Assembly (NCBI GenBank): GCA_003142255.1 | Contig: PLLO01000007.1 | Span: forward strand, 1-64,000 | Reading direction: 5' to 3' | Source: Bacteroidales bacterium | GTDB taxonomy: Bacteria > Bacteroidota > Bacteroidia > Bacteroidales > VadinHA17 | DNA: 64,000 nt | Part shown: one piece after another, positions 1 to 64,000 of the stretch | Layout of the letters: each line of letters starts with the position of its first letter | How positions within the stretch are numbered: position 1 is the stretch's first letter | Notes under the pieces: model-generated | Seen by the model: only the letters and a program-made list of their open reading frames with translations | What the model was told of the DNA's origin: nothing | The model's database searches: none | Made by a program: the position numbers and the translations under genes

Positions 1-203
1 AAATCGAAATCACTTTTCCCAATTATATCAGCCTCTTTAGCACCAAAATACCTTTCATATTTTGGATTACATAAAAGATATTTACCATCAGTATCTTTAA
101 GGCATACCAAATCAGGAATAGTTTCGATCAATATTCTGAGTCTTTTCCGTTCATCTTCAAGCAATTTCTTTTCTTTGGTATTCTCTGTTGAGTCCTGTAC
201 CAT
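1..203 (-). CDS. PAS-domain protein, N-terminal fragment (probable sensor kinase)
   Basis: This gene is absent from the ORF track because it runs off the left edge. Reading the minus strand from the ATG at 203 gives 67 codons without a stop. An in-frame TAA and TGA lie just upstream, so this is the true 5' end. The first ~22 residues are charged and probably helical. They are followed by a typical PAS core start (IPDLVCLKDTDGKYLLCN, then YFG and DIIGKS), as found in sensor histidine kinases and diguanylate cyclases. No signal peptide or membrane segment precedes the PAS, so it is probably cytoplasmic. The output domain lies outside the window, so calling it a kinase is inference. Confidence 0.72.
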   Translation of the reverse strand, partial: MVQDSTENTKEKKLLEDERKRLRILIETIPDLVCLKDTDGKYLLCNPKYERYFGAKEADIIGKSDFD

Positions 204-957
204 CTGGTAAATTATTTTGTAATCGAAATTTTATTTTCAAAGGTACTAAAACCATGGCTATCAATCATTAGTATTCAGGGAATCGTTTTATAGATCACTT
301 AAAGGTGCAAAAGTGCAACGAGTGGAGGCAAAACTGCATTTTCGGAATGTCAGGCAGGAAAAACTTTTAAAAGTGGATCAATATTATCCTGTTAGGCAAT
401 CTGGAAAGTCTTTAATTAGAAATTTTTAAGTTACATAGTCAAAATTAGAGTTATTTCACGGGTCAGAAAAAGCATGTGTTTGGCAGCGTCAGGTTGACTT
501 TGTGTGAGGGTAGCCAAACTTTTGCTTGCGCGCTGGCAATCAAGTCATTACGGAAGGCCCTTACAGCTAACGGCCCGGCAATAAAGGTTGTAAGCGTTGT
601 TGAGCGATTTAAGGTCGAAAAGTAGTGTCCCAGTAGAAAATACAATGCTGTGAGGCCGGAAGGAGCGAAGTATGGCGCGGTTTTTGCCAGTCCCGGCGAA
701 AGATATAATTGTCTCGGTTGCAGGATTTGTCCAGAGCCGGAGTCACGGATTTGGTAGATGAGTGATAAGTTTTGTGTCACGATAAAACTGTCAAGGTGGC
801 GAGCAAAAATTGTGACAAGTTTATTACCCCAACCGTCCGTGTTAGCGGATAAGGCGTGTTTGGAGTCAAGTTACAAATCTACATATCTAGAGTTTACCAG
901 AACACCTTTATTAAATTCTAAAAACAAGTCTTTTTCAAAGATTCGCATATACTAGCA
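204..957. other. Gene-free interval with diverged repeat blocks
   Basis: No credible gene is seen in this ~750-base stretch. Bases 204-450 show nothing recognisable. Bases 451-820 hold repeat blocks shared with the island at 4.8-5.2 kb (see the repeat entries). The two open frames listed by the ORF track here look like repeat-derived translation: they have no family signature and lie on the repeat blocks. Confidence 0.6.
451..820 (+). repeat. Dispersed repeat island, copy 1
   Basis: This island carries, in the same order and orientation as the island at 4.8-5.2 kb: a 22-base block at 467-488 (AAAAAGCATGTGTTTGGCAG...), a TTGCTTGCG block near 522, and the 13-base block CCTTACAGCTAAC ending at 571. 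A single diverged copy of the ~56-base unit that is tandem in copy 2 (GTGTCACGATAAAACTGTCA...) sits at 774-801. The blocks are separated by unrelated sequence, so this is an old, diverged repeat and not a recent duplication. It resembles intergenic repeats that occur in many copies in some Bacteroidota genomes. That last point is recollection, not something shown here. Confidence 0.6.
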
Positions 958-985
958 TAAAAAACATTTTTTTATACAATGTTTT
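958..985 (-). terminator. Possible intrinsic terminator after the type IX cargo gene
   Basis: On the minus strand an AAAACATT/AATGTTTT stem with a nine-base loop runs directly into a run of T. It lies 18 bases past the stop of the gene at 1003-1548. The stem is all A-T apart from one pair, so it would be weak. Confidence 0.35.
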
Positions 986-1002
986 CATAGATTATATCTT
1001 CA

Positions 1003-1548
1003 TTATTTTCGTATTACTAACTTATTAATGTATTGCTTGTTTTTAATAACAACTTTTAGTATGTATATTCCGCTTACCTGATTTGTCAAATCAATTTGGT
1101 AATTGTCTACATAAGTCAATTCCTTTCGAAATACTTCAGCACCAATCAAGTTTGAAACCGAAACCTCACTATTTTTTCCTGAATTCTGAGTGAATTCAAG
1201 AGTTATCATACCGGTAGTTGGATTTGGATGAACCTTTAAACCATCAGAAATAGAGATATTTTCATTAGCCCTGGTTAGTATTGACAGGTCAGTAAAATAG
1301 ATTAATCCAACTGAAGTAAAATTCATGTCCTGCTTCAAACCATTTTGCCAACAAGAGAACGAACCATTGTTGTCGAATGTTAATTTTAATCCTTCTATAG
1401 GAACTTGTTGATATCTTCCATTCGTTAGTTGAATCGTAAATTTTTGCTGCGCAGATATCTTCTGGTTAGCATATATAAGGACAATTACCATTGCTAACTT
1501 GAATCCTAAAGTGATGGTCAGGCGCATATTATTTATTTTGGTTTTCAT
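1003..1548 (-). CDS. Small secreted protein with type IX sorting domain
   Basis: A 181-residue exported protein. Residues ~12-33 form a signal peptide ending near ISAQ. Residues ~35-90 hold a short beta-rich segment with a 'GRYQQVPIEGLKLTF' motif, of the kind that opens many secreted Bacteroidota proteins. The last ~80 residues are a classic type A sorting domain: KVHPNPTTGMITLEF, a central GAEVF, then SGIYILKVVIKNKQYINKLVIRK. Such proteins cross the outer membrane by the type IX system and are anchored or released after C-terminal cleavage. Little lies between the signal peptide and the sorting tag, so no activity can be assigned. It sits 59 bases downstream of the LRR-peptidase gene on the same strand and may be cotranscribed with it. 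Confidence 0.8.
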   Translation of the reverse strand: MKTKINNMRLTITLGFKLAMVIVLIYANQKISAQQKFTIQLTNGRYQQVPIEGLKLTFDNNGSFSCWQNGLKQDMNFTSVGLIYFTDLSILTRANENISISDGLKVHPNPTTGMITLEFTQNSGKNSEVSVSNLIGAEVFRKELTYVDNYQIDLTNQVSGIYILKVVIKNKQYINKLVIRK

Positions 1549-1607
1549 TGGTTTTTATCTTTTTTTTGAATTAGACTTCTAATAAAATGAGAATATCTAA
1601 ACATCTA

Positions 1608-4517
1608 TCATTCAAATATTTTCTTATTCATTATGACAGGTGGAGAAAGTAATTCTGTTTCTTGTTCACGTTTTGCATTGATGATTGTGGCAGATTTTAA
1701 AACTGGCTCGTATTTATCCTTTGCAACGAAATCGTCCCACACATAGGCAACTCCTGCGGCCTGAAGTATGTGCTTAACAATCTGTTCACGGCTTGGACCA
1801 TTGAAATAATGCAGCTTACTGTCAAGCATAGAGCTGGTTTCCTCCGGACGCCAAACACCCTTCCAATAATAAAAACCACCTTCGTAAGTTCCCACCATGG
1901 TGTAGTTGGAATTACCGATAAAGTGAGCCCAGGGAGGATTAGTATTCGTTAGCGATATATTCTGAAACCATCCTTTAGATTGTGCTTCAATTAAAGCGTC
2001 ACGATCGGCTTGTTTAATTGTTTCATAGTAATCGATATATTCATCGCCGAGTTTCCCTAATCCATGGCCTATTGCTTCATGTTGAAGGACTCCGGCAAAG
2101 TTTTCTGCATCTGAAGGTATTGAAATAAACGAAACTGAACCATCATCATACATATAAGAAGTTCCTGCCCTTCCTGTCGAATTTAGAATTGTAATTATGT
2201 GGGTTTCACCAGAAATGATTTCTTCCACTTTCTGTGCATACTCCTTAATTTTAGTAATATCACCACTTATCCCTCGATTTTCACCAAATTTTGAACTGAA
2301 TATCGTTTCTGAGGAATCCATAAAAACACCGTTCTTTGACACAGCATTCACCGCATACACATTGAAGTATTCGCGATAGCTTCTGGTTGGTTCAACAGAG
2401 AAGAAATGCTCCATTGCTTCATGCATCTTTTGCTCGTACAATCCACCGGCGACCATAGTTGTATCAACAAATCCATCACCCATTAACACGATATTCACCC
2501 CTGTTCCAATTGTCGCACTCTGCAACTTTGTTACTTTGCCATCCTGGCTGAAATCCTTCGATTGATATAATTCTAATGGTCCAAGTTCAGATGTAATGAA
2601 TTTCTCAAAATCCTCCCTTTTGTCCCATAATTGATCAGAAAAAACAATTTCTCCATTTTGGTTGACAATATGAACGTTAGGGACAGTCCTATTTGGGAAG
2701 TTCGCAAATTCTGCACCATAATCAATAATTAGATTTGTCCATGATATTTGGTTGTCTTGGATATAATTTTCTATGGAGTTGACTTCAACCTTACTTGCTC
2801 TGATATACGATATAATACCCAACCCCTTGTTGTTAAAATTCTCATTTACAGTTTTAAGAATGGGAAGAAATTTTCCTGAGAACGGATCCGAGAGAGACCA
2901 TGTAAAAACCACAGTAAGTTTATTCGATGCAAAAACAGAATCTAAGTCGAAAGTTTTATTATCAATATCTGTTACAATAGTATCAACTGTCTTTACGATT
3001 TCACGCTCCAATTCGAAACCAGGCTGTTGTTCGACAATGCCCCACACGAGTTCATTCCATTTGGGATGGTTTATGAGTGAGGTGGGAATAACCCCTGAAA
3101 AACGGTTATTGGTAATGTCCAAAACAGACAATTTGGGTAATGAATATAAGATCGCAATCTCTCTTGGGATTTCACCTATATAATAATTAAAACTTAAATC
3201 CATAAGATTCAAATTCTGGAGTTGTCCCAATTCAACAGGAATCGCACCATCAAGGTGATTACAACTCAAATTTAAATATTCAAGGTTAGACAATTGCCCT
3301 AATTCAGATGGTATAGCACCTGTTAGAAAATTTGAATTTATACTCAAATATTGAAGTTTCGACAACTTTCCTAATTCAGGAGGTATGGATCCGGTTAATT
3401 CGTTAAGCATCAGACTCAAAGTTTTCAAATTGGACAAATTCCCTAATTCAGGAGGTATGGAACCTGAAAATGAATTATCATACAGATATAAGTATTCTAA
3501 GTTTGATAATCTCCCAAGTTCGGATGGAATAGTCCCGGAAAATTTGATACCTGATAAGTCCAGACGGGTAAGGTTCGACATTTGGAATAATTCCGAAGGG
3601 ATAGTCCCGGAAAATGGATTGCGGGCTAAGCACAAGCTTTGAAGTTTCGATAATTGAGCCAATTCACCAGGAATGATTCCGTTAAGTTTATTATCATTTA
3701 GCCATAACTCATTCAAATCAGAAAGTTCAAATAATGCTAATGGGATAGTACCTGTAAGTTGATTATATGATAACAATAATCCTTTCAGTTTTAAAAGTGT
3801 ACCTAATTCTGCTGGAATAGGACCAGTAAGTTGGTTACCAGAAAGACACAGGTTAATTAATTTATTTAACCTCCTTATTTCAGTGGGGATAGTCCCGGTA
3901 ATTTGATTGTTAGGTAAATACAGATTATTTAAATTAACCAACTTCCCAAGTTCTGCAGGAATTGAACCTGTTAACTTATTGCTCGTTAAATTTAGCCATT
4001 CCAAACACGTTAAATTTCCGAATTCAGTCGGAATAGACCCAGAAAGCTGATTGACTTGTAAGTTTAGAGACTTTAAATTTGTTAATGTAGCGAACTCACG
4101 TGGCATATCACCTTGAAGATTATTAAAATCTAGATTAAGTTCTGACAACCTCCCATTTGAGTTTGTAATTACACCATACCATTCATTAAGTGGTTTGTCG
4201 CTGCACCAATTAGTTTTGTTTATCCAGTTTGGTCCACCTGTGGCATTATAAAATGCAATTAATGCATCACGGTCTGTTTCTGCAGTTCCCAAATCAGGAA
4301 TCGTTTTAATACTATCAATTTCAGCAATTGGGATGTCTGTAGTCGATGCGTTCCAATTATGGATTCGCATTGTAGCTTCATTAGGGAAAGTAACGCTGTC
4401 AATTGAGGATGTTAGTGTTTCTATATTAATTCCATTTTTCTTAAACACAACCAATTTATCCTGAGCAATGCCGGAAATAGGAATTAATAACAACAGGATT
4501 GTGTAGTATTTTTTCAT
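1608..4517 (-). CDS. Secreted LRR / thioredoxin-like / M64-type metallopeptidase protein
   Basis: A large exported multidomain protein. I start it at the ATG at 4517, giving MKKYYTILLLLIPISGIAQ as signal peptide; the track start six codons upstream precedes it with polar residues. After an N-terminal 'EIDSIKT' segment comes a leucine-rich-repeat cap (ALIAFYNATGGPNW). About 15 repeats of 24 residues follow, of the plant-like 'LxxLxLxxNxLtGxIPxELGxLxN' type. Next is a thioredoxin/TlpA-like fold segment lacking a CxxC pair (VVFTWSLSDPFSGKF). The last ~350 residues resemble family M64 peptidases: a 'VNIVLMGDGF' start and a zinc motif QHEAIGHGLGKLGDEY. No type IX sorting tag is visible at its C-terminus. 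Substrate unknown; a role in protein breakdown or adhesion at the surface is inference. The gene looks AT-richer than the housekeeping genes nearby. Confidence 0.8.
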   Translation of the reverse strand: MKKYYTILLLLIPISGIAQDKLVVFKKNGINIETLTSSIDSVTFPNEATMRIHNWNASTTDIPIAEIDSIKTIPDLGTAETDRDALIAFYNATGGPNWINKTNWCSDKPLNEWYGVITNSNGRLSELNLDFNNLQGDMPREFATLTNLKSLNLQVNQLSGSIPTEFGNLTCLEWLNLTSNKLTGSIPAELGKLVNLNNLYLPNNQITGTIPTEIRRLNKLINLCLSGNQLTGPIPAELGTLLKLKGLLLSYNQLTGTIPLALFELSDLNELWLNDNKLNGIIPGELAQLSKLQSLCLARNPFSGTIPSELFQMSNLTRLDLSGIKFSGTIPSELGRLSNLEYLYLYDNSFSGSIPPELGNLSNLKTLSLMLNELTGSIPPELGKLSKLQYLSINSNFLTGAIPSELGQLSNLEYLNLSCNHLDGAIPVELGQLQNLNLMDLSFNYYIGEIPREIAILYSLPKLSVLDITNNRFSGVIPTSLINHPKWNELVWGIVEQQPGFELEREIVKTVDTIVTDIDNKTFDLDSVFASNKLTVVFTWSLSDPFSGKFLPILKTVNENFNNKGLGIISYIRASKVEVNSIENYIQDNQISWTNLIIDYGAEFANFPNRTVPNVHIVNQNGEIVFSDQLWDKREDFEKFITSELGPLELYQSKDFSQDGKVTKLQSATIGTGVNIVLMGDGFVDTTMVAGGLYEQKMHEAMEHFFSVEPTRSYREYFNVYAVNAVSKNGVFMDSSETIFSSKFGENRGISGDITKIKEYAQKVEEIISGETHIITILNSTGRAGTSYMYDDGSVSFISIPSDAENFAGVLQHEAIGHGLGKLGDEYIDYYETIKQADRDALIEAQSKGWFQNISLTNTNPPWAHFIGNSNYTMVGTYEGGFYYWKGVWRPEETSSMLDSKLHYFNGPSREQIVKHILQAAGVAYVWDDFVAKDKYEPVLKSATIINAKREQETELLSPPVIMNKKIFE

Positions 4518-4799
4518 GGATTTATAAATTAACATTGAGTTCTAAAAATAATTCATAACCGTTTCTTTTAAGCTTGACTAAAACGATTGCGTAAACGCCA
4601 ACGTGGTGTTTATTTCTGACTTGTGTGTGGAATCATTTTCGTTAATGTAGTAAATATAAGAAAATTCCAATACTTAAATACTATTGTCAAAGGTCTAATG
4701 TGTTAAGAGGACTTTTTATCTGATCGAGACCCTTGGTGCTTTAGTGGGTATTGATCTAAGTGGTTTAACTGCTTTCGAGCCGCAATTAGGTGTTTAGAA
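4518..4799. other. AT-rich leader upstream of the LRR gene
   Basis: Non-coding sequence upstream of the minus-strand LRR gene. On the minus strand there is a weak TATATTTA box near 4650, but no clear -33 partner, so I do not call a promoter. Confidence 0.3.
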
Positions 4800-4882
4800 G
4801 GCAAAGTCAGGGTTGGCAAAAAGCATATGTTTTGCAGCGGTAGCTGCCAAAAATTTAGTTTTTAATAATCTAAATTGATGGA

Positions 4883-5050
4883 TAGAAGTTGTTGTGTCAT
4901 GATTAAGTTAACTAGGCGGCAAAATCCAAGTGTACTGGCAGGAGTTGTCACGTTATGATATAGTTGTCAAGAGGGCAAAGTCCCGGTAAACTTGCAGAGG
5001 TCGTCGTGTCATGATGAAGTTGTCTAAGTGGCGAAGTTCAGGTAGGCAAA
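4883..5050 (+). repeat. Three imperfect ~56-base tandem repeats
   Basis: Three adjoining units align around the core 'TGTCATGATnAAGTTGTC' followed by 'nnGGCnAA'. They begin near 4885, 4942 and 4998. Identity is only moderate. The third unit runs into the AAAAAGCATGTG block. A lone diverged unit is found at 774-801. Confidence 0.55.
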
Positions 5051-5082
5051 AAAGCATGTGTTTTGCAGCGCAGGGACGGTTA

Positions 5083-5145
5083 ACCCTGTGAAATATCGCA
5101 TAACTACAAATGTCGTCTTTTATATTAAACATTATTTCACAGGGT
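5083..5145. repeat. 13-base perfect inverted repeat inside repeat island 2
   Basis: ACCCTGTGAAATA at 5083-5095 is matched exactly by its reverse complement at 5133-5145, with 37 bases between. It forms a potential long-loop hairpin and separates two blocks that are adjacent in copy 1, so it may be an insertion within the repeat. Copy 1 keeps a degraded right arm (TTATTTCACGGG near 451). Confidence 0.5.
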
Positions 5146-5240
5146 GAAGGGAAGGGCAGAAAAACTCTTGCTTGCGAGTTGGAAGTCATGGTACAGTGAG
5201 GATATGCGGTAATTTGCCTTACAGCTAACTTATCTGTATG

Positions 5241-6018
5241 ATCAGCGAAGTTGAAATTTATACTTTAAAAAGGTTGGATATGTGTATGTTTATTTATTAA
5301 TAGTCACAAAACGACCCAAATTGATTAATCCGGACCAAACAGATGTTATCTTCCTCTGAAAAATTCAAATTTCCGCTATCAAAAACTGGAATAATCTATG
5401 ATTATGGAACAATTATTCAATGCTTTCGCCCCGTCAGTCACATATTGTAAATGTCCCGACAAGGTAAATGAGCTCCATGAACCCCAAATCCTTTAATAAT
5501 CTCTCGCGCTTGTAGTATTGCATACCAAATTTACACAACTGTTTAAATAAAAGGAAGGATTTAATAATAAAATATAATGCTACTCATATAAAGTCAATCG
5601 TAATATTTGATTGTATTAGAGAAATAACTATGTTTTCGATATGTATTACAAAAGCCGGACAATCTCAGGACATGTATTGCAAATTTTGACTTTCACATAA
5701 TCGTGCCGCTTTTATTCCATAACGGTCAGATGACCATCACGTGGTGGTACTCACTTATTGCTTGAGGTATGTAGCAAGACAATTCAATTAGTAATGTCTC
5801 TTTTATTTAATAAATGTCCGTTTATTTATCCCATGTAATTTGAGAAAGTTATTCATTGTGCCTAAACGTCTTAGGATCTTTTTTGAATGATTTATTTTGG
5901 GGAGTATTATTCAAGGGTTGAACTATTACCTTGCGCTTAATGCTTTAAGGCAATAATAAATTTCAAAATCCGTATGACAACCCGTAAGTGGTCTTTTTAG
6001 CTGAGAAGCTAGCTTAAA
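5241..6018. other. Gene-free AT-rich interval
   Basis: About 780 bases without a convincing gene on either strand. Short open frames exist (for example about 30 codons on the plus strand near 5398), but none carries a recognisable motif. The stretch may hold decayed coding sequence; I see no direct proof. Confidence 0.4.
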
Positions 6019-6073
6019 TAAAAAAGTGTACAGTTTGTTTTTTTGTCTTTCGACTGTATACAAAACTGTACAC
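6019..6073 (-). terminator. Intrinsic terminator of the tRNA-Pro transcript
   Basis: On the minus strand GTGTACAGTTT (6073-6063) pairs perfectly with AAACTGTACAC (6036-6026) and is followed at once by six T residues. The loop is 26 bases. It lies about 30 bases past the 3' end of the tRNA. Confidence 0.65.
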
Positions 6074-6102
6074 CTGACTTTTTTTGATCTTCGCAAACCC
6101 TG

Positions 6103-6176
6103 TCGGGGTGATCCGACTTGAACGGACGACCCCTTGCACCCCATGCAAGTGCGCTAGCCAACTGCGCCACACCCCG
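6103..6176 (-). tRNA. tRNA-Pro (anticodon GGG)
   Basis: A complete cloverleaf can be drawn on the minus strand. The acceptor stem is CGGGGTG/CACCCCG and the D stem GCGC/GCGC. The anticodon stem CTTGC/GCAAG closes the loop ATGGGGT, which places GGG at positions 34-36 with G37. The T arm is GTCCG-TTCAAGT-CGGAT with one G-T pair. The discriminator base is A and CCA is not encoded. GGG reads proline codon CCC (and CCU by wobble). It lies between the repeat-rich accessory stretch and the housekeeping genes. Confidence 0.95.
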
Positions 6177-6297
6177 AAAAATTCCTACGCAAAAATAATC
6201 AACAATTCTGATTATCCAAATAGCAACAAAATCACCCAGCCCTGAAACTTAGTCATGGATTTTTATAATTTTACCTTTAATTAAACTGAAAACAGAT

Positions 6298-7293
6298 ATG
6301 GAATTATTTAAGCCTGTGGATATCCAATCGCAGCCTGCAAAAGCTGAAGAAGGGCATGCAGAGAAGGTAAAATGCCTCATAATAGGCTCAGGACCTGCCG
6401 GATATACTGCAGCAATCTACGCCTCGAGAGCAAATCTAAAGCCTGTGCTCTATACCGGTTTGCAAATGGGAGGCCAGCTTACCCTTACTACAGAAGTTGA
6501 TAACTTCCCCGGTTATCCGGAAGGTATTCCAGGTCCCGAAATGATGGAAGACCTCAAGAAGCAGGCTGAAAGATTCGGTACTGATATCCGTTTTGGCATT
6601 GCAACTGATGCGGATTTCTCAGGCCGGACACACAAAGTGGTGATCGACGAAAACAAAGTTATTGAAGCCGATGTGGTTATCATTGCCACAGGGGCGACTG
6701 CAAAATACCTTGGCATTGAGGCTGAAAAGAAATATGCGGGACAGGGAGTATCTGCCTGCGCTACATGCGATGGATTCTTTTACAGGAAGAAGGATGTTGC
6801 AGTTGTCGGAGGTGGTGATACTGCAGCTGAAGAAGCAACTTATCTTTCAGGATTATGCAATAAAGTATATCTTATTGTAAGAAGGAATGTTCTGAGAGCA
6901 TCAAAAACCATGCAGGATAAAGTGACGAGAACTTCGAACATAGAAATCCTATGGGAACATCAGCCGGTTGACCTTTTCGGTGAGAATGGAGTTGAAGGAG
7001 CCCTGCTGGTAAAGAAAAAGGGAACCCCGCAGGAAGAGATGGTAAAAATAAAAATTGACGGATTCTTCCTGGCAATTGGGCATACACCGAATTCAGCTGT
7101 CTTTAAAAAGTTCATCGAAACAGATGAAACCGGATATATTAAAACAGTTCCCGGAACCACTAAAACAAATGTCCCGGGTATATTTGCCGCCGGCGATGTT
7201 CAGGACTCCCGATACAGGCAGGCTATCACGGCTGCCGCATCAGGATGTATGGCAGCTGTCGACGCTGAATGTTATTTGTCAGAGATAAAATGA
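6298..7293 (+). CDS. trxB: Thioredoxin reductase
   Basis: Cytoplasmic flavoenzyme that reduces thioredoxin with NADPH. The 331-residue protein has the FAD-binding GSGPAGYTAAIYASRA motif at ~30-45, the redox-active CATC pair at about C154/C157, the NADPH-binding GGGDTAAEEA motif at ~171, and the C-terminal FAD motif GIFAAGDVQD. It is about 20 residues longer than typical TrxB because of a polar N-terminal extension before the Rossmann fold; no nearer in-frame ATG is evident. It is followed after 39 bases by an SRPBCC gene on the same strand. Confidence 0.95.
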   Translation: MELFKPVDIQSQPAKAEEGHAEKVKCLIIGSGPAGYTAAIYASRANLKPVLYTGLQMGGQLTLTTEVDNFPGYPEGIPGPEMMEDLKKQAERFGTDIRFGIATDADFSGRTHKVVIDENKVIEADVVIIATGATAKYLGIEAEKKYAGQGVSACATCDGFFYRKKDVAVVGGGDTAAEEATYLSGLCNKVYLIVRRNVLRASKTMQDKVTRTSNIEILWEHQPVDLFGENGVEGALLVKKKGTPQEEMVKIKIDGFFLAIGHTPNSAVFKKFIETDETGYIKTVPGTTKTNVPGIFAAGDVQDSRYRQAITAAASGCMAAVDAECYLSEIK

Positions 7294-7332
7294 TACTTTA
7301 AAATTGTTTCAACAAATTACAGGAGGAGAAGG

Positions 7333-7719
7333 ATGAAGACTTTTAAGAAGACCTTTAAGATCAATGCTGAACCATCTGATGTATATTCAGCGCTTACGAA
7401 TCCAAATACTATTGAACTCTGGTCAGGATATCATGCAGTTATGCAGGAAGAACCCGGAACCGAGTTTTCCCTCTGGGAAGGTGATATTACCGGCAAGAAC
7501 CTGGAATTTGTCCATGATAAAAAGGTCGCCCAGGAATGGTATTTTGACGAACAACCCGATAAATCTATTGTAACAATAACTATTCAGCCTGACAAGGAGG
7601 ATTCATTGGTAACTGTAGAACATACAAATATTCCCGATGACGATTTTGCCGATATTGCGGAAGGATGGCGTGAGTATTATATCGGAGCCATAATCAGCTT
7701 CTTCAATCCTAATTTTTAA
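7333..7719 (+). CDS. SRPBCC (START/AHSA1-like) domain protein
   Basis: A 128-residue soluble protein made of one SRPBCC fold. It opens with the pattern 'KTFKINAEPSDVYSALTNPNTIELWSG', continues with 'FSLWEGDITGKNLEF', and ends with the long C-terminal helix 'GWREYYIGAIISFF'. Members bind hydrophobic ligands or act as Hsp90 co-chaperones; the ligand here cannot be read from sequence. It has a strong Shine-Dalgarno (AGGAGG six bases before the ATG), which is unusual in Bacteroidota, where leaders generally lack one. It probably shares a transcript with trxB. Confidence 0.8.
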   Translation: MKTFKKTFKINAEPSDVYSALTNPNTIELWSGYHAVMQEEPGTEFSLWEGDITGKNLEFVHDKKVAQEWYFDEQPDKSIVTITIQPDKEDSLVTVEHTNIPDDDFADIAEGWREYYIGAIISFFNPNF

Positions 7720-7739
7720 TAAGGCTACATTGAAAGGTT

Positions 7740-7772
7740 TAACGCCTCCTGGCCTGATGACAGGAGTTGTTA
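7740..7772. terminator. Possible bidirectional terminator between convergent genes
   Basis: CTCCTG (7746-7751) pairs with CAGGAG (7761-7766), and an outer TAAC/GTTA extends the stem past a two-base mismatch. It lies between the convergent SRPBCC and TorD-like genes and is followed by a T-rich stretch on the plus strand. Confidence 0.35.
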
Positions 7773-8423
7773 ATTATTTTGACGGGCTTCGACGTTGGAA
7801 AATATCCCATAAAGATCTTCGGTACATGCATAAATAAGTGTACTAATGCCTTTAAAGGATTGAGTATGGGCGTGTTCCTGCACATTCTCATCCCAGGAGG
7901 GAACCCAGGAAAGAATATAGTTTTTGATGAACCTGCAGATCTCCTTTTTCATCTCGCAGCAGCTGGGTTCATCATCAAGCAACAGGTATTTTTCGACAAG
8001 CTTTGTAAGAAAAAGCAGCTCTATGCCAAGGTGATCAGCAGGTTTCCCGGGTTTTATCGGGTGCCAGCCGTATGAATTATAAAACTCTGCTACCTCCATT
8101 TCAACGGGTACTCCATTATTTCTTCCGGCAAGATAAATTGATGCGCGGGCAGGTGCAAACGGCAATACTCTCTCGTCAAAGAGATTGAAATAATCGTCGG
8201 CCAGCATTTGCCTGCATTTCACTTTATCTTCGCATGGGTCCCTAAGGAGTGAAGCGGCTTTTAAAAACCGGGGATTTAAGCTTGAAACCGGAAGCTTTTT
8301 AAGTGTTCCATTAGTCCAGAAATCAACTATACACTCATCGGTGGGCTCACTCATTATCATGCTCCCTGCAAAATACAGTAGCAGGTTATATCCTTTTAGT
8401 ATATTATTACGATCATGTTCCAT
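7770..8423 (-). CDS. TorD/DmsD-family maturation chaperone
   Basis: A 217-residue all-helical cytoplasmic protein. The diagnostic TorD signature is present: Y..YGWHPIKPGKPADHLGIELLFL in the middle, then a cysteine-containing helix and 'FIKNYILSWVPSWDENVQEHA' near residue 170. TorD-like proteins bind the Tat signal and help insert molybdenum cofactor into DMSO, TMAO or nitrate-type reductases. No molybdoenzyme, ferredoxin subunit or membrane anchor gene is next to it, so its client lies elsewhere. It is separated from the upstream spt gene by a strong terminator, so it probably has its own promoter within 8424-8512, though I see no clear box. Confidence 0.72.
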   Translation of the reverse strand: MEHDRNNILKGYNLLLYFAGSMIMSEPTDECIVDFWTNGTLKKLPVSSLNPRFLKAASLLRDPCEDKVKCRQMLADDYFNLFDERVLPFAPARASIYLAGRNNGVPVEMEVAEFYNSYGWHPIKPGKPADHLGIELLFLTKLVEKYLLLDDEPSCCEMKKEICRFIKNYILSWVPSWDENVQEHAHTQSFKGISTLIYACTEDLYGIFSNVEARQNN

Positions 8424-8512
8424 AAAGTCAAATTACCAGGCCCGGAAATTAATGAAGCGTTTTTTGTGAGGCAATTCACTGTAGTATAACGAACGACAGA
8501 AGAATTTGTTCG

Positions 8513-8542
8513 AAAAAAAAGGGCTCTCGTGGTGAGAGCCCT
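8513..8542 (-). terminator. Intrinsic terminator of the serine palmitoyltransferase gene
   Basis: On the minus strand a perfect stem AGGGCTCTC/GAGAGCCCT with a five-base loop is followed by eight T residues. It begins 24 bases past the spt stop codon. Confidence 0.9.
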
Positions 8543-8565
8543 GTAATATTTGGAGTGTTTTACTT

Positions 8566-9810
8566 TTACTTTGTAAAATCTGCCATCTCGTCAGGGTATT
8601 CGTTATTGTCGATTTTCCTTTTTATCTCCCTGAAGGCTTTTATTGTATAATCCACATCTTCGAGTGAATGGGCAGCAGTCGGAATGAGGCGAAGCATTAC
8701 TACATCCTTTGGTACTACAGGGTATATAACTACCGAACAAAAGATATTGTAATGTTCCCTGAGGTCGTAAATGAGCTGGGTGGACCGGGTCACTCCGCCT
8801 TTCATGAACACAGGTGTAACGGATGATTCTGTCTTGCCGAGATCAAGGCCTTCCTTCTTTAAACCATTCTGCAGAGCTCTGACAATGGTCCAAAGTTTTT
8901 CGCGGTATTCCGGATGAGTCTGAATAATTTCAAGACGCTTGATCGCACCCAGAGTCATTGCCATTGGCAGTGATTTAGCGTAAATCTGAGATCTGAGGTT
9001 ATATTTAAGGTAAGAAATGACCTCTTTTGTACTGGCAACAAATCCTCCGAAGCCTGCCATTGATTTGGCGAATGCTGCAAAATAAACATCAATCTGGTCT
9101 TGCACGCCAAAATGTTCACCTGTTCCACGCCCGTTTGCACCCATTGTTCCGAAGCCATGTGCATCGTCGACAAGAATACGGAAATGGTATTTCTTTTTAA
9201 GTGCGGTTATCTTGTCAAGTTTGCCAAGGTCGCCAGCCATTCCGAAGACACCTTCGGTAATAACAAGGATGCCGCCGCCGGATTCTTCAGTGAGTGTAGT
9301 CGCGCGCTGAAGCTGTTTTTCGCAACTTTCAATGTCATTATGATGAAATGCAAATCTTTTTCCGATATGAAGCCTCAATCCATCCATAATGCATGCGTGT
9401 GATTCTGAATCATAAACGATTACATCATGTCTGTTGACCAGGGCGTCGATAATGGAGACCATCCCCTGGTATCCGAAATTAAGAAGGTATGCACTTTCCT
9501 TCTGTTCAAAATCGGCAGCCATCCTTTCAAATTTTTCATGATTGGTGGTTTGCCCTGACATCATCCTTGCTCCCATAGGATAAGCTAATCCATACTGTTT
9601 AGTGTATTCTGCATCAGCTTTTCTTACTTCAGGATTATTAGCCAGTCCCAGGTAATTGTTCAGACTCCAGACAAGAACTTCCTTACCTCTGAATGTCATT
9701 CTTGGCCCTATTTCTCCTTCGAGCTTAGGAAAGGCAAAGTACCCATCTGCCATATCCGAATATTGGCCAAGTGAACCTTTATTCACTTTAATTTTATCGA
9801 AAATATCCAT
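8566..9810 (-). CDS. spt: Serine palmitoyltransferase-type alpha-oxoamine synthase
   Basis: A PLP enzyme of the alpha-oxoamine synthase family, 414 residues. It shows the PLP-stacking SHACIMDG, the DDAHGFGTMG motif at ~215, and the Schiff-base lysine in FAKSMAGFGGF at about K249. Related enzymes include KBL (glycine C-acetyltransferase), BioF and HemA. The ~20-residue N-terminal extension and 'NNYLGLANNPEVRKA' with 'AYPMGARMMSG' match the serine palmitoyltransferase of Bacteroides and relatives, which joins serine and palmitoyl-CoA (or acyl-ACP) in sphingolipid synthesis. It stands alone with its own terminator and a probable promoter just upstream. A KBL or BioF role is the main alternative. 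Confidence 0.82.
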   Translation of the reverse strand: MDIFDKIKVNKGSLGQYSDMADGYFAFPKLEGEIGPRMTFRGKEVLVWSLNNYLGLANNPEVRKADAEYTKQYGLAYPMGARMMSGQTTNHEKFERMAADFEQKESAYLLNFGYQGMVSIIDALVNRHDVIVYDSESHACIMDGLRLHIGKRFAFHHNDIESCEKQLQRATTLTEESGGGILVITEGVFGMAGDLGKLDKITALKKKYHFRILVDDAHGFGTMGANGRGTGEHFGVQDQIDVYFAAFAKSMAGFGGFVASTKEVISYLKYNLRSQIYAKSLPMAMTLGAIKRLEIIQTHPEYREKLWTIVRALQNGLKKEGLDLGKTESSVTPVFMKGGVTRSTQLIYDLREHYNIFCSVVIYPVVPKDVVMLRLIPTAAHSLEDVDYTIKAFREIKRKIDNNEYPDEMADFTK

Positions 9811-9831
9811 GATTGTTTTTTAAAATTTTCA

Positions 9832-9839
9832 CAAAAGTA
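9832..9839 (-). promoter_or_regulatory. Bacteroidota-type -7 box before spt
   Basis: TACTTTTG on the minus strand matches TAnnTTTG and lies 22 bases before the spt ATG. No good TTTG -33 box is found at the expected spacing, so only the -7 element supports it. Confidence 0.42.
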
Positions 9840-9919
9840 TAGAATAGAAGCTTCCATGTTATACCTATTTATACCTAATTTGGTATTCTGCCTCTGATAT
9901 ATATTACCGCCTTTCATTT

Positions 9920-10025
9920 TCCTCCAAGGGGAGGCCCGAGCGTTAAGAAATAGCCCGATGGGTTATTTTATCGAAGGGGCCAGCCTGTCGGAAGGGGCCT
10001 TACCCCGGGTGGGAAGGGGGTTATT
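9920..10025. repeat. GC-rich palindromic intergenic repeat
   Basis: The region from spt to bamD (about 310 bases) holds this element and little else besides the bamD promoter. Its core at 9938-9970 (GAGCGTTAAGAAATAGCCC...) contains a hairpin AAATAGCCC/GGGTTATTT. It matches, in inverted orientation, 30 of 33 bases at 32891-32923. The right part has several AAGGGG and CCCCGGG runs. Confidence 0.6.
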
Positions 10026-10098
10026 CTTGTCCTGGCAGATAGCGAAAGAATAAATGGATAATATTTACGTTTATATCTCTGATATGAAAATTTTATTG

Positions 10099-10106
10099 TA
10101 ATTTTG
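10099..10106 (+). promoter_or_regulatory. Bacteroidota-type -7 box before bamD
   Basis: TAATTTTG matches TAnnTTTG and lies 13 bases before the bamD ATG, which would give a very short leader. The -33 position has only weak T-rich sequence. Confidence 0.4.
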
Positions 10107-10119
10107 CGCAACATTTTTT

Positions 10120-10938
10120 ATGAGGCTAAGGACATCTATATTATTACTGGCATTAGTGCTGGTTACTTCCTGCGGTGAGTATCAGAAGATACTGAAGAGT
10201 ACGGACTTTGATATGAAAAAAGCCAGGGCTAAGGAATACTTTGATGCTGGCAAGTATGTTAAGTCGAGTGAGCTCCTTGAGCAGATCATTCCCCGCTACA
10301 GGGCGACTGAAGAGGCTGAGGATCTTATCTGGATGAATGGAGAGGGCTATTATGGCATGAAGCAGTACGATATGGCAGGTACCGTATACAAATCTTACAT
10401 TGAACAATACGGTTACGGGAAATATATTGAAGAAGCCTATTATAAGTCGGCCATGTGCGATTATAATATTTCACCTCGCGCGGAACTTGACCAGGATAAT
10501 ACTAAAAAGGCAATAGAAGGCTTTACTATTTTTCTTTCCAGGTATCCGAACAGTTCGAGAGCTGATGAGTGCAAGAAACTGCTTGATGATCTTCACGAGA
10601 GGCTTGTTGAGAAGTCGTATATCAGTGCAAAGCTCTATTATGATATGAATCAGTATAAGGCAGCTGTAGTTGCCCTGTCAAATTCCCTCAAAGAGTTTGC
10701 TGAGACAAAATATCGCGAGGAAATGATGTATCTCAAGCTAAGTTCTCTTTACCTTTATGCTGGGAAGAGTTTTGCTGTTAAGCAGAAGGAGAGGTATCAG
10801 GCTACTCTCGATGATTATTATTCCTTTATGGAAGAATTTCCACAGAGCAAATACGCTAAAGATGTTAAAAAAATATACCAGGCGACTGCTAAACAGTTAA
10901 AAATTCAGACTCCTGGAAATGAAGCTAATATTCAATAA
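10120..10938 (+). CDS. bamD: Outer-membrane assembly lipoprotein BamD
   Basis: A 272-residue lipoprotein of the Bam complex, which folds beta-barrel proteins into the outer membrane. A signal peptide ends in the lipobox VTSC (Cys at about residue 18). TPR-like helix pairs follow ('AKEYFDAGKYVKSSELLEQIIPRYRAT', 'MNGEGYYGMKQYDMAGTVYKSYI', 'AIEGFTIFLSRYPNSSRADE'), the usual five-TPR layout of BamD. It heads a co-directional cluster: rpoZ follows after 6 bases, then coaBC and DUF4835, an order common in Bacteroidota. Confidence 0.93.
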   Translation: MRLRTSILLLALVLVTSCGEYQKILKSTDFDMKKARAKEYFDAGKYVKSSELLEQIIPRYRATEEAEDLIWMNGEGYYGMKQYDMAGTVYKSYIEQYGYGKYIEEAYYKSAMCDYNISPRAELDQDNTKKAIEGFTIFLSRYPNSSRADECKKLLDDLHERLVEKSYISAKLYYDMNQYKAAVVALSNSLKEFAETKYREEMMYLKLSSLYLYAGKSFAVKQKERYQATLDDYYSFMEEFPQSKYAKDVKKIYQATAKQLKIQTPGNEANIQ

Positions 10939-10944
10939 ATAATT

Positions 10945-11277
10945 ATGGATTACAGAAAATCAGCAGCTCCGGTAACAACAATTACACGTAACCTTGACCT
11001 TATGACCAGGGGCACGGGAAATATTTATGAAACAGTAATCATAGTTTCAAGAAGAGCCAACCAGATCTCTGTTGAAATGAAGCAGGAACTGAACAAGAAG
11101 CTTGAAGAGTTCGCTTCATACAGCGACAATCTCGAAGAGGTTTTTGAAAACCGCGAACAGATAGAGATATCTAAATACTATGAGAGACTTCCAAAGCCGA
11201 CCCTGATTGCATTGCAGGAGCTTGAAGAAGGTAAGATTTTTTACAGGAACCCTGAAAACCAGAACAGGCCAAAATAA
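10945..11277 (+). CDS. rpoZ: RNA polymerase omega subunit (Rpb6-like)
   Basis: A 110-residue protein of the Bacteroidota omega type, which helps fold and stabilise the beta' subunit. The recognisable part is 'AAPVTTITRNLDLMTRGTGNIYETVIIVSRRANQIS', corresponding to the omega/Rpb6 helices, followed by a helical tail with 'LPKPTLIALQELEEGKIFYRNP'. It starts 6 bases after bamD and ends 14 bases before coaBC, so all three are likely on one transcript. Confidence 0.85.
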   Translation: MDYRKSAAPVTTITRNLDLMTRGTGNIYETVIIVSRRANQISVEMKQELNKKLEEFASYSDNLEEVFENREQIEISKYYERLPKPTLIALQELEEGKIFYRNPENQNRPK

Positions 11278-11291
11278 AAACCAGCCTGAAA

Positions 11292-12500
11292 ATGCTGAAA
11301 GGCAAAAATATACTTGTGGGTGTAACCGGGGGTATTGCAGCCTATAAAACTGCAACTATCATCCGGTTGCTAGTTAAAGAGGGAGCTGAAGTAAAAGTAG
11401 TAATGAGCGCCCATGCCAGGGAATTTATTACCCCTCTGACCCTTTCAACTTTATCGAAAAATCCTGTCCTTACAGAGTTTTATAATCAGGAAAATGGCGA
11501 TTGGAACAGTCATGTCGATCTCGGGTTATGGGCCAACCTTTACCTTATTGCTCCGGCAACTGCAAATTCAATCGCAAAGATGGCCTGTGGAATAGCTGAT
11601 AACCTGCTGTTGACAGCTTATCTTTCGGCAAAATGTCCGGTAATGATCGCTCCTTCCATGGATGTCGATATGCTGAACCATCCTGCTACAAAAATCAATA
11701 TTGAGACTCTGAAAGCGTTCGGAAATATAATAATTGAGCCTGCCAGCGGCGAACTGGCAAGCGGTCTGACAGGAAAAGGAAGGATGGCCGAACCAGAAGA
11801 TATAGTAAGGGAAATTTTAAACCTCCTGTCAAAAAAAAAAATCAAAAAACCGCTGAGCGGTAAACGGCTCCTTATAAATGCAGGACCTACCCGCGAACCA
11901 ATAGACCCTGTTCGTTTTATCAGTAATTATTCTTCAGGAAGAATGGGTATTGCTATTGCGGATGCTGCTGCTGAATATGGTGCAGATGTCGAGCTGATAC
12001 TGGGTCCGGTAAATATAGTTCCGGAAAATAAATCTGTGAAGATTACCCGCGTAACTACAGCAGAATCAATGGCATCAGAATGCATTAAGCGGTTCCCGAA
12101 ATGTGATATAGCCATCCTCTCGGCTGCAGTTGCTGATTATACGGCGGTAAAGGTTGAAAAGGAAAAAATGAAAAAGGGCATTGATTCAATTACTCTTAAG
12201 CTTAAACCTACCGCCGATATTGCAGCGACCCTCGGAAGAAGTAAAAAGGCGTCACAGATTATTGCCGGTTTTGCCCTCGAGACAAATAATGAAATAAAAA
12301 ACGCCACGGCAAAGCTTAATAGAAAAAACCTGGATCTTATTGTTTTGAATTCATTGAAGGAGCCTGGCGCAGGTTTTGAGCATTCTACTAACAAAATAAC
12401 CATTATTGACAAGTACAATAATATTGATAAATTTGAGTTGAAATCCAAAGAAGAAGCTGCCAGGGATATTCTCGACAAAATTGTTTTAATGATCAAATAA
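11292..12500 (+). CDS. coaBC: Phosphopantothenoylcysteine decarboxylase/synthetase
   Basis: Bifunctional coenzyme A enzyme, 402 residues. The N-terminal flavoprotein half starts 'GKNILVGVTGGIAAYKT' and carries 'HVDLGLWANLYLIAPATANSIAKMA' with the active-site histidine, and 'PSMDVDML', the Bacteroidota form of the PxMNxxMW motif. The C-terminal synthetase half starts near residue 185 with 'LSGKRLLINAGPTREPIDPVRFISNYSSGRMG' and contains 'LSAAVADYT'. Together they join cysteine to phosphopantothenate and decarboxylate the product. The last step of the same pathway (coaE) is at 37.5 kb. Confidence 0.95.
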   Translation: MLKGKNILVGVTGGIAAYKTATIIRLLVKEGAEVKVVMSAHAREFITPLTLSTLSKNPVLTEFYNQENGDWNSHVDLGLWANLYLIAPATANSIAKMACGIADNLLLTAYLSAKCPVMIAPSMDVDMLNHPATKINIETLKAFGNIIIEPASGELASGLTGKGRMAEPEDIVREILNLLSKKKIKKPLSGKRLLINAGPTREPIDPVRFISNYSSGRMGIAIADAAAEYGADVELILGPVNIVPENKSVKITRVTTAESMASECIKRFPKCDIAILSAAVADYTAVKVEKEKMKKGIDSITLKLKPTADIAATLGRSKKASQIIAGFALETNNEIKNATAKLNRKNLDLIVLNSLKEPGAGFEHSTNKITIIDKYNNIDKFELKSKEEAARDILDKIVLMIK

Positions 12501-12509
12501 TTTATACGG

Positions 12510-13436
12510 ATGGTAAGAGTCAGCATCCTTAAAAATTTTGCGCTTTCAGTCCTTTTCCTGATCCCGGGAGTTGCATTTTCACAGGAGCTCTACTGCAATG
12601 TCCAGATTTCGGCCCAGAAGATACAGGGATCAAACCGCGAAGTCTTTGATAATATGCAGCACGACATATATGAGTTCATGAATAATACCGTCTGGACTAA
12701 CCATGTATTCACTTATGCTGAAAGGGTAGAATGCTCTATTCTTATCAACCTTACAGACCAGATATCGGCAGATGAATTCTCGGGAACCATCACGATACAG
12801 CTTAAAAGACCCGTTTTTAATACTACCTATAATTCGACGGTATTGAATTTCATTGATAACAGCTTCAGGTTCAGATATGTTGAATTTCAACCCCTTGAAT
12901 TTGATCCTACCACTTACCGATCGAGTCTTGTCGCCGTTCTTTCCTATTATACTTATATGATTCTTGGCTTTGATGCCGATACATTTTCCCCAGAGGGGGG
13001 GACAGAGTACTTTCAGATGGCTGAGAAGATCGTCTCAAGTGCTCAGAATGCATCTGAACCAGGATGGAAGCCTTACGACGGATCCAGGAACAAGAACAGG
13101 TACTGGCTGGTCAAAAACACTCTCGATAAGGAATATGAAGGAGTCAGGCAGTTTCTTTATGAATACTATATTAACGGGCTCGATAAGATGGAATCAAAAA
13201 TATCTGAGGCCAGGACCAGCATCGTGGAAAGCCTGAAGCTTGTCCAGGAAGTTTACAGGAAAAAACCCGACCCGTTCATGTATATTGTCCAGATTATTAT
13301 GGAAGCCAAGTCTGATGAAATTGTTAATATTTTCACTGAATCATTCCCTGAAGAAAAAAGCAGGGTTGTTCAGATACTTACCGAAATAGATCCTTCGAAA
13401 AAGACAACGTACGAAAAGATCACTTCGGCAAATTGA
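12510..13436 (+). CDS. DUF4835 family periplasmic protein
   Basis: A 308-residue exported protein. The signal peptide runs to about residue 24 (IPGVAFSQ). The mature part begins 'ELYCNVQISAQKIQGSNREVFDNMQHDIYEFMNNT' and has 'FRYVEFQPLEFDPTTYRSSLVAVLSYYTYMILGFD', both typical of DUF4835. This family is nearly restricted to Bacteroidota and is regularly found between coaBC and recN. It has been linked by annotation to type IX secretion (PorD); I recall that link but cannot check it. It lies 9 bases after coaBC and 14 before recN. Confidence 0.85.
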   Translation: MVRVSILKNFALSVLFLIPGVAFSQELYCNVQISAQKIQGSNREVFDNMQHDIYEFMNNTVWTNHVFTYAERVECSILINLTDQISADEFSGTITIQLKRPVFNTTYNSTVLNFIDNSFRFRYVEFQPLEFDPTTYRSSLVAVLSYYTYMILGFDADTFSPEGGTEYFQMAEKIVSSAQNASEPGWKPYDGSRNKNRYWLVKNTLDKEYEGVRQFLYEYYINGLDKMESKISEARTSIVESLKLVQEVYRKKPDPFMYIVQIIMEAKSDEIVNIFTESFPEEKSRVVQILTEIDPSKKTTYEKITSAN

Positions 13437-13450
13437 CCTAATCTCAGTTT

Positions 13451-15115
13451 ATGCTGGTAAAACTTTACGTTCAAAATTATGCACTTATAAAGGATCTGGA
13501 CGTTGAACTTGAAGACGGACTGACAATTATTACAGGTGAGACTGGCTCAGGTAAATCTATCCTTCTGGGCGCCCTTTCACTGATCCTGGGAAGCAGGGCC
13601 GATTCGTCAGTACTGCTCGAGAAGAATGAAAAATGCGTGGTGGAGGGAACATTCAGGATCGGCGATTATGACCTCTCTGAGTTCTTCACGGCAAATGAAC
13701 TCGATTATGAGCCTGTTACAACAATGAGGAGGGAAATAAACCCTGCCGGCAAATCGAGAGCTTTTATAAATGACACGCCAGTTACCATAAACCTTCTCAA
13801 GGAACTGGGAGACCGCCTTATTGATATCCATTCCCAGCACCAGACCCTGATGCTTCATGATAATTCCTTCCAGCTGAATGTGATAGATTCTTTTGCTGGC
13901 ACCTCGAAGCTGAAAGATGAATACAAGCTTGTTTACAATAAATACCGATCTCTGTCGAAGGAGTTTAATGAGTTAAAGGAAAAGGCTGACCGGAACAAGG
14001 CTGACCTCGAATATTTCCAGTTCCAGCTTACCCAGCTCGAGGAAGCAAAGCTCCGCGAGGGTGAACAGGAGGAGCTTGAGAAGGAACAGGAACTGCTGAG
14101 CCATGCCGAGGAGATCAAAATCGGATTGAGCAATGCTTCAAGCCTTCTTTCTTCCGATAATGCTTCAGTTTTATTGTTATTGCGCGAAGCAAAATCAGCT
14201 CTTTTTAAAATAGCAGAATTCCTTCCAAACGGTGATGAGATTCTTCGCAGAAGCGAGTCTTCGTTCATTGAGCTTAATGACCTGGCTGGTGAAATTGAAA
14301 AGATGATGGCCACAATCGATGCCGATCCTCATCGTCTTGCCCTTGTAAATGACAGGCTCGATTCTCTATACTCATTGATCCAGAAGCATCGCGTGAAGGG
14401 ACTTAACGAACTGATTGTAAAAAAGGAAGATATCAGGAAACAGGTAAAGTCAATCGAAACAAGCGATGAAAGGATGGCTGAGGTTGAAGCTGCACTGAAG
14501 AAAGAGACTGCAGCACTGAAAAGCCTCGCTGATGGAATTTCCATTAAAAGGAATAACATCCTGGGCGATGTTGAAAAGAAGATTTCCGATCTGCTGAAGC
14601 AACTCGGAATGCCCAATGCAAGATTCCGTGTTTCAATGACAAAGCTCCAGGATTTTACTGCCACAGGCACTGATCATGCTGACTTTCTCTTTTCTGCAAA
14701 CAAACAGGTTGAACCGGAGAACCTTGCGAAGATTGCATCCGGAGGTGAATTGTCGAGGGTGATGCTCAGCCTTAAGTCGCTGCTTACAAAAAACAATAAC
14801 CTGCCGACAATTATTTTTGATGAGATCGATTCGGGGGTATCTGGTGAAGTGGCTGATAAGGTTGGACAGATCCTCGCAGGGATGGGAAAATATATGCAGG
14901 TGGTTAATATTACTCATCTCCCGCAGGTAGCCTCAAGGGGAACAAAACACTACCATGTCTATAAGGATGATTCGGGCGATTCAACAATTACCAGGGTTAA
15001 GTTGTTAACTCATGAAGAGAGGGTAACCGAGGTCGCAAAGCTTTTAAGTGGCAGTGAAATAACTGATACTGCGATCCGCAATGCGAAGGAGCTTCTGAAG
15101 GCCGCTGGAAAATAA
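13451..15115 (+). CDS. recN: DNA repair protein RecN
   Basis: SMC-like ATPase of double-strand-break repair, 554 residues. The N-terminus 'LYVQNYALIKDLDVELEDGLTIITGETGSGKSILLGALSLILG' holds Walker A. After ~150 residues comes a coiled coil of Glu- and Lys-rich helices. The C-terminal half has the ABC signature region 'KIASGGELSRVMLSLKSLL', Walker B 'TIIFDEIDSGVSG' and 'VNITHLPQVASRGTKHYHV'. Length and order match the family. It is probably the last gene of the bamD cluster, as a palindromic repeat separates it from fabI. Confidence 0.96.
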   Translation: MLVKLYVQNYALIKDLDVELEDGLTIITGETGSGKSILLGALSLILGSRADSSVLLEKNEKCVVEGTFRIGDYDLSEFFTANELDYEPVTTMRREINPAGKSRAFINDTPVTINLLKELGDRLIDIHSQHQTLMLHDNSFQLNVIDSFAGTSKLKDEYKLVYNKYRSLSKEFNELKEKADRNKADLEYFQFQLTQLEEAKLREGEQEELEKEQELLSHAEEIKIGLSNASSLLSSDNASVLLLLREAKSALFKIAEFLPNGDEILRRSESSFIELNDLAGEIEKMMATIDADPHRLALVNDRLDSLYSLIQKHRVKGLNELIVKKEDIRKQVKSIETSDERMAEVEAALKKETAALKSLADGISIKRNNILGDVEKKISDLLKQLGMPNARFRVSMTKLQDFTATGTDHADFLFSANKQVEPENLAKIASGGELSRVMLSLKSLLTKNNNLPTIIFDEIDSGVSGEVADKVGQILAGMGKYMQVVNITHLPQVASRGTKHYHVYKDDSGDSTITRVKLLTHEERVTEVAKLLSGSEITDTAIRNAKELLKAAGK

Positions 15116-15210
15116 ACTACCCCCTTTCTTTTTCCCCCAGGAGGGAAATGAAGAACCACCTCCTTCCCCTGTGGGGGAATCCCGAGTACTCGGGAGGGAA
15201 GAGGGTAAAA
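15116..15210. repeat. GC-rich palindromic repeat between recN and fabI
   Basis: Dense C-runs and G-runs (CCCCCTTT, CCCCCAGGAGGG, CCCCTGTGGGGG) end in a perfect 16-base palindrome TCCCGAGTACTCGGGA at 15180-15195. It looks like a REP-type intergenic element and may also act as a transcription attenuator after recN. Confidence 0.55.
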
Positions 15211-15227
15211 AATAAAAGATATTAAAA

Positions 15228-16070
15228 ATGGAAGGAACATTATTAAAAGAGAAAAAAGGAATCATTTTCGGTGCACTGAATGAAAAATCGATTGCGTGGC
15301 AGGTAGCTTTGAAATCCTGGCAGCAAGGGGCACAGCTTGTTCTGACAAATTCTCCTGTTGCAGTAAGGATGGGGTCTATAAATGAGCTGGCTGAGATCAC
15401 CGGAAGCAAGGTTATCACTGCTGATGCTACCAGTATGGAAGATATTGATACATTGCTGACAGAAAGCATGAAGATATTCGGCGGCCAGTTCGATTTCATT
15501 CTTCATTCTATCGGAATGTCACCCAACGTAAGAAAAGATATTCCCTATGAGCAGACAAGCTACGAGAACATGCTGAAGACATTCGATATATCAGCGCTCA
15601 GTTTCCATAGGATTCTTCAGACAGCATACAAGCTTGATGCAATAAGGGAATGGGGCTCAGTTGTGGCTTTGTCGTACGTGGCAGCTCAGAGAACCCTTTC
15701 CGGATATAACGATATGGGTGATGCCAAGGCGCTCCTTGAATCAATTGCACGCAGCTTCGGATATATCTATGGCCGCGACAGAAAAGTCCGGATCAATACA
15801 ATATCTCAGTCACCGACTCTCACTACCGCCGGAAGCGGTATTCACGGGTTTGAGTCTCTTATTGACTTCTCTGAAAGAATGTCGCCGCTCGGCAATGCAA
15901 CGGCCGAAGAGTGTGCCGATTATTGCGTTGCGCTTTTTTCGGACCTTACAAGAAAAGTTACCATGCAGAACCTTTACCACGACGGAGGATTTTCAAGTAT
16001 GGGTATGAGCCTGAAAGCTATTGAACAGTATAGGAAAAGCTTTGATGAGTGTGATTGTGACGATAAATAA
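15228..16070 (+). CDS. fabI: Enoyl-ACP reductase
   Basis: NAD(P)H-dependent reductase of the last step in fatty-acid elongation, 280 residues, short-chain-dehydrogenase fold. FabI features are clear: 'KKGIIFGALNEKSIAWQVALKSW' at the nucleotide site, 'FILHSIGMSP', and the catalytic set SY-x10-YNDMGDAK (Tyr, Tyr, Lys spacing as in E. coli FabI). These are followed by 'RINTISQSPTLTTAGSGIHGF'. It is transcribed alone: a palindromic repeat lies upstream and a strong terminator 26 bases downstream. Confidence 0.92.
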   Translation: MEGTLLKEKKGIIFGALNEKSIAWQVALKSWQQGAQLVLTNSPVAVRMGSINELAEITGSKVITADATSMEDIDTLLTESMKIFGGQFDFILHSIGMSPNVRKDIPYEQTSYENMLKTFDISALSFHRILQTAYKLDAIREWGSVVALSYVAAQRTLSGYNDMGDAKALLESIARSFGYIYGRDRKVRINTISQSPTLTTAGSGIHGFESLIDFSERMSPLGNATAEECADYCVALFSDLTRKVTMQNLYHDGGFSSMGMSLKAIEQYRKSFDECDCDDK

Positions 16071-16095
16071 ATAAGTACAAATACCTATTTTTCAG

Positions 16096-16126
16096 GCGAT
16101 TTGCAATCAGGTAAGTCGCTTTTTTT
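16096..16126 (+). terminator. Intrinsic terminator after fabI
   Basis: GCGATTTGC pairs with GTAAGTCGC (two G-U pairs) around a six-base loop and is followed by seven T residues. The TTG that the ORF track uses as start of the next gene lies inside this hairpin, which argues against that start. Confidence 0.85.
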
Positions 16127-16154
16127 ATATTTGGATCAACTTAGAACCACGCTT

Positions 16155-17429
16155 ATGATTAAGTTGATACTCCTCGTTATTTTCTATCTGACTTTTCCTG
16201 TCCTGATAATTTATCTGTGCAAGAAATGGACATTTCTTGAGAAGCTGGGCTCAATCGTAATTGCATATGCATTCGGACTTCTGATCGGGAGCACCGGCAT
16301 ATTCCCAAAAGGTAGCGACGGATACAAGCTTGCAGTGGTGGGGCGCGGACCTCTTTCACAGACTGAGATTGAGACCCTGATCTCAGACGGCAAGGTTGTA
16401 CCGGAAGATATCTGGGTTAACCAGATTGCAAGGGTACAGGATATTATTCCGACACTTGTAGTACCGCTTGCTTTCCCTCTTTTGCTTTTTTCTCTTAATA
16501 TTAAGCGATGGCTCAAATATGCCAAAAAAGGATTTGTCTCAGTCGGTCTTGCCCTGATTGCAGGACTTGTAATGGTGACTATCGGTTTCTTTATCTGGAA
16601 GGATTCGATTCCGGAAAGCTGGAAGCTGGCCGGTATGTTTGAAGGAATTTACACAGGCGGAACCCCGAATTTCGTCGCCATAAAGATGGCTCTTAATGTC
16701 GATCCGAATTTGTTTGTCATTGTCAGCACCTATGATATGGTCGTTGGGGCATTTCTTGTACTGTTTTATATTACGGTAGCTCCGCGCATCTTCAGGTTTA
16801 TACTTCCAAAATATTCTGAGGAAAAGGGACTTTCAACAGAGGCAGTTGAAATTGCAAAGGAAACTGTAGACATGGAGGATTTTAACGGAGTACTGAAAAA
16901 AGAGACCTTGTTGCCGCTTCTTAAAGCCCTTGGGTTAGCGGTATTGATTTTTGCCATTGCCGGAGGTTTAAGCATGGCTCTGCCAAAGCTTCCACAGATG
17001 TTAGTTGTCATTCTTACCATTACTACACTTGGAATTCTTGCATCACTAATAAAACCCATAAACAGGATTAAAAAGACATTTCAGCTTGGAATGTACTTTA
17101 TACTTGTTTTTTCACTGACAGTTGCTTCAATGGCAGACCTGAAGACAATGGTCGGTATAGGGATGGTCAATTTGATACTTTTTATCTCGTGGTGCTATTT
17201 TGGATCATTGATTCTGCATCTTATCCTTGCAAAAATATTCCGCGTGGATGCTGATAATTTCCTTGTAACATCGGCAGCATATATATTTTCACCACCATTT
17301 GTTCCCTTGGTGGCTAAAGCATTGAAAAATAAGGACCTGATAATCACAGGTATTACCGGAGGTATAATAGGCTATATATTAGGTAATTATTTTGGAATTG
17401 CCCTTGCATATTTTCTGAAGGGCTTCTAG
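16155..17429 (+). CDS. DUF819 family membrane protein
   Basis: An integral membrane protein of 424 residues from the ATG at 16155. I reject the TTG 54 bases upstream, as it lies in the fabI terminator. About ten hydrophobic segments are visible, with a conserved 'YTGGTPNFVAIKMALNVDP' in the middle and a second repeat-like 'ILASLIKPINRIKKTFQLGMYFILVFSLTVASMADL' later. DUF819 (YjcL-like) proteins resemble secondary transporters with an inverted-repeat fold; the substrate is unknown. It is alone between fabI and a convergent outer-membrane gene. Confidence 0.82.
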   Translation: MIKLILLVIFYLTFPVLIIYLCKKWTFLEKLGSIVIAYAFGLLIGSTGIFPKGSDGYKLAVVGRGPLSQTEIETLISDGKVVPEDIWVNQIARVQDIIPTLVVPLAFPLLLFSLNIKRWLKYAKKGFVSVGLALIAGLVMVTIGFFIWKDSIPESWKLAGMFEGIYTGGTPNFVAIKMALNVDPNLFVIVSTYDMVVGAFLVLFYITVAPRIFRFILPKYSEEKGLSTEAVEIAKETVDMEDFNGVLKKETLLPLLKALGLAVLIFAIAGGLSMALPKLPQMLVVILTITTLGILASLIKPINRIKKTFQLGMYFILVFSLTVASMADLKTMVGIGMVNLILFISWCYFGSLILHLILAKIFRVDADNFLVTSAAYIFSPPFVPLVAKALKNKDLIITGITGGIIGYILGNYFGIALAYFLKGF

Positions 17430-17448
17430 AAATAACTAAATATTATAT

Positions 17449-17494
17449 AAAAAACTTTCCCTCTCTTTTCACCAGTTGGCGGAAAGAGAGGAAA
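17449..17494 (-). terminator. Terminator of the Omp85-like gene
   Basis: Read on the minus strand, TTTCCTCTCTTT pairs with AAAGAGAGGGAAA (one bulged base) around a 14-base loop, followed after a C-terminal G by TTTTTT. It lies 35 bases past the stop of the gene at 17529-18884. The stem is also a candidate for the converging DUF819 transcript, but no T-run follows on that strand. Confidence 0.65.
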
Positions 17495-17528
17495 AAGAAG
17501 GGGGTGAGTACAGGTAAATATGTAAATC

Positions 17529-18884
17529 CTAGAACATATAATTCAGTCCTATTGAGAATCCGATATTCCCATCCTGTGCATTAAATGCCTTTCCAATGTC
17601 AATGGCAATTACGAAGTTCTGGTTCATAACAGGCATAATACTTATACCGGCACTCTGATGCAGTTTGTCTTTGCCTCCGTGGAAAAAATCAGAATAATTT
17701 TCTGCAGGGAGCGTCGTTAAGAATGTTGTGCTAAGATCTGATGGAAGGGTTATATCTTTTGTAACTAACCCGAAATCATAAAAGGTATTAATCCCGAGGT
17801 AGCAATCCTGCTTAAGGAATTTAAAATAAATGGGTTTCCAGCGAAGCTCCACGTTTCCCAGAAAGAACGCGTCACCTATAACCCTGTTCCTCAGAATACC
17901 CCTGAGCGTGCTTGATCCTCCAAGTCCCTCACTGGTTGCACCGGTGAGCATTGAGGTGATGAACTGAGACTGATAGAAGAAGGGGACTTTCCCGGAAAGC
18001 GTGGTTTGATAACCCAGCCTGTAAACCAGCGAGAGGTTCTTCTCGATAAGTGTAAAGTACTGGCGGTGGGTTATATAAAATCTTGTGAATCCCCAGTCGT
18101 TTCCCAGAAACTTGGGAGCTATCTCAACCCCCATTTCTGTCCAGATACCTTTCATCGGGTTGGGTCTGTTATCACGGCTGTCCCATGTGACACCTACCTT
18201 TACTATATTGACCCATCCTCCGTCGGCTTCGTTGGCACTTATCAGACCGAGGTCCTGGTAGTACTTAAATAATCCCGGCATATCGGCATTATAAGGAAGC
18301 TTATCCTTCTTACCTCTATTGAGTGTAGGAATATTGACCGTATCGATCATAAAATCCTGGATTGCAAACCCTGCGCTCCATTTAATGTGATCTCCTGACA
18401 ACTTGCCCTGAAAGTCATTCTTGAATCTGAACTCATTCCTCTGGAAGCGGTAGAACATTGCACTCCTGTAAGGATCAACGGGACCTGTCGCCTTGTCATA
18501 TTTCATCCAGTTATCATTAAATACCGATTCGTATCCATTGAAACCATAGAAATCAGTTGCCATATCAGGAAGATAACTAAGGTCACTTGTCAGATGCACA
18601 CCATGGATGAGGTGATTTGACTCATACATCATCCTGAAGATTCCGCTGCCTTTTGTGTAATGAGAAACTTCGGTGTAGGTGTGATCAAAATAATCGGGAT
18701 AAGTGCTTCCATCTCCATAATTGTAGAATTCCACCAGGGCTCCGTACTGAAAACCAAGGTTGGAATCGTAAGTGGTTGCAGGTAGGGCTCCGCCGAATTT
18801 CCATCCGGTCTTCACCTTCTTCTCCTGTCCCGATACGGAAAGTGCCACTAAAGCCATAAGAATAACTGAAAAGATCTTTTTCAT
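17529..18884 (-). CDS. BamA/TamA-type outer-membrane barrel without POTRA
   Basis: An exported beta-barrel protein of 451 residues from the ATG at 18884 (MKKIFSVILMALVALSVSGQ signal peptide); the upstream TTG start of the track is less likely. It has alternating amphipathic strands throughout, a 'VTWDSRDNRPNPMKGIWTEMGVE' segment and the Omp85 signature 'GGSSTLRGI' near residue 330, and it ends in an aromatic residue (YMF). That is the barrel half of BamA/TamA; there is no room for POTRA domains before it. Related proteins are often annotated as surface antigen or Omp85 family. Function unknown. It is transcribed alone, divergent from hutI. Confidence 0.75.
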   Translation of the reverse strand: MKKIFSVILMALVALSVSGQEKKVKTGWKFGGALPATTYDSNLGFQYGALVEFYNYGDGSTYPDYFDHTYTEVSHYTKGSGIFRMMYESNHLIHGVHLTSDLSYLPDMATDFYGFNGYESVFNDNWMKYDKATGPVDPYRSAMFYRFQRNEFRFKNDFQGKLSGDHIKWSAGFAIQDFMIDTVNIPTLNRGKKDKLPYNADMPGLFKYYQDLGLISANEADGGWVNIVKVGVTWDSRDNRPNPMKGIWTEMGVEIAPKFLGNDWGFTRFYITHRQYFTLIEKNLSLVYRLGYQTTLSGKVPFFYQSQFITSMLTGATSEGLGGSSTLRGILRNRVIGDAFFLGNVELRWKPIYFKFLKQDCYLGINTFYDFGLVTKDITLPSDLSTTFLTTLPAENYSDFFHGGKDKLHQSAGISIMPVMNQNFVIAIDIGKAFNAQDGNIGFSIGLNYMF

Positions 18885-18992
18885 AGGTATAGTTTTGGTT
18901 GACAATGTTAAAGATAAAGAAAAAGTGAAATAATGGCCACTTTTTTTAATAATTGCTACCTTCGGCTATTATTTTTAAGACTATATACTTAC

Positions 18993-20273
18993 ATGGGCCT
19001 TCTTATAAAGAATATTAAAGGGCTGATTCAGGTTGAAGGTGATCCGAAGCTGAGGGTGTGCGGGAAAGAGATGTCTTTAATCGACACTGTTTCAGATGCT
19101 TATTTATATATTGAAGAAGATCTCATTTCTGATTTCGGACCAATGAGGTTTCTTGACGGTAATCCGGGAAAGATAGATCTGTCAGGAGATATTGTAATTG
19201 ATGCCTCGGGCAAATTTGTTTTTCCATCTTTCTGCGACTCACATACCCATCTTGTTTATGCAGGAAGCCGCGAAGGTGAATTTACTGATAAGATCAGGGG
19301 GCTTTCTTATGAGGAGATAGCCAGGCGAGGCGGCGGAATTTTGAATTCTGCCATGAAGCTGAACGAGACATCTGAAGATGAATTGTTCAAACAATCAATG
19401 GTCCGTATAAATGAGATTATCAGTCAGGGCACCGGCGCAGTTGAAATAAAAAGTGGTTACGGACTCTCTCCGGAATCGGAGTTGAAAATGCTCAGAGTTA
19501 TAAGGAGGATCAGGGAGAACGCTCCCCTGGAAGTAAAAGCTACTTTTCTGGGCGCCCATGCAGTCCCGCATGAATACGACGGAAGAAGGCAGGAGTATGT
19601 AGACCTGGTTATAAATGAAATGATCCCTGTTGTTGCATCTGAGCAGCTTGCAGATTATATTGATGTTTTTTGTGATGAAGGCTTTTTCACTGCAGAAGAT
19701 ACTGAAAGGATTCTTATGGCAGGACTTAAGTACGGATTAACGGCAAAGATACATGCCAACGAGCTTTCCTTTTCAGGAGGTGTACAGGCAGCGGTTAAAT
19801 ACAATGCTCTGTCGGTTGACCATCTTGAACGATTGGGAGATGATGAGATTGAAGCACTTAAAGGTTCCGGAACTATGCCGACGCTTCTCCCTGGTTCAGC
19901 ATTATTCCTCGGACTGCCTGATGCTCCTGCAAGAAAAATGATCGATGCAGGCCTGCCGCTGGCACTGGCATCCGATTATAATCCAGGATCATCGCCTTCA
20001 GGCAATATGAAGCTTGTAATGTCTTTGGGATGCATTAAGCTGAAGATGCTGCCTGAGGAGGTATTAAATGCAGTCACGATAAATTCGGCTTATGCCATGG
20101 GATTATCCGAAACCTATGGATCAATTGCACGTGGAAAAGTGGCTAATGTATTTATAACAAAGGAGATGCCGTCATATGAGTTCCTGCCTTATGCTTTTGG
20201 CAGCGACCTGATTGAGACAGTAATATTAAAAGGTAAAGTATTTAACCCCCCAACCCCCCTGAAGGGGGGCTAA
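18993..20273 (+). CDS. hutI: Imidazolonepropionase
   Basis: Third enzyme of histidine degradation: hydrolyses 4-imidazolone-5-propionate to N-formimino-glutamate. It is a metal-dependent amidohydrolase with 'FCDSHTHLVYAGSREGEF' (metal HxH), 'GTGAVEIKSGYGL', 'FLGAHAVPHEY', 'KIHANELS' and 'ALASDYNPGSSPSGNM'. I start it at the ATG at 18993 (MGLLIKNIKGLI), giving 426 residues; the track start adds 20 hydrophobic residues unlike the family. The last nine residues (NPPTPLKGG) are encoded by the GC-rich repeat at 20246-20316, so the natural C-terminus has been replaced or extended. ftcD, the next pathway step, follows. Confidence 0.93.
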   Translation: MGLLIKNIKGLIQVEGDPKLRVCGKEMSLIDTVSDAYLYIEEDLISDFGPMRFLDGNPGKIDLSGDIVIDASGKFVFPSFCDSHTHLVYAGSREGEFTDKIRGLSYEEIARRGGGILNSAMKLNETSEDELFKQSMVRINEIISQGTGAVEIKSGYGLSPESELKMLRVIRRIRENAPLEVKATFLGAHAVPHEYDGRRQEYVDLVINEMIPVVASEQLADYIDVFCDEGFFTAEDTERILMAGLKYGLTAKIHANELSFSGGVQAAVKYNALSVDHLERLGDDEIEALKGSGTMPTLLPGSALFLGLPDAPARKMIDAGLPLALASDYNPGSSPSGNMKLVMSLGCIKLKMLPEEVLNAVTINSAYAMGLSETYGSIARGKVANVFITKEMPSYEFLPYAFGSDLIETVILKGKVFNPPTPLKGG

Positions 20274-20316
20274 ATTGGACCACTGAACCAACCCCCCTTT
20301 AGGGGGGCAGGGGGGC
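20246..20316. repeat. GC-rich palindromic repeat overlapping the hutI 3' end
   Basis: CCCCCCAACCCCCCTGAAGG... is followed by GGGGGCTAAA and a second hairpin CCCCCCTTTAGGGGGG. The left half matches the element after speB (40301-) with one mismatch in 29 bases. It supplies the last codons and stop of hutI. Confidence 0.7.
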
Positions 20317-20341
20317 GAGTATATGGAGAAACAAATTAATC

Positions 20342-22009
20342 ATGAATGAGAAGAGAATAATAGAATGCGTTCCGAATTTTAGTGAAGGAAGGGATATGTC
20401 TGTAATTAAGCAGATTACAGATGTTATTGAGTCGGTGGATGGAGTAAAGCTGCTTGATGTAGATCCCGGAAAAGATACCAACAGGACTGTGGTTACTTTT
20501 GTCGGTAACCCGGAGGCTGTTTCCGAGGCAGCCTTCAGGGCTGTGAAAAAAGCATCTGAGATCATTGACATGTCAAAGCATCATGGTGCCCACCCGCGAA
20601 TGGGTGCCACGGATGTGTGCCCATTTATACCGGTATCAGGAATTACAATGGAAGAGACGGTTAAATACGCCAGAAAAGTGGCTGAGCGCATCGGCAATGA
20701 ACTGAAGATACCTGTGTATTGCTACGAAAATGCAGCCTCTGAGGAGAAGAGAAGAAACCTTGCGAGCTGCAGGGCAGGGGAATATGAGGGACTCAGGAAG
20801 AAACTTGAGGACCCCGCATGGAAGCCTGATTTTGGTCCGGCTGCTTTCAATAAATTTTCAGGGGCAACGGCGGTTGGAGCCCGCGATTTCCTGGTCGCCT
20901 TCAACGTAAATCTGAATACCACCTCAACCCGGCGGGCAAATGCAATTGCGTTCGACGTCAGGGAAAAGGGCAGGATAGTCAAAAATAAGGAAGGCAAGGA
21001 AATAAGTGTACCGGGTACACTTAAAAGCGTTAAGGCAATAGGATGGTATATTGAAGAGTATGGGATCGCGCAGATTTCAATGAACCTGACCAATATTTCC
21101 GTTACACCGGTTCATATAGCTTTCGACGAGGTTTGCCGTAAAGCCGATGCCCGTGGCGTAAGAGTCACCGGTTCGGAGCTGGTTGGACTTATCCCTTTCA
21201 AGGCAATTCTTGATGCCGGAAAGTACTTCCTTGAAAAACAGAACAGATCGGCCGGAGTGTCAGATTCCGAGCTTATTAAAATTGCTGTTAAATCGATGGG
21301 ATTAAATGATATTCATCCGTTCATTCCTGAAGAAAAAATAATTGAATTTGTTATGGCTGAAAAAGGGAAAAGAAAACTGATTGACATGAGCCTGAGATCA
21401 TTTATGGATGAGACTGCTTCTGAATCCCCGGCTCCCGGAGGCGGTTCAATCTCGGCCTACCTTGGAGCTCTTGGAGTCGCCCTGGGTACTATGGTTGCCA
21501 ACCTGTCGTCACATAAAAAAGGGTGGGACGACAGATGGAAGGAGTTCTCCGATTGGGCTGTAAGGGGTAAAGAGATTCAGAACAGGCTTCTTGACCTTGT
21601 GGATGAAGATACAGAAGCTTTCAACAGGATACTGGAAGCCTTCTCACTGCCGAAGAACAGTGAAGCAGAGAAAAAAGTCCGGCGCGATGCTGTTCAGTCC
21701 GCAACTAAGAATGCGACTATAGTTCCATTTGTGGTTATGGAAACGGCATTCAGAGGATTTGAACTCATCAGAGCAATGGTGGAGACCGGTAATCCGAATT
21801 CTGTAACTGATGCAGGAGTAGGAGCGCTTGCCCTGCATTCTTGTATAAAGGGTGCAGGTCTGAACGTAAAAGTGAATGCATCAGGTCTTGAAGATAAAAC
21901 CTTTGCAGCTGAAATAATCAGCAAAGCTCAGTTGTTGGAAAGTAAAGCTGTTGATGAGGAAGAAGCAATTATTAAAATGGTAAGATCCCGGATTAGTCAG
22001 AGATCATAA
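20342..22009 (+). CDS. ftcD: Glutamate formimidoyltransferase / formimidoyl-THF cyclodeaminase
   Basis: Bifunctional enzyme of 555 residues. It moves the formimino group of N-formimino-glutamate to tetrahydrofolate and then releases ammonia. The transferase half (residues 1 to ~300) begins 'RIIECVPNFSEGRDMSVIKQI' and has 'MSKHHGAHPRMGATDVCPFIPV'. The cyclodeaminase half (from ~345) shows 'SLRSFMDETASESPAPGGGSISAYLGALG' and 'SVTDAGVGALALHSCIKGAGLNVKVN'. Both halves are complete, as in the mammalian fusion. It sits 68 bases after hutI, so both likely act together. hutH and hutU are not in this window. Confidence 0.95.
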   Translation: MNEKRIIECVPNFSEGRDMSVIKQITDVIESVDGVKLLDVDPGKDTNRTVVTFVGNPEAVSEAAFRAVKKASEIIDMSKHHGAHPRMGATDVCPFIPVSGITMEETVKYARKVAERIGNELKIPVYCYENAASEEKRRNLASCRAGEYEGLRKKLEDPAWKPDFGPAAFNKFSGATAVGARDFLVAFNVNLNTTSTRRANAIAFDVREKGRIVKNKEGKEISVPGTLKSVKAIGWYIEEYGIAQISMNLTNISVTPVHIAFDEVCRKADARGVRVTGSELVGLIPFKAILDAGKYFLEKQNRSAGVSDSELIKIAVKSMGLNDIHPFIPEEKIIEFVMAEKGKRKLIDMSLRSFMDETASESPAPGGGSISAYLGALGVALGTMVANLSSHKKGWDDRWKEFSDWAVRGKEIQNRLLDLVDEDTEAFNRILEAFSLPKNSEAEKKVRRDAVQSATKNATIVPFVVMETAFRGFELIRAMVETGNPNSVTDAGVGALALHSCIKGAGLNVKVNASGLEDKTFAAEIISKAQLLESKAVDEEEAIIKMVRSRISQRS

Positions 22010-22201
22010 TTAGTCATTTTTAATTCTTAAAGTCAAAATTTGATCATGAGAACTGGTATTACAAAATATTAAGATTTCTTACAATATTAATTCTGGTTTC
22101 TAATAATTCAAGAGCAAGTTTTTAACAGTTAATGTTTTTTGTTACTAAAAATTATTATATTAGTAGTGAAGATTATTACCTATTAACCTAAATTTTTATC
22201 T

Positions 22202-25162
22202 ATGAAAAAAATCCTATTTCTTTTTTTACTGTTGCTCATAACAGGATCGCTTGTTATGGCACAGACAGTTGGGATTTCTGGTATTGTGACCAGTTCGGAT
22301 GATGGTCTTGCAATACCAGGTGTCTCTGTTATTGTCAAGGGAACTACCATTGGAACCAATACTAATGCTGACGGTAAATATTCTATTACAGTTACCGGTA
22401 ACCAGACATTAGTATTTAGTTTCGTTGGTATGAGGAGCCAGGAGATTCCTACGAATGGTAGAACAACTATCGATGTCATTCTGGCAAGTGACCTGATGAA
22501 TCTTGATGAAGTTGTGGTTGTTGGTTATGGTACAGCAAAAAAGGTTGGAACAGTTGTTGGATCATTTACACAGGTTTCTGCTGCCAAAATTGCTGAAAAA
22601 CCTACCGCAAACATAATTGATGCACTTCAGGGAAAAGTTGCCGGTCTTCAGGTTTATTCTTCATCAGGTGAACCTTCCCAGCTATCCTCTATCAGATTGC
22701 ATGGAGTTGGTTCCCTTGGAGCCAGTTCAACTCCATTGTATGTGCTTGACGGTACACCGATAGACCCGGGTACAATGCTGACACTTAACTCGAACGATTT
22801 TGAAAGTGTTACCATTTTAAAGGATGCTTCTGCAACCTCTATCTACGGTACCCGTGCTGCAAATGGTGTAATATACATTACAACAAAGCGCGGTACAACT
22901 GATACCAAAGCCCAGGTCAGAGTATCTTCCCAGTATGGTATTTCAAAGCTGGCTAATGAAGATTTCTTCAACAGCTTCATGAATACCAAGGAGTTAACTG
23001 ATTTCTGGGTTGCCACTGGTTATCGGACCCAGGCTCAGGTTGATGCAACACTGCTGGCATATCCATTCGATACTAAATGGTATCATACTTACTACAAAAA
23101 TTCTGCTGCTACTTATCAGACAGATCTTTCAATAGCCGGTGGTGGAGGAAAAACAACTTATTTCATATCTGGTTCTTACTTCTACGCAGATGGCCTTGCA
23201 CAGCGTTCGGCTTACGACCGATATTCTGTAAGGTCCAATATTAATACAAAAGCCAATGACTGGTTAAGTGTTGGACTGAATCTTTCAGCCAGTTCCGACA
23301 GCAGGCAGACAAACCAGTACGGAACAAACAGTACAAACCGCGGCCTTTCCATGTTGAGGCAGCCCTTCTATTCCCCGGTTGATACCAACGGAGTGGAATA
23401 TCCTGATTTGATACCTGGTATGAACGCTTATAATCCCAAGTATCTTGCAGCAAAAATGCCTTCAGTTACCAAAAATGCCCAGATAGACGGTATGGTCTAC
23501 CTTCAGATTAATCCGATAAAAGGATTAACAATCAGGACCCAGGCTGGAATGGATGCTTACGATCAGAGAAACAGCGCCAAACAGTACCCTTCCTATAAGG
23601 CGTCACTGAATAACGGTAATGCTACTGAATGGTTCTATCGTAATGTTACACTTACTGCTACTAATACGGCTGAATACAAATTTGATATAGGTACCCGCCA
23701 TAGTCTGACCTTTTTGGCAGGTCAGGAAGGAATAAAAAATACATATACCAGTTTTATGGCTTATGTCGGAGGTCTGACTGATGACCGTTTAATGTTGCTG
23801 GGAACCGGTACTTCTGCAACCAGGAACGTAAGCTCAAGCAAGTCTGAATATGCATTTCTTTCTTATTTCGGGCGTATTGATTATTCCCTGGATAATAAGT
23901 ACTTCTGGGATTTCTCAATCCGCAGGGATGGTTCGTCACGGTTTGGTGTTAAAAACCGTGATGCAAATTTCTATGCCACAGGGTTAATGTGGAATGCAAA
24001 AAAGGAATCATTCCTGGAAAATATTGATATTATTTCTTCTCTTAATGTTAAGGCAAGCATTGGTACAAGCGGTAACTCAGAAATAGCCAACTATGCAAAC
24101 CTTGCAACAGTAGGAACAAATCTTTACAATGGAGGAAGCGGATGGAGCATTTCAACGCCCGGAAACCCGGAACTCAGCTGGGAACACCAGTTCCAGACCA
24201 CCGTCGGAGTTAAGTTTGCATTGATGCATGACTTGTACCGGTTTAACATTGAGTATTATAACCGTGTTACAAATAATATGCTTGTTGATGTTCCTTACCC
24301 GTATACCTCAGGATTCGGTACAGTAACTTCAAATGTCGGTTCGTTAAAGAATGTCGGGTTTGACATCACAATCGACTTCGATATTATAAGACAGAAAGAC
24401 TTCTATATTACACCGTATGTAAACCTTAACTTTAATAAAAACGAGGTTACAAAACTGTTTAACGGACTTGATTTCTGGAGTATTCCGAATACTGGTGTAT
24501 GCTGGATAGTTGGTCAGCCAGTATCTTTCTTCTATCCCTATTTTGCAGGGATCGACCCTGCTGACGGATTACCCCAGTGGTATGTCCCGGGAAAGGATCC
24601 GACAGTAATGAAAACTGACTCAATTACCAAAACATTTGCTTCACCCGGTCTCAACCAGTTTCTTGGGAAGCCACGTTACCCGCCATTTACAGGTGGTTTC
24701 GGTCTAAATGCAGGCTGGAAAGGACTTGCATTGCAGCTGGATTTCGCTTTTGCATACAAAAAATATCTGTTCAATAACGACCGATATTTCTTTGAGAATC
24801 CGACTTCCTTAGGTTTTGTAGGTTATAACCAATCGAAAAGAGTCCTCAACTACTGGAAACAACCTGGCGATATAACTGAATTTCCAAAGTACGGTTCAAT
24901 TCTCTGGACACAGTTTGATTCCCGCCTTATTGAGGATGCCAGCTTCATGCGTCTGAAGAATCTTACTCTTTCCTATACTTTGCCTGAATCAATTCTGAGG
25001 AAAACAAAGTTCTTCTCAGGTGCCAGGATATTTGTCACAGGTCGTAACCTTCTCACTTTCACGAAATACCTTGGTCCCGATCCTGAGATTGACTCAAACC
25101 TCACACTTGGTGCAAACCCGAATACCAAGCAGTATTCATTTGGCGCTGAAATATCATTTTAA
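22202..25162 (+). CDS. SusC/RagA-family TonB-dependent outer-membrane transporter
   Basis: A 986-residue outer-membrane receptor. The signal peptide (to MAQ, about residue 21) is followed by the carboxypeptidase-regulatory-like domain 'ISGIVTSSDDGLAIPGVSVIVKGTTIGTNTNADGKYSITV'. Then come the SusC-type plug motifs 'DEVVVVGYGTAKK' and 'LYVLDGTPIDPGTM...IYGTRAANGVIYITTKRG', and a long barrel ending in F. It imports large nutrients together with the SusD-like lipoprotein encoded 23 bases downstream. No polysaccharide enzyme, sensor or sigma/anti-sigma pair is adjacent, so the substrate (glycan or peptide) is open. No clear promoter box is seen in the 192 bases before it. Confidence 0.93.
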   Translation: MKKILFLFLLLLITGSLVMAQTVGISGIVTSSDDGLAIPGVSVIVKGTTIGTNTNADGKYSITVTGNQTLVFSFVGMRSQEIPTNGRTTIDVILASDLMNLDEVVVVGYGTAKKVGTVVGSFTQVSAAKIAEKPTANIIDALQGKVAGLQVYSSSGEPSQLSSIRLHGVGSLGASSTPLYVLDGTPIDPGTMLTLNSNDFESVTILKDASATSIYGTRAANGVIYITTKRGTTDTKAQVRVSSQYGISKLANEDFFNSFMNTKELTDFWVATGYRTQAQVDATLLAYPFDTKWYHTYYKNSAATYQTDLSIAGGGGKTTYFISGSYFYADGLAQRSAYDRYSVRSNINTKANDWLSVGLNLSASSDSRQTNQYGTNSTNRGLSMLRQPFYSPVDTNGVEYPDLIPGMNAYNPKYLAAKMPSVTKNAQIDGMVYLQINPIKGLTIRTQAGMDAYDQRNSAKQYPSYKASLNNGNATEWFYRNVTLTATNTAEYKFDIGTRHSLTFLAGQEGIKNTYTSFMAYVGGLTDDRLMLLGTGTSATRNVSSSKSEYAFLSYFGRIDYSLDNKYFWDFSIRRDGSSRFGVKNRDANFYATGLMWNAKKESFLENIDIISSLNVKASIGTSGNSEIANYANLATVGTNLYNGGSGWSISTPGNPELSWEHQFQTTVGVKFALMHDLYRFNIEYYNRVTNNMLVDVPYPYTSGFGTVTSNVGSLKNVGFDITIDFDIIRQKDFYITPYVNLNFNKNEVTKLFNGLDFWSIPNTGVCWIVGQPVSFFYPYFAGIDPADGLPQWYVPGKDPTVMKTDSITKTFASPGLNQFLGKPRYPPFTGGFGLNAGWKGLALQLDFAFAYKKYLFNNDRYFFENPTSLGFVGYNQSKRVLNYWKQPGDITEFPKYGSILWTQFDSRLIEDASFMRLKNLTLSYTLPESILRKTKFFSGARIFVTGRNLLTFTKYLGPDPEIDSNLTLGANPNTKQYSFGAEISF

Positions 25163-25185
25163 TAACCAGTTAACGTATACTAATT

Positions 25186-26697
25186 ATGAAAAACATAATA
25201 AAAATACTGTCATTGACTGCTGTCCTAGCTGTTGCATCTGTATCATGTGACCTTAACAGATATCCATATGATTCAATTGAGCAGTCAAAAGCCTTCATGA
25301 CAATTAAGGATGCAACTACCCTGAACAATGGATTATACGCTGGATTCAGGGGTGTAGTCTATGGACTTTATCAATTCTCAACAGATGTTCAGGCCGACCT
25401 GCTTAATGCAACCCTGGACTATGGTAACAGGAACGGTTTCCCTCACAAATGGACCCCATTCCTTGCGGATGATTATACTATCCGTGATACATGGAGATAT
25501 CAGTACAATGTTATCGCCAATGCGAACAACGTAATTAATAACTCTGGTAGAATTACTGTTACAAATCATGCTGATTCTTTAAGCTTGAAAAGGTATCTGG
25601 GTGATGCATATCTTATGCGCGCCTATTTATATCATCAGCTTATTCTGAGATTTGCTAAAGATTACGAACCAGCTTCCGCTGCTACTGATCCTGGAGTTCC
25701 GATTGTACTGACATTCGACCCGTCTTTGAAGCCTGCCCGTTCAACAGTTCAGAAGGTTTATGATCTGATTCTTGAAGACCTTGCAGGGGCAGATACGCTA
25801 CTTGCAGCTACAGCAGGTGCTAAAAACTCCACCAGGTTCACCAAAGATTGTGTCACTGCTCTTAAAGCAAGGGTATATCTCTGCATGCACAGATACACCG
25901 ATGCAGTTACTGCTGCCAATTCGCTGATAACCAGCGGTACATATCCACTTATTACCACTCTGGCCGATCTTCAGAATATGTGGGTTAATGATGGAAGTAC
26001 AACTGCAGGGGGCGCTGAAACTATATTCCAGCTGGCTGCAATTCAACCCAGCGAACTGGGCAATGCCAACAACATCTACCTTGGATTTAATCCGGCAAAC
26101 AATAAATATACCCCGGATTTCGTGCCGGAACAGTGGGTAATTAGTCAGTACGAAGTTGCCGATATTCGCAGAGCCACATACCTTGCACAGGAAGCCGTTA
26201 TCGTTCAGGGAGTGGATTACCCTAACCTCTGGTGTATTAATAAATATCCGGGTAACCCTATACTATTTATAGGAGCGTCTACCAATTATCAGCATAAGCC
26301 AAAGATTTTCAGGGTTGCTGAAATGTATCTGATCAGCGCAGAAGCTGCTGCTCAGGCCCCTGCCACGGAAGCAGCTGCATTGACTACCCTGAACCTTCTC
26401 AGGTCTGCACGCGGAGCATCAACCCTCGTCGGACTCACCGGGACAGCGCTGATGGATGCAATCAAAGCAGAAAGGATACGTGAATTACTTTGCGAGGGAA
26501 CACGTATTGATGACCTGAAAAGGTGGCATATGGGATTTGCACGATCAACACCCCAGAATGTTGGACTCCTTATTGTCGATCCGGATTTCACCGGCAAAGT
26601 GGTTGCAGCAGGAGATGATAAGTTTGTGTGGGGAATACCTGCAAATGATATGACAACCAACCCTAGCCTTGTTGGCCAGCAAAATCCTGGCTGGTAG
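25186..26697 (+). CDS. SusD/RagB-family nutrient-binding lipoprotein
   Basis: A 503-residue surface lipoprotein that caps the SusC transporter. Lipobox 'ASVSC' with Cys at about residue 21, then 'DLNRYPYDSIEQSKAF'. The SusD core is seen in 'YQYNVIANANNVINN', 'YLGDAYLMRAYLYHQLILRFAKDYEP' (TPR-like helices) and the C-terminal 'RVAEMYLISAEAAAQ...LNLLRSARGAS...IRELLCEGTRIDDLKRW'. It ends with a normal stop and a good terminator follows, so the SusCD pair forms a two-gene operon. Confidence 0.93.
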   Translation: MKNIIKILSLTAVLAVASVSCDLNRYPYDSIEQSKAFMTIKDATTLNNGLYAGFRGVVYGLYQFSTDVQADLLNATLDYGNRNGFPHKWTPFLADDYTIRDTWRYQYNVIANANNVINNSGRITVTNHADSLSLKRYLGDAYLMRAYLYHQLILRFAKDYEPASAATDPGVPIVLTFDPSLKPARSTVQKVYDLILEDLAGADTLLAATAGAKNSTRFTKDCVTALKARVYLCMHRYTDAVTAANSLITSGTYPLITTLADLQNMWVNDGSTTAGGAETIFQLAAIQPSELGNANNIYLGFNPANNKYTPDFVPEQWVISQYEVADIRRATYLAQEAVIVQGVDYPNLWCINKYPGNPILFIGASTNYQHKPKIFRVAEMYLISAEAAAQAPATEAAALTTLNLLRSARGASTLVGLTGTALMDAIKAERIRELLCEGTRIDDLKRWHMGFARSTPQNVGLLIVDPDFTGKVVAAGDDKFVWGIPANDMTTNPSLVGQQNPGW

Positions 26698-26724
26698 AAA
26701 TGGATTGGAGTAACAATTAATGAA

Positions 26725-26750
26725 AGGCTGCCCGGAAGAGCAGCCTTTTT
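26725..26750 (+). terminator. Intrinsic terminator after the SusCD pair
   Basis: Perfect stem AGGCTGC/GCAGCCT with an eight-base loop, followed by TTTTT. It lies 28 bases past the susD stop, just before the end of the convergent NlpC/P60 gene. Confidence 0.85.
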
Positions 26751-26767
26751 AATTTGTCCTGATGCCT

Positions 26768-27529
26768 TCAGGCAATTCTTCTTATTGTCCTGAGATGATG
26801 GGTATATTTGCCTGTCTCCTGCCGGAATATTCCCTGGTGGTCGATAGAATCGATCCTGACCCTTCCGGATGCATGAATTACCAGTCCCCGCGACAAGATC
26901 ATTCCAACATGCGATATCTTCCTGCAATCATCATCAAAGAAAACAAGATCCCCCGGTACTGTTTCATCGATAAAACTTATTTCTGTTCCGGATTCTGCCT
27001 GCTGCCAGCTGTTTCTCTTTATCTTGATTCCGTGGATCTTGAACACAAGCTGTGTCAGCCCTGAGCAATCTATACCTGAAGGAATACGTCCGCCCCATAT
27101 GTAGGGACTGTTAATGAATTTCATCGCAGTATCAGGGAGCGAATCGCTGGTGGTAATAAAGCTTTTGTTGAATTCCTTGCCTGCAGTAAAAACGTTATTT
27201 CCGGCAAAAAACGTCTTCTCTTCAAAATCAGGAGAATATATTTCACATCCCGGTTCAAGAACAAGTTTTGTCTTGTCGCTTTTATAGCAGAGAAGGTTTT
27301 TGTTCAGAACATGGCCACAGCTATCGCCCTGAACAATTGAGTGCTGAACATGATCTAAATCGATCCACCCATGGTAATTATCAAAATCAGTTTCAACTTT
27401 TATCCAATGACCTGACTGGTCAATAATAATATATTTTTCCCCGAAAAGAACCTGGCTCAGCATCTCCGATCTATGCGAGGGTCCTGATCTCAGGGGAACA
27501 AACACATTTTCACATATATATTTTTCCAT
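26768..27529 (-). CDS. SH3 / NlpC-P60 peptidoglycan hydrolase
   Basis: A 253-residue cell-wall cysteine peptidase, starting at the ATG at 27529 (MEKYICENVFVPLRSGPSHRSEM). The track's TTG start 33 bases upstream lies within a -7 like box TAATTTTG (27550-27557). Residues 1 to ~125 form two SH3b-like segments. The NlpC/P60 domain has 'SGIDCSGLTQLVF' (catalytic Cys), 'PGDLVFFDDDCRKISHVGMIL' (His) and 'VIHASGRVRIDSI' (third polar residue). Such enzymes cut the D-glutamyl-diaminopimelate bond in stem peptides. There is no clear signal peptide, which also holds for the Bacteroides dipeptidyl-peptidase VI that acts on free peptides inside the cell. Confidence 0.85.
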   Translation of the reverse strand: MEKYICENVFVPLRSGPSHRSEMLSQVLFGEKYIIIDQSGHWIKVETDFDNYHGWIDLDHVQHSIVQGDSCGHVLNKNLLCYKSDKTKLVLEPGCEIYSPDFEEKTFFAGNNVFTAGKEFNKSFITTSDSLPDTAMKFINSPYIWGGRIPSGIDCSGLTQLVFKIHGIKIKRNSWQQAESGTEISFIDETVPGDLVFFDDDCRKISHVGMILSRGLVIHASGRVRIDSIDHQGIFRQETGKYTHHLRTIRRIA

Positions 27530-27654
27530 CTTGCCTGATTGTTGCACTTCAAAATTAATCAAAAGTTTTGAACCGTTCTGAAATATGGCAAGGCTGTCTT
27601 TAAAAAGAGGCTGTTAAATATTTACCATGCAAGGATCGCTTATCCTGAAAGAGG

Positions 27655-28293
27655 CTAGCGCATATCGTTAATGTCAGCGTCCTTGTACTTTCCCTGGGGG
27701 AAAGTGAAAATTTCCTGGGCAGGCACTCCTTTTAAATCATAATCATTTACCAGCAGGGTAATAATGATGCCATCCCTTTTCTTGTACTCAAAGCTTTTCA
27801 GGACCAGGGATGGCTTTTCAATAACAAGTCTTACCCTGATTATATCATTTTTAATATCAACCGGATAAAGGTCGATCGTGTAAGAATCCTGCTTTTCTTC
27901 TACCAGCCGGCTTTTATATCCTTTCTTGTACATTGAAAAAATAAGGGATGGCTGGCTTTGGAATGAATTGTCTTTCTTGTTGGGTTTTGTTACAGTAACC
28001 TCTTGTTCGTCAGGCAGGTAACTCCATGAAGTCTCACCGTTGAACCATATAATATTATCAGGAAGCTCAAGCTTATAGCTGTCTTTGCAGAGAATAACAG
28101 AACCTGTAAGCGAGTCTTTAGTATTTTGCATCTGGTCGACAGTAACAAGCAGGAATTTCATCGATACTGAAGGCGCAGATGAAGCTGCAGATGAGAATTT
28201 ATCAAGGATCGTGACAGCCTTGGGATCATTCTGGCTTAACGCGTTAAATGTCAGAAGAATAGACATAAAAACAAAAAGTATAACCTTTTTCAT
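27655..28293 (-). CDS. LolA-like outer-membrane lipoprotein carrier
   Basis: A 212-residue periplasmic protein starting at the ATG at 28293 (MKKVILFVFMSILLTFNALSQ signal peptide); the track start six codons upstream would overlap ftsK. The LolA fold pattern is seen in 'ILDKFSSAASSAPSVSMKFLL', 'GSVILCKDSYKLELPDNIIWFNGETSWSYLPDEQEV' and 'FKS..EYKKRDGIIITLLVNDYDL'. LolA ferries lipoproteins across the periplasm. It lies 10 bases downstream of ftsK on the same strand, an arrangement common in Bacteroidota. Confidence 0.8.
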   Translation of the reverse strand: MKKVILFVFMSILLTFNALSQNDPKAVTILDKFSSAASSAPSVSMKFLLVTVDQMQNTKDSLTGSVILCKDSYKLELPDNIIWFNGETSWSYLPDEQEVTVTKPNKKDNSFQSQPSLIFSMYKKGYKSRLVEEKQDSYTIDLYPVDIKNDIIRVRLVIEKPSLVLKSFEYKKRDGIIITLLVNDYDLKGVPAQEIFTFPQGKYKDADINDMR

Positions 28294-28303
28294 CTCTCTT
28301 GTT

Positions 28304-30790
28304 TTATTCAAGGCTCTTCAAAATCTGTTCCAAAGCTATCGAATCTGAGCAAAGAACATCTCTGGCTTTGCTACCTTCGAACGGGCCGACGATTCCGGCG
28401 GCCTCAAGCTGATCGATAATTCTTCCGGCCCGGTTATAGCCGATGGAGAGTTTCCTTTGTATCAATGAAGTCGATCCCTGCTGATGCTGTACAACAAGCC
28501 GCGCTGCATCATCAAACATTGGGTCACGCTTCTTAAGATCTATGTCCAGTACACCTCCCTCATCGTCGTCAATAAACTCAGGGAGATGCATTGCATCAGG
28601 ATAACCCTGCTGCGAACCTATGAATTCAGTCAGTTCCTCAATCTCCGGAGTATCGATGAAGGCACACTGAACCCTTACAGGTTCATTGCCTGATGAAACA
28701 AGCATATCACCACGGCCAACAAGCCTGTCGGCACCGGTTGCATCAAGGATTGTGCGCGAATCGATGGAAGAGAAGACACGGAATGCAATCCTGGTCGGGA
28801 AGTTGGCTTTAATGAACCCGGTGATTATGTTGGTGGATGGCCTCTGTGTTGAAATGATCAGGTGAATTCCGATTGCCCTGGCAAGCTGTGCAAGTCTCCC
28901 GATCGGACCTTCAATCTCCCTTCCTGCAGTCATTATCAGGTCTGCAAATTCATCAATGATCAGAACAATGTAGGGGAGGTATTTATGACCTTTTTCGGGA
29001 TTCAGCTTCCTCGATATGAATTTCTCATTGTACTCCTTGATATTCCTGGCCTGGGCTCCTTTAAGAAGCTCGAGCCTGTTGTCCATTTCGATGCAGAGAG
29101 ATTTCAGAGTGTTGATAACCTTCTGGGTATCAGTTATTATGGCATCTTCCTCACCCGGAAGCTTAGCAAGGAAGTGACGCTCGATTTTTGCATAAAGAGG
29201 AAGTTCAACCCTTTTAGGATCAATAAGTACAAATTTAACCTCAGACGGATGCTTCTTATATAGTATTGAGGTAATGATGGCATTAATGCCGACCGATTTG
29301 CCCTGGCCTGTAGCTCCGGCAACAAGAAGATGGGGCATTTTGGTAAGATCGACAATAAAGGGATCATTTGTAATAGTACGCCCGAGGGCAAGCGGAAGAT
29401 CAAATTTTGTCTCCTGGAATGCCTTTGAGGTAATAAGTGACCGCATTGAAACAATTTCGGGTTTCTTGTTAGGCACCTCAATACCGACTGTTCCTCTGCC
29501 GGGAATAGGAGCAATGATCCTGATGCCCAGAGCAGACAGGCTCAGGGCAATATCATCTTCGAGCGATTTGATCCGTGCAAGTCTCACACCTCTTTCCGGA
29601 ACTATCTCATAAAGAGTGACTGTTGGTCCCACTGTGGCGGATATCTGCCTGATGTTTACCTTATATTCACTAAGGGTCTTTATAATATTTTCCTTATTCT
29701 CAAAAACTTCGTTATTATCAAAAGCGCTTTCCGACTTATGTTCTTTAAGAATAGAAACAGGAGGAAATTTATACCGCGAAAGATCAAGTCGCGGATCATA
29801 ATTTTCCATTATATGAGTTACCTCTTCATCGCTCAGGATATCTTTGGCTTCCGGCTTTGTAACATTCATTTCAACCTTATCGCCGGCAGGTTCGGGAATT
29901 GTCTTATTGTCATTATCAAGGTCCCGTATCAGAGATCCGGCAGCTGCAGCAGTTTCAACTTCAGGAATTTCACCATTATCAGGAACATCATCCGTATCCT
30001 CAATCAGATGTTCTGTCGTATCCGTCCTGTTTTTAACCAGAAATTCTACCTCACCTGCACCGGTTTCAGCTTCATCTTCAATCTTGCCATCATGAAGAAT
30101 GGTTGTTTTAGTATCCTCTCCTGCGGGCACTTCTGTCGCTTCAGTTTCTGTTTTGAGCTTGTGCAGCCAGGGGAAGGCGCGTATCCTGATATTGAATTTA
30201 GAAGGATGAAATTTCAGAGCGAAAACGAGATAGGCGATGGTTATGAATATCAGCAGTATGCCTGTTCCTGGCTTTCCCATAAAAGCGTTCAGCCATCGGG
30301 TTATGGTATAACCCTGTGCGCCTCCGGGACCGCTCATCAGGTAACCGCCAGCCTCACCGAAAATAAACCCGAGAATGAGTGACAGAATAATAGTGGCAAA
30401 GGTGAATTTTGCAAGCAGGCTCCATGGTCTGATCTTCGGGAAATTCAGGAGGTAAAAGCCTATTGCTCCGAATATCATGGGAATGAAGAATGCGCCAAAG
30501 CCAAACCCATAACCGATAATCATTTTTGCAAGGAAGTGACCGCCTTTTCCGCCCCAGTTCTTTACTGCGACATCAGGGCCCGAAACAATATCTGCGTTGG
30601 GAAGGCTCTGGTCAGTTTTCCACCAGAAGAGATAAGCCACACATGCAAGAAGCAGGTATACTGCAAATCCTGTTATAAGAATGCCCGAAATGAATTTTAC
30701 CCTTTCATCTGTGAAAAAGGGCTTTGATTTAGCGGGCGCCTTGGTATTTTTAACGGTTTTCTTAGGACTTTCTTCCTTTTCCTTATTCAT
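28304..30790 (-). CDS. ftsK: FtsK/SpoIIIE DNA translocase
   Basis: Septal DNA pump that clears chromosome ends at division, 828 residues. The N-terminus has four membrane segments (about residues 35-190). A long acidic Pro-Glu-Thr-rich linker runs to ~350. The motor domain follows, with 'MPHLLVAGATGQGKSVGINAIITSIL' (Walker A), 'FVLIDPKRVEL' and 'YIVLIIDEFADLIM' (Walker B). The C-terminal gamma winged helix (KLSIGYNRAGRIIDQLEAAGIVGPFEGSKARDVL) recognises polarity sequences. It is followed by the lolA-like gene and has a good promoter upstream. Confidence 0.96.
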   Translation of the reverse strand: MNKEKEESPKKTVKNTKAPAKSKPFFTDERVKFISGILITGFAVYLLLACVAYLFWWKTDQSLPNADIVSGPDVAVKNWGGKGGHFLAKMIIGYGFGFGAFFIPMIFGAIGFYLLNFPKIRPWSLLAKFTFATIILSLILGFIFGEAGGYLMSGPGGAQGYTITRWLNAFMGKPGTGILLIFITIAYLVFALKFHPSKFNIRIRAFPWLHKLKTETEATEVPAGEDTKTTILHDGKIEDEAETGAGEVEFLVKNRTDTTEHLIEDTDDVPDNGEIPEVETAAAAGSLIRDLDNDNKTIPEPAGDKVEMNVTKPEAKDILSDEEVTHIMENYDPRLDLSRYKFPPVSILKEHKSESAFDNNEVFENKENIIKTLSEYKVNIRQISATVGPTVTLYEIVPERGVRLARIKSLEDDIALSLSALGIRIIAPIPGRGTVGIEVPNKKPEIVSMRSLITSKAFQETKFDLPLALGRTITNDPFIVDLTKMPHLLVAGATGQGKSVGINAIITSILYKKHPSEVKFVLIDPKRVELPLYAKIERHFLAKLPGEEDAIITDTQKVINTLKSLCIEMDNRLELLKGAQARNIKEYNEKFISRKLNPEKGHKYLPYIVLIIDEFADLIMTAGREIEGPIGRLAQLARAIGIHLIISTQRPSTNIITGFIKANFPTRIAFRVFSSIDSRTILDATGADRLVGRGDMLVSSGNEPVRVQCAFIDTPEIEELTEFIGSQQGYPDAMHLPEFIDDDEGGVLDIDLKKRDPMFDDAARLVVQHQQGSTSLIQRKLSIGYNRAGRIIDQLEAAGIVGPFEGSKARDVLCSDSIALEQILKSLE

Positions 30791-30811
30791 GACAAGCTAA
30801 AAAATGCAACG

Positions 30812-30841
30812 CAAAGGTAATAATTTTGAATCTGGCACAAT
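30812..30841 (-). promoter_or_regulatory. Bacteroidota-type promoter of ftsK
   Basis: On the minus strand ATTG (-33 like) is followed by 18 bases and TACCTTTG, an exact TAnnTTTG -7 box. It lies 21 bases before the ftsK ATG. Confidence 0.65.
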
Positions 30842-30902
30842 TGACGGATTTTAGTTTTTATGAACAGAAGGGACAAATAACGAACACATCTCCGGCTGCC
30901 GG

Positions 30903-30925
30903 GAACCGGTCACCGGTAAACGGTT
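30903..30925. repeat. Short ACCGGT-type repeat
   Basis: GAACCGGTCACCGGTAAACGG contains iterated ACCGGT palindromes. The same word pattern is found at 34081-34117 and in the 3' end of ygiQ near 54051-54076. It is about the size of a small intergenic REP-like unit. Confidence 0.5.
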
Positions 30926-31612
30926 TTATAAGCTGGTCATTTTGTTCATGAACTTGTTGATCTCATCCCTCGATACCCTCATATATTTTTCTCTTCTTTC
31001 GAATAGCTTGTCGGGGATTTCTTTTTTATAGACTGTTTCGGCTGTAAAATGCATTTCCGCTGTTCCCATCTGGAAGAAGAAGTTCATGAGTATGCCATCG
31101 ATCTCCCGGTATGGATTAGCGACATTGGGATTTTTGATTTTTATCTCAGTGGTATACCAAACCTGGTAGACTTTGTCCTTATTACCTGACAGGATGACTT
31201 CAGCATTTTTGCAATTGAATCCGCAGATTACTGATGTTTTAGAGGTCTTCCTGACCACCATGCCTTTCATTGCGTCAAAACCGGGTGGCGGTTCTTCCGG
31301 GTTGGCAGAATAGAAATATCTCCAGGTAAGAAGGCTGATGTAAGTATCAAAAATGCCTTTCGACGGATCGGAAAGATTCAGTATCCCCGAATTTCCAAAA
31401 GGTGCTGATATATCAAAAAGTATTTTATTGTCTTTAAATGAGACAATAAGATTCCTCGGCATCACCTCTTTCGGCATAACGCCAACATTCCCAAGATATT
31501 CGATAGAGTAATGGATTTCACCCTGGTCAATGTTTTTATCTCCCTTATCCCTGCAGGAGTAACCTGAAATTACGATTAGGCATGCAAAAATCAACCCGGA
31601 CCTGAATCTCAC
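30926..31612 (-). CDS. Lipoprotein of unknown function
   Basis: An exported lipoprotein, about 228 residues from a GTG at 31612 that gives VRFRSGLIFACLIVISGYSC, a good lipoprotein signal. The track start (TTG at 31684) lies upstream of a -7 box, so it is less likely. The mature part is beta-rich: 'GEIHYSIEYLGNVGVMPKEVMPRNLIVSFKDNKILFDIS', then 'TSVICGFNCKNAEVIL' and 'VWYTTEIKI'. The pattern 'G.I.Y.I.Y....MP..m.P....v.fk.nk' resembles DUF4412-type proteins, but I cannot assign it firmly. It is divergent from the carbamate kinase gene. Confidence 0.65.
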   Translation of the reverse strand: MRFRSGLIFACLIVISGYSCRDKGDKNIDQGEIHYSIEYLGNVGVMPKEVMPRNLIVSFKDNKILFDISAPFGNSGILNLSDPSKGIFDTYISLLTWRYFYSANPEEPPPGFDAMKGMVVRKTSKTSVICGFNCKNAEVILSGNKDKVYQVWYTTEIKIKNPNVANPYREIDGILMNFFFQMGTAEMHFTAETVYKKEIPDKLFERREKYMRVSRDEINKFMNKMTSL

Positions 31613-31632
31613 TGATCTTTTTTTTGAATTAT

Positions 31633-31640
31633 CAAAAGTA
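31633..31640 (-). promoter_or_regulatory. -7 box before the lipoprotein gene
   Basis: TACTTTTG on the minus strand matches TAnnTTTG and lies 20 bases before the GTG at 31612. No clear -33 box. It supports the GTG over the upstream TTG as start. Confidence 0.4.
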
Positions 31641-31822
31641 ATGTTTTTTTTTAATTTTAGTTCTGGAGACAGATAATTATGCAATTGAGACTAATTTGAA
31701 TGCAGATGCCTTGACTGCCAGGATTCTTTGTGACTCAAGGTTATCGGCAGATCTGCGGATTTTAATAGCTTTGTGGTTCTTTGTTCGTTACTTATGGTCA
31801 ACTGAAAAAAGGAATCTTAATT

Positions 31823-32791
31823 ATGAAAAAGAAGCTGGCAGTTGTAGCACTTGGAGGAAATGCACTTTTAAGGGGCGACCAGGCTGGTACAATAGATGAA
31901 CAGGAGCAGAATACCACTGAAACTCTGGAAAACCTGGTTTTCCTGGTCATGGAAGGTTACGACCTTGTAATTACCCATGGTAACGGACCTCAGGTTGGCA
32001 ATATCCTGATGCGCAATGATGCAGGCGAACAGATATACAACATTGCCCAGATGCCCGTTGATATCTGTGTGGCAGATTCCCAGGGCGGTATCGGATACAT
32101 GATTGAACGGATGTTCAGGAATGTGCTTAACAAGCATGGTATCGATAAGAATGTCGTATGCGTTGTAACCTCCGTAATTACAGATATTAATGATCCTGCA
32201 TACAGCGATCCTCAAAAAAGGATCGGAAAAATTTATACCAGGGAGCAGGCCGATGAGCTTGCAATGCGAAAAGGGTGGATTTTCAGGGAGGAGGTCAAAA
32301 ATGCAGACGGCTTCAGGCGGGTGGTTCCTTCTCCGGTCCCAAAAGACATTATGAATCAGGAAATTATACGTGATCTGGCCAGGCAGGGGAATATAGTAAT
32401 TGCTGCCGGTGGCGGCGGAGTACCAGTATATATTGATGAAAAGAATGATGTAAGACCTGCTGAAGCGGTTATTGACAAGGACCTCGCATCAGCCCTCCTG
32501 GCTTCGCTTATCGGGGCTGATGAATTTTACATCCTTACTGACGTGCCATATATTTACATTAATTACAAGAAGCCAAACCAGGAAATAAAGGAATTCCTGA
32601 ACTACGCCGATGCGCTGAAATACCTTGAAGAAGGACAATTCACCAAGGGAAGCATGGCCCCTAAGATACAGGCCTGCCTTAATTTTATCAAGAATGGTGG
32701 TAAATTAAGCGTAATCACTGAGGCGTTCAAACTGTCCGATACAAAATATGGCTCAAAGATCACTATGGAGTATGAGGATGACAGACGATAA
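31823..32791 (+). CDS. arcC: Carbamate kinase
   Basis: Makes ATP from carbamoyl phosphate and ADP (reversible), 322 residues. Start at ATG 31823 (MKKKLAVVALGGNALL), preceded by AAGGAA. Amino-acid-kinase motifs: 'ALGGNAL', 'ITHGNGPQVGNILMRND', 'PVDICVADSQGGIGYMIE' and 'VIAAGGGGVPV...AVIDKDLASALLA', all typical of carbamate kinase. The track start adds 14 residues ahead of the conserved N-terminus. The next plus-strand gene is an ornithine carbamoyltransferase, the partner in citrulline breakdown; a repeat-filled 260-base gap separates them. Confidence 0.94.
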   Translation: MKKKLAVVALGGNALLRGDQAGTIDEQEQNTTETLENLVFLVMEGYDLVITHGNGPQVGNILMRNDAGEQIYNIAQMPVDICVADSQGGIGYMIERMFRNVLNKHGIDKNVVCVVTSVITDINDPAYSDPQKRIGKIYTREQADELAMRKGWIFREEVKNADGFRRVVPSPVPKDIMNQEIIRDLARQGNIVIAAGGGGVPVYIDEKNDVRPAEAVIDKDLASALLASLIGADEFYILTDVPYIYINYKKPNQEIKEFLNYADALKYLEEGQFTKGSMAPKIQACLNFIKNGGKLSVITEAFKLSDTKYGSKITMEYEDDRR

Positions 32792-32810
32792 GGATGTATA
32801 AAAAAAGAAC

Positions 32811-32840
32811 TTACACAGAGTACCACAGAGTTGCACAGAG
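32811..32840 (+). repeat. Three 10-base repeats of the CACAGAG type
   Basis: TTACACAGAG, TACCACAGAG and TTGCACAGAG follow each other directly, then a partial reverse copy (TTCTCTGAG). It lies in the arcC-argF gap next to the element at 32891-32923. Confidence 0.6.
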
Positions 32841-32890
32841 GTTTTCTCTGAGGCTCTCAGTGGTTCTCCCCTGCAGTCTGGCTCCTTTGC

Positions 32891-32923
32891 TAAAATAGCC
32901 CACAGGGCTATTTCTTAACGCTC
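32891..32923 (-). repeat. Inverted copy of the palindromic element at 9938-9970
   Basis: The reverse complement matches 30 of 33 bases of the spt-bamD intergenic element, including the hairpin AAATAGCCC...GGGCTATTT. The variable bases fall in the loop and one stem pair, so the hairpin is kept. Confidence 0.65.
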
Positions 32924-32977
32924 GGCCCTGGATTTCCTCTATGTAACCAACAAGTACATCTGAAAATAATTTATTCT

Positions 32978-32985
32978 TACATTTG
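32978..32985 (+). promoter_or_regulatory. -7 box before the ornithine carbamoyltransferase gene
   Basis: TACATTTG matches TAnnTTTG, 66 bases before the ATG. No good -33 partner. It would let the gene be transcribed apart from arcC. Confidence 0.38.
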
Positions 32986-33051
32986 CCCTTTAAATAATTT
33001 GTTTTAACTCTAAGTACTCTGGGCACCTTAGTCACTTCAAACTCTTTTATT

Positions 33052-34059
33052 ATGAAAATAGATCTCCACAACAGACACTTCCTAAAGCTTCTGGATTTTA
33101 CTCCCGAAGAAATACAATATCTTCTTGACCTTGCTGCAAAGTTGAAAAAAGAGAAGAAAGCAGGAAAGGAAAAACAGCTTCTCAAGGGTAAGAATATTGC
33201 CCTGATATTTGAAAAATCATCAACAAGAACAAGGTGCTCTTTTGAAGTTGCGGCTTATGACCAGGGTGCTAATGTCACGTACCTCGGCCCGAGCGGCTCA
33301 CAGATCGGACAAAAAGAATCTATGCGCGACACTGCAAGAGTGCTGGGGAGAATGTATGACGGGATTGAATACAGGGGATTCGGACAGGATATTGTTGAAG
33401 AGCTTGCCGAATATGCAGGCGTTCCGGTATGGAACGGGCTCACTAATGAATTTCATCCTACCCAGATACTGGCTGATTTTCTTACCATGACAGAGCATTC
33501 CTATAAGCCGCTCAGCAAGATGGTATTTTGTTACCTTGGCGACGCAAGGTACAATATGGGCAACTCGCTTATGGTCGGATCGGCAAAAATGGGCATTGAT
33601 TTCAGGATCGCTGCCCCTGCTGCGTGTCAGCCTGCACCGGATCTTGTTGCAAAATGCCGCGAAATTGCGAAGGAGACCGGAGCTAAAATAACTATTACTG
33701 ATAATGTTGATGAAGCTGTAGAAGATGCTGATTTCCTCTATACTGACGTCTGGGTATCAATGGGCGAACCAGATTCCGTATGGGAAGAAAGAATCAAGCT
33801 GCTGAAGCCTTACCAGGTCAATATGTCGGTGATTCAGAAGACCGGAAACCCAGGCGTAAAGTTTCTGCATTGCCTTCCTGCATTTCATAACCGTAATACA
33901 AAAGTGGGAGAGGAGATCTTCAAAAAATATGGTCTTGATGGACTTGAAGTCACCGAGGATGTATTTGAATCAGCCCATTCTATTGTCTTTGATGAAGCAG
34001 AGAACAGGCTTCATACAATAAAAGCAATAATGGTAGCTACTTTGGGAAGTAATGGTTAA
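33052..34059 (+). CDS. argF: Ornithine carbamoyltransferase
   Basis: Interconverts ornithine plus carbamoyl phosphate and citrulline, 335 residues. Motifs: carbamoyl-phosphate site '[15 protein letters not shown]', '[32 protein letters not shown]', '[14 protein letters not shown]', and ornithine-binding '[10 protein letters not shown]'. The length and the '[24 protein letters not shown]' loop fit the catabolic ArcB group as well as ArgF of many bacteria. The nearby carbamate kinase favours a catabolic role (inference). Arginine deiminase is not in the window. Confidence 0.93.
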
Positions 34060-34080
34060 CTGTAAAGGTTCAAGGATTGA

Positions 34081-34117
34081 CGGCCGGCGGCCGGTCACCG
34101 GTTACCGGTTACCGGGG
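34081..34117. repeat. ACCGGT/GGTTACC repeat cluster
   Basis: CGGCCGGCGGCCGG is followed by CACCGG and two GTTACCG units. This is the same word family as 30903-30925 and the ygiQ 3' end. It lies between the convergent argF and DUF456 genes. Confidence 0.5.
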
Positions 34118-34119
34118 AA

Positions 34120-34599
34120 TCAGGCAATCCACTCCTTTACGAAGTAGAATGTCATTACGCACGAGGCAGCAAGCTTCAATCCTATACCTGTCATAAATCC
34201 CAGTAGACTGCCAAAGCCTGCCTTAAGTGCATATTTCATATCATCCTTGAACAACAGCTCTCCTACAAAAGCGCCTGCAAAGGGGCCGATAATAATGCCT
34301 GCAGGGCCAAGAAATATTCCAATTATGAGGCCTATGGTAGCACCTCGCGTCCCGTATTTTGAACCTCCAAAGCGCTTTGTTCCCCATATCGGGACAACGT
34401 AATCAAGTACGGAAACAACTACTGTTATAGCTGCAAAAACTATCAGGGCACTGTTTGAAAATTCACCAAAACGTGAAAAGTGGAGCAGTATTATTCCTAA
34501 AAAACTGAGGGGCGGTCCCGGTAGTACCGGAACCAGGCATCCTATTATTCCGGCCAGCATTAATATTATGCCAAGTATGAGGAGAATATAATCAGACAT
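34120..34599 (-). CDS. DUF456 family membrane protein
   Basis: A 159-residue integral membrane protein with about four hydrophobic segments. DUF456 features: 'GIILMLAGIIGCLVPVLPGPPLSFLGIILLHFS' near the N-terminus, and a glycine-rich middle 'GTRGATIGLIIGIFLGPAGIIIGPFAGAFVGELL' resembling glycine-zipper segments. Function unknown. It lies 2 bases after the DUF3276 gene on the same strand, so the two form an operon. Confidence 0.83.
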   Translation of the reverse strand: MSDYILLILGIILMLAGIIGCLVPVLPGPPLSFLGIILLHFSRFGEFSNSALIVFAAITVVVSVLDYVVPIWGTKRFGGSKYGTRGATIGLIIGIFLGPAGIIIGPFAGAFVGELLFKDDMKYALKAGFGSLLGFMTGIGLKLAASCVMTFYFVKEWIA

Positions 34600-34601
34600 T
34601 A

Positions 34602-35003
34602 TTACTTTTTCCCGAGATCATCAAACTCAATGTTTGTAAACTCTTCCGTACTAATGGGCTCCTTTTCCTTAATTGTGTTATTTTCAATTGGCAGCGTTGC
34701 ACTGTGCGGGCCGCCATTTTCACTATTTATGTAATTAACAGCATCTTTCAACCCTTCTGAAAACTTCTCGAAGTCTTCCTTGTAGAGGAATATTTTATGC
34801 TTTTCATAAAACACTTTCCCCTCTTTTCCCATTCGTTTCTTACTTTCGGTGATAGTAAGATAGTAATCATCTTTTCTGGTGGCTTTTACATCGAAAAAAT
34901 AGGTTCTTTTCCCGGCACGGACAACTTTGGTAAAAATCTCTTCCTTCTGGTTCTTATCTTCACTCCCGTTCTGGACTTCAGTAATTCCGGCTTCTTCTTC
35001 CAT
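34602..35003 (-). CDS. DUF3276 / PUR-alpha-like nucleic-acid-binding protein
   Basis: A 133-residue cytoplasmic protein. Residues ~20-95 form a PUR-type fold: 'EEIFTKVVRAGKRTYFFDVKATRKDDYYLTITESKKR' and 'KHKIFLYKEDFEKFSEGLKDAVNYI'. The tail is acidic. Bacterial PUR proteins (for example BpuR of Borrelia) bind DNA and RNA and regulate genes; DUF3276 is the Bacteroidota branch. Its promoter is back-to-back with that of nusB. The target is unknown. Confidence 0.85.
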   Translation of the reverse strand: MEEEAGITEVQNGSEDKNQKEEIFTKVVRAGKRTYFFDVKATRKDDYYLTITESKKRMGKEGKVFYEKHKIFLYKEDFEKFSEGLKDAVNYINSENGGPHSATLPIENNTIKEKEPISTEEFTNIEFDDLGKK

Positions 35004-35042
35004 CGCTAATCAGGTTAATGTTAGGGTTTTGATTAATATTGT

Positions 35043-35072
35043 CAAATGTAACAATTATTTTCTCAAATCAAA
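35043..35072 (-). promoter_or_regulatory. Bacteroidota-type promoter of the DUF3276-DUF456 operon
   Basis: On the minus strand TTTG (-33) is followed by exactly 18 bases and TACATTTG (-7 box TAnnTTTG). It lies 39 bases before the DUF3276 ATG. Both boxes are perfect. Confidence 0.75.
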
Positions 35073-35111
35073 ACGAGGGTACGTAATTGTCTTTGAATTT
35101 TAAAAAGATGT

Positions 35112-35141
35112 TTTGAGGGTTAAGGAAAAAGAGTATTTTTG
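35112..35141 (+). promoter_or_regulatory. Bacteroidota-type promoter of the nusB gene string
   Basis: TTTG at 35112-35115 is followed by exactly 18 bases and TATTTTTG (TAnnTTTG) at 35134-35141, 29 bases before the nusB ATG. It is divergent from the DUF3276 promoter with 39 bases between the two -33 boxes. Confidence 0.75.
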
Positions 35142-35170
35142 CAGCGATAAAAATTTGAGGTTCTTTACAG

Positions 35171-36127
35171 ATGATAAGCAGAAGATTGTTACGTATCAAA
35201 GCCCTTACCGCCCTTTATGCTTTTAACAGGAGGGAGGATGATGATCTTGCAAGAGCCGAAAAAGAGCTGATGTTCAGTATTGGAAAGACTTACGACCTTT
35301 ACCATTATCTTTTGCTTCTTCTCATCGATATAGCTGATATCGCCTCGGAGAAGATCGAACAGGCTTTGCAGAAAAATATCCCGACTCCGGAGGATCTCAA
35401 TCCAAACAGGCGATTCATCGATAATATCGTGATCTCCCAGTTTAGAAACAACACTGAATTAAATAAACATATTAACTCCGGCAAGCTGTCGTGGGTTAAT
35501 TACTCCCATATTCCCAGGCTTTTGTACAGTAAGATGATCGAATGGGACGTCTACCTTGATTATATGAATTCGGACACCAGGAACTACCAGACCGATAAAA
35601 AATTCATAACAAGGTTTTATAATGAATTTATATCCGGTTCAGAAGATCTGCTTGCATGTCTTGAAGAACAAAGCATATACTGGAATGACGATATGGAGTT
35701 CGTTATTGTAATGATCGAAAAAACAATTAAGAAGCTGAAATCTGATTCTGCAGAGGATACTCCGCTGATGCCTCTGTTCAAGAATGATGAAGATAAGGAA
35801 TTTGTAAAAATCCTGTTCAGAAAAGCAATTTTGAATTCAAAGAAAACATCTGAACTGATTGACAGCAATACAACAAACTGGGATGTGGACCGTATTGCTC
35901 TTATGGATATCCTTGTTATGCAGCTGGCTATTACTGAAGTGATTGAATTCCCTGAGATTCCGGTGAAAGTGACTCTGAATGAGTATATCGAGATGGCGAA
36001 ATACTATTGTACTTCAAAAAGCAGTACATTTGTGAACGGCATTCTCGATAATATTATCAAGGAGATCCGTGAGAAGGGGCTTATAAACAAGTCGGGAAGA
36101 GGATTGCTGGGAGAAAGCCTTAAATGA
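35171..36127 (+). CDS. nusB: Transcription antitermination factor NusB (long form)
   Basis: 318 residues, twice the E. coli length but usual for Bacteroidota. The N-terminus 'MISRRLLRIKALTALYAFNRR' is the start of the NusB helical bundle. The C-terminal ~110 residues hold the conserved core 'NTTNWDVDRIALMDILVMQLAITEVIEFPEIPVKVTLNEYIEMAKYYCTSKSSTFVNGILDNI'. The middle is a lineage-specific insert. NusB with S10 binds boxA RNA in rRNA antitermination. It is the first gene of an eight-gene plus-strand string. Confidence 0.92.
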   Translation: MISRRLLRIKALTALYAFNRREDDDLARAEKELMFSIGKTYDLYHYLLLLLIDIADIASEKIEQALQKNIPTPEDLNPNRRFIDNIVISQFRNNTELNKHINSGKLSWVNYSHIPRLLYSKMIEWDVYLDYMNSDTRNYQTDKKFITRFYNEFISGSEDLLACLEEQSIYWNDDMEFVIVMIEKTIKKLKSDSAEDTPLMPLFKNDEDKEFVKILFRKAILNSKKTSELIDSNTTNWDVDRIALMDILVMQLAITEVIEFPEIPVKVTLNEYIEMAKYYCTSKSSTFVNGILDNIIKEIREKGLINKSGRGLLGESLK

Positions 36128-36150
36128 ACTGACTAAACTTATATCATAAA

Positions 36151-36588
36151 ATGATGAAAAGAATTTTCGCTTATAGCTTGTTTGTACTTCTATTTTCAGC
36201 CGTCGGATGCGGTACCGGAACCCATAAGGGCAATGGCAGCCAGTCGTCCGTCAGCGATACCGGGAAAGCCGTTATAAGTTTCACTGAATACGAACATGAT
36301 TTTGGCCAAGTAAAGGCAGGAGAAAAAGTAACTTGCCTATTCACCTTCACCAACACCGGAACTTCCGATCTGGTTGTGAGTTCAGCGATTGCCAGCTGCG
36401 GTTGCACCGTGACAAAGTATTCAGGTAAACCTGTCGGCCCCGGGGAAACAGGCAATATAAAAGTAGCATTTGACACATCGGGCCGAAATGGCATCCAGAC
36501 TAAAACCATTACAGTGCAATCAAATGCAACAACGCCTGTAGTGATTCTTAAAATAACAACTGAAGTAATTAACATTAATAATAATTAA
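36151..36588 (+). CDS. DUF1573 lipoprotein
   Basis: A 145-residue exported lipoprotein; signal 'YSLFVLLFSAVGC' gives a lipobox Cys at about residue 20. The mature part is one Ig-like DUF1573 domain: 'FTEYEHDFGQVKAGEKVTCLFTFTNTGTSDLVVSSAIASCGCTVTKYSGKPVGPGETGNIKVAFDTSGR'. The paired cysteines (SCGC) are typical. Function unknown; common beside yajC in Bacteroidota. Two ATG codons in tandem are possible starts. Confidence 0.88.
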   Translation: MMKRIFAYSLFVLLFSAVGCGTGTHKGNGSQSSVSDTGKAVISFTEYEHDFGQVKAGEKVTCLFTFTNTGTSDLVVSSAIASCGCTVTKYSGKPVGPGETGNIKVAFDTSGRNGIQTKTITVQSNATTPVVILKITTEVININNN

Positions 36589-36599
36589 TAATTTTTGCG

Positions 36600-36932
36600 A
36601 TGACCAATTTTGCTTTTTTACCTTTATCAGTTATGGCTGCAGGTACTGCACCGGGCCAGGGTAACGCACTTGTAACTTTACTTCCTCTGATACTCGTTTT
36701 TGTTGTTTTCTATTTTTTCATGATCAGGCCGCAGATGAAAAAACAAAAAGACATGACCAGCTACAGAAGTTCTCTTAAAAGAGGCGATAAAGTGATCACA
36801 ACCGGTGGTATCTACGGAAGGATATATGAAGTTAAGGATAACTACGTCATGATGGAAGCAGGCGGAGATGTCAAGCTCAAGGTTGACAAGAACGCCGTAA
36901 TGAAAGATCCATCAACTGACGAACCAAGCTAA
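36600..36932 (+). CDS. yajC: Preprotein translocase subunit YajC
   Basis: A 110-residue single-pass membrane protein associated with SecDF. The hydrophobic helix 'NALVTLLPLILVFVVFYFFMIRPQMKKQKDM' is the YajC hallmark (the RPQ motif after the helix), followed by 'LKRGDKVITTGGIYGRIYEVKDNYVMMEAGGDVKLKVDKNAV'. It lies 11 bases after the DUF1573 gene. Confidence 0.94.
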   Translation: MTNFAFLPLSVMAAGTAPGQGNALVTLLPLILVFVVFYFFMIRPQMKKQKDMTSYRSSLKRGDKVITTGGIYGRIYEVKDNYVMMEAGGDVKLKVDKNAVMKDPSTDEPS

Positions 36933-36955
36933 TATCCTTTATATTTTTACATCCA

Positions 36956-37423
36956 TTGGATACGAAAGATGGAAATGAACCGGCAAACCTTTTAAAAAAG
37001 GGAGTAAGCTTAATAAATAAGAATATTATTATTTTTGCTTTCTTCCTTTTTTTCTCTTTCATCTTCTGGTATCTGAATTCTCTTGGAAAAGAACTGGAGG
37101 CTGATATCAGGTATCCGGTGAAATACACGAATATCCCTGCGAAAAAGAGCCTTACGCCGGCGCTGCCTTTGCGGCTGAATCTTTCAATGAAGGGCCCTGG
37201 CTATTCAATTCTTAAGCTCAAAATCTCCGGGAGCTCATCACCGCTTGTAATTGACTTTTCGAAAATCAGTTACAGGCATGCACAAATCAATAAAGCAGAA
37301 GATTATTATATCCTTACACCTGCTTTGCTGCAGAATTTTAACTCACAGATCAGAAGCGCCTGCAAGATTACTTCGGTAAAACCCGATACCCTTTTTTTCT
37401 CATTCAGGCCAGCTGCCAGATAA
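36956..37423 (+). CDS. YbbR-like domain protein
   Basis: A 155-residue protein with one N-terminal membrane helix (IIIFAFFLFFSFIFWYLNSL, about residues 22-42) and an extracytoplasmic part 'ADIRYPVKYTNIPAKKSL...PLRLNLSMKGPGYSILKLKI' that matches one YbbR repeat. Full YbbR proteins have several repeats; this single-repeat form between yajC and coaE is frequent in Bacteroidota. The only plausible start is the TTG at 36956, as no ATG precedes the helix; there is no clear ribosome-binding site. YbbR proteins in other phyla are linked to cyclic-di-AMP cyclase; no cyclase is adjacent. Confidence 0.7.
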   Translation: MDTKDGNEPANLLKKGVSLINKNIIIFAFFLFFSFIFWYLNSLGKELEADIRYPVKYTNIPAKKSLTPALPLRLNLSMKGPGYSILKLKISGSSSPLVIDFSKISYRHAQINKAEDYYILTPALLQNFNSQIRSACKITSVKPDTLFFSFRPAAR

Positions 37424-37508
37424 TACATTATATTTGCATTTCTGATAAAGTGAAGCGGTTTGATGCCGCCTCATATTATCAGTCTTTTAATGAGAGTTTC
37501 AGGGAATA

Positions 37509-38120
37509 ATGAAGCAGGAGACGAAGAAAATAATGAAGCTTGGGATTACCGGCGGAATTGGCAGCGGCAAGACATCCGTCTGCAGGGTATTCAGCGTGCT
37601 TGGGATCCCTGTCTTCTTTGCCGATCCTGAAGCTAACCTGATTATGAACAACGACGAGAAAATAATCAGGGAGATTAATAAGCTTGCATCAGATGACCTT
37701 TATCCAGGGGGAGTCCTCGACAGGAAGAAACTCGCCTCACTGATCTTCAATGATCAGGATCTTCTCAGTAAAGTCAATTCTTTGGTGCATCCTGTCGTTT
37801 TTGATAATTTCAGGCGTTGGACTGCAATTCAAACCACACCATATGTAATCATGGAAGCTGCCATACTTTTCGAGAGCGGCGCTTCAGAACTGGTCGACAG
37901 GGTGGCAACAGTAATTGCCCCTGTTGAGGAGAGGATCGCGCGGGTAACAAAGAGGAACACCCTTTCAAGGAAACAGGTAATAGAGAGGATCAATAACCAG
38001 ATGAATGATTCGGAAAGGATCAAAAGATCGGATTATGTTATTAATAATTCCGAAAACGAAATGATTATTCCCGCTATTCTGAAAATCCACGAAGATATTT
38101 TAGAACATTTAAATTCCTGA
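37509..38120 (+). CDS. coaE: Dephospho-CoA kinase
   Basis: Last step of coenzyme A synthesis: phosphorylates the 3'-OH of dephospho-CoA. 203 residues. 'MKLGITGGIGSGKTSVCRVFSVLGIPVFFADPEAN' contains the P-loop and the following Asp. 'LVHPVVFDNFRRW' and 'YVIMEAAILFESG' are the substrate-site motifs, and 'VIAPVEERIARVTKRN' the lid region. The first ATG gives MKQETKKIMKLG; an internal ATG eight codons later is an alternative start. Confidence 0.94.
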   Translation: MKQETKKIMKLGITGGIGSGKTSVCRVFSVLGIPVFFADPEANLIMNNDEKIIREINKLASDDLYPGGVLDRKKLASLIFNDQDLLSKVNSLVHPVVFDNFRRWTAIQTTPYVIMEAAILFESGASELVDRVATVIAPVEERIARVTKRNTLSRKQVIERINNQMNDSERIKRSDYVINNSENEMIIPAILKIHEDILEHLNS

Positions 38121-38123
38121 TAG

Positions 38124-38852
38124 ATGGGAAGGTTTGGAAAGTGGCTCGGCGGAGGCCTCGGATTCGTTATGGGAGGGCCTATTGGCGGACTTCTGGGATT
38201 CCTGGTTGGTTCAATGGTTGACAGCACTTCTGTTTATACATCGACATATTCACCGGGGCAGGTCAGGACAACACAGGGCGACTTTGGAGTGAGCCTTCTT
38301 GTTCTGATAGCTGCCGTCATGAAGGCTGACGGTAAAGTTGTAAAATCAGAGCTCGACTATGTCAAGCAATTCTTTTTAAGGCAATTCGGTCGCGAATCTG
38401 CTGCCGAAGCTTCAATAATGCTGCGCGACCTTCTCAAAAAGGATATCCCGATCAGGGACGTGTGCCAGCAGATAGGAAGGAATATGGATTACTCATCGCG
38501 GCTCCAGCTCCTTCACCTGCTTTTCAATATTTCAATTGCCGACGGAGTCGTTCAACCGTCAGAACAGGATATAATTGAAAAGATATCAGGCTATCTCCTA
38601 ATATCTTCGACTGATTTTATCTCAATCAAGAATATGTTTGTGCCAGAGACTGATTCGGCATTAAAAATACTTGAGATTGAGAGATCTGCTTCTGATGAAG
38701 ACATAAAGAAAGCTTACAGAAAAATGGCGATGAAATATCATCCCGATAAGGTTAGCCAACTTGGTGAAGATTATAGAAAAAGTGCAGAGGAGAAGTTCAG
38801 AAAGGTCAATGAAGCCTATGAAAAGATTAAAAAAGAAAGAAATATGCCCTGA
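38124..38852 (+). CDS. TerB-DnaJ (DjlA-like) co-chaperone
   Basis: A 242-residue protein. The glycine-rich N-terminal hairpin '[27 protein letters not shown]' is a membrane or membrane-associated segment as in DjlA. A TerB-like helical domain follows ('[32 protein letters not shown]', '[20 protein letters not shown]'). The C-terminal ~65 residues are a J domain with the essential HPD (MKYHPDKV). It would recruit DnaK at the inner membrane. It starts 3 bases after the coaE stop. Confidence 0.88.
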
Positions 38853-38925
38853 TATTTGATAAATTTTGAATTATTGAATCAGACATTTGAATTCAAGCGT
38901 TAAATTTGTAAACAAAACAAATACT

Positions 38926-39447
38926 ATGGTTTTAAAAGACATATTGGCAATTTCAGGTGAACCAGGGCTTTTTAAATTTATCGCCCAGGGTAAAAATGCA
39001 ATGATCGTTGAACAACTTGAAACGAAAAGACGAAGCAGCGCATTCGGCTCTTCCAAGGTAAGCTCCCTCGAGGAGATTACGTTATATACGGAAAAGGAAG
39101 ATATGCCTCTGGGGAAAATATTCGACCTTATTTATGAGAAGCATAACGGCGGCCCGGCCGTCGATTTTAAATCAGATCCTGAAAAGCTTAAAGCATGGTT
39201 CAGCGAGGTCGTTCCGGAATACGACAAGGATAAGGTATATTCAAGCGATATAAAGAAAATTGCACACTGGTACAATATTCTCCAGGAGCTGAATCTTCTG
39301 GTGAAAGATGAACCTGAAAAAGAAGCAGGCAAACCTGACTCTGGTAAAGAGGGCACGAAAAAGCCTGCCGGGAAAAAGAAGGAAAAGGCTGTTGCAAAAG
39401 CGGAGCCCGCAGCCCCAAAGAAGCCTTCCAAACCCAAAACCAAGTAA
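38926..39447 (+). CDS. DUF5606 family protein
   Basis: A 173-residue cytoplasmic protein from the ATG at 38926 (MVLKDILAISGEPGLFKFIAQGKNAMIVEQLETKRR), which is the family's usual beginning; the track start adds 13 residues. The conserved part ends near residue 130 ('IKKIAHWYNILQELNLL'). The tail is rich in Lys, Ala and Pro (GKEGTKKPAGKKKEKA...KKPSKPKTK) and probably disordered and basic, which could bind nucleic acid or acidic partners (inference). The family is specific to Bacteroidota and of unknown function. Confidence 0.78.
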   Translation: MVLKDILAISGEPGLFKFIAQGKNAMIVEQLETKRRSSAFGSSKVSSLEEITLYTEKEDMPLGKIFDLIYEKHNGGPAVDFKSDPEKLKAWFSEVVPEYDKDKVYSSDIKKIAHWYNILQELNLLVKDEPEKEAGKPDSGKEGTKKPAGKKKEKAVAKAEPAAPKKPSKPKTK

Positions 39448-39463
39448 ACAATCACTACCTGAA

Positions 39464-40300
39464 ATGAATTTCGGAGGCGCCGAAGTAGTTTATGATTATG
39501 CCGGGTCAGGCATAATCATCGTTCCAGTGCCATACGATGCAACCAGCACCTGGATGAAGGGTTCCGATAAGGGCCCTGATGCCATAATGGAAGCTTCGGT
39601 AAACCTTGAGTTTTATGATGTTGAAACGGGCACAGAGGCTCATAAGAAGGGTATATATACCCTTGATCCTATTCTTGAAAACAGCTCACCTGAAGCCCTT
39701 GTTGATGCAGTTTACAAAAAAGCGCTCTTCTTGCTGTCCGACAAAAAATTCCCGGTGATAGTGGGTGGGAATCATACAGTAAGTATAGGGTCGGTAAAGG
39801 CCTTTTCAGAAAAATTTCAAAACCTTACGATTCTTCAGCTTGATGCTCATTCCGACCTTAGACAGGAATATGAAGGATCAAAGCTTAACCATGCCTGTTC
39901 CATGGCAAGGGCAAGAGAATATGCACCATTGGTGCAGGTTGGCATTCGGAGCATGTCGGCAGAGGAACTTGCATTTGTCGATGATAAGCGAATTTTTTAT
40001 TCGCATGATTTATATTATAATAAGCAGCTGTACAGAAGCGCTATTGAAAAGCTTTCCGAAAATGTATATATAACAATCGATCTTGATGTCTTTGACCCGT
40101 CATTAATGCCGTCGACAGGAACGCCGGAGCCGGGAGGACCGGATTATTTTGAAATTATGCATTTTCTGAGGGATGTGGCCGGGTCGAGGAATGTTGTTGG
40201 TTTCGATGTTGTTGAGCTATGCCCTTCGCCTGCCAGCAAATTTCCGGATTTTGTCGCAGCCAAGGTGATTTACCAGCTGCTGAGCTACATATTTGAATGA
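39464..40300 (+). CDS. speB: Agmatinase (ureohydrolase family)
   Basis: 278 residues from the ATG at 39464 (MNFGGAEVVYDYAGSGI). The track start would add 52 Lys/Pro-rich residues read out of frame from the DUF5606 tail. Ureohydrolase metal motifs are intact: 'VIVGGNHTVSIG', 'ILQLDAHSDL..EYEG..LNHACSMARA' and 'YITIDLDVFDPSLMPSTGTPEPGG'. The sequence fits agmatinase, which makes putrescine and urea, although other guanidino substrates cannot be excluded. It closes the nusB string; a palindromic repeat starts right at its stop codon. Confidence 0.87.
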   Translation: MNFGGAEVVYDYAGSGIIIVPVPYDATSTWMKGSDKGPDAIMEASVNLEFYDVETGTEAHKKGIYTLDPILENSSPEALVDAVYKKALFLLSDKKFPVIVGGNHTVSIGSVKAFSEKFQNLTILQLDAHSDLRQEYEGSKLNHACSMARAREYAPLVQVGIRSMSAEELAFVDDKRIFYSHDLYYNKQLYRSAIEKLSENVYITIDLDVFDPSLMPSTGTPEPGGPDYFEIMHFLRDVAGSRNVVGFDVVELCPSPASKFPDFVAAKVIYQLLSYIFE

Positions 40301-40391
40301 CCCCCCAACCCCCCTAAAGGGGGGCTAAAATATATTTCTTCTTGGATTTGAGCCCCCTTTAGGGGGCAGTCACGCCATGGCGTGACAGGGG
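40301..40391. repeat. GC-rich palindromic repeat after speB
   Basis: The left half matches the hutI element at 20246 in 28 of 29 bases (CCCCCCAACCCCCCTAAAGG...). The right half has CCCCCTTTAGGGGG and then a perfect 16-base palindrome TCACGCCATGGCGTGA at 40370-40385. It starts directly after the speB stop and runs up to the mazG stop, filling the convergent gap. Confidence 0.72.
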
Positions 40392-41174
40392 TTATTCCTC
40401 CTTCTTCGCTTCTTCCCAGATCACATTCATCTCATCAAGGCTCATATCATGAAGTGATTTTCCTTTCCTTATCGTCTGGTTTTCGAGGTAGTTGAACCGC
40501 CTTATGAATTTCCTGTTGGTCTTTTCCAGCGCAGCTTCAGGATCCACACCATAAAGCCTGCATGCATTGATAATTGAGAAGAAGACATCACCAAACTCCG
40601 ATTCCATTTTCTCGGCATCCTGGTTATCTATCTCGTTTTTAAGCTCACCGATCTCCTCGGCGACCTTATCCCATATCTGTTCCCTTTTTTCCCAGTCGAA
40701 TCCCACACCTCTGACTTTCTCCTGGATCCTGTTGGCTTTAATTGTAGCAGGCAGCGATGATGGTACACCTGAAAGAACAGGTTTGTATCCGTTGTGCTCC
40801 TTTATTTTCAGCTGTTCCCAGTTCTCTTCAACTTCAGAGGCACCTGAGACTTTAACATCGCCAAATACATGAGGGTGTCTGTAAATAAGCTTTTCATTTA
40901 TTCCTTTAAGTACATCTGTCATTGTGAATTTGCCCTTCTCAGACCCTATCTTTGCATAAAATACAATGTGAAGCATGAGATCTCCAAGCTCGTTTCTGAT
41001 TCCATCGTCATTCTTTGAAAATACAGCTTCAGCCAGTTCATAAGTCTCCTCAATTGTCAGCTTCCGCAGACTCTCGTTTGTCTGCTTCATATCCCAGGGG
41101 CATGTTGTTCGCAGTTTATCAATAATGTTAAGGAGTTTTTCGAACTCCTCCTTGCTTCTTTCTTTATCGTTCAT
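40392..41174 (-). CDS. mazG: Nucleoside triphosphate pyrophosphohydrolase MazG
   Basis: Housecleaning enzyme that hydrolyses (d)NTPs to monophosphates; 260 residues from the ATG at 41174 (MNDKERSKEEFEKLLNIIDKLR). There are two MazG domains: 'CPWDMKQTNESLRKLTIEETYELAEAV...ELGDLMLHIVF' and 'GFDWEKREQIWDKVAEEIGELKNE...EFGDVFFSIINA', each with the EExxE and ExxD metal ligands. The C-terminus 'RFNYLENQTIRKGKSLHDMSLDEMNVIWEEAKK' is typical. It follows the SAM-hydroxide adenosyltransferase gene by 12 bases, so both are likely cotranscribed. Confidence 0.94.
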   Translation of the reverse strand: MNDKERSKEEFEKLLNIIDKLRTTCPWDMKQTNESLRKLTIEETYELAEAVFSKNDDGIRNELGDLMLHIVFYAKIGSEKGKFTMTDVLKGINEKLIYRHPHVFGDVKVSGASEVEENWEQLKIKEHNGYKPVLSGVPSSLPATIKANRIQEKVRGVGFDWEKREQIWDKVAEEIGELKNEIDNQDAEKMESEFGDVFFSIINACRLYGVDPEAALEKTNRKFIRRFNYLENQTIRKGKSLHDMSLDEMNVIWEEAKKEE

Positions 41175-41186
41175 TAGCAAATAGTT

Positions 41187-41981
41187 TTAAAACAATCGGT
41201 TAGGTGATGTATTCCTGGAGGCCAGGTCAATTCGTACCACCGATCCGGTTGACAGGCTGAGCAGTTCGGAGACATTGGCTCCGTTTATGGCAATTTCGAG
41301 CAGATCGAGGGAATTGAATCTGGCGAGCATTTCCCCCACCGGAACATCGCTGTATTTTTCAAGAATTTTGTCCGTATAATTCTTATTGCTTTGTATGAGA
41401 ATCCGGTAATCCTTTCCTTCGAAAACCCTGTTAAACACTTCTTTGGTAACATTAGAAATGGCGTTTCCGTATGAGTCGATGAAAATAATACTCCCGATTA
41501 TTACTTCCTTGTCGATAGTTGCCCGGAGGGGAACTATTTCACTTATATTGCTGAACGGACTGCCGATTTCTGCAGGCTTCTTCCCGGATACGAGGTCAGA
41601 AGCCGCTTTTGCAAATATCTCCAGTTCATCCGAGCCTGTCCCGTGGTCTATCTTTACAACTTCATCCGGTTCAGAATTGAGAATAAGATTAAAGATACCG
41701 TTATCCGTTCCGATGAAATAGTGTTCTTTTGCCCTGACTATCAGATAACTCCGCTCTTTTATCGCCTCGGAATGAACACATATAATATGGATGGTGCCTG
41801 CCGGATAATTTCTATAGGTATTCCTGATTACAAATGACGCATGCGATATATTAAAAGCCGGAATATTGAATGCGTTGTCAATTATTGTAACACCCGGGCA
41901 TAACCTGCAAAGCTTGCCTTTAATGATCCCGTGGTAAATGTCATCGGGCTTCCATTCAGTTGTAAGAGTAATAACCGGCAT
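41187..41981 (-). CDS. SAM hydroxide adenosyltransferase family protein (DUF62)
   Basis: A 264-residue cytoplasmic protein. The N-terminus 'PVITLTTEWKPDDIYHGIIKGKLCRLCPGVTIIDNAFNIPAFNISHASFVIRNTYRNYPAGTIHIICV' follows the DUF62 plan, and 'FIGTDNGIF' and 'IIFIDSYGNAISNVTKE' are the SAM-site motifs. Family members hydrolyse S-adenosylmethionine to adenosine and methionine; the halogenating fluorinase and chlorinase belong to the same fold. The usual Asp near the N-terminus (SDFG) is replaced by 'TEWK', as seen in some Bacteroidota members. The physiological role is unclear. Confidence 0.85.
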   Translation of the reverse strand: MPVITLTTEWKPDDIYHGIIKGKLCRLCPGVTIIDNAFNIPAFNISHASFVIRNTYRNYPAGTIHIICVHSEAIKERSYLIVRAKEHYFIGTDNGIFNLILNSEPDEVVKIDHGTGSDELEIFAKAASDLVSGKKPAEIGSPFSNISEIVPLRATIDKEVIIGSIIFIDSYGNAISNVTKEVFNRVFEGKDYRILIQSNKNYTDKILEKYSDVPVGEMLARFNSLDLLEIAINGANVSELLSLSTGSVVRIDLASRNTSPNRLF

Positions 41982-42122
41982 AAGGAAAAAACTTAAGACA
42001 AAGATAATCTTCTAAAGAAAAATAAGCTTACTTTGTGCCATCCCTGAATCATTTTTTTAAACTTTTACTTGTTAAAGGTCGATAATGAAGGGAAAGTACC
42101 GCGTCAGAAAGGTTAATGATTA

Positions 42123-43082
42123 ATGACAGAGATAGTTATTTTTCTTGAGGATGTTGACCCTGTAGTCTTCTTCGGCACGAACAATTCATTGCTTGATAAA
42201 ATCCGCAGCTTTTTCCCGAAAATAAAGATCTATTCACGCGGCAACGAATTAAAATGTACTGGTGAGGAGTCTGAGATAACTGCCTTTGCCGAGAAATTCA
42301 ATGGGCTTATCGAATATTACCAGAAATATCACCGGCTTGATGAGCAGGACATCGAGAAGTACTTTTTCGATGACGAGCATATGAAATCCGCATCAAAAGG
42401 CGAGTTCGAGCAGGTTCTGGTGTTTGGCACAAGCGGGAAGCCTGTGCGGGCAAGAACAGTGAACCAGCTTTTACTGGTAAATAATTATAAGACCAACGAT
42501 CTGATAATTGCCGAAGGACCGGCTGGCACCGGCAAGACATATACATCAATTGCCCTGGCTGTAAGGGCACTGAAGGAACGGGAAGTGAAAAAGATAATAC
42601 TCACAAGGCCTGCAGTTGAAGCAGGGGAGCGGCTCGGCTTTCTTCCCGGTAACATGAAGGATAAACTCGATCCTTATCTTCAGCCTCTTTATGACGCACT
42701 GCATGATATGCTTCCATTCAAGAAACTGGAGACATGGGTTGACGATGGTACCATTCAGATCGCACCACTTGCCTTTATGAGGGGGAGGACACTTGAAAAT
42801 GCATTCGTCATACTCGATGAAGCCCAAAACGCAACCGTAAGCCAGATCAAGATGTTCCTGACAAGGATGGGTGTCTCATCAAAGTTTATAATGACAGGCG
42901 ATTCAACACAGATCGACCTGCCAAAGAGAAACGATTCGGGGCTCCTTCAGGCTATGAGAATACTTGATGGTATTGAAGGCGTCTCAATTATAAGATTCGA
43001 TGAACGCGATATCGTGAGGCACAAGCTTGTGAAAAGAATTGTTCGGGCTTATGAAAATGAGGAAAACGGAACTAAAAAATAA
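42123..43082 (+). CDS. phoH: PhoH-like ATPase
   Basis: 319-residue RNA-associated P-loop ATPase. '[28 protein letters not shown]' holds Walker A near residue 135, with '[35 protein letters not shown]', Walker B '[24 protein letters not shown]' and '[13 protein letters not shown]'. The N-terminal ~110 residues are the usual KH-like part. In many bacteria phoH lies next to the endoribonuclease ybeY; here it is followed by purC, 11 bases downstream. Confidence 0.94.
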
Positions 43083-43093
43083 AGAATATTATA

Positions 43094-44044
43094 ATGGACA
43101 AGACAATTCTAAGATCAGATTTTAAGTTTCCGGGACAGAAAAGCCTTTATAAGGGAAAAGTCAGGGATGTTTACAATATCGACGACAAGTACATGCTGAT
43201 GATTGTTTCCGACAGAATATCGGCTTTTGATGTCGTACTTCCTAAAGGAATTCCTTATAAGGGACAGGTACTTAACCAGATTGCTGCAAAATTCCTTGAT
43301 GCAACGAACGATATTGTACCAAACTGGAAAATAGCTACTCCCGACCCCACTGTGACCATAGGCTATATTTGCAAGCCATACCCGGTTGAGATGATTGTAA
43401 GAGCTTACCTGACAGGTAGTTCATGGCGGACGTACAAGTCGGGTGCAAGAGAGATCTGTGGAATCCGCCTGCCAGAAGGGATGAGGGAACATCAACGGTT
43501 TGAAAAGCCGATCATTACCCCCACTACCAAGGCCGAACATGGAAAGCATGATGAGGATATATCGCGCGATGAGATAATAAGGAGCGGACTGATACCTGAA
43601 AGTGAATACGATCTCATTGAAAAATATACGATGGGAGTCTTTATGAGAGGCTCAGACATTGCCGCCGGGCATGGCCTGATTCTTGTTGATACAAAATATG
43701 AATTTGGTAACAGGAATGGGAAGGTATACCTTATCGACGAGATCAATACACCTGATTCTTCACGTTATTTTTATGCTGACGGGTACCAGGAAAGTTTCGA
43801 CAAGGGTTTGCCGCAGAAACAGTTGTCAAAAGAGTTCGTGAGGGAGTGGCTCATGACAAATGGCTTCCAGGGACAAGCCGGGCAAAATATTCCGGATATG
43901 ACTGATAAGTTTGTAAATGAAGTATCGGAACGGTATATCGAACTTTATGAGAACATTACAGGCGAAAAATTTGTTAGAGCCGATATATCGGATGTTACCG
44001 GAAGAATAGAGAAAAATTGCAGAGCTTTCCTTTCAACATTGTAA
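43094..44044 (+). CDS. purC: Phosphoribosylaminoimidazole-succinocarboxamide synthase
   Basis: SAICAR synthase of purine synthesis, 316 residues, the longer form also seen in yeast and Bacteroidota. Motifs: '[33 protein letters not shown]' (ATP site), '[22 protein letters not shown]', '[12 protein letters not shown]' and '[31 protein letters not shown]'. It lies 11 bases after phoH and 11 before the LysM gene, consistent with one operon. Confidence 0.95.
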
Positions 44045-44055
44045 ATGAGTTTGTA

Positions 44056-46029
44056 ATGAAAATAAACAGGTTATTGAAGGCTTTTCTTACGACATTTATC
44101 CTGCTGTCAGTAATATGTCCGCTTAACGCACAGGTTAACGTCGAGAGGTCAAAGGATAAGGTAATCATATCCGGGACTGTCTTTTACATGCACCATGTAA
44201 AAAAAGGGGAGACTGCATATTCAATATCAAAAGCTTACGGAGTTACGGTTGAGGAGCTGACAAAAGAAAATCCGCCGGCTGTATATGGAATAAATGAGGG
44301 ACAAACATTAAGAATCCCAGTGAGAGATGCCGCTTCAAATGAACAGGTGCAGCCGGAGCAGCCGAAGTTAACGCATGATGAGGCAAAATTTATTTATCAT
44401 AAGCTTCAGCCTGGAGAGACAATTTTCTCTCTTTCCAAAGCATATGGTGTTTCGGAGAATGAAATTATTTCCAGTAACCCCGGCATTGAAATATCGAAAC
44501 TTTCGGTTGGCGCCGAGATAGCAGTCCCCAGAAAGGATTTTATGACCGACAGACAGGAATTTGCGGTACAGGAACCTAATTACCTCTTCCATAAGGTTGT
44601 AAAAGGAGAATCGCTTTCTTCCATTGCCAGACAGTATGGGCTCACTGTCAGAGAAATCAGAAAACTGAACAGTAATATACGTTTCCCACAGGTAGGAGAG
44701 TATATCAGAGTGCCTGCCCCGAAAGTTGTTGAGGCGGCTCCTGTTTCCATAATACCGGAAAAGGATAGTGCAAAGGTTGTGGCAGAACAGCCGGTAATTA
44801 CAATCACGAGGCCGGCAGGTTATACTCCTGTCAAAAGCCTTAAAGGTTCGTTTGATATAGCAGTTCTTCTTCCGTTCTATCTGAAGGAGAATGCTGTAAG
44901 GAATGAAATCGATTCTTCGGTGGTGAAAGGCCGGAAGATCTTCAAAGTAATAAACCGTCCGGATGAATTTATATACCCGGGAAGCTTTGGATTTGTTGAA
45001 ATGTACGAAGGCATACTGATGGCATGCGACACACTTCGTTCCATTGGACTTGATATCACAGTTCATACATTTGATATAAATAATGATACAATAGAACTGA
45101 CCAGGCTTATCAGGAATGGTCAGCTTGATGGAATGGATCTGATAATAGGTCCGGTTTATTCATACAACCTGGCAAAGCTCACTGCATATGCAGGGAAGCT
45201 TGGAATTCCGATTGTCTCACCCGTCCAGCTTATTAATAATTCAGCACTGCTGAACAACCCTAATCTTTTTCTGGCGAATTCCACGCTTGAGGTTGCACAG
45301 AATACCATTTCAAAGAAAGTGGGAGAATATTTCGACAAAAACTTTGTCTTCATTCATGGCGACACTGCAGGCATTGACCCTGATGTGAAGAATTTTAAAG
45401 GGAAAATTATTTCGGAACTGAGCAACAGACTCCCTTTTGAAGAAATAAAATTCAAGGAATTTATATTTAACACCAATTCGGCATTTAACAATGATTCGAT
45501 CAACAGGCTGGAACATGCTCTTTCAAATACTACCGACAATATCGTGATCATTGCTTCCGAGGAGGCTCCCGCTATCAGTGAAACACTTCAGAATCTTCAG
45601 AGCCTTTCGGAGAAATATGTGCTGAAAGTCTTTGGTTATCCTGTCATGCGAGGACTTAATAATCTTGAGCCCCGTTATTTATTTGATCTTAACATATTGG
45701 TGTATTCGCCTTTCTGGATTGATTACTCCTCAAAGGAAGTGAAACAGTTTAATGCAGATTTCAGAGAGAAATTTCTAACCGAACCTAATGAGATGAGCTA
45801 TGCCTGGCTTGGCTATGATATCACATATTATTTTCTGAGCGGACTGGCAATTCATGGCAAAGACTTTCTTTCTCATCCGGAAATGCATAACCCTAAGCTA
45901 CTTGAGACCGAATTTGATTTCAGAAGGAAGAGCATGAATGATGGCTTTGAGAATCAGAAATTGTACCCGGTAAGGTATTCTAAGGATTATGAAGTCAGGC
46001 TATCGCCTGAAGATGATCCGGCGCAATAA
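44056..46029 (+). CDS. Triple-LysM protein with periplasmic-binding-protein-like domain
   Basis: 657 residues from the ATG at 44056 (MKINRLLKAFLTTFILLSVICPLNAQ signal peptide). Three LysM repeats follow: 'MHHVKKGETAYSISKAYGVTVEELTKENP', 'YHKLQPGETIFSLSKAYGVSENEIISSNPG' and 'FHKVVKGESLSSIARQYGLTVREIRKLN'. They would bind peptidoglycan. From about residue 270 a type-I periplasmic-binding fold begins ('FDIAVLLPFYLKENA', 'EMYEGILMACDTLRSIGLDITVHTFDINND'), similar to amino-acid-binding proteins and LpoA. The combination is common in Bacteroidota and resembles an outer-membrane activator of cell-wall synthesis (inference). No transporter genes are adjacent. Confidence 0.85.
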   Translation: MKINRLLKAFLTTFILLSVICPLNAQVNVERSKDKVIISGTVFYMHHVKKGETAYSISKAYGVTVEELTKENPPAVYGINEGQTLRIPVRDAASNEQVQPEQPKLTHDEAKFIYHKLQPGETIFSLSKAYGVSENEIISSNPGIEISKLSVGAEIAVPRKDFMTDRQEFAVQEPNYLFHKVVKGESLSSIARQYGLTVREIRKLNSNIRFPQVGEYIRVPAPKVVEAAPVSIIPEKDSAKVVAEQPVITITRPAGYTPVKSLKGSFDIAVLLPFYLKENAVRNEIDSSVVKGRKIFKVINRPDEFIYPGSFGFVEMYEGILMACDTLRSIGLDITVHTFDINNDTIELTRLIRNGQLDGMDLIIGPVYSYNLAKLTAYAGKLGIPIVSPVQLINNSALLNNPNLFLANSTLEVAQNTISKKVGEYFDKNFVFIHGDTAGIDPDVKNFKGKIISELSNRLPFEEIKFKEFIFNTNSAFNNDSINRLEHALSNTTDNIVIIASEEAPAISETLQNLQSLSEKYVLKVFGYPVMRGLNNLEPRYLFDLNILVYSPFWIDYSSKEVKQFNADFREKFLTEPNEMSYAWLGYDITYYFLSGLAIHGKDFLSHPEMHNPKLLETEFDFRRKSMNDGFENQKLYPVRYSKDYEVRLSPEDDPAQ

Positions 46030-46133
46030 GCATTACGCGAAATAGGTTTCGTATCTCAATTGTTTTTATGTTAATAAAAATTAACAATCGCGGAATATTT
46101 AGATAATTGTTGTTGTCTATTAATTGAATAAAG

Positions 46134-46688
46134 ATGGAATCGTACAGGCAGACTGACGATAATGAGCTTATAAAGGCTTCAATAAACGGAGACAAATCAG
46201 CATTCGGCGAAATTGTTGACCGTTACCGGAAGCTGGTTGCAAGAACAGTCAAAGGGATGCTTGGAGATTCGGTTTTTGCGGAGGATATAGGGCAGGAGGT
46301 ATTTATTAAACTATATTATTCACTGCCGGATTTCAGGGGAGAGGCGAAATTATCTACATATATTCAAAAGATAGCAGTAAACCTTACCCTGAACGAGATT
46401 AAAAGAAGAAAAAGGTTCTTTTCAATGTTTGCGCAGAAGGGTAACAACGAAATGTACGAGTTTGAAGTTGCCGATGTCGACAACCAGGAGAAGCGGGAAG
46501 CTGCTGAAATTGTAAACAGGGCCCTGATGAGCCTGGAACCAAAGTTCAGGATCATAGTCTCCATGAGGATGCTTCAGGGCTACTCGACAAAAGAGACTGC
46601 TGAAATTCTGGGACTCCCTCTCGGAACAGTACTTTCAAGGTTATCAAGAGCCCGGGAACAACTGAAGAATGTAATTGAAAAATTATAA
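46134..46688 (+). CDS. ECF-type RNA polymerase sigma factor
   Basis: 184 residues. Region 2: 'KSAFGEIVDRYRKLVARTVKGMLGDSVFAEDIGQEVFIKLYYSLPDFRGEAKLSTYIQKIAVNLTLNEIKRRKR'. Region 4: 'IIVSMRMLQGYSTKETAEILGLPLGTVLSRLSRAREQLKN'. This is a group 4 (ECF) sigma factor for an extracytoplasmic stress regulon. The two genes right after it (gaps of 6 and 11 bases) encode a single-pass membrane protein and a periplasmic helical protein, as expected for an anti-sigma factor and a sensor. Confidence 0.93.
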   Translation: MESYRQTDDNELIKASINGDKSAFGEIVDRYRKLVARTVKGMLGDSVFAEDIGQEVFIKLYYSLPDFRGEAKLSTYIQKIAVNLTLNEIKRRKRFFSMFAQKGNNEMYEFEVADVDNQEKREAAEIVNRALMSLEPKFRIIVSMRMLQGYSTKETAEILGLPLGTVLSRLSRAREQLKNVIEKL

Positions 46689-46694
46689 TTGAAC

Positions 46695-47048
46695 ATGAAA
46701 ACAGAAGAGGTAAAGAAATTAATGATCAGGTCGCTTGAATCCGACGTATCGCCTCAAGAGATTGCAGATCAGCTTGAAAGTGCAGGAGTCTCTTATGATT
46801 TCAGCGATGGATTTGGCGATAAGGTGATCCGGAAAATCTTTTCCGCTTCGCTCTCTGTGAACCGCGAGGTTGAATTTGTAAGGAGCATGAACTACGTTTT
46901 CAACAGGATTGCCCTTACCGGAATAGCAGCCATCGTTATCCTGATGATATCTATTTTCGTGATGGAGGGATCATTTTCACTAAATTCAATATTGGGTCTG
47001 GGAAATAGCTATGATGAAAGTATTATCTGCATGCTAACCGGTAAATAA
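46695..47048 (+). CDS. Small single-pass membrane protein, candidate anti-sigma factor
   Basis: 117 residues from the ATG at 46695 (the track uses a TTG six bases earlier). A helical, charged N-terminal half ('TEEVKKLMIRSLESDVSPQEIADQLESAGVSYDFSDGFGDKVIRKIF') precedes one membrane helix (IALTGIAAIVILMISIFVM, about residues 74-92) and a short outside tail. No ZAS zinc motif or known domain is recognised. Its position directly after the sigma gene and its topology suggest an anti-sigma factor; this is inference. Confidence 0.6.
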   Translation: MKTEEVKKLMIRSLESDVSPQEIADQLESAGVSYDFSDGFGDKVIRKIFSASLSVNREVEFVRSMNYVFNRIALTGIAAIVILMISIFVMEGSFSLNSILGLGNSYDESIICMLTGK

Positions 47049-47059
47049 TAATCAGAAAG

Positions 47060-47563
47060 ATGAAAGCAAAACCTGTATTACTTGTCATAATTACTCTAAT
47101 TATCGGATTCGTTCTTGGAATGCTGGTATCAGCACAGGTACGGTTTCACAAACTGAAGCCCGTCCGTATATACTTCTCAGAGGAGAGATTCAGGGAAGGT
47201 TTCTTTAATGCAATTCAGCCTGATGAAAAACAGAAAGCTGAGATAGTGGTGATTCTTGATAAATATGCAAAGCTTAACGGCAGCCTGCAGACTGACATGC
47301 GCAGGGAGCTTGATTCAAATATAAAGGAAATGCGCAAGGAGCTCGACTCCAAGCTTACCAAAGATCAGCTTGCAAGATTGAAGGAGATGGAGGAACAGCG
47401 TCAGGAGATGATCAGGCAAAACAGAAAAAACCGTAACGACTCAATTGATCGTCATAACAGACCCGGAGGTCCCCAGGGTCATCCTTTTCAGGACGGAAGG
47501 CCGATGCCTCCTCCCGACAGACAATCGTTCCGGCCCGGTGATACTACCATGGTTAACCGGTAA
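47060..47563 (+). CDS. Membrane-anchored periplasmic helical protein (Spy/CpxP/CnrX-like layout)
   Basis: 167 residues. An N-terminal membrane anchor (VLLVIITLIIGFVLGMLVSAQ) is followed by a helical region 'QPDEKQKAEIVVILDKYAKLNGSLQTDMRRELDSNIKEMRKELDSKLTKDQLARLKEMEEQRQEM'. This has the spacing of heavy-metal-resistance/Spy-type proteins. It ends in a Pro/Arg/His-rich tail (RPGGPQGHPFQDGRPMPPP). Proteins of this shape sense metals or misfolded protein and control ECF sigma factors (CnrX) or act as chaperones (Spy). It ends 11 bases inside the convergent TPR gene. Confidence 0.65.
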   Translation: MKAKPVLLVIITLIIGFVLGMLVSAQVRFHKLKPVRIYFSEERFREGFFNAIQPDEKQKAEIVVILDKYAKLNGSLQTDMRRELDSNIKEMRKELDSKLTKDQLARLKEMEEQRQEMIRQNRKNRNDSIDRHNRPGGPQGHPFQDGRPMPPPDRQSFRPGDTTMVNR

Positions 47564-49787
47564 TGAAAAGCAGGTAGTCAAGCAGAATCGGCAAATCATC
47601 TTTGTTTACACCTAATGAGAGCAGCAAATTGCGGTCTTCTGCGAATATTGCCATGAACTTCTCTCTTGTAATTTCACCTGTAATAATACTCTGCCTGTAA
47701 TATTCGATCGCTTCTTTCTTCCTGCCGCGGCATAACGCCAGATGACCCATATTGATCAGGTCATGAGCATTCAGCTTTCCTGCCGACAACCGTTCGTAAT
47801 ATTTTTCAGACTCATCAAACCGGCCAAGAGAAAAGTAGCAATAAGCAATAGGCCTCAGTATCTTGATATTGCCAGGATCATTATATTCTATCCTGAAATA
47901 GTGCTTGAGGGCAAGTTCGTACTCTTTAAGGTCAAGATAGCAGTGACCTGTAATAATTGCAGTATGCATATTGTCGGGTTCAATGTCCCCGGCCTGCAGG
48001 TAATACTCAAGAGCATCTTCATTTCTTCCGAGCCTGCGCAGACAGAACCCTATTTTCTTTATTGTCCATAGCTTTCTGTCTATCAGTTCGGCCAGTTTGT
48101 AATATTTCAGCGCCTCTTCGAAATCGGACTTCTGCTGAAAACAGTATCCAATTTTCTCATATAACTGAGCGTCATCAGACTTCTCCTTAAGTTGCTTCAG
48201 ATACAGATCCAGGGCATCATCATAAAAATCTTTGCTGAAGAAGTAGTCTGCAAGACCTGCTTCAGCTTCAGCAGCATTGGTGGTGAGCCTGAAAAATTCC
48301 GAATTATATATGTCAAGCTTGCCGGTGAAAATATCTTCGAACTCTTTTCTGTAGGGTGAAAGCTTAAAGAACCTGTATATGTCCTGCAGATACTGGGTTA
48401 CACTGGTCCTGAATTTTCTATTGGGGTCTGCAACGGCATCATCTTCCCCAAGCTCCTGCAATCCTTCAAGTTCCATGCGGAATACCTTTAGCATCATGCT
48501 TTTTTGTGATGAAGGAAGATACTTAAGGTTCAGGATAAGGGAGTATTTATCCGAATTGCAGATAAAGGGTGTCTTGTACATGGCCTCCGCCATTTCATTT
48601 GTTCCGGGACCAAGGATCTCGTCCCTGAATATCTCGTCAACAACTTCATGGTCGGGATAAAATGGAATAAACCAATTCTGGAAATCCTTGAAAAAGTCAA
48701 AATGCTTCAGGTTGGCAAATGCCGACATGTATACATCAGCTCCTTCCATCTGAAGCCTGGTAAGTTCCTCCATTGTCTTGAAAATCTCTTCCGAATCGCT
48801 GAACATTTCTGACCAGTCAGGATTTTTTTCTTCATTTATATCCTTTGGAAGGATATTATCGAGGTCGAGCCTCTCCTCGATCCTGGGCTGAAGCTTTGCT
48901 ACCTGCGGAAGAATCTCATCATGCAGCTTCCTGCTCAGATCTTCGGTTTCTCTCGACCTGATCGTCTGCAGTACAATTATCTTGCAATGCTCTTTAAATG
49001 CAGGCATTGCACTCATTTTACTTATCCTTGAGCTTATCTCCGGATAGAGCAGGAACCTGTCGTTATAGTAATGAAGATTAAGTATCAGTCCTGATAACGC
49101 TCTTTCCATTACCTGTTCCTCTCCGTATTCATATATAGCTATGAGATGAAGCAGCTTCTCAGGCTGCCAGATCCGGAATGAGCTCAGGGTTATCGCTGTT
49201 GTAAATATGCATGATTCGTACCACCTGAACTTGCCCGAGTGAAGAATAATATCTATGAGGCTCTCTTCTGCTTCTCCATAATAATCTGTAAGCCATAAAT
49301 GATTAAAGATATTTCCGATCAGCTGTTTGTGCTTCTTTGCTATTTCTGATTCAGGATCGGAATTAATTTCACTGTTAAGGTTCAGCAGTTCATCGAGTTC
49401 AGTTTTGAAAATAAGATCATCGACAGTTTCAACCAATGTTTTCCCTGTAAGTTTTTGTTCCTTTTCAGCCTGCTGTTTAACCCAGTAAGTATTCCAGCCA
49501 GAGTAATGTGACAATATGTCCTGTCTTACCTTATCGGAGAGTTCCAGTATTGACTGGATCAGTTTAAGATACACCTTGCTTCTTTCAGGATCATTGATGC
49601 CTTCAATGGTATAAGTGAGCATATTCCTGTAGGTCATCACCAGGTCGTCGTACTCATCATGGAAATCGCCGGAGGAGGCGTTTGTCATCATATCAGACAG
49701 TATATCAAGGCTTTGCTTGATCTTCCTCTCAGAAACCAGGTTGCAAAGCTTTTTGTGCTGCTGTATGGTTTTATTTATATCTGTCAT
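47553..49787 (-). CDS. Large TPR-repeat protein
   Basis: 744 residues without signal peptide or membrane segment, so probably cytoplasmic. The first ~480 residues are helical and of unknown family. From about residue 500 several tetratricopeptide repeats follow: 'AEAEAGLADYFFSKDFYDDALDLYLKQL', 'LYEKIGYCFQQKSDFEEALKYYKLAELID', 'FCLRRLGRNEDALEYYLQAGDIEPDN' and 'HCYLDLKEYELALKHYFRIEYNDPGN'. TPR arrays bind proteins; no partner can be named. It is a common conserved hypothetical of Bacteroidales. Confidence 0.82.
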   Translation of the reverse strand: MTDINKTIQQHKKLCNLVSERKIKQSLDILSDMMTNASSGDFHDEYDDLVMTYRNMLTYTIEGINDPERSKVYLKLIQSILELSDKVRQDILSHYSGWNTYWVKQQAEKEQKLTGKTLVETVDDLIFKTELDELLNLNSEINSDPESEIAKKHKQLIGNIFNHLWLTDYYGEAEESLIDIILHSGKFRWYESCIFTTAITLSSFRIWQPEKLLHLIAIYEYGEEQVMERALSGLILNLHYYNDRFLLYPEISSRISKMSAMPAFKEHCKIIVLQTIRSRETEDLSRKLHDEILPQVAKLQPRIEERLDLDNILPKDINEEKNPDWSEMFSDSEEIFKTMEELTRLQMEGADVYMSAFANLKHFDFFKDFQNWFIPFYPDHEVVDEIFRDEILGPGTNEMAEAMYKTPFICNSDKYSLILNLKYLPSSQKSMMLKVFRMELEGLQELGEDDAVADPNRKFRTSVTQYLQDIYRFFKLSPYRKEFEDIFTGKLDIYNSEFFRLTTNAAEAEAGLADYFFSKDFYDDALDLYLKQLKEKSDDAQLYEKIGYCFQQKSDFEEALKYYKLAELIDRKLWTIKKIGFCLRRLGRNEDALEYYLQAGDIEPDNMHTAIITGHCYLDLKEYELALKHYFRIEYNDPGNIKILRPIAYCYFSLGRFDESEKYYERLSAGKLNAHDLINMGHLALCRGRKKEAIEYYRQSIITGEITREKFMAIFAEDRNLLLSLGVNKDDLPILLDYLLFITG

Positions 49788-49938
49788 TTGAAAAATCTAA
49801 TAATACAAATGGTAAAATATTTTATTGAATGATACCATTCTTATGCCTGCAACAATCAGGCCGTTAGGTGTAGAATGACAAATTTGTACTTTTGATTTCA
49901 GATGAATATTCTTCTTGTACCGCTCCGGTATTGATCTC

Positions 49939-52215
49939 TCAGAACTGAAATCCAATGCTGAAGTATCTTTTAATCTTACTGAAGTACCTTTCCTTTCCGT
50001 ATAATCCATGCATCAGTCCGACTTTAACTGGTCCCAGTATCGACATATAGCCAAGGCCCACTCCATATCCGGCAAGTGATGAATACCCCGAAGTCCTGCC
50101 AGCTTCCCTGGCTTCAGCCACATTCGCTCCAAGGGTAAGATGAAGATCCTTCATTAATTTCCAATCCAGCTCCATTCCCAGGCCTGCCATCTGCTTAACA
50201 GGTATTTCGTTGGTATGAAACCCGTACATCGCTATCGATCTGTTATTTACCGAAGTTATCCCTCCAAGCATGAAAAAGTTATTTTGAGATGGGAACGAAT
50301 CGCATCTGCTTATGTAAAGTATATCTCCGCTCACAGAAAATGTAAGCCTTCCGGTTGAAGGGAAATAATGCTTCCAGTTTCCCCTTAAAGTATAAAACCT
50401 GCCAAACGAAAAGTCCCCGGGATTATCTTTGTCGTTTTCGGTCCTGTTTGGTCCAACTTTAGTGCTCCCGGATAAAAGGTCTGATACTCCGGCGGATATG
50501 TTAAGCAATGTGCCTTTTTCCGGGAAATGCCTGTTGTCCAGAGTATTTACCTGGTATTCGAAAGTGGAGGTAAGATAATTATATGTCAGATATTTTACGT
50601 CGATTTCAGAAACGTACCCGGGCATCAGGTAACGATTTTCAAAATCAAATGAGAGACTCATCATCTGATTAAGTCCTAAAACACGATCAATGCTGACCCC
50701 TGTAGATAAATTCAAGTTCTCCCAGTCGCCTGTTTCGCCTCTCATGGTCAGAATTGGGATTAGAGTATTATCGGCATTGAAATCAAATGATAATCCCAGG
50801 TTCTGATTTCTATCAAAAAATTGAAGAAATGACATTCTTGCTCTGTAATACTGCCCGAGAAATATGTCCATGCTGAATTGAGATCCGTATGTCAGGAGAT
50901 TTTTTATGGTAACAGACATGAGAATCCCGGGACCGATAGCGTTATCATAATGGGCAGATCCATAAAACATTGTTGTAGGTTTATCAGTGCAGTCAATTAC
51001 AAGGATGAGAGAATCATTGCGCGGCTCAATCCTGTACTTGACCTTGTCGAACCAGTTCATGCCATAAATTAGCTCAATCTTGTCAAAGAGCTTTGACTTA
51101 TCAACTTTTTCACCGGGAGCAATATCAAGTACACCCAGCACCTGCCAGTCAGGTATATTGCTATTGCCGATTATTTCAATCCTGTCGAATGAATAATATT
51201 TTTTATCCAGGATATACGGCAAAGGTTCCTGTTTTCCCAGTTTATCAAGCGAATCAGCCAGTCTCCTGAAGTATTCTTTGTAAGGGAGTGCTGCTTTATA
51301 CCCTATCTCAACAATAGAATCAACAGGATTGAAATCCATTGATGATATTTTTTTGACGACAGGTACAATCAGCTTGTCTATAAGCTTCTTCTGCTCATTG
51401 AAGTCATCAACGCTTCTCGAAAAACCTATCTGCATAACGATTCGGGAGAGACTCTGAAGTTCACTTTCCTTATAAGGATGAAATCCTACATATGAACCGA
51501 TTAACAGATCAGCTCCCATATTTTTAGCTTCTTCTGCAGGGAAATTGCTTATAAGGCCTCCATCACTGAGCAAAGCAGTATCAATCTTTATAGGGGCAAA
51601 AACTGTCGGAATGGCCGAACTCGCTCTCATGGCATCGGGCAGATAACCAGATTTCATGTCCACCTTTTTGTAAGTCAGCAGATCGGCACTGACGCACATA
51701 AATGGAATGGGAAGTTTTGAGAACTCTTTTATATCTGCGGCAGGCCATGCATAAAAGCTAAGCGAATTCTCAAGCTGCTGCCCTGAAATTAACCCCGACG
51801 GAAGCTTGACTTTCTTCGAAGCCAGTGGCAGCGACATAACGCTATTATCGAAATATCTCTTTTCAGAAAACTTTATTTTGTTCTGGGGAATTGTATTTGA
51901 TAACAATAACTGCCAGTTCATCGATTTAAGGATCTTTTGAAGAGAGTCGGCGCTATACCCCATTGCATAATATCCGCCGATTATACTGCCCATGCTTGTC
52001 CCGGTAATAATATCAGGCCTTAAACCAGCCTCCTCCATGACTTTAAGGACGCCGACGTGTGCAATCCCGTGGGAACCGCCTCCGCTCAGTACAAGCCCGA
52101 CCTTAGGTCTCTTCTGGGAATTCTGAGCATCGGCAAACTGACCTATGAATAAAAGGCAGGACACTGCCAGCAAGGATTTAAATGACAGACTTATAAGAGC
52201 GTCTGTAAAATTCAT
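49939..52215 (-). CDS. Patatin-like phospholipase fused to an Omp85 barrel (PlpD type)
   Basis: 758 residues from the ATG at 52215 (MNFTDALISLSFKSLLAVSCLLFIGQFADAQ signal peptide); an ATG eight codons upstream is an alternative. The patatin domain has the oxyanion motif 'GLVLSGGGSHGIAHVGVLKVM', the nucleophile 'GTSMGSIIGG' and the catalytic Asp in 'LLSDGGLISNFP'. A POTRA-like segment follows (about residues 340-410, 'FDRIEIIGNSNIPDWQVLGVLDIAPGEKVD'). Then a 16-strand-type barrel ends in phenylalanine (SIGFQF). PlpD-type proteins display or secrete a lipase by the type Vd route. It is divergent from ygiQ. Confidence 0.9.
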   Translation of the reverse strand: MNFTDALISLSFKSLLAVSCLLFIGQFADAQNSQKRPKVGLVLSGGGSHGIAHVGVLKVMEEAGLRPDIITGTSMGSIIGGYYAMGYSADSLQKILKSMNWQLLLSNTIPQNKIKFSEKRYFDNSVMSLPLASKKVKLPSGLISGQQLENSLSFYAWPAADIKEFSKLPIPFMCVSADLLTYKKVDMKSGYLPDAMRASSAIPTVFAPIKIDTALLSDGGLISNFPAEEAKNMGADLLIGSYVGFHPYKESELQSLSRIVMQIGFSRSVDDFNEQKKLIDKLIVPVVKKISSMDFNPVDSIVEIGYKAALPYKEYFRRLADSLDKLGKQEPLPYILDKKYYSFDRIEIIGNSNIPDWQVLGVLDIAPGEKVDKSKLFDKIELIYGMNWFDKVKYRIEPRNDSLILVIDCTDKPTTMFYGSAHYDNAIGPGILMSVTIKNLLTYGSQFSMDIFLGQYYRARMSFLQFFDRNQNLGLSFDFNADNTLIPILTMRGETGDWENLNLSTGVSIDRVLGLNQMMSLSFDFENRYLMPGYVSEIDVKYLTYNYLTSTFEYQVNTLDNRHFPEKGTLLNISAGVSDLLSGSTKVGPNRTENDKDNPGDFSFGRFYTLRGNWKHYFPSTGRLTFSVSGDILYISRCDSFPSQNNFFMLGGITSVNNRSIAMYGFHTNEIPVKQMAGLGMELDWKLMKDLHLTLGANVAEAREAGRTSGYSSLAGYGVGLGYMSILGPVKVGLMHGLYGKERYFSKIKRYFSIGFQF

Positions 52216-52291
52216 TTCCGGTTTGTGTAGTAATGCCATATTGATACATCTGAGACGTCAGCAAGATAGTTATTTTCAGTATTTTTATGAA

Positions 52292-54133
52292 ATGAAAACG
52301 GAGTCAGGAATAGCAGGAGGGTTCCTTCCATCTTCAAAAAAAGAGGTTGAAGATCTTGGCTGGGATCAGCCTGATGTAATTATTTTCAGCGGAGATGCCT
52401 ATGTCGACCATCCTTCATTCGGTCCGGCAGTAATAGGAAGAGTAATTGAGAATGAGGGATTCCGTGTGGCGATTGTTCCGCAGCCAAACTGGAGGGACGA
52501 TCTGAGGGATTTCAGGAAGCTCGGCAGTCCAAAATATTTCTTTGGCATCACAGCCGGCAATATGGATTCGATGGTGAATCATTACACTGCTGCACGACGG
52601 CTTCGTTCCGATGATGCATACACACCGGGGGGAATGGCAGGATTCCGTCCCGATTACCCGACTATTGTTTACACTAAGATACTTAAGCAGTTGTTCCCTG
52701 ATGTTCCGGTAGTTATAGGCGGAATAGAAGCGTCGATGCGGCGGCTTACTCATTACGATTACTGGAAAGATACTCTTGAGCCGTCGATGCTCATCAGCAG
52801 CGGTGCCGATATGCTGATTTACGGAATGGGAGAGCAGCCGATAAGGGAAGTTATGCGCCTTCTTGCCAAAGGAGTTCCGTTTTATTCTCTTAAAACTGTG
52901 CCCCAGACCGCTATAGCCATAAGCAAGGATAACCCATTACCTCTTCAGAAATCCTGGAAGGACCAGATTCTGAACTCATATGAAAAGTGTCTTGCTGACA
53001 AGAAGCTCTTTACGGTCAATTTTGTTGTTTTTGAAAAGGAGTCAAACAAGATAGAAGCTGCCAGGCTAATCGAGCCTTCGGGGAACTCTCTTGTTATCAT
53101 AAACCCGCCATTTCCGCCAATGGATGAGAAGGAGGCAGACAGGACTTATGATCTTCCATATATGTACATGCCTCACCCCAGGTATAATAAAAAGGGACCT
53201 ATCCCTGCCTATGAGATGATAAAGTTCTCTGTCAACATTCACCGGGGGTGCTTTGGAGGATGCAGCTTTTGCGCTATCGCAGCGCACCAGGGAAAGCAGA
53301 TTGTAAGCCGGTCGGAAAGATCTATCCTGAGCGAAATAGAAAAAATATCCCATCTGCCGGGCTTTAAAGGTTACCTGTCTGACCTTGGAGGCCCTTCGGC
53401 AAATATGTTCAGGATGAAGGGGAAGAATATGGATACGTGTCGTAAATGCTCAAGACCATCCTGCATCTGGCCGGGTGTATGTCCGAACCTTGAAACAAGC
53501 CACCAGGAACTGACGAGCCTTTATAAAAAGGTTAACAGGATTGATGGCATTAAAAAAGCATTTATCGGCAGCGGCGTCAGGTACGACCTGCTTTTCCCTG
53601 ACTGGAACAAAAACGCAGGCAGAGCTGAAAGCGAATATCTCGATGAGCTTATTAAAGGCCACGTTTCAGGCAGGCTCAAGATTGCACCCGAGCATACTAA
53701 TCATTTAGTGCTTAGCCTGATGAGGAAGCCTCCTTTTGAACTTTTCAGGAAGCTTAAATCAAGGTTCGATGCAATTACAAAGCGTGAAGGATTGAATTAT
53801 GAGATTATTCCATATTTTATATCATCCCATCCGGGCTGCACTGATAAGGATATGCAGGAGCTTGCAAATGAGGTGAAGAGCATGGGTATAAAGCCTGAAC
53901 AGGTTCAGGATTTTACTCCGACACCTATGACATTATCTACGCTGATTTATTATACAGGCTTTGATCCTTACACGGGGAAGAAGGTATATGTGGCAAGAAA
54001 ACCGGATGAAAAGAAACGTCAGAAAGAGTACTTTTTCTGGTATAAGACCGGCGACCGGCGACTAGTGACCGGCGACAGGAAGAGGAGGGAAGGCAAAAGA
54101 AAGACCGGAACTCAAAAGCCCCGGTCTTTCTAA
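52292..54133 (+). CDS. YgiQ-family radical SAM protein
   Basis: 613 residues from the ATG at 52292; the track start adds 49 residues that overlap the divergent patatin gene, whereas 'FLPSSKKEVEDLGWDQPDVIIFSGDAYVDHPSFG' is the family's normal beginning. The radical-SAM cluster motif CxxxCxxC is seen in 'RGCFGGCSFCAI', and the UPF0313 tail continues to 'YYTGFDPYTGKKVYVAR'. The reaction is unknown. The last ~25 residues (TGDRRLVTGDRKRREG...) are read from an ACCGGC-type repeat, so the C-terminus is repeat-derived. The stop codon lies just past a terminator-like hairpin. Confidence 0.88.
   Translation: MKTESGIAGGFLPSSKKEVEDLGWDQPDVIIFSGDAYVDHPSFGPAVIGRVIENEGFRVAIVPQPNWRDDLRDFRKLGSPKYFFGITAGNMDSMVNHYTAARRLRSDDAYTPGGMAGFRPDYPTIVYTKILKQLFPDVPVVIGGIEASMRRLTHYDYWKDTLEPSMLISSGADMLIYGMGEQPIREVMRLLAKGVPFYSLKTVPQTAIAISKDNPLPLQKSWKDQILNSYEKCLADKKLFTVNFVVFEKESNKIEAARLIEPSGNSLVIINPPFPPMDEKEADRTYDLPYMYMPHPRYNKKGPIPAYEMIKFSVNIHRGCFGGCSFCAIAAHQGKQIVSRSERSILSEIEKISHLPGFKGYLSDLGGPSANMFRMKGKNMDTCRKCSRPSCIWPGVCPNLETSHQELTSLYKKVNRIDGIKKAFIGSGVRYDLLFPDWNKNAGRAESEYLDELIKGHVSGRLKIAPEHTNHLVLSLMRKPPFELFRKLKSRFDAITKREGLNYEIIPYFISSHPGCTDKDMQELANEVKSMGIKPEQVQDFTPTPMTLSTLIYYTGFDPYTGKKVYVARKPDEKKRQKEYFFWYKTGDRRLVTGDRKRREGKRKTGTQKPRSF
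54051..54076. repeat. ACCGGCGAC repeat inside the ygiQ 3' end
   Basis: GACCGGCGACCGGCGACTAG is followed by another GACCGGCGAC. It belongs to the same word family as 30903-30925 and 34081-34117, but here it is translated as the start of the repeat-derived YgiQ tail. Confidence 0.55.
54100..54130 (-). terminator. Hairpin between convergent ygiQ and hydrogenase operon
   Basis: AAAGACCGG at 54100-54108 pairs perfectly with CCGGTCTTT at 54121-54129. On the minus strand the stem is followed by CTTTTG, so it could end the hydrogenase transcript. It overlaps the last codons of ygiQ. Confidence 0.5.
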
Positions 54134-54159
54134 ACCTAAAAACCTATTTTTGAAAAACT

Positions 54160-54642
54160 CTAGTCGTATTCTTTTATTATATTTCTTACATCATCCGGTG
54201 CAACACGACCGTAAGTCTTGTCGCCTACCAGTACCACGGGTGCAAGTCCGCAGGCTCCGACACACCTAAGGCTCGACAAAGAAAACTTGTTGTCCTTTGT
54301 AACCTGACCAACATTTAATCCAAGTTCTTTTTTGAATTCCTCAAGGACTTTCTCAGCACCACGAACATAACATGCAGTTCCCAGGCAAATGCTGATCGGG
54401 TGCTTTCCCTTTGGAGTCATTGTAAAGAAGGAATAAAACGTTACAACTCCGTAGATTTTTGCTACGGGAACTACCAGCTCACCTGATATAACCTCCTGCA
54501 CCTCGGCAGGAAGATAACCAAAATGTTCCTGGCAACTATGTAATACATTAATGAGTTCCTGGGGATCATTATTAAACGATGTGCAAATCTCTTTAATCTT
54601 TGCAACATCTTCGTTTCTCAATTCTATTTTAATACTTGACAT
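54160..54642 (-). CDS. hydC: NuoE-like [2Fe-2S] subunit of the NADH-linked hydrogenase
   Basis: 160 residues of the thioredoxin-like 24-kDa family (HydC/HndA). It has 'DPQELINVLHSCQEHFGYLPAEVQEVISGELVVPVAKIYGVVTFYSFF' and the four cluster cysteines in 'CLGTACYVRG' (first pair) and 'LRCVGACGLAPVV' (second pair). It passes electrons between the flavin subunit and the hydrogenase subunit. It is the last gene of the minus-strand operon, 36 bases after hydA. In many relatives this subunit comes first. Confidence 0.92.
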   Translation of the reverse strand: MSSIKIELRNEDVAKIKEICTSFNNDPQELINVLHSCQEHFGYLPAEVQEVISGELVVPVAKIYGVVTFYSFFTMTPKGKHPISICLGTACYVRGAEKVLEEFKKELGLNVGQVTKDNKFSLSSLRCVGACGLAPVVLVGDKTYGRVAPDDVRNIIKEYD

Positions 54643-54678
54643 AGCCTTGAATTTTATTTTTGACCAACCGGTACATTA

Positions 54679-56457
54679 TTATTGCTTTACTATTATTTTC
54701 TTCTTTTTATCAAAATATTTAGTGTGAAGCAGATGATGAGCTTTTTCACTGTTGGGTTTGTCGAGGAACTCCTTATAAAGCTTGATTATGAAAGGATTCT
54801 CATGCGACTTTCTAAGTGGTTTGCTCTTGTCTTCAGCATAGATTGCTGCTGCTCTTGCCTTAATTATTTCGGAGTTTCCGTGATGCAGCGGTTGTCCGCC
54901 TCCACCGATACAACCTCCAGGGCAAGCCATAACTTCTATAGCATGGAACTGTGATTTTCCAGCTCTGACATCATCAAGCAGCTTCCTGGCATTGCCAAGG
55001 CCGTGAGCAATTCCGATATTGATCGGTAGTCCGTCAAAATCTATTGTTGCAGAGCGGACACCCTTTAATCCTCTTAGTTCTGTAAAATCGAGCCTCTCCA
55101 GTTTCTTTCCTGTCTGGAGTTCATAAGCTGTACGAACAGCTGCTTCGATTACTCCACCGGTGGTACCAAATATCACACCTGCTCCGGTTGATTCTCCCAT
55201 AGGATCATCAAATTCTCCCTCTTCAAGATTATTCAGGTCGATATTTGCCTGCTTTATGAATTCACCAAGTTCCCTGGTAGAAATCGAGAAATCAACATCC
55301 CTGTTCCCGTCGGTCGAAAACTCTTCCCTCTGGCACTCGTATTTCTTTGCAAGACATGGCATAATAGAAACAACAACCAGGTCTTTTCTGTCTACTTTTA
55401 TCTTATCGGCAAAATATGTTTTTGCAATTGCTCCAAACATCTGCTGAGGCGATTTTGAAGTTGAGGGAACATCTTTTAGGTCGGGGAAATATTCCTCGAA
55501 AAAGTTTACCCATCCGGGGCAGCACGAGGTAAGAATAGGCATTCTTGCTGTTTTATCTCCCTTCAGATGCCTGTTAAGACGATCGAGAAATTCTGTGCCT
55601 TCTTCCATAATTGTAAGATCGGCAGCAAAGTCGGTATCAAATATATAATTGAATCCGAGTGATCTGAGAGCGGTTACCATTTTGCCGGTCACGAGGGTTC
55701 CCGGTTTCATGCCAAACATTTCTCCGAGAGCTGCACGAACAGCAGGAGCTGTTTGAACGATTACAGTCTTTGTAGGATCAGCAAGAGCCCTAAGCACATT
55801 TGGAACGTGATTTACTTCTGTAAGGGCACCTGTCGGGCAAACAGCCACACACTGACCGCAATATGTACATGTTGAAAATTCAAGATTCTGTTCAAATGCA
55901 GGAGCTACGGCAGCCATGAACCCGCGGTTGACAGCAGATAATGCACCAACTGTCTGTACGGTGTTGCACATAGTCTCGCAACGGCGGCACATGATGCATT
56001 TGTCCAGGTCCCTTATTATAGAAGGAGAAAAATCCTTGCGATAAGTCGACATTTCAGCATACTCCTGTCCTGGAATATCCCTTATTCCCAGTCGGTGAGC
56101 CATGCTTTGGAGCTCGCAGTTGCCCGATTTAGGACAAACAAGACAATCTTTTGGATGATCTGAAAGTATAAATTCCATCACCGTGCGGCGGGCATTCAGC
56201 ACCCTGGGAGTGTGAGTCAATATAACCATTCCCTCTTCACAATTGGTAGAGCAGGAGGGAGCAAGATTGCGTCGCTTCTGCACTTCAACGACACAGAGAC
56301 GGCAACCACCGGGTTTATTCTCGATGTTCATATCCTTCAATTCCATGTAGCATAATGTCGGGATATCAATTCCCAGCTTTTTTGCAGCCTTATTTATTGT
56401 CGTACCCTTGGGCACTTCAACTTCCTTAGTATCTATAGTAAGCTTTATTGTTTCCAT
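54679..56457 (-). CDS. hydA: [FeFe]-hydrogenase catalytic subunit
   Basis: 592 residues. Order of domains: plant-type [2Fe-2S] (residues ~1-75, 'GGCRLCVVEVQ'), His-ligated cluster ('DHPKDCLVCPKSGNCEL'), two [4Fe-4S] sites ('CIMCRRCETMC', 'CTYCGQCVAVCPTGALTEV'), and the H-cluster domain with all three signatures: 'TSCCPGWVNF', 'MPCLAKKYE' and 'EVMACPGGCIGGGGQP'. The small-subunit-like C-terminus is included. It produces or takes up H2 in a trimeric, probably bifurcating complex with NADH and ferredoxin. All ligands are present, so it should be active; the HydEFG maturases are not in this window. Confidence 0.96.
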   Translation of the reverse strand: METIKLTIDTKEVEVPKGTTINKAAKKLGIDIPTLCYMELKDMNIENKPGGCRLCVVEVQKRRNLAPSCSTNCEEGMVILTHTPRVLNARRTVMEFILSDHPKDCLVCPKSGNCELQSMAHRLGIRDIPGQEYAEMSTYRKDFSPSIIRDLDKCIMCRRCETMCNTVQTVGALSAVNRGFMAAVAPAFEQNLEFSTCTYCGQCVAVCPTGALTEVNHVPNVLRALADPTKTVIVQTAPAVRAALGEMFGMKPGTLVTGKMVTALRSLGFNYIFDTDFAADLTIMEEGTEFLDRLNRHLKGDKTARMPILTSCCPGWVNFFEEYFPDLKDVPSTSKSPQQMFGAIAKTYFADKIKVDRKDLVVVSIMPCLAKKYECQREEFSTDGNRDVDFSISTRELGEFIKQANIDLNNLEEGEFDDPMGESTGAGVIFGTTGGVIEAAVRTAYELQTGKKLERLDFTELRGLKGVRSATIDFDGLPINIGIAHGLGNARKLLDDVRAGKSQFHAIEVMACPGGCIGGGGQPLHHGNSEIIKARAAAIYAEDKSKPLRKSHENPFIIKLYKEFLDKPNSEKAHHLLHTKYFDKKKKIIVKQ

Positions 56458-56468
56458 TATTTCCTTGA

Positions 56469-58262
56469 TTATCTGATAAATATTGCATCAAACTTACATT
56501 TCTCCTTACATGCGCCGCATTTTATGCAGATGGTCGGATCAATATGATGAACTTCTTTTCTCTGGCCTGATATTGCGTTAACAGGACAAACCCTTGCGCA
56601 TGCTGTACAGCCTACGCAATTTTCTTCATTAACAACATATTCCATCAGGTTCTTACACTCACCTGCCGGACATTTCTTGTCTTTCACGTGTGCCTCATAC
56701 TCGTTCATGAAGTTATCGAGCGTTGAAAGCACAGGGTTAGGTGAGGATTGTCCAAGGCCGCAAAGTGCCGTGTCCTTAATAACCAGACTCATATTCCTGA
56801 GTCTGTCAAGGTCTTCCGGAATTCCTTTTCCGTCGCATATCCTGGACAGAAGTTCGTGCAGGCGCTTATTGCCGATACGGCATGGAGCACATTTCCCGCA
56901 AGATTCATCTACCATAAAATCGAGGAAAAATTTTGCGACAGAAACCATACAGTTATCTTCATCCATCACTATCATGCCTCCTGATCCCATCATCGAACCT
57001 GCTGCGATAAGGTTATCAAAATCAATCGGCATATCCAGGTGTTTTTCTGTCAGACAGCCGCCGGATGGGCCTCCTGTCTGCACAGCTTTGAATTTCTTTC
57101 CGTTTCTGATGCCGCCTCCTATCTGAAAAATTATTTCCCTCAAGGTCGTTCCCATCGGGACTTCGATAAGGCCTACATTATTTATTTTACCGGCAAGTGC
57201 AAAAACTTTTGTTCCCTTTGATTTCTCAGTGCCTATTTTGCTGAACCACTCCGCTCCTTGAAGGATTATCACAGGTATTGCAGCAAACGTTTCCACATTA
57301 TTGACATTGGTAGGTTTACCAAGATATCCTGACTGTGCCGGGAATGGGGGTTTGATTGTAGGTTCGCCGCGGAGGCCTTCCATCGAATGGATAAGAGCTG
57401 TCTCTTCTCCGCAGACGAATGCTCCGGCACCATAGCGGAGTGTAATATCAAAGTTGAAACCTTTTCCGAAAATATCCTTGCCCAGGAGGCCGTATTCATG
57501 GGCCTGGTTTATAGCAATTTTCAACCTGCGTATAGCCATAGGATATTCGGCACGTACATATATAAGACCTTCTGATGCTCCGATACTGTAGCCGCAGATT
57601 GCCATTGCTTCGAGTACAGAATGCGGGTCGCCTTCAAGCACAGAACGGTCCATGAATGCTCCCGGGTCGCCCTCATCAGCATTGCAGACTACGTATTTCT
57701 GGTCTGCCTTGTTCTTGCTGGCGATGTCCCATTTTAGTCCTGTCGGGAAGCCTGCACCACCGCGCCCCCTCTGTCCGGAATCCTTTACGACATTGATGAC
57801 CTGCCCGGGTGTCATTTCAGTCAATACTTTTCCGAGTGCCTGATATCCATCCCTTGCTATATACTCATCAATATTCTCGGGATTTATAACACCGCAGTTG
57901 CGGAGAACAATCCTGAGTTGTTTCTTGAAGACACTCATATGTTTTGAGTCCCCTACTATTTCGTTGGTTTTAGGATCGCGGTAAAGGAGTCTTTCTACTT
58001 TTCTGCCCTTTATAACATGTTCTTCAATAATTGTCTGGGTATCTTCAGGTTTTACCTGAACGTAGATAATGTTATCGGGCATTACTTTTACGATAGGGCC
58101 TTTACCACAAAATCCAAAGCAGCCTGTCGTAATAACCTGCACTTTATCGGAGAGTCCTTTTGCATCTATTTCGTCCCTTAGATTACAGACAATGACATCG
58201 CTTTCGGCAGAGTTGCAGCTTGTACCACCACAAACCATGAGATGCATGGTATATTTTGACAT
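56469..58262 (-). CDS. hydB: NuoF-like flavin subunit of the NADH-linked hydrogenase
   Basis: 597 residues. N-terminal [2Fe-2S] thioredoxin-like domain ('CGGTSCNSAESD', 'TTGCFGFCGKGPIV'). NADH/FMN domain with 'RGRGGAGFPTGLKWDIA' and 'YGAGAFVCGEETALIHSMEG'. Cluster site 'ESCGKCAPCRIGNKRL'. Two C-terminal ferredoxin motifs 'CVGCTACARVCPVNAI' and 'CIKCGACKEKCKFDAI'. This is the HydB/HndC layout of electron-bifurcating hydrogenases. It lies 11 bases before hydA and 11 after the small ferredoxin-like gene. Confidence 0.95.
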   Translation of the reverse strand: MSKYTMHLMVCGGTSCNSAESDVIVCNLRDEIDAKGLSDKVQVITTGCFGFCGKGPIVKVMPDNIIYVQVKPEDTQTIIEEHVIKGRKVERLLYRDPKTNEIVGDSKHMSVFKKQLRIVLRNCGVINPENIDEYIARDGYQALGKVLTEMTPGQVINVVKDSGQRGRGGAGFPTGLKWDIASKNKADQKYVVCNADEGDPGAFMDRSVLEGDPHSVLEAMAICGYSIGASEGLIYVRAEYPMAIRRLKIAINQAHEYGLLGKDIFGKGFNFDITLRYGAGAFVCGEETALIHSMEGLRGEPTIKPPFPAQSGYLGKPTNVNNVETFAAIPVIILQGAEWFSKIGTEKSKGTKVFALAGKINNVGLIEVPMGTTLREIIFQIGGGIRNGKKFKAVQTGGPSGGCLTEKHLDMPIDFDNLIAAGSMMGSGGMIVMDEDNCMVSVAKFFLDFMVDESCGKCAPCRIGNKRLHELLSRICDGKGIPEDLDRLRNMSLVIKDTALCGLGQSSPNPVLSTLDNFMNEYEAHVKDKKCPAGECKNLMEYVVNEENCVGCTACARVCPVNAISGQRKEVHHIDPTICIKCGACKEKCKFDAIFIR

Positions 58263-58273
58263 AGTTTATCCTC

Positions 58274-58666
58274 CTACTCTTTAGAATCAATAGTTTCGTA
58301 ATTCACGGGTATGATACCATCTACCAGTTCTCCGGTCTTGATATACTTTTCGATGATCTGATCGGCTCTTTTAAGATCAACAAACCCGTACACAACAGGG
58401 TCCTGACCCGGAAGCTTAACTTCAACAGTGGGTTCAGCGTAACAATACCCCATGCATCCTGTCTGGGTTACAACTGCCGGAATATTCCTTTTTTCAAGCT
58501 GTTCCATGAAAAACTCCATGATGGGCTTTGCGCCGGATGCAATTCCGCAAGTTGCCATTGCAACTTTAACCTGAACCTGATTTTTTGATTCAATTGCGTT
58601 GATAAGTCCTGTCTTTAACTCTTCTCGTTTCTTTTTAAGATCTGGGAGTGATTTGATTTGTGACAT
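58274..58666 (-). CDS. Small thioredoxin-like [2Fe-2S] ferredoxin (HndB type)
   Basis: 130 residues. The cluster cysteines appear in 'VAMATCGIASGAKPIMEF' and 'TQTGCMGYCYAEPTVEV'. The first site has a single Cys in this stretch, with spacing typical of HndB-like subunits, and the fold ends with 'GFVDLKRADQIIEKYI'. It is the first gene of the hydrogenase operon. HndB-like proteins are an extra electron-transfer subunit in NADP-reducing hydrogenases. Confidence 0.88.
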   Translation of the reverse strand: MSQIKSLPDLKKKREELKTGLINAIESKNQVQVKVAMATCGIASGAKPIMEFFMEQLEKRNIPAVVTQTGCMGYCYAEPTVEVKLPGQDPVVYGFVDLKRADQIIEKYIKTGELVDGIIPVNYETIDSKE

Positions 58667-59029
58667 GATTTTTTACTTGTTAATTATTTTGCAGTTTATT
58701 ATTATCTATTTGATAGTCATTTATTTATTGTTTCATTATTAGTTATAAGAGCAAAATTGAATAGTGCCGCAATGCTTAACGGGCACAAAGATATAATATT
58801 TAGTGTGAAATAAATAACATTGTTAATAAAATAACACAAATTTAAAATATTTCTAAATAAGAGTTTAAATGCTAAAGGATATAACCATGCTGTTAAGTGA
58901 AAAACATTAGTTTCTCAATTTCTCACTACAATTTACGAAATCATGTTTTAACGGGATAGATTTAAAAGAATATATTTTAAAATAGGACAGAAGAAAAGAG
59001 GTGCAATTTTGAACAACGGAAGATGACTC
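58667..59029. other. AT-rich leader of the hydrogenase operon
   Basis: 363 bases without a gene, lying between two minus-strand gene groups. It holds the probable hydrogenase promoter box (58786-58793), a T-rich leader of about 110 bases, and nothing else recognisable. I see no riboswitch and no FNR-like palindrome. Confidence 0.45.
58786..58793 (-). promoter_or_regulatory. -7 box of the hydrogenase operon promoter
   Basis: TATCTTTG on the minus strand matches TAnnTTTG, about 120 bases before the first operon gene. About 20 bases upstream is only a weak TTTA as -33 element. Confidence 0.42.
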
Positions 59030-59728
59030 CTAAATATGGAAAAAGCTGTCGAGCTTATTCCCTTTTTTCATCCTGTAATGCACGTAAAAAAGTACCAACG
59101 CAATTGGCAATATTGAGACTGCTGCAAGTAACGACCAGTGTGCATCCACAAAGCCTCTCATATATTTATCAAGAATAATTTCAGTTAGTATGCAAAATCC
59201 TGCAGCAGAAAGAAATATGATCGCTAAGATATTGAAGCCTTTAAATCGCGCATACCGGTACAATATAATAACCAGGCATGCAAAGAAAACAGCTGACAGT
59301 GTAATTGGCAGACCGACAGGGATAAACCAGTTCGCTCCGGGGGAGATGAGATCAAACATGAGAAGCATCAGCAGGGCAGTTGCAGACAGTCCGGTTACCA
59401 GTATCCAGACATTCCTGATTTTGAGCAATATAAAGGTCAGGAATAGCCATGCCGAAATTAGAGATACATCAGCAAAGAGAGACCATTTAATGCCTTCTCC
59501 AATAACCAGGTCGACAATGGTGCAGACGGCAATTCCGGAAAATGCAATTATTCCGGTCAGTTCCCAGATATGCTTCCGTGTCTCTTTTTTATGAAGATTA
59601 AGAATATCGGAAGGATAATTCATAGTTTCAGCCTTTACTTCTGCCGGATCATCCTGGTTTTTTCCGCACAGAGGACATTGCTTAATGCCCCCTTCTAGTT
59701 CCACTCCGCAATTGATGCATATATTCAT
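59030..59728 (-). CDS. DUF6320 zinc-ribbon membrane protein
   Basis: 232 residues. A zinc ribbon opens the protein ('CINCGVELEGGIKQCPLCGK', two CxxC knuckles). About six membrane helices follow from residue ~52 ('IWELTGIIAFSGIAVCTIVDLVIG', 'SLISAWLFLTFILL', 'ILVTGLSATALLMLLMFDLI', and so on). The layout matches DUF6320. Its gene is 11 bases after the acyltransferase-like gene, a pairing I recall from other anaerobes, so the two probably work together. The function is unknown. Confidence 0.78.
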   Translation of the reverse strand: MNICINCGVELEGGIKQCPLCGKNQDDPAEVKAETMNYPSDILNLHKKETRKHIWELTGIIAFSGIAVCTIVDLVIGEGIKWSLFADVSLISAWLFLTFILLKIRNVWILVTGLSATALLMLLMFDLISPGANWFIPVGLPITLSAVFFACLVIILYRYARFKGFNILAIIFLSAAGFCILTEIILDKYMRGFVDAHWSLLAAVSILPIALVLFYVHYRMKKGNKLDSFFHI

Positions 59729-59739
59729 AATAAACTTAT

Positions 59740-61032
59740 TTAATTGTCATTCAATATTTTAATATGGATTCCTGATTCTGAAAGCTGCTTAAGAAAAGAT
59801 TGCTCAAGTTCATTTGACCCGGTTATATTGCAGAAGATCATCCTTACCTTGTCCTTATATGTGACTATTGCACAGCTTACCTTGACCTGTATATTGGGCG
59901 GAGGAGGCACTATATGAATAGAATCGACCAATGTTTCCATTTCTTCCGGGAGTCTTACAATTCCCAGGTTAGTAATTATTCCCGAGCACTTCTTTGATCC
60001 CAGCCCCCTGTAGAAAGCTGAAATAGCCAGCCGTTTTATAAACAAGGGAAGGACCCTGATTATCAGCATCTTTTCGTGGCCGACATTTGATGACATGAAC
60101 CTTGAGATCTGTTTGATATCCGAGCTTGATTGAATATAATTATGCACATTTTTAAGGATCTCCTCAAAAGTGTAAATACCCAACCTTAAATCAACTTCAG
60201 GAGTGACAAACAATGAGAAATTCCGCATGCTCCTGCTGGGTAATTTATTCCTCATATTTACAGGCACTTCAATTCGCAGTACATTGAACTTTTGTTTTAT
60301 CCCTTTATCTTTTTCAGCGAGGTATATTTTCTGAAGGGAAAAGAGATATACAGCAACAAGATATTCAGTTAATGAGACTTTATTGTTCCTCGATAATTCA
60401 ACGATTTCATTCACACTCATTTCAGCAAGGAGCACCCTGAGCCTTGGCTTTTCATTGAGCCGGAACGGAAGATGCCATGCTTTTGACATTTTTCCGGGAG
60501 GAGGGAGCTTGCGGAAAAACCTGTTGAAGCTGTCTTCGACCTCATCATCGGAAACCGGAGAATCAGGAAGGATTATTCCTTCTGAGGAACTTATGGAATT
60601 TCCCGTCAGCTTCAGGTATGTATAGAGCAATGATTTCAGATATTCCATTGCGCCTGAACCGTCTGTTATTATATGAATGAACTCTACCGATATCCTGTTA
60701 GCCTTTATAAGAACTCTGTACAATGGTTCGTTTTTTCTTTTAAGTGCAAAGGCTGTACATGGGATTTTTTCCTCAGGCTGGATCCTCGGCGGTTTATTAT
60801 TGAACTCAAGATAGTTCCAGAATAATCCGCTTCCCAGAGAAACGTTGAAATAAGGGAACCTCACCGAGGTAATTTCAACTGCCTCTTTAATGGCCCGATA
60901 ATTTACCGGCTTTTTAAGAACCGCAGTCAGCCTGAATACAGATGTCAGCTCGCCTGTTGTTATAGCAGGATAAAGCTTCGCTGCATTATCGAGTCTTATC
61001 CAGTTTCTCTTTTGAATGTCTTTTGAGTCGAT
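59740..61032 (-). CDS. Condensation-fold acyltransferase (alcohol acetyltransferase-like), unusual start
   Basis: A chloramphenicol-acetyltransferase/condensation-fold protein with the active-site motif HIITDG (HxxxDG) near the N-terminal third and 'SSRSMRNFSLFVTPEVDLR' in the C-terminal half. The track begins at a GTG (60864), inside the conserved N-terminal strand. The same frame stays open upstream, and its translation 'RNWIRLDNAAKLYPAITTGELTSVFRLTAVLKKPVNY' is the family's true N-terminus. No ATG, GTG or TTG is available there before the in-frame stop at ~61125. An AAGGAGG ribosome site at 61048-61042 lies nine bases before an ATC at 61032 (an ATT at 61017 is the next choice). The annotated start is thus inferred. 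The substrate is unknown. Confidence 0.72.
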   Translation of the reverse strand: MDSKDIQKRNWIRLDNAAKLYPAITTGELTSVFRLTAVLKKPVNYRAIKEAVEITSVRFPYFNVSLGSGLFWNYLEFNNKPPRIQPEEKIPCTAFALKRKNEPLYRVLIKANRISVEFIHIITDGSGAMEYLKSLLYTYLKLTGNSISSSEGIILPDSPVSDDEVEDSFNRFFRKLPPPGKMSKAWHLPFRLNEKPRLRVLLAEMSVNEIVELSRNNKVSLTEYLVAVYLFSLQKIYLAEKDKGIKQKFNVLRIEVPVNMRNKLPSRSMRNFSLFVTPEVDLRLGIYTFEEILKNVHNYIQSSSDIKQISRFMSSNVGHEKMLIIRVLPLFIKRLAISAFYRGLGSKKCSGIITNLGIVRLPEEMETLVDSIHIVPPPPNIQVKVSCAIVTYKDKVRMIFCNITGSNELEQSFLKQLSESGIHIKILNDN

Positions 61033-61135
61033 TTCCTTCTCCCTCCTTATTAACTGAGGTAAATTTATAAAATGTTTGTTACAAAACAGGTGTGACGATA
61101 TTATGTGACTGACAGTTTTCTTGTTTTAAAATTCT

Positions 61136-61143
61136 TATTTTTG
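61136..61143 (+). promoter_or_regulatory. -7 box before the DPP-IV-like gene
   Basis: TATTTTTG matches TAnnTTTG, 39 bases before the ATG at 61183. The -33 position has TTTT instead of TTTG. Confidence 0.5.
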
Positions 61144-61182
61144 TCAGCAACCACTATTAATCACTCAAAACTCTTAAGTCAA

Positions 61183-63351
61183 ATGAAAAGACTATCCTAC
61201 CCGAAGACAAGCCTGTTTGTTCTTCTGATAATGTTATTTGCAGGAAACCAGCTTCTTGCACAGATGCCAATGCGCAATTTTAACCGTGTTTCAATTCTTG
61301 GCTGGAGTGATGATTCCCACTACCTGATCCGGAATTTTGATGCGGAAAAGAACCTGGTAACCTTCAGTGTTGATATTAAAACAGGGAAAAGCACAATTGT
61401 ACCTGCCACCAAAACCGACAGAGAACTTCTCACGGAATCTCTTCCTTCAGGCGTATCAATCAGTAACAATGATATAATTGCTCCTGACATGAAAAGTGCC
61501 ATTATCAATAAGGAGAATGACCTTTATTATTTCATCAGGGGTGAAAAAGAGCTTAAGAGACTTACAAACGACAATACTCCTGAGGTCAATACGCGTTTTT
61601 CACCTGATGGTCATAAGATTGCATACACGAAAAACAAGGATTTATATGTTTATGACCTTGTAAATGGCAAGGAGATAAGACTGACAAAAGATGCATCTGA
61701 AAAAATCTACAATGGTTATTCCGCCTGGGTTTATATGGAAGAAATACTTGAGAGACCAAGCCATTACGCAGCATTCTGGTGGGCACCCGACGGGTCAAAG
61801 ATTGCTTACCTGAGAACCGACGAGACAGAAGTACCTGTTTTTACCCTGAACCGTCTTGATGAACCCGACGGCGTCCATGGCACTCTTGAAGTTGTTCCCT
61901 ATCCGAAAGCAGGCGATCCGAACCCTAAGGTAAAAATGGGAATTGCTGATATAGCTACGGGAAATACAACATGGGTCAAGACAGATTATTCAGTAGACCA
62001 GTATATTGCATGGCCTTTCTGGACACCCGACAGCAAAAAGCTTGCTGTTCAGGTTCTGAACCGTGACCAGAATGATCTTCAGATATTGCTTGCCGATCCT
62101 TCAACCGGAGATTTTACGAAAATATTTGAGGAAACAACCAGGACCTGGATTGAAATTCATGAAGATATTTATGTAATGAAGAATAATAAAGGTTTTATTA
62201 TCCGCAGTCTTAAAAATGGCTGGGAGAACCTTTCTTTCCAGGGTTGGGACGGACATCAGATTGCACAGCTTACCAATCTCGGCTTCAGGGTAAATTCACT
62301 CGACAGGGTGGATGAGGATATGAAGCTTGCTTATTTTTTGGCTACCGGGACAGAATCAACTGATTCGCATGCTTTCAGGGTTGGACTGGATGGTAAGAAC
62401 CTTATTCAGATCACCAGGGGTGACGGAACACATAATGTCAGCATTTCCACAAAAGGAAGCTATCTGATAGATACATGGAACAGCATCACCAGTGCCGGTT
62501 CAATAATTGCCTATGACAAGAAGGGGAAACAGCTTAAGGAAATTTATAAATTTGATCAACCTCTCTTCGATCCTGCAAAGAACTCGAAGGCAGAATTTGT
62601 GAAAATCATGACCTCGGACGGGCTCTTCAATATGCCGGCAATTATCACTTACCCGGTTAATTTTGATCCTTCAAAGAAATACCCCGTGGTATTTGATATT
62701 TATGGCGGTCCTGATGTTAAGAATGTTTACAACAGATGGGCAGGAAGTAGTCCATCATGGTATTCGCAGAACGGGATCATAACCTTCACTATAGATCACC
62801 GCGGTTCCGGGCAATTCGGCAGGAGAGGGCTGGATTACATATACCGCTCCTTTGGAAAATGGGAGATACTCGATTATGAAGACGGAGTAAAATGGCTTCT
62901 TTCAAAGCCTTTTGTTGACAGTACGAAAATGGGAATCACCGGGAGCTCTTATGGAGGCTATATGACCTGCCTCGCACTTACAAAAGGCGCCGATTACTGG
63001 ACACATGGGTTTGCAGGTTCCTCGGTTACCGACTGGAGGTTATATGATGATGTCTACACAGAGCGTTATATGGACACACCGAAGGATAATCCTGATGGAT
63101 ATAAAGATGGCTCGGTTCTTACCTTTTCTAAAAACCTGAAGGGGAAGCTTTATATTACGCACGGAGATATGGACGATAACGTTCACATGCAGAACTCAAT
63201 TTACCTTATCTCCAGGCTTGAGGATGAAGGCAAATCATTCCAGTTCATGCTTTATCCTGAAGGACGTCACGGTTGGGGCGGGGCAAAAGCCATGCATTCC
63301 CGAAATGAAGAAAACAATTTTTGGCTCGAGAATTTCTTTGGCAAGAAATAG
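61183..63351 (+). CDS. Dipeptidyl-peptidase IV-type S9 peptidase
   Basis: 722 residues from the ATG at 61183 (MKRLSYPKTSLFVLLIMLFAGNQLLAQ signal peptide); the track start adds 26 residues upstream of the promoter. The N-terminal beta-propeller (DPP-IV N) includes 'SAWVYMEEILERPSHYAAFWWAPDGSKIAYLR', with the Glu pair that holds the substrate amino end. The hydrolase domain has 'GPDVKNVYNRW', the nucleophile 'GITGSSYGGYMTCLAL', the Asp in 'HGDMDDNVHMQNS' and the final His in 'EGRHGWGG'. It removes dipeptides, usually X-Pro, in the periplasm. Confidence 0.92.
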   Translation: MKRLSYPKTSLFVLLIMLFAGNQLLAQMPMRNFNRVSILGWSDDSHYLIRNFDAEKNLVTFSVDIKTGKSTIVPATKTDRELLTESLPSGVSISNNDIIAPDMKSAIINKENDLYYFIRGEKELKRLTNDNTPEVNTRFSPDGHKIAYTKNKDLYVYDLVNGKEIRLTKDASEKIYNGYSAWVYMEEILERPSHYAAFWWAPDGSKIAYLRTDETEVPVFTLNRLDEPDGVHGTLEVVPYPKAGDPNPKVKMGIADIATGNTTWVKTDYSVDQYIAWPFWTPDSKKLAVQVLNRDQNDLQILLADPSTGDFTKIFEETTRTWIEIHEDIYVMKNNKGFIIRSLKNGWENLSFQGWDGHQIAQLTNLGFRVNSLDRVDEDMKLAYFLATGTESTDSHAFRVGLDGKNLIQITRGDGTHNVSISTKGSYLIDTWNSITSAGSIIAYDKKGKQLKEIYKFDQPLFDPAKNSKAEFVKIMTSDGLFNMPAIITYPVNFDPSKKYPVVFDIYGGPDVKNVYNRWAGSSPSWYSQNGIITFTIDHRGSGQFGRRGLDYIYRSFGKWEILDYEDGVKWLLSKPFVDSTKMGITGSSYGGYMTCLALTKGADYWTHGFAGSSVTDWRLYDDVYTERYMDTPKDNPDGYKDGSVLTFSKNLKGKLYITHGDMDDNVHMQNSIYLISRLEDEGKSFQFMLYPEGRHGWGGAKAMHSRNEENNFWLENFFGKK

Positions 63352-63377
63352 TTATGCATTCCAAATACAGCTGACAT

Positions 63378-64000
63378 ATGAAAAAGATACTATTATCACT
63401 GAAACCAGTACTGGTATTCAGCATGATCCTCATTTTATCATTGCTCCCGAAACAATCACAGGCAGAACCAAAAAGCAGGGATAGAAATATCCTTGCGAAT
63501 GAGGCAAAAGCAATCGGCCTGGCAAAAGTCCTTATAACCGACAATTCCTGGAACAAGATCCCGGATTATAAGAGTAGGGACTTCTGGCAGAAGCTCCCTG
63601 AAAAAATAAGGCAGGAATACGTTTCAAAGGCTGAGGGTTACCTGAATTACAGCTGGCCGGTTGTAAAAGCCACCGACTATCTTGAGTTTATCCGTTCCGG
63701 AAACAGGCGGCCGGAGGAGGAGGCTTACTCTGGCTCCCGGAATGCACTGGATGCCCTGGTGATGGGTGAACTCGTTGAAGGCAAAGGAAGGTTTATGGAT
63801 CAGATCGTGAATGCCGTATGGTATTACAGTGAGCAGACCTGGTGGGGATGGTCGGCTCACCTTGGCGCACAAAAAGCAGGAGCAGGACTTCCTGATGTCA
63901 ATGAACCGTACGTCGACCTGGGAGTAGGAGAGCTTACCAACGACCTGTCATGGACTCTTTACCTGTTTAAAGAGCAATTCGATAAAGTGCATCCTCTTAT
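63378..64000 (+). CDS. Heparinase II/III-like protein, N-terminal part
   Basis: Runs off the right edge; 207 codons are visible from the ATG at 63378 and no stop occurs. It is not in the ORF track. A signal peptide (KKILLSLKPVLVFSMILILSLLPKQSQA) is followed by 'IPDYKSRDFWQKLP', 'YSWPVVKATDYLEFIRSG', 'ALVMGELVEGKGRFMDQIVNAVWYYSEQTWWGWSAHLGAQKAGAGLPDV' and 'DLGVGELTNDLSWTLYLFKEQF'. This is the (alpha/alpha)-barrel start of heparinase II/III-type polysaccharide lyases and related proteins. It starts 26 bases after the peptidase gene and probably shares its transcript. Confidence 0.78.
   Translation, partial: MKKILLSLKPVLVFSMILILSLLPKQSQAEPKSRDRNILANEAKAIGLAKVLITDNSWNKIPDYKSRDFWQKLPEKIRQEYVSKAEGYLNYSWPVVKATDYLEFIRSGNRRPEEEAYSGSRNALDALVMGELVEGKGRFMDQIVNAVWYYSEQTWWGWSAHLGAQKAGAGLPDVNEPYVDLGVGELTNDLSWTLYLFKEQFDKVHPL

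What the first reader, a model, noticed from the sequence alone, without database searches (positions are those of the whole stretch)
46134..47563. Compact ECF sigma module with an unrecognised anti-sigma candidate and a Spy/CnrX-like protein
Three genes with gaps of 6 and 11 bases encode an ECF sigma factor, a single-pass membrane protein lacking known anti-sigma motifs, and a membrane-anchored periplasmic helical protein with a Pro/His/Arg-rich tail. The topology parallels CnrYXH-type metal sensing, but I recognise no homology in the middle protein.
Basis: inference. Interest (0 to 1): 0.5.

Follow-up and report, generated by a model that had tools for sequence, protein, structure and literature searches.

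The report
Envelope-stress sigma switch with shortened anti-sigma
Three adjacent genes in an uncultured Bacteroidales bacterium most likely form a cell-envelope stress switch whose anti-sigma factor has lost one of its usual helices, which hides it from standard searches, and whose predicted targets include secreted proteins and a small RNA.

Summary
A sigma/single-pass membrane protein/membrane-anchored helical protein trio sits at 46134-47563, with gaps of 6 and 11 bases. The trio is intact in all 70 distinct loci retrieved with the middle protein in this GTDB family, and recurs across the phylum. The middle protein is not a new anti-sigma fold. It appears to be a class I anti-sigma (ASDI) that lost helix 3. 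Full-length relatives keep all four helices, and two remote counterparts carry the zinc motif and pass Pfam zf-HC2. Its form traces to one well-supported clade of the sigma tree. AlphaFold2, given the in-frame sigma-stop-anti-sigma reading, puts the sigma factor in the closed shape seen in SigW/RsiW and CnrH/CnrY. CnrX-type metal ligands are not conserved in the third protein, so metal sensing is unsupported; LTXXQ kinship is weak but family-wide. The sigma gene has a conserved ECF promoter (GGAATA-N15-TTGTCTA). The same motif in 58 congeneric genomes marks a recurrent set: a secreted protein family (34 sites), further secreted and Spy-like proteins, a few efflux/export genes, and a structured, terminated small-RNA candidate missing from Rfam. 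Best reading: a sigma-E-like envelope-stress pathway of Bacteroidales. Binding, signal and RNA targets are untested.

The parts
46070..46085 (+). Conserved inverted repeat GTTAAT-AAAA-ATTAAC just upstream of the -35 box; role unknown
   Evidence: Present in 36 of 65 promoter-bearing loci, nearly all in this genus, always 5-6 bases before the -35 box
46092..46119 (+). Autoregulatory ECF-type promoter: -35 GGAATA (46092-46097), 15-base spacer, -10 TTGTCTA (46113-46119); start codon 14 bases downstream
   Evidence: Strict match upstream of sigma in 57 of 72 family rows, relaxed in most others and in several other families of the order; exact match unique in the window
46134..46688 (+). ECF sigma factor (sigma2 + sigma4), 184 aa
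   Evidence: Pfam Sigma70_r2 and Sigma70_r4_2, TIGR02937 above cut-off
46695..47048 (+). Membrane-anchored anti-sigma factor: shortened class I anti-sigma domain (helices 1, 2 and 4; helix 3 missing), one TM, 27-residue periplasmic tail
   Evidence: Homology chain short - full-length - other families; zinc forms at the same operon position pass Pfam zf-HC2; AF2 fused model
46812..46964 (+). Helix 4 running into the TM helix (residues 40-90): the element expected to bind sigma2
   Evidence: Modelled as one helix, fused-model residues 227-278; invariant F36 and F40 at or just before its start
47060..47563 (+). Membrane-anchored periplasmic helical protein, LTXXQ/Spy-like; probable sensor or co-regulator
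   Evidence: PF07813 at E <= 0.1 in 21 of 29 members, one member above the gathering score; invariant Gln58 and Gln103; AF2 helices 41-52, 56-96, 101-133; no Foldseek hit

Best explanation
The three genes are an autoregulated envelope-stress switch. At rest, the cytoplasmic part of the middle protein (helix 1 on sigma4, helix 4 on sigma2) clamps the ECF sigma factor in a closed form at the inner membrane. The Spy/LTXXQ-like protein sits in the periplasm beside the 27-residue tail of the anti-sigma and changes that contact when the envelope is stressed. Released sigma factor transcribes its own operon from GGAATA-N15-TTGTCTA and a regulon of secreted proteins, including Spy-like ones, plus a structured small RNA. 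SHOWN by computation: gene layout, conservation of the trio, promoter motif, and repeated target families. INFERRED: binding of sigma by the anti-sigma (homology plus AF2), envelope stress as the signal (regulon content plus LTXXQ kinship), the sensing role of the third protein, and transcription of the RNA.
For: Trio conserved 72/72 rows, in other families of the order and in Bacteroidota at large. N-terminal domains alone, TM excluded: short vs full forms 96% (E 4e-9), full forms vs other-family forms 98% (E 2e-13), full vs zinc forms weak at 31% (E-values are for single pairs). NCBIfam 'antisigma' in 8 of 29 members, best 1.3e-5, below its cut-off. L114 and L108 middle proteins pass zf-HC2 (43.6 and 27.6 bits; cut-off 22.2), and L108 is 0.2 bits under the RseA_N cut-off. 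Fused AF2 model: pLDDT 85.5, pTM 0.73; Foldseek TM by target 0.86-0.88 to SigW of SigW/RsiW and 0.81 to CnrH of CnrH/CnrY, against 0.46 for RpoE of RpoE/RseA and about 0.3-0.4 for RNAP-bound sigma factors. Promoter. Regulon: 136 sites against 56 for the reversed control in 58 genomes; 34 non-self sites precede one secreted family, 27 of them 28-35 bases from the start codon, and 77 of 81 sites use the 15-base spacer. RNA: model built without the promoter finds 23 genomes; 9 of 13 members not used for the model have the sigma promoter with <= 2 mismatches on the right strand, opposite-strand control 4-6.
Against: No direct evidence of binding. Window protein alone matches no anti-sigma profile. 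The link from full-length to zinc forms is weak by profile comparison. The AF2 chain has an artificial 3-residue linker, mostly unpaired alignment rows and no coordinates or PAE to inspect, and no sigma-alone control was run. The third protein gives no PDB fold match (pTM 0.47) and only sub-threshold LTXXQ. In the window's own genome only two targets have perfect intergenic sites (the operon itself and L120); one-mismatch sites barely exceed the control (11 vs 7) and rest on orthology.
Confidence: 0.74

Rival explanations
1. CnrYXH-type metal sensor: the third protein binds Ni/Co/Zn/Cu and releases the sigma factor to drive metal resistance.
For: Same topology (short membrane anti-sigma plus membrane-anchored helical periplasmic protein); sigma modelled in the CnrH/CnrY shape; one predicted target in the own genome is a Met/His-rich Spy-like protein (L127).
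Against: No conserved His or Cys column in 72 third-protein rows; no metal-efflux genes beside the trio in the window; the main regulon family has no metal motif.
Confidence: 0.13
2. The middle protein is an independent, non-homologous anti-sigma class (like CnrY, class II) that only resembles class I.
For: Window form matches no profile; short forms alone do not match zinc forms or other-family forms (3% and 6%).
Against: Full-length forms bridge both ends; short and full forms share helix 1, the F-x3-F helix-4 motif, TM and tail in one alignment; short forms nest among full forms in the sigma tree.
Confidence: 0.08
3. The middle protein is not an anti-sigma but a small membrane partner of the Spy-like protein; sigma is controlled only by transcription.
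For: Strong autoregulatory promoter; no binding data.
Against: Homology to anti-sigma families, and bona fide zf-HC2 anti-sigmas at the same operon position in distant relatives.
Confidence: 0.05

Closest known systems
RseA/RsiW-type class I anti-sigma domain (ASDI) with its ECF sigma
   Same: Co-encoded membrane anti-sigma; helix 1 and helix 4, the two sigma-binding elements described in PMC7406223, retained; sigma modelled as in SigW/RsiW
   Different: Helix 3 missing in the window form; periplasmic tail only 27 residues; a third periplasmic partner protein
CnrH-CnrY-CnrX of Cupriavidus metallidurans
   Same: Three-gene logic and topology; two-ended clamp on sigma; small membrane anti-sigma plus membrane-anchored helical periplasmic protein
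   Different: Gene order sigma-anti-sensor; no conserved metal ligands; no adjacent efflux operon; anti-sigma descends from class I forms
CpxP/Spy/ZraP (LTXXQ family)
   Same: Helical periplasmic protein with invariant Gln in two LTxxQ-like positions; Spy-like proteins also among predicted targets
   Different: N-terminal membrane anchor; sub-threshold profile match; no fold match
E. coli sigma-E regulon with its small RNAs MicA and RybB (from general knowledge)
   Same: ECF envelope-stress sigma, autoregulated, driving envelope proteins and a small RNA
   Different: RNA and targets unrelated in sequence; different phylum; no RseB-like protein seen

Membership tests
Class I anti-sigma domain (ASDI) | Co-encoded with an ECF sigma factor | tested here: met
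   72/72 rows, also other families
Class I anti-sigma domain (ASDI) | Three-helix bundle (helices 1-3) plus helix 4 | tested here: not met
   Window form lacks ~21 residues corresponding to helix 3; full-length relatives have the stretch. It is a derived relative, not a complete ASDI
Class I anti-sigma domain (ASDI) | Profile match above a curated cut-off | tested here: not met
   None for P0002; met only in L108/L114
Class I anti-sigma domain (ASDI) | Dual contact: helix 1-sigma4 and helix 4-sigma2 | tested here: inconclusive
   Closed sigma conformation in the fused model; contacts themselves not available
CnrYXH metal-sensing system | Sensor with conserved metal-binding His ligands | tested here: not met
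   No conserved His/Cys column
CnrYXH metal-sensing system | Adjacent metal-efflux genes | tested here: not met
   Flanking genes are a LysM protein upstream and a TPR protein downstream
CnrYXH metal-sensing system | Release of sigma by metal-bound sensor | not testable with these tools
   Needs induction and binding assays
LTXXQ/Spy/CpxP family (third protein) | PF07813 match at gathering score | tested here: inconclusive
   Window protein E 0.011; 21/29 members at E <= 0.1; L053 just above gathering
LTXXQ/Spy/CpxP family (third protein) | Spy/CpxP/CnrX-like fold | tested here: inconclusive
   Helical model but no PDB match at E < 7; CpxP at E 4.8 by profile
ECF sigma factor | sigma2 + sigma4, no sigma3; ECF profile above cut-off | tested here: met
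ECF sigma factor | Assignment to a numbered ECF group | not tested
   The 2021 reclassification paper is not held in the library

The most novel reading that the evidence does not exclude
A phylum-wide Bacteroidota envelope-stress system, analogous to sigma-E, in which the class I anti-sigma domain has been pared down repeatedly towards a CnrY-like minimal clamp, and which in this genus has a small-RNA arm with a variable number of GGTTAGT-like repeats. It would explain part of the reported shortage of class I anti-sigmas beside Bacteroidetes ECFs (6% against 32% on average, PMC7406223).
Probability: 0.5. Interest if true: 0.72.

Novelty: new variant of a known kind. Interest (0 to 1): 0.55.

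Why it matters
Bacteroidetes ECF sigma factors seem to lack recognisable anti-sigmas (6% with class I domains against 32% on average, PMC7406223). This family shows one likely cause: the domain is present but shortened beyond profile detection. The family also offers a natural series (zinc form, zinc-less full form, helix-3-less form, very short form) to ask which helices are needed to hold a sigma factor. The predicted regulon gives a testable envelope-stress pathway, with a small-RNA arm, for an order with few described stress sigma regulons.

Tried and rejected
Direct sequence searches with the middle protein against Pfam, NCBIfam and PDB gave nothing; its family profile against PDB also gave nothing. 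Genome-contig scan with the single protein found only two near relatives. The first fused alignment (A3) put helix 1 of anti-only rows onto sigma and was replaced by A4. Metal sensing checked by His/Cys conservation and not supported. ORFs downstream of some promoter sites (the 6-member cluster) first looked like proteins, but are antisense to a ~400-aa membrane gene; the conserved thing there is the terminated RNA. A peptide in that RNA was rejected on reading the own-genome and L181 sequences: the frame shifts between these close relatives. Rfam near-hits (sraA, PrrB_RsmZ) are far below gathering scores. The exact site L121 (G000 contig C14) is not followed by a start codon at promoter distance, has a 16-base spacer and was set aside. 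Papers: no description of this trio or of an ECF-driven small RNA in Bacteroidales turned up, but the library is open-access only.

Full report
What is there. At 46134-47563 (+) three genes follow each other with gaps of 6 and 11 bases: an ECF sigma factor, a 117-residue single-pass membrane protein, and a 167-residue membrane-anchored helical protein. Upstream lies a LysM gene, downstream a convergent TPR gene. The genome is a Bacteroidales MAG of 3.7 Mb; its nearest named relatives are fen Bacteroidales MAGs.

Conservation. With the middle protein, 90 of 117 genomes of the same GTDB family have a relative. All the loci that I fetched from these (72 rows, 70 distinct) carry the whole trio in the same order. 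One sigma ORF is broken by frameshifts (L019), probably an assembly error. In the order, 15 of 295 sampled genomes match. A phylum search with the third protein brings in more loci with an ECF sigma factor, a small middle ORF and the helical protein side by side.

What the middle protein is. Alone it matches nothing. Its relatives come in lengths. Full forms (about 139-143 aa) have four N-terminal segments; the window form lacks about 21 residues that fall on the third helix. Full forms hit NCBIfam 'antisigma' below cut-off but repeatedly, in 8 of 29 members, best 1.3e-5. Profile comparison of N-terminal domains only gives short-full 96%, full-other families 98%, full-zinc forms 31%. In L108 and L114 (remote Bacteroidota) the same operon position holds proteins with the H-x3-C-x2-C zinc motif that pass Pfam zf-HC2. 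In the sigma tree the 50 short forms of the window's family make one clade (100/99), nested among full forms; very short forms need at least five changes. Shortening therefore looks derived and recurrent. Size classes were set by TM position, and a few remote rows (L093, L095) are borderline.

How it probably holds sigma. PMC7406223 describes two contacts for class I domains, helix 1 with sigma4 and helix 4 with sigma2. It notes that helix 2 is not critical, that helix 3 lies between the sigma domains in three of four structures, and that CnrY manages with two helices. The window form keeps helices 1, 2 and 4. The sigma stop codon is in frame with the anti-sigma, so I folded the read-through chain (pLDDT 85.5, pTM 0.73; helices at residues 1-12, 20-29 and 40-91 of the middle protein, the last running through the membrane). 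Foldseek puts the sigma part on SigW from SigW/RsiW (TM 0.86-0.88 by target) and CnrH from CnrH/CnrY (0.81), not on RpoE from RpoE/RseA (0.46) or RNAP-bound sigmas. This fits a wrapped, closed complex and loss of the helix that would lie between the domains. Caveats: the linker is artificial, there is no sigma-alone control, and contacts could not be inspected.

The third protein. LTXXQ (PF07813) matches 21 of 29 members at E <= 0.1, one just above gathering; Gln58 and Gln103 are invariant in 85 rows. The model is helical but matches no PDB entry. No His or Cys column is conserved, so a CnrX-type metal site is not supported. 'Spy/CnrX-like' is acceptable as a description of topology only.

Promoter and regulon. 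Upstream of sigma, GGAATA-N15-TTGTCTA is conserved (46092-46119; 57 of 72 rows strict, most others relaxed). In 58 genomes of the genus there are 136 such sites against 56 for the reversed pattern; about 55 are the operon's own. Of the other 81, 34 lie before one family of small secreted proteins, 27 of them 28-35 bases from the start codon, and the 15-base spacer is used in 77 of 81 although 16 was allowed. Other repeated targets are a secreted Gly-rich family (9), a small secreted helical Spy/CpxP-like family (4), an uncharacterised secreted family (3), TolC-like proteins (2) and single HlyD-like and FtsX/MacB-like genes (names of these last from my reading of the sequences). In the window's genome the candidate targets are L120 (exact site), and with one mismatch L123, L127 (Met-rich, Spy-like) and L124 (RNA). 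The last three rest on orthology with perfect sites in relatives (for L123 and L127, for L124), since one-mismatch sites as such hardly exceed the control.

A small-RNA candidate. About ten sites precede no gene but a conserved stretch of ~150-240 bases ending in a G+C-rich hairpin and T-run. Its consensus has a long-range closing stem, an inner hairpin and the terminator; 89.9% of cells pair, and seven pairs show changes on both sides against 3.2 in shuffles (only 10 sequences, alignment-derived structure). It is absent from Rfam at gathering threshold. A covariance model without the promoter finds it once per genome in 23 of 58 genomes. Among 13 members not used to build the model, 9 have the sigma promoter within 200 bases with at most 2 of 13 positions wrong, while the opposite strand gives 4-6. 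This is independent support for the promoter and for an RNA arm. GGTTAGT-like repeats vary from two to four copies; their role is unknown.

Verdict. An ECF envelope-stress module, a new variant of a known kind. Shown: layout, conservation, promoter, regulon families, homology chain. Inferred: binding, signal, direction of control by the third protein, and expression of the RNA.

Noticed in passing
L124:1501-1716 (G000 contig C7, ~696310-696526): Structured, terminated small-RNA candidate behind a near-perfect copy of this sigma promoter, convergent to a ~394-aa membrane protein gene; found in 23 of 58 congeneric genomes and not in Rfam at gathering threshold.
   Followed up: yes
L173, L176, L186 and L124 RNA loci: The RNA carries GGTTAGT/GGTTAATT repeats whose number differs between species; possible multiple target-binding sites.
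   Followed up: no
window 46070-46085: Perfect inverted repeat GTTAAT-AAAA-ATTAAC 5-6 bases before the -35 box, conserved in the genus but not seen before the other exact target in this genome (L120); perhaps a second regulator's site.
   Followed up: partly
L120:1502-2141 and 33 further loci: Family of small secreted proteins (FAGTW..N..KS, Gly/Gln-rich loop) without Pfam match in the window's genome, the most frequent predicted target.
   Followed up: partly
L127:119-775: Secreted Met/His-rich Spy-like protein (LTDKQ...LTPEQ) with a one-mismatch copy of the promoter; Met-rich part could bind copper.
   Followed up: partly
L079, L081, L085, L087, L094, L096: Very short middle proteins (N-terminal part only ~50-60 residues before the TM), arising several times; do they still hold sigma?
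   Followed up: partly
genomes G060 and G071: Each carries two copies of the middle protein gene on different contigs; in G060 both lie in full trios (L038, L039).
   Followed up: no
window 44017-46029: The LysM-repeat protein gene with a periplasmic-binding-like C-terminal part lies directly upstream in the window and in many relatives of the genus (homologous 3' end in the upstream alignment).
   Followed up: no
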